Assembly: GCA_018725485.1 (NCBI GenBank)
Contig: QLUP01000057.1
Location: forward strand, 1 to 6,412
Length of the DNA: 6,412 nucleotides
Source: Candidatus Lithacetigena glycinireducens
Lineage (GTDB): Bacteria > Coprothermobacterota > HKB111
Direction of reading: 5' to 3'
Positions 1-6,412 of this stretch are shown piece after piece; positions within the stretch are counted from its first letter, which is position 1, and each line of letters starts with the position of its first letter. Under the pieces are notes generated by a model. The model saw only the letters and a program-made list of their open reading frames with translations. It did no database searches and was not told the origin of the DNA. The position numbers and the translations under genes were made by a program.

Positions 1-318
1 GTCAAGAGCCCAGCCAGCTAACGTACTGCAGTTAGCTAAGTCGAATGTCCCAAATGGCGGGCTGTTCGGCGGCGGAGGGGGTGGACCACATTCACCTGGC
101 CAGTGCTCGAACCCTGATTCGCAAGAGGCGGGGATAATGGCGCCGCCAGATGCGCCGCGAGGAGAGTAAGAGACGAATCCGACTTCTGAAGAAGTGGCAA
201 CATTGCCACTTGCAGAAGTGAAATACTGGAAAACTCCTACTACACCAAGGAAGATAACGAGCGACGTTAGGGTCACGAAATACGCTTTAGTTCGTTGGCG
301 AACTTTTATATGCGTCAT
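1..318 (-). CDS. Secreted/anchored surface protein, N-terminal 106 residues (runs off left edge)
   Basis: The frame is open from ATG at 318 down to base 1, so the protein is incomplete at its C-terminus. Residues 1-12 are basic (MTHIKVRQRTKA) and residues 13-33 form a hydrophobic segment, giving a signal peptide or N-terminal anchor. A Ser/Thr/Gly-rich stretch follows, then a proline-rich linker (PPPPPNSPP, about residues 80-88), then the start of a domain reading GTFDLANCSTLAGWALD. That pattern, GxxDxxxCxxxxGWAxD, is one I recall from repeated extracellular domains in Patescibacteria surface proteins; this is from memory and not verified. The expected role is at the cell surface, and the ligand is unknown. 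The start is supported by a promoter whose -10 box ends 7 nt before the ATG. A 38-base imperfect palindrome lies inside the coding region just after the membrane segment. Confidence 0.7.
   Translation of the reverse strand, partial: MTHIKVRQRTKAYFVTLTSLVIFLGVVGVFQYFTSASGNVATSSEVGFVSYSPRGASGGAIIPASCESGFEHWPGECGPPPPPPNSPPFGTFDLANCSTLAGWALD
182..219. repeat. 38-bp imperfect palindrome inside the surface-protein gene
   Basis: The outer arms ACTTCTG (182-188) and CAGAAGT (213-219) pair perfectly. The inner arms AAGTGGCA (192-199) and TGCCACTT (204-211) also pair perfectly, around the four bases ACAT. Three unpaired bases on the left (189-191) face one on the right (212). That gives 15 bp of stem in 38 bases. 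It lies within codons for a Ser/Thr/Ala/Gly-rich stretch and is not followed by a T-run on either strand, so it is not a standard terminator. Confidence 0.6.
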
Positions 319-325
319 ATATTGA

Positions 326-355
326 ATACTAGCACCACAATTTATCGTGTGTCAG
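326..355 (-). promoter_or_regulatory. Promoter of the surface-protein gene (leaderless)
   Basis: On the minus strand, CTGACA (355-350, 5/6 match to the -35 consensus) is followed after 18 bp by an extended -10, TGC-TAGTAT (334-326). The -10 ends 7 nt before the ATG at 318, so the predicted transcript starts at or next to the A of the start codon. No Shine-Dalgarno is present. The promoter overlaps the end of the decayed TPR remnant. Confidence 0.55.
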
Positions 356-428
356 AGATATCCCCATTTTCTATCAATGCAAGATTTTCAGTAATAGACT
401 CCTTCATTTTAGAGAATCCTTCGCTATA
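342..428 (-). pseudogene. Decayed C-terminal fragment of a TPR-protein paralogue
   Basis: Read on the minus strand from the TAT codon at 428 to TAA at 344-342, this encodes YSEGFSKMKESITENL followed by 12 more residues. The C-terminus of the intact TPR protein (1005-1826) reads YREGLTKMKESIEENL and also ends about 12 residues later. Thirteen of the first 18 residues are identical and the two end at nearly the same place. An in-frame TAG lies only four codons upstream (440-438), so no larger gene survives. The fragment overlaps the end of the BrnA-like antitoxin gene in a different frame: the internal ATG (407-405) overlaps the antitoxin stop TGA (406-404). It could in principle be translated as a 21-residue peptide from that ATG, but a remnant is the simpler reading. 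Confidence 0.65.
395..412. repeat. 18-bp direct repeat, left copy
   Basis: TAGACTCCTTCATTTTAG occurs identically at 395-412 and 1061-1078. Similarity continues to about 428 (29 of 34 bases match by eye). The two copies bracket the BrnT/BrnA-like pair. The similarity is explained by homologous TPR C-terminal coding sequence on the minus strand. Confidence 0.8.
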
Positions 429-691
429 GCAGTTAGCCTATGTAAGGAAGAGGAAATCAACGTTTGATACGGCATCCCTTCTTGTGCCGCCTTTGCTTTC
501 AGTTTTATAAGGTCAACAGCTGAGATTCTTATTGATATTGTTTTATTTTTTGCAAGCGTGCTTTTCGCTACCTCAGAGTGGCGGTAAATCTCTTGTCTAA
601 GTTTCGAAACAGATTTGAAATCCCCAGCTTCTATGCCGGCGAGTATTCTTTTTTCTTCTGCATTTAATGTTGGTCTCTTTATTTTTTTCAT
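404..691 (-). CDS. BrnA-like ribbon-helix-helix antitoxin
   Basis: This 95-residue protein has a charged N-terminal part followed by a typical ribbon-helix-helix block. TISIRI (51-56) is the DNA-contacting strand, about 58-70 is helix A and about 74-88 helix B, ending PYQTLISSSLHR. That arrangement matches the CopG/BrnA-type antitoxins of type II systems, which neutralise the toxin and repress their own promoter. It starts 4 nt after the toxin stop codon with no Shine-Dalgarno, so it is probably translationally coupled. Toxin-first order is usual for brnT-brnA. As I recall the family, these proteins end shortly after the LHR motif. Here a tail (AIAKDSLK) follows that is encoded by TPR-homologous DNA read out of frame, suggesting the antitoxin's end was replaced when the module arrived. 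Confidence 0.75.
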   Translation of the reverse strand: MKKIKRPTLNAEEKRILAGIEAGDFKSVSKLRQEIYRHSEVAKSTLAKNKTISIRISAVDLIKLKAKAAQEGMPYQTLISSSLHRLTAIAKDSLK

Positions 692-695
692 AATG

Positions 696-962
696 TTATG
701 ACTTTAAGTATTTTTTGTTTGCCTTTCTGCTTGGAATAATAGTTTTGAGAAAAATCTTCTCACTGTCTTCAACAAACGGAACGTAGTAAACATATCCTTC
801 TATTTCGAGCACATACACAAACTGATGTTGGTATGGTGTTTTATTGCTGATAATATCCAAGATCTTCCCTTGTTCTATATGCACCAAACATATTTCAAAA
901 GAAATCCCTCTTTCTTTAATCAACTTTTTGTTCTTTTCAGGATTCCAGTCAAAATATTTCAT
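696..962 (-). CDS. BrnT-like ribonuclease toxin
   Basis: This 88-residue protein opens with YFDWNPEKNKKLIKERGISF, the N-terminal pattern of BrnT-type toxins (aromatic-x-W-x-x-x-K near the start, then a (K/R)xxG(I/V)SF turn). It closes with TIIPSRKANKKYL (74-86), matching the conserved basic strand-helix (IIxxRKAxxxxxxxY) near the end of that family. BrnT proteins adopt a RelE-like fold and cleave RNA; activity here is inferred. Length agrees with the family (about 90 residues). The gene is first in a two-gene operon with the BrnA-like antitoxin 4 nt downstream. Its -35 overlaps the stop codon of the upstream TPR gene. No Shine-Dalgarno precedes the ATG. The middle of the protein (HIEQGKILDI) resembles the variant of BrnT common in uncultured bacteria; this is from memory. 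Confidence 0.72.
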   Translation of the reverse strand: MKYFDWNPEKNKKLIKERGISFEICLVHIEQGKILDIISNKTPYQHQFVYVLEIEGYVYYVPFVEDSEKIFLKTIIPSRKANKKYLKS

Positions 963-970
963 ACCAGTCG

Positions 971-992
971 TGTATATACAATGTATATAAAA
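971..992. promoter_or_regulatory. Candidate RHH operator: tandem 11-bp repeats over the -10
   Basis: TGTATATACAA (971-981) is followed immediately by TGTATATAAAA (982-992), 9/11 identical. The first contains the perfect 10-bp palindrome TGTATATACA. Repeats one helical turn apart covering the -10 are what an autoregulating ribbon-helix-helix antitoxin would bind. The region is A/T-rich, so chance resemblance is possible. Confidence 0.4.
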
Positions 993-1008
993 TTATATTT
1001 ATCGTCAA
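980..1008 (-). promoter_or_regulatory. Promoter of the brnT/brnA-like operon
   Basis: On the minus strand TTGACG (1008-1003, 5/6 consensus) is followed after 17 bp by TACATT (985-980, 4/6), in a very A/T-rich spacer. The predicted start lies about 10 nt before the toxin ATG, giving a very short leader. The -35 overlaps the TGA of the TPR gene (1007-1005), so the module has its own promoter despite being only 42 nt downstream. Confidence 0.45.
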
Positions 1009-1826
1009 GTGCCAGATTTTATTGCCCCATCATCGCCAAGAAGCTTGAGATTCTCCTCTATAGACTCCTTCATTTTAGTAAGCCCTTCTCTATAGATGCT
1101 TGGGTCGTTCCCTGGATACGCCCTACCCCAATCTTTTGGAGACATTGTCGCAACAATTTCTAGCGCCTTTATAAACGCTTCTTTAGCTCCTTTTTTATCC
1201 CCAGTGTTTAGAAGAGAAACGCCAAGAGCGTTAAGTAGCCAAGGGTTATCTGGGGCTACCTTAAGCCCAGCTCGTGCAGCATCTCCCGTCTCGGTATATT
1301 TACCTTGTTGGAAGTAGATCCACGCCAGGTCGTTCTTCCCTGCCCAGCTATCTGGCTTCCATTTTAAGAACTCTTTGAAGTCGTCTGCGGCCTCCTCCAA
1401 GCGCCCGCTATAGCCGTAGATGAGTCCTCGCACATAGTATGAGCGTTTGAATTCTGGATACATTTCAATCTCTTTATTTATCTCCTGCATCGCCAAATAG
1501 AATCTGCCCTGAACGAAATAAATACGAGCGAGCTGATAGTGCGGTCCGTGAAGTGCTGGGTCAATTTTAAGCGCTTCAAGATAATATTTTTCGGCCTTTT
1601 CAATGTCGTACGCCCCTCCGCCGAAATAGTAGTTGCCAATCTCAAAACGCAGTACGGCGTCTTTTGGAGAAACGAGAGTCGCAAGAGGGGCGATTTTTGT
1701 GTAAGTCCACACAAACATTCCGATTGACGTTTTTCCGATTATTCCGATTATTCCGACCAAAACAAATAGTGCGATAACAAGTATAACCAGATAGCGAAGC
1801 AACGTTGAAGTTTTAATCTTTTGCAT
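1005..1826 (-). CDS. Membrane-anchored TPR-repeat protein
   Basis: From ATG at 1826 this gives 273 residues. Residues 11-32 are a strong hydrophobic segment (LLRYLVILVIALFVLVGIIG), probably an uncleaved N-terminal anchor with the rest outside the membrane. About five tetratricopeptide repeats follow (roughly 57-90, 93-126, 127-160, 161-194, 195-228), recognisable from pieces such as EKAEKYYLEALKIDP, EEAADDFKEFLKWKPD and LNALGVSLLNTGDKKGAKEA. TPR arrays are protein-binding scaffolds, so the partner cannot be named. A GTG at 1835 would add three residues, but the extended -10 (1842-1834) ends 7 nt before 1826 and covers the GTG, so 1826 is preferred. The final 29 residues are echoed by a decayed copy at 342-428. 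The start of the anchor is encoded by a 9-bp triplication (CGATTATTC) near 1732-1758. Confidence 0.8.
   Translation of the reverse strand: MQKIKTSTLLRYLVILVIALFVLVGIIGIIGKTSIGMFVWTYTKIAPLATLVSPKDAVLRFEIGNYYFGGGAYDIEKAEKYYLEALKIDPALHGPHYQLARIYFVQGRFYLAMQEINKEIEMYPEFKRSYYVRGLIYGYSGRLEEAADDFKEFLKWKPDSWAGKNDLAWIYFQQGKYTETGDAARAGLKVAPDNPWLLNALGVSLLNTGDKKGAKEAFIKALEIVATMSPKDWGRAYPGNDPSIYREGLTKMKESIEENLKLLGDDGAIKSGT
1061..1078. repeat. 18-bp direct repeat, right copy
   Basis: This is identical to 395-412. Here it lies in frame within the intact TPR gene and encodes the TKMKES region of its C-terminus. The distance between the copies is 666 bp, start to start, and contains the BrnT/BrnA-like pair. 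Confidence 0.8.
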
Positions 1827-1833
1827 GAACCAC

Positions 1834-1842
1834 ACTATAACA
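1834..1842 (-). promoter_or_regulatory. Extended -10 promoter of the TPR gene (leaderless)
   Basis: TGT-TATAGT (1842-1834 on the minus strand) is an extended -10 with a 5/6 hexamer. It ends 7 nt before the ATG at 1826, so transcription should begin at or beside the start codon. No good -35 is visible at 16-18 bp, which extended -10 promoters tolerate. Confidence 0.5.
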
Positions 1843-2096
1843 TAAGGATCGTGCTAGAAGCGGAGTGTCCCTTTCCGAGTCATACTCCAAATGCGGAGAC
1901 ACGTCGTGCAATACGCGACGTCCAACAGCGTAAAAATCTTGTGTCGTTCCGCACAAACTCTCCGGCGAATACGCGGGGCTATGGGAGTGCCATATAGAAT
2001 CCGACTGGTTTCTAATTTACGATGTTACAGAAACAGAGGTTTTGCTAGCCCGCACCGGCACACACGCAGATTTATTTAAGTAGCTGTAAGTTCTGC
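1836..2096. other. Gene-free stretch of 261 bp between toxin-like gene and TPR gene
   Basis: I see no convincing gene on either strand. The plus-strand frame from 1891 to 2079 is arginine-rich and looks random, and a minus-strand open frame ending near 1855 lacks a start codon. There is a 6-bp hairpin ACGTCG/CGACGT (1901-1906 and 1916-1921) preceded by GTGTC/GACAC arms (1865-1869 and 1898-1902). These could belong to a small structured RNA, but nothing identifies one. No terminator with a T-run follows the nucleotidyltransferase gene. Confidence 0.4.
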
Positions 2097-2753
2097 CTAT
2101 ACAAGTACATAGGGAGATAGGCGTTTTGCTTCTGCAAGAAAAAAATCCTGCCAAACTCTGTCGTCGATAGTTATGAGCATCATCGGGTAGTCTTTTAATT
2201 CTTGCGCCCGCACGAACTGCGCGCCTAGTTGAAGTGGGTCAATATGGTAATCAAATTTTATCCTTGCTTTCTTTACTAGATCAGCAATAGTCCATGACTC
2301 GCGCTTAATAATGCAGTACAGATCAATGTAGTCGCGCGAGCGCGGTTTTTGGTAGATTGTAAATACTTTATTTACCGCAATATCTATAAGGCTGTCAATG
2401 TGCAAATTGCCGATTTTTTTCTTCTGTTCTATCCGCGGAAATGGGTAATAGGTGAATTCAGTTTTAATCTCATCATCTTCCAGTTCGAGGAAGAAAAGGT
2501 TCCTGTTGAACGACTGTTCATACCTTACGCTAACAATTCCAGCTACTTTCTGGATTTTTTTTAATACTGTAGAAACGCCTTCCGGCTCGAACTCTTCTTC
2601 TGAAAAGAAATCCAAATCTTCCGAGAGTCTGTGTTGCAAGTAGAATTCTGCGAGCGCCGTTCCGCCGGACAAGTAGAAGGTCTTACAAATACGTTCATCT
2701 TCACTTAGCAATATCAACAGTCTTTTCTGGTTGTCTGACAGAATGGAGTTCAT
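2097..2753 (-). CDS. AbiEii/AbiGii-type nucleotidyltransferase (putative toxin)
   Basis: This 218-residue protein carries the signature of the AbiEii/AbiGii toxin family of DNA polymerase beta-like nucleotidyltransferases. FYLSGGTALAEFYL (26-39) followed by HRLSEDLDFFS (41-51) gives the GG(T)AL motif and the acidic pair D46/D48 that would bind metal. Further on, K129 and RDYIDLY (140-146) match the conserved Lys and (R/K)DxxD block. The strand KTEFTYYP (97-104) sits where the family's third carboxylate would fall, and E99 may fill it. Known relatives (AbiEii, MenT) transfer nucleotides to RNA such as tRNA and arrest growth; others act in phage abortive infection. The gene overlaps the preceding 64-aa gene by 4 nt (ATGA), so the two are translationally coupled. 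The usual AbiEi-type winged-helix antitoxin is absent. Toxin activity is inferred. Confidence 0.78.
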   Translation of the reverse strand: MNSILSDNQKRLLILLSEDERICKTFYLSGGTALAEFYLQHRLSEDLDFFSEEEFEPEGVSTVLKKIQKVAGIVSVRYEQSFNRNLFFLELEDDEIKTEFTYYPFPRIEQKKKIGNLHIDSLIDIAVNKVFTIYQKPRSRDYIDLYCIIKRESWTIADLVKKARIKFDYHIDPLQLGAQFVRAQELKDYPMMLITIDDRVWQDFFLAEAKRLSPYVLV

Positions 2754-2944
2754 TGAGATAATATGAGCGAAAGAAACTTCTTTTTGTGCGGGTCAATGTC
2801 CAACTTATCCCAGTAGGCAAGAAGATCTTGCTTGTTGATTTTGCCGTTACGAAGTCCGAAATTTACGGCATTCTCAAGCTCCCACACCATCAGTGCATCT
2901 GGATCATTTTCTAGTCTGCGCGCATTCACGGACCAGTGCTTCAT
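2750..2944 (-). CDS. 64-aa protein coupled to the nucleotidyltransferase (putative antitoxin)
   Basis: This small, soluble, helical protein has a tryptophan-marked core: WELENAVNFG (21-30), then YWDKLDIDPHKKKFLSLIL (44-62). I recall the pattern (L.NAINFGL...YW..LDIDP..KKFL) from short genes next to AbiEii-like nucleotidyltransferases in archaea and uncultured bacteria, but cannot name a family. Its stop (TGA, 2752-2750) overlaps the ATG of the nucleotidyltransferase, and it is first in the operon. Position and size suggest an antitoxin or a regulatory subunit. It is far shorter than the AbiEi antitoxin and has no obvious winged helix. The start is fixed by an extended -10 that ends 7 nt before the ATG. 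Confidence is high that it is a gene and low on its role. Confidence 0.65.
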   Translation of the reverse strand: MKHWSVNARRLENDPDALMVWELENAVNFGLRNGKINKQDLLAYWDKLDIDPHKKKFLSLILSQ

Positions 2945-2951
2945 TATCTAT

Positions 2952-2960
2952 ATTGTACCA
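2952..2960 (-). promoter_or_regulatory. Extended -10 promoter of the nucleotidyltransferase operon (leaderless)
   Basis: TGG-TACAAT (2960-2952 on the minus strand) has a 5/6 hexamer plus the TGn extension and ends 7 nt before the ATG at 2944. There is no Shine-Dalgarno and no clear -35. It lies in the 48-bp gap after the membrane-protein gene of the preceding operon. Confidence 0.55.
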
Positions 2961-2992
2961 TAACGTAGTATCTCGCGCTTCCTTAATAATAC

Positions 2993-3502
2993 TTATGTAA
3001 GCTTCTTGTTAAGTACGTAGAGTAAAAGAACGAACATCCCAATGCTGATTGTGCCAAATACTGTGCTCTGATATGGTATAAATATCAACAAACTGGACGC
3101 GCTAAAGAAAGAAGCGAGAAATCCGACTATTAGAGAACCACAGGCAACACAGTGAAGTGCTGCAATGCCGCTCGCTACTCCCCCAGTGCTAAATGCTGAC
3201 ATGGCCGAAACTGCCGACGCTCTATAAATATGAAAGTACCGAGTGATTCCAGCTACGCTGATGCCAAATAGTACAGATATTGTAAAAGTCAAGAGCGAAT
3301 TGAACGTTATTTCTGTGATTTCTCCGTAAATAATTGAGATAATTATGTTTATCTTATTATAAATTTCAATATTTCCATCTGGAATAATATCTAATAGAAG
3401 GCGAGATTGTGAAAAAATAATAATTAGAACAAAAACAGTCGCTGAAACGGTAAGTGCCAATAATAAATATTGTAAATTTCTAAATATAGCCAGTATCGCC
3501 AT
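2993..3502 (-). CDS. Multi-spanning membrane protein with CxxC, partner of the DsbA-like protein
   Basis: This 169-residue protein is very hydrophobic, with likely membrane spans near 8-30, 66-86, 99-117, 122-142 and 146-164. A histidine and cysteine pair, HCVAC (117-121), sits between two spans, next to small-residue-rich helices (STGGVASGIAALHC). Its ATG begins 2 nt after the stop of the DsbA-like gene, so the two are one operon. The known membrane partners of DsbA-type oxidases are DsbB and VKOR, which pass electrons to quinone through cysteine pairs. This protein has only one pair and no sequence resemblance that I can see to either, nor the CcdA pattern. A redox partner, a metal or thiol transporter, or an unrelated membrane protein are all possible. 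I do not recognise the family. Confidence 0.7.
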   Translation of the reverse strand: MAILAIFRNLQYLLLALTVSATVFVLIIIFSQSRLLLDIIPDGNIEIYNKINIIISIIYGEITEITFNSLLTFTISVLFGISVAGITRYFHIYRASAVSAMSAFSTGGVASGIAALHCVACGSLIVGFLASFFSASSLLIFIPYQSTVFGTISIGMFVLLLYVLNKKLT

Positions 3503-3504
3503 GC

Positions 3505-4164
3505 TTATTTATCACTAAGAGCCGTTTCTATAACTGCCTTAAGCGCCGCATAACTGGGCGACCTACCGAATACGAACTCCCTGCCGTTTGGCGATACAAC
3601 TATGAGATGTGGCGTTGAGTCCACATTAAGCCATATGCCAGATTCTACGTCGCGCAAAATGCGCGCGCGATGTCTGCCACTCGCAAGGCACTCTGCGAAC
3701 TTTTCTTCTTGAATCCCCATTTCTTCCGCAAGGCGTGGCAGTAGGGCTAGGTCAAAGTTGTTATTTGACGGTGTAGCTTCATACAGCTTATCCAAGTATT
3801 CAAAAAAACCAGGGTCGCCATTGGTTTCTGCAACACACTCTAGTGCTTGTGCTTGAATAAATGATTTTGGATGTATGGTGAGCGGGAAATGGCGATAGAC
3901 GAGTGCGACTTGGTCTTTATATTCATTCAATATGCGCAACAATATCGGATGTAGTTTTTTACAATACGGACACTCTACTCCCGAGTACTCAACAATTTTT
4001 ACCGGAGCTGAACGGCTACCAAGAAAGTGGTCTTGTTCTTCTAAAACAACAGTACCGACTGCGCCTTGAGTCGTTTTTGGCTCCTCTTTTTTGTTGAGAT
4101 AAATCAGCGCGCCACTTCCAATGAAAGTGATGATAACGCCGGCGAGTAGAAATTTTTTTAACAT
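3505..4164 (-). CDS. DsbA-like thiol:disulfide oxidoreductase, membrane-anchored
   Basis: This 219-residue protein has an N-terminal signal anchor (FLLAGVIITFIGSGALIYL, 5-23, no lipobox) and then a thioredoxin-fold domain of the DsbA/BdbD (Thioredoxin_4) type. The domain begins HFLGSRSAPVKIVEYSGVEC. The active site is CPYC (65-68). YRHFPL (90-95) is the conserved strand after the first helix. STPHLIVV (183-190) carries the cis-proline loop, where most relatives have TPTFF. Two more cysteines, C110 and C159, lie in the helical insert and may form a second disulfide. It would oxidise or reshuffle disulfides in exported proteins outside the membrane. The surface protein at the left edge has cysteines that could be substrates. 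The start is supported by a perfect extended -10 close upstream. It is co-transcribed with the CxxC membrane protein 2 nt downstream. Confidence 0.88.
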   Translation of the reverse strand: MLKKFLLAGVIITFIGSGALIYLNKKEEPKTTQGAVGTVVLEEQDHFLGSRSAPVKIVEYSGVECPYCKKLHPILLRILNEYKDQVALVYRHFPLTIHPKSFIQAQALECVAETNGDPGFFEYLDKLYEATPSNNNFDLALLPRLAEEMGIQEEKFAECLASGRHRARILRDVESGIWLNVDSTPHLIVVSPNGREFVFGRSPSYAALKAVIETALSDK

Positions 4165-4174
4165 CTCGCCTTGT

Positions 4175-4183
4175 ATTATAGCA
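4175..4183 (-). promoter_or_regulatory. Extended -10 promoter of the DsbA-like operon
   Basis: TGC-TATAAT (4183-4175 on the minus strand) is a perfect extended -10. It ends 10 nt before the ATG at 4164, so the transcript has a leader of only a few bases. AAGG at 4172-4169 could act as a weak Shine-Dalgarno only if transcription started unusually early. No consensus -35 is visible. Confidence 0.6.
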
Positions 4184-4218
4184 CGGCGTCATGTATCCTC
4201 ACATTGGAAAGTGCACGG

Positions 4219-4240
4219 TTCTTTCCTTGTTCTTTCCTTG
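4219..4240 (+). repeat. Perfect 11-bp tandem repeat upstream of the plus-strand gene
   Basis: TTCTTTCCTTG occurs twice without a gap (4219-4229 and 4230-4240), in the 117-bp divergent region between the DsbA-like gene and the plus-strand gene. It lies 42 bp before the ATG. A one-turn spacing suits a regulator site or the early transcribed leader. A possible -10 (TATTCT, 4244-4249) follows directly, but no -35 is convincing. Confidence 0.6.
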
Positions 4241-4271
4241 TTGTATTCTCTGTTGTTTCACTAACGTTTTC

Positions 4272-4276
4272 GGAGG
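4272..4276 (+). promoter_or_regulatory. Strong Shine-Dalgarno that decides the start at 4282
   Basis: GGAGG lies 5 nt before ATG 4282. The reading frame is open further upstream to a TTG at 4171, but only the 4282 start follows a ribosome-binding site and begins a proper signal peptide. No minus-strand gene in the window has a comparable site. Confidence 0.8.
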
Positions 4277-4281
4277 ATGTC

Positions 4282-4899
4282 ATGAAGACTATGTTGGCAA
4301 TATTGGCAATATTGGTCATGCTGGGAGCATTTGTTCCGACGGCCGTATTCGCGAAAGACATACGCGTGGAAAAGCCGACGATAGTAGTCGGGCAGAGCTG
4401 GACATACAGAAATACGTATGGACAACTTAGCACGCGGACCATCGAGTCAGTCGAGCAGGACGGCGGGTTCACGACAAGACTTGAAGGCTATGGCGGGACA
4501 ATCGGAAAAGAAGTCTTCACGTCGGGATTGAATATTCGCATAGATCACGGGCGAACATTCGAGCCGTACGGTGTGCGATACTCTTTCCCATTCGGCGGTG
4601 ATGCAAAGAAAGAATGGTCTGGCACCTACACCTTTCCGCACCTACGAACTGGCGAAACTGTTACTGTGAAGGCAACTGTGAAGCTCGGCGAGTGGGCGCA
4701 GGTCAAAGTTCCAGCAGGGACCTTTGATGCCATTGAGATAATCAGGCGCGGCGACTATAGGTTGCAGAGCGGCCACGCCAATTATTTCGTGGAGAGAACG
4801 TTCTGGGCACCGGCCGTCGGAAGTCACGTCAAACGAACGTTCATGGATTATGGTTCGCGCGTCGGCCCAAGGACGTTCGAGCTTGTTCGCTTCCGCTGA
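4282..4899 (+). CDS. Secreted protein of unknown function (205 aa)
   Basis: A clear Sec signal peptide leads: MKTM, a hydrophobic core LAILAILVMLGAFVPTAV, and VFA with cleavage expected after A24. The mature part looks all-beta. Its features are GQSWTYRNTYG near 37-47, EVPAGTF-like VKVPAGTFDAIEI (141-153) and FWAPAVGSHVK (174-184). The combination 'xxVPAGTFxAxxI ... xWYAPxVGxVK' occurs in several loosely related envelope proteins of proteobacteria (DUF3108-like), so a periplasmic or surface beta-sandwich is plausible; no activity can be named. It is the only plus-strand gene, is richer in G+C than its neighbours (30 and 35 of 60 bases in the lines at 4381 and 4441, against 20 of 60 at 5401) and alone has a strong Shine-Dalgarno, which suggests recent acquisition. 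It ends at a bidirectional terminator. Confidence 0.78.
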   Translation: MKTMLAILAILVMLGAFVPTAVFAKDIRVEKPTIVVGQSWTYRNTYGQLSTRTIESVEQDGGFTTRLEGYGGTIGKEVFTSGLNIRIDHGRTFEPYGVRYSFPFGGDAKKEWSGTYTFPHLRTGETVTVKATVKLGEWAQVKVPAGTFDAIEIIRRGDYRLQSGHANYFVERTFWAPAVGSHVKRTFMDYGSRVGPRTFELVRFR

Positions 4900-4915
4900 A
4901 ATCAGCAGTGTTCAG

Positions 4916-4944
4916 AAAAACCCGCCTTCATGAGGCGGGTTTTT
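4916..4944. terminator. Bidirectional intrinsic terminator
   Basis: CCCGCCT (4921-4927) pairs with AGGCGGG (4933-4939) around TCATG, flanked by A5 (4916-4920) and T5 (4940-4944), which also pair. The T-run follows the stem on both strands. It ends the plus-strand gene (stop 4897-4899) and the converging minus-strand gene, whose TAA overlaps its edge (4945-4943). Confidence 0.92.
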
Positions 4945-6031
4945 ATAGCTTCCAACCAAGTTCGACCAAAAAAGCTTTGAATTTTGGGTCAATCGCGCTT
5001 AAATTAACGCTGTCTCTACGTAGTTCTGTATTCGCCGCATTTTCATTGCGCTCATTTCGTAGCGAGATGTAAAAATTTGTTTGGGCAATATTTGGTTCGT
5101 TATAGATTCTGGATAGAAGCTTTTTTATGTCCACAACATTTGGGTTTGCTTTTCTGGACAAGTAATTCGCTTTATAAAACGAAACGACCATTTCACTGTT
5201 TAAACTAGGATTTTTCGCCAAGTAATCTAACGCGGTATCGAAAACTGTTTCCGGATTTCCAAAACTATCATCTCCAGAAATTGAAAGATCTGACAATACA
5301 ATGGCTCTGTTGAATAGCACCGGCACGATACTTTTACGATCGAATCGTATAATGCGTTCGTGATCTTGGTTAGCTACCGCTAGATTTTTCCTAATGATTT
5401 TTTTGTATTCTTCAATTATCTCCTGACTGTCACTGCTTGGTGTCGATTGTAAATGTAAAATTTTACTGGAATACCAGCGTGCAATCCGCAATTCCGATAT
5501 AGCTGTCGGCTGAAACGAGGACGCATATTCATACAAACGGCGATAACTTTTATTGACATCATTAGGATCATAGAAAGACTTATATACTCCGTCCTTGAAT
5601 ATTTCATCGGTGTATATTTGCTCGCGCCTCGCGTAGTAAAAATTGCCCATTGCCGATACGGCGTATGATCTCACAAAGTTATTGTATTCGGTATTTGCGG
5701 CTATCCGTTTCAGATGCTCAATTCCCTCGGGAATGGCGCCCCATTCTAGTTTGCTAAGCGCAACTTTGTAATCAACCTGACCCTTATCATCCCTGTCCGC
5801 ATATAATAACGCTTCTTGGTATTTTAATATCGCTTCCTCTAAATTCCCTTCCTGACGAAGTTGTTCGCCGGAAACGTATTGCGGATTGGTTTCTAAAAGT
5901 CGCTGGTTACTTGGTGTCTGAAGATTATCAGATGGTTTACCCGCGAAAAAATTGGTACTGAAAGCTCCATAAATAAGCAGGGAGGCGACGGCGCAAAAAA
6001 TAATTCCTAAGATTACAATTTGTTTATTCAT
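4943..6031 (-). CDS. Membrane-anchored helical-repeat (TPR-like) protein, 362 aa
   Basis: Residues 4-24 (QIVILGIIFCAVASLLIYGAF) form an N-terminal anchor or signal segment. A polar linker (to about 48) precedes an alpha-helical region. The best TPR-like unit is SGEQLRQEGNLEEAILKYQE (54-73), followed by VDYKVALSKLEWGAIPEGIE (86-105) and RSYAVSAMGNFYYARREQIY (121-140). Beyond about residue 150 the helices are less regular. The last residues (IDPKFKAFLVELGWKL) form a conserved-looking end. It is not obviously related to the other TPR protein in the window. It is probably exposed outside the membrane as a binding scaffold, with an unknown partner. There is no Shine-Dalgarno, and unlike other minus-strand genes no extended -10 lies just before the ATG, so it may be read from further upstream with the small frame that ends 28 nt before it. 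Confidence 0.75.
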   Translation of the reverse strand: MNKQIVILGIIFCAVASLLIYGAFSTNFFAGKPSDNLQTPSNQRLLETNPQYVSGEQLRQEGNLEEAILKYQEALLYADRDDKGQVDYKVALSKLEWGAIPEGIEHLKRIAANTEYNNFVRSYAVSAMGNFYYARREQIYTDEIFKDGVYKSFYDPNDVNKSYRRLYEYASSFQPTAISELRIARWYSSKILHLQSTPSSDSQEIIEEYKKIIRKNLAVANQDHERIIRFDRKSIVPVLFNRAIVLSDLSISGDDSFGNPETVFDTALDYLAKNPSLNSEMVVSFYKANYLSRKANPNVVDIKKLLSRIYNEPNIAQTNFYISLRNERNENAANTELRRDSVNLSAIDPKFKAFLVELGWKL

Positions 6032-6059
6032 ACTGTCTGTCTAATAATCTGATTAGTTA

Positions 6060-6241
6060 CTAAAAGCCGCCGCCGCTGACGTAGTAGATAGAGGAGATAG
6101 GCACGTCGGCGTGCGCCTGCGGCACGGTCGGCAGAACGCTACTATGACCGCCCTTGCTCGGCCATATAAACGACACTGCTGAAGCGAGCGCGAGAAATAC
6201 AAAGTATTTCCGTATTTTGATATCTTCTTCACTTGTACCAT
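6060..6241 (-). pseudogene. Possible small secreted peptide, frameshifted at an A4 run
   Basis: From ATG 6241 the frame begins MVQVKKISK and then becomes Arg/Cys-rich and implausible. The neighbouring frame, from about 6215 to TAG 6062-6060, reads IRKYFVFLALASAVSFIW, a good hydrophobic segment, then VPQAHA and DVPISSIYYVSGGGF to the stop. That frame has no ATG, GTG or TTG at its beginning. Adding one A to the AAAA run (minus strand, 6218-6215) joins the two into a single 60-residue protein with a positive N-terminus, a membrane-spanning or signal segment, and an AHA cleavage-like site. It could be an assembly or sequencing indel, a decayed gene, or a slippage-decoded gene. It lies 28 nt upstream of the 362-aa gene, so it may share its operon. 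Confidence 0.35.
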
Positions 6242-6412
6242 GCAGACAGTGTACTACACCTAAGGATACTTCAGACCTTTTACTTATCCACAGTCCACAG
6301 TGATGGGGACAGCCACCATTCTTTTAATTTTTATGTGGTCTAATATTTTCTTCTCATCCGCCACTTTTCGGATAATGGTGTCAGCTTTCTTCTATTCTTT
6401 TTGATCGTTTAT
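6242..6412. other. Right-edge region without a confident gene
   Basis: On the minus strand the frame ending at TAA 6286-6284 is open for 35 codons back to an in-frame TAG (6394-6392). It is again open from there to the window edge. Its peptide (KKADTIIRKVADEKKILDHI, then IKIKRMVAVPITVDCG) looks protein-like, being rich in K, D, E and I, but lacks a start codon. It may be the end of a decayed gene. The stretch also holds TTATCCACA (6284-6292) within a tandem TCCACAG pair. No RNA gene or terminator is seen. Confidence 0.2.

Follow-up and report, generated by a model that had tools for sequence, protein, structure and literature searches.

A BrnTA toxin-antitoxin cassette was found between two copies of the 3' end of a TPR gene, in a region where relatives carry a single copy of that end and no cassette. 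Counting TPR, such bracketing occurs at six different genes, and in five of the six the paired gene ends differ from each other in the manner of coding sequences. We consider it probable that the cassette was imported together with a diverged homologous TPR end, by one-sided or single-crossover recombination. The pattern suggests that BrnTA pairs spread by recombining at ordinary gene ends, without an integrase or transposase of their own.

Anatomy of the TPR-BrnTA locus

The window, meaning the whole stretch of DNA analyzed, is one complete 6412-base contig, and coordinates refer to it. Its open reading frames give the following order on the minus strand: the TPR gene, a BrnT-like gene, a BrnA/CopG-like gene, a TPR 3'-end remnant, and a secreted-protein gene. 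The features are listed here by ascending coordinate, with the evidence for each in parentheses.

1..318, minus strand: secreted-protein gene, truncated by the contig end; its start lies 23 nt past the remnant stop (ORF; directly behind TPR in relatives)
342..429, minus strand: remnant of a TPR 3' end, 28 codons from YSEGFSK and a TAA stop of its own, presumably the native gene end left behind (alignment, HMM)
394..412, minus strand: 19-nt block identical to 1060-1078 (direct-repeat search, alignment)
404..691, minus strand: BrnA/CopG-like antitoxin gene, 95 aa (PF12441 and PF14384, both below cut-off; C-terminus compared with L063)
428..431, minus strand: putative illegitimate junction between BrnA and the TPR remnant, with about 2 nt (CT) of microhomology (comparison with L063)
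696..962, minus strand: BrnT-like toxin gene, 88 aa (PF04365 match; 80% identical relative in genome G395)
963..1008, minus strand: candidate cassette promoter/operator, TTGACG on the TPR stop codon and then the palindrome TATATACATTGTATATA (comparison with homologous loci)
1005..1095, minus strand: 3' end of the intact TPR gene, counterpart of the remnant, probably donor-derived or chimeric (repeat search and alignment)
1005..1835, minus strand: intact TPR gene, 276 aa, the insertion target (ORF; Pfam TPR models; single-copy orthologues in 36/397 genomes)

The remnant translates as CYSEGFSKMKESITENLALIENGDISDTR up to a TAA stop at 342-344, and the intact TPR gene product ends in YREGLTKMKESIEENLKLLGDDGAIKSGT before its stop. 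The initial annotation of this DNA had described a BrnT/BrnA-like pair lying between an intact TPR gene and a same-orientation remnant of its 3' end, and the open reading frames, the direct repeat, the alignment and the HMM all bear this out. It had also reported an identical 18-mer in both copies; the shared block is present but is one nucleotide longer, at 19 nt (394-412 and 1060-1078).

Two further modules were observed beyond the TPR gene. On the plus strand at 1848-2080 is a decayed DinJ/YafQ-type toxin-antitoxin remnant in which antitoxin residues 45 to 80 (86% identical to L003) are joined to the last 44 residues of the toxin (75%), the middle being deleted; the TPR gene thus has toxin-antitoxin loci on both flanks. 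On the minus strand at 2097-2944 is a gene for an AbiEii-like nucleotidyltransferase toxin (PF08843, E=7.9e-16). A small ORF upstream of it has no family match, and the two make a third toxin-antitoxin-like module within 2.6 kb.

Similarity of the two TPR ends

The strongest direct repeat in the window pairs 382-429 with 1048-1095, at 79% identity over 48 nt. The nucleotide alignment of the remnant with the intact end scored 47, and none of 2000 dinucleotide shuffles scored above 32. An HMM was made from the TPR tails of relatives, with the window left out, and it gave 15.5 bits to the remnant, 15.4 to the intact tail, and 3.6 to the best of 1000 shuffles. Chance similarity of the two ends is ruled out by the nucleotide shuffles and the HMM scores. 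The initial annotation had called for an alignment that looked outside the identical block, and here too the result was better than in shuffles: with KMKESI masked, the remnant scored 3.3 bits against a shuffle maximum of 2.1 with the same HMM, just above the shuffles, so that the similarity beyond the repeat is real, though weak taken alone.

The BrnTA pair and its junction with the remnant

The toxin matched PF04365 with E=2.8e-8 and 34.4 bits, the Pfam cut-off being 34.5, and six of seven toxin homologues match the same family. It had no match among NCBIfam profiles, and among PDB profiles only a weak one, to 7vd7, described as 'toxin' (E=0.03). The protein is thus likely a borderline BrnT, its family membership being predicted from these profile scores. 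The antitoxin ORF begins 4 nt past the BrnT stop and was matched by profiles of the ribbon-helix-helix type, PF12441 (E=2e-5) and PF14384 (E=0.02), neither of which reached its cut-off. An antitoxin of this type directly downstream of the toxin is the BrnT/BrnA arrangement, and the pair presumably acts as a type II toxin-antitoxin system, in which the toxin would be an RNase that the antitoxin neutralizes. It resembles the known BrnT/BrnA type II systems (PF04365/PF14384) in its toxin-first order, its compact operon, and its weak but consistent Pfam matches. It differs from them in that its scores fall just below the curated cut-offs, its antitoxin is nearer the CopG_antitoxin model, and the last residues of the antitoxin are replaced by target-gene sequence.

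That replacement locates the joint. The final seven residues of BrnA (IAKDSLK) and its stop codon are TPR remnant read in a different frame, whereas the L063 antitoxin ends in LHRLTAEV followed by its stop. Because of this difference, the window junction appears to fall inside the terminal codons of BrnA, at about 2 nt of microhomology, so that BrnA terminates in seven remnant-encoded residues. At the other end of the cassette, TTGACA and a GTATACATTGTATA-type palindrome are found close upstream of BrnT at most homologous loci, and at the bracketed loci this candidate promoter/operator stands immediately behind the end of the target gene. The corresponding -35-like element of the window, TTGACG, shares bases with the TPR stop codon. 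The promoter scan was weak, with 3 found against 2.7 expected.

The TPR locus in relatives

The one other genome in the class of the source genome lacks the TPR gene (genus to class searched), and relatives were therefore drawn from the order of genome G002. There, TPR orthologues were found in 36 of 397 genomes, with one match each. Orthologues also occur in genomes titled Parcubacteria and Kaiserbacteria, and no TPR relative was found in viral contigs. The gene is thus absent from the other genome of the source class and has its orthologues in the order of G002; either misbinning or horizontal acquisition may explain the presence of this contig.

The region downstream of TPR was inspected in 31 distinct relatives. 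The secreted-protein gene stands directly behind TPR, within about 170 bp, in 30 of the 31, the exception being L014. None of the 31 has a second TPR tail or a toxin-antitoxin pair behind TPR, and the window alone differs. The search for empty sites that the initial annotation had recommended thus returned one TPR copy in each relative. A single copy at empty sites, as is seen with insertions that make long target duplications, holds both for the 31 TPR relatives and for the relatives of endonuclease III, a second target described below. The remnant in the window lies 23 nt before the secreted-protein gene, a position at which the native TPR end would be expected, and from this we infer that the remnant is the old end and that the cassette-side end is the donor-derived newcomer.

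Gene-end duplications at other BrnTA loci

BrnT relatives are present in 19 of 397 genomes in the order of G002. We compared 21 BrnTA loci, namely, the window and 20 from one Parcubacteria-type order, taken with about 5 kb per side where the contig allowed. Two copies of the 3' end of a neighboring gene bracket 6 of the 21 loci. The copies are 50 to 126 bp long, and five pairs are approximately 70 to 88% identical and one is 100% identical. All of the loci are from drafts, for the most part metagenome bins, and the estimate is based on these six loci. The targets are as follows, the names other than TPR having been assigned by reading the sequences.

TPR: the window
M3 peptidase: L061, 115 bp, 82%
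Sugar transferase: L067, 94 bp, 100%
NAD-dependent epimerase: L069, 85 bp, 87%
Endonuclease III: L073, 126 bp, 88%
Ribosomal protein L5 (rplE): L075, 50 bp, 86%

The translated flanks match one another in those six loci and in none of 60 mismatched flank pairs. At the DNA level the background was low, with 7 bracketing repeats versus 4 others of the same spacing in the same 184 kb, and 4 in 152 kb of TPR loci. In L061 and L075 the cassette opposes the target gene and the remnant is on the other side, so the orientation of the cassette relative to its target is free. YafQ modules of the same genomes were bracketed in 2 of 30 cases, by short matches only. One of the two, the YafQ module of L112 (genome G248), has a 113-bp, 75% identical repeat at 997-1109 and 1754-1856, within a run of further repeats.

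The gene-end duplication is lacking at 15 of the 21 BrnTA loci, and other routes, or erosion, must therefore exist. The repeats at L064 (36 bp) and L068 (32 bp) resemble a terminator and a dispersed repeat and were left out of the gene-end count; that at L077 (27 bp) is weak. The endonuclease III site is mostly empty in relatives and is once occupied without a gene-end duplication (L083, genome G268). The nearest orthologues of the endonuclease III gene of genome G312 are only 66 to 70% identical, and at that distance they do not show which of the two copies is native. The BrnTA pairs of L067 and L069, from different genomes, are both upstream of a gene read as secD, and their other flanking genes differ. 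Of three plasmid BrnTA loci, two have no bracketing repeat. In L141, from a Calothrix plasmid, a BrnTA-like pair lies between direct repeats of about 320 bp (2527-2843 and 3594-3911) that are 74.7% identical and consist of stretches without annotated genes.

Divergence between the copies and alternative origins

An insertion that duplicated its target, the outer copy decaying afterwards, should leave differences at all codon positions. The copies were compared over gap-free stretches picked by the analyst and pooled over the five divergent pairs, and the differences at codon positions 1, 2, and 3 numbered 17, 7, and 47. Thirty-eight codon changes were synonymous and 16 were non-synonymous. The synonymous fraction is thus 0.70; simulations of a neutral remnant gave a mean of 0.30, with 0 of 2000 reaching the observed value, and simulated orthologue-like divergence between two constrained genes gave 0.66. 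A stop appeared in a remnant in 88% of the neutral-decay simulations, and there is none in the real stretches compared. Mostly synonymous differences indicate that the divergence arose while both copies were functional genes, before the joining event. Taken singly, the window pair, with 5 synonymous and 6 non-synonymous codons, does not discriminate. A transposition-like insertion, in which about 50 to 130 bp of the gene end is doubled and the outer copy decays neutrally, would account equally well for L067, where the copies are identical over 94 bp, and its expected duplications, 'long and variable (order of 100 bp)' in restriction-modification genes (PMC3874152), match the lengths found here. 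Given the synonymous bias at the five divergent pairs, which no simulation of neutral decay reproduces, and their intact reading frames, we regard it as an unlikely origin.

Two diverged coding ends in the same orientation would also result if the whole target had been duplicated in tandem and most of the second copy had later given way to the toxin-antitoxin pair, one of the histories put forward in the initial annotation; genome G244 indeed has two endonuclease III genes 4.6 kb apart. This proposal is already largely refuted, and we give it little credence: TPR is single copy in 36 of 36 matching genomes, no second tail is seen in the 31 relatives, and six unrelated genes would each have been duplicated independently and then reduced to their last 50 to 126 bp. 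The initial annotation had further entertained a site-specific cassette with att-like ends and a replacement gene 3' end, mobilized in trans by an integrase elsewhere. Elements of this class typically insert at a gene 3' end and restore the reading frame, and the window copies do share their 19-bp identical block. However, the six loci show neither a shared core nor a fixed orientation; the duplicated sequence is a different one at each locus and anywhere from 50 to 126 bp long, and L061 and L075 are reversed. The similarity in the window also extends to both sides of the block, whereas under a simple att model none would be expected on the upstream side of the proposed core. A Pfam search of the window ORFs found no recombinase. 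This too we consider very improbable. Least probable of all is an assembly artefact in which alleles of the gene end from mixed strains were joined around the cassette. The loci do come from metagenome assemblies, and the copies resemble alleles of related strains, but the overlap of about 2 nt at the window junction is too short for a k-mer assembler without spanning reads, and the same kind of pair is bracketed in six unrelated genomes, compared with only 2 of 30 YafQ modules.

Probable import of the cassette along with a homologous gene end

What stands from the initial annotation is its other history, capture at the TPR 3' end of a cassette that brought along a version of that end, which agrees with the coding-type divergence and with a remnant at the native position before the secreted-protein gene. 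As we picture it, the cassette would be a compact unit of about 600 bp, with its own promoter/operator, toxin, and antitoxin and no recombinase. It would have entered the TPR-secreted protein operon on a fragment that also bore a diverged TPR gene or TPR 3' end, the donor being perhaps a related cell in which the pair was already present downstream of TPR. The first joint would have formed by homologous recombination inside the TPR gene. The second would be illegitimate, arising either directly, as homology-facilitated illegitimate recombination, or through circularization of the fragment by end joining and a subsequent single crossover. The product would be a complete TPR gene with a donor-derived end, then the cassette, then the former native 3' end of TPR as a remnant ahead of the secreted-protein gene. 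The window has the two corresponding joints, a homologous one on the TPR side and one with about 2 nt shared on the BrnA side.

The same process may lie behind the sister BrnTA cassettes at at least five other gene ends in the order. Patescibacteria are reported to retain competence and homologous recombination genes (PMC12455944), and uptake of the DNA was presumably by transformation. We offer more tentatively, and at somewhat less than even confidence, the broader proposal that BrnTA cassettes in the Parcubacteria-type order are recombinase-free mobile units that ride the 3' ends of ordinary genes. They would be taken up from related cells and recombine homologously at the gene end, restoring the gene and leaving the old end as a scar that dates and traces the transfer.

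Relation to known systems

Among known patterns, the nearest is the 'insertion with long target duplication' seen in restriction-modification genes, which are described, in what PMC3874152 and PMC1643837 relate of Nobusato 2000 and Furuta 2010, as inserting with long and variable target duplications on the order of 100 bp. The restriction-modification genes of Helicobacter pylori (Nobusato et al. 2000, as presented in PMC1643837 and PMC3874152) are likewise a selfish two-gene module of the addiction type, with no recombinase of their own, direct repeats of the target of about 100 bp, and an empty site with one copy. The repeats here are similarly about 100 bp, variable, and locus specific (50 to 126 bp, six genes). 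The present cases differ in that the cargo is a toxin-antitoxin cassette, the genomes are of the Parcubacteria type, and the sites are mostly gene 3' ends. Copies identical at the start, as in the known pattern, hold for L067 only; five of the six pairs are diverged with a coding bias, which points to an imported homologous end rather than to duplication of the target itself.

Events of the kind we propose have been recorded in Escherichia coli, in which fragments with trimmed homology produced partial duplication of the homologous locus by a single crossover in 56 of 60 clones, with duplications of 109 to 950 bp in 14 sequenced clones (PMC3240628). Those events also combine one homologous and one illegitimate joint and place a partial locus duplication beside foreign DNA, but they were obtained in the laboratory with antibiotic markers, whereas ours are reconstructed from natural loci. 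In the displacement of type VI secretion system (T6SS) effector-immunity modules in Vibrio cholerae (PMC5361080), the incoming module recombines at conserved upstream sequence and the 3' end of the old gene stays downstream, as it appears to do here. There the effector gene is itself the anchor, whereas here unrelated housekeeping genes serve as anchors and the toxin-antitoxin pair is cargo.

A partial literature search found no report of such gene-end bracketing for toxin-antitoxin pairs. How small toxin-antitoxin pairs on chromosomes travel without transposases has long been asked, and each remnant would be a readable scar that preserves both alleles, native and donor, along with the junction. 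Import at gene ends would extend the restriction-modification pattern to toxin-antitoxin pairs, and it would indicate that in ultra-small bacteria the pairs are carried by recombination between related cells. That the target gene is kept whole would also explain how cassettes come to lie within essential operons. In L075 (genome G263), the BrnTA pair at 4382-5200 lies in the ribosomal spc operon behind rplE, and the remnant of the rplE end is on its other side.
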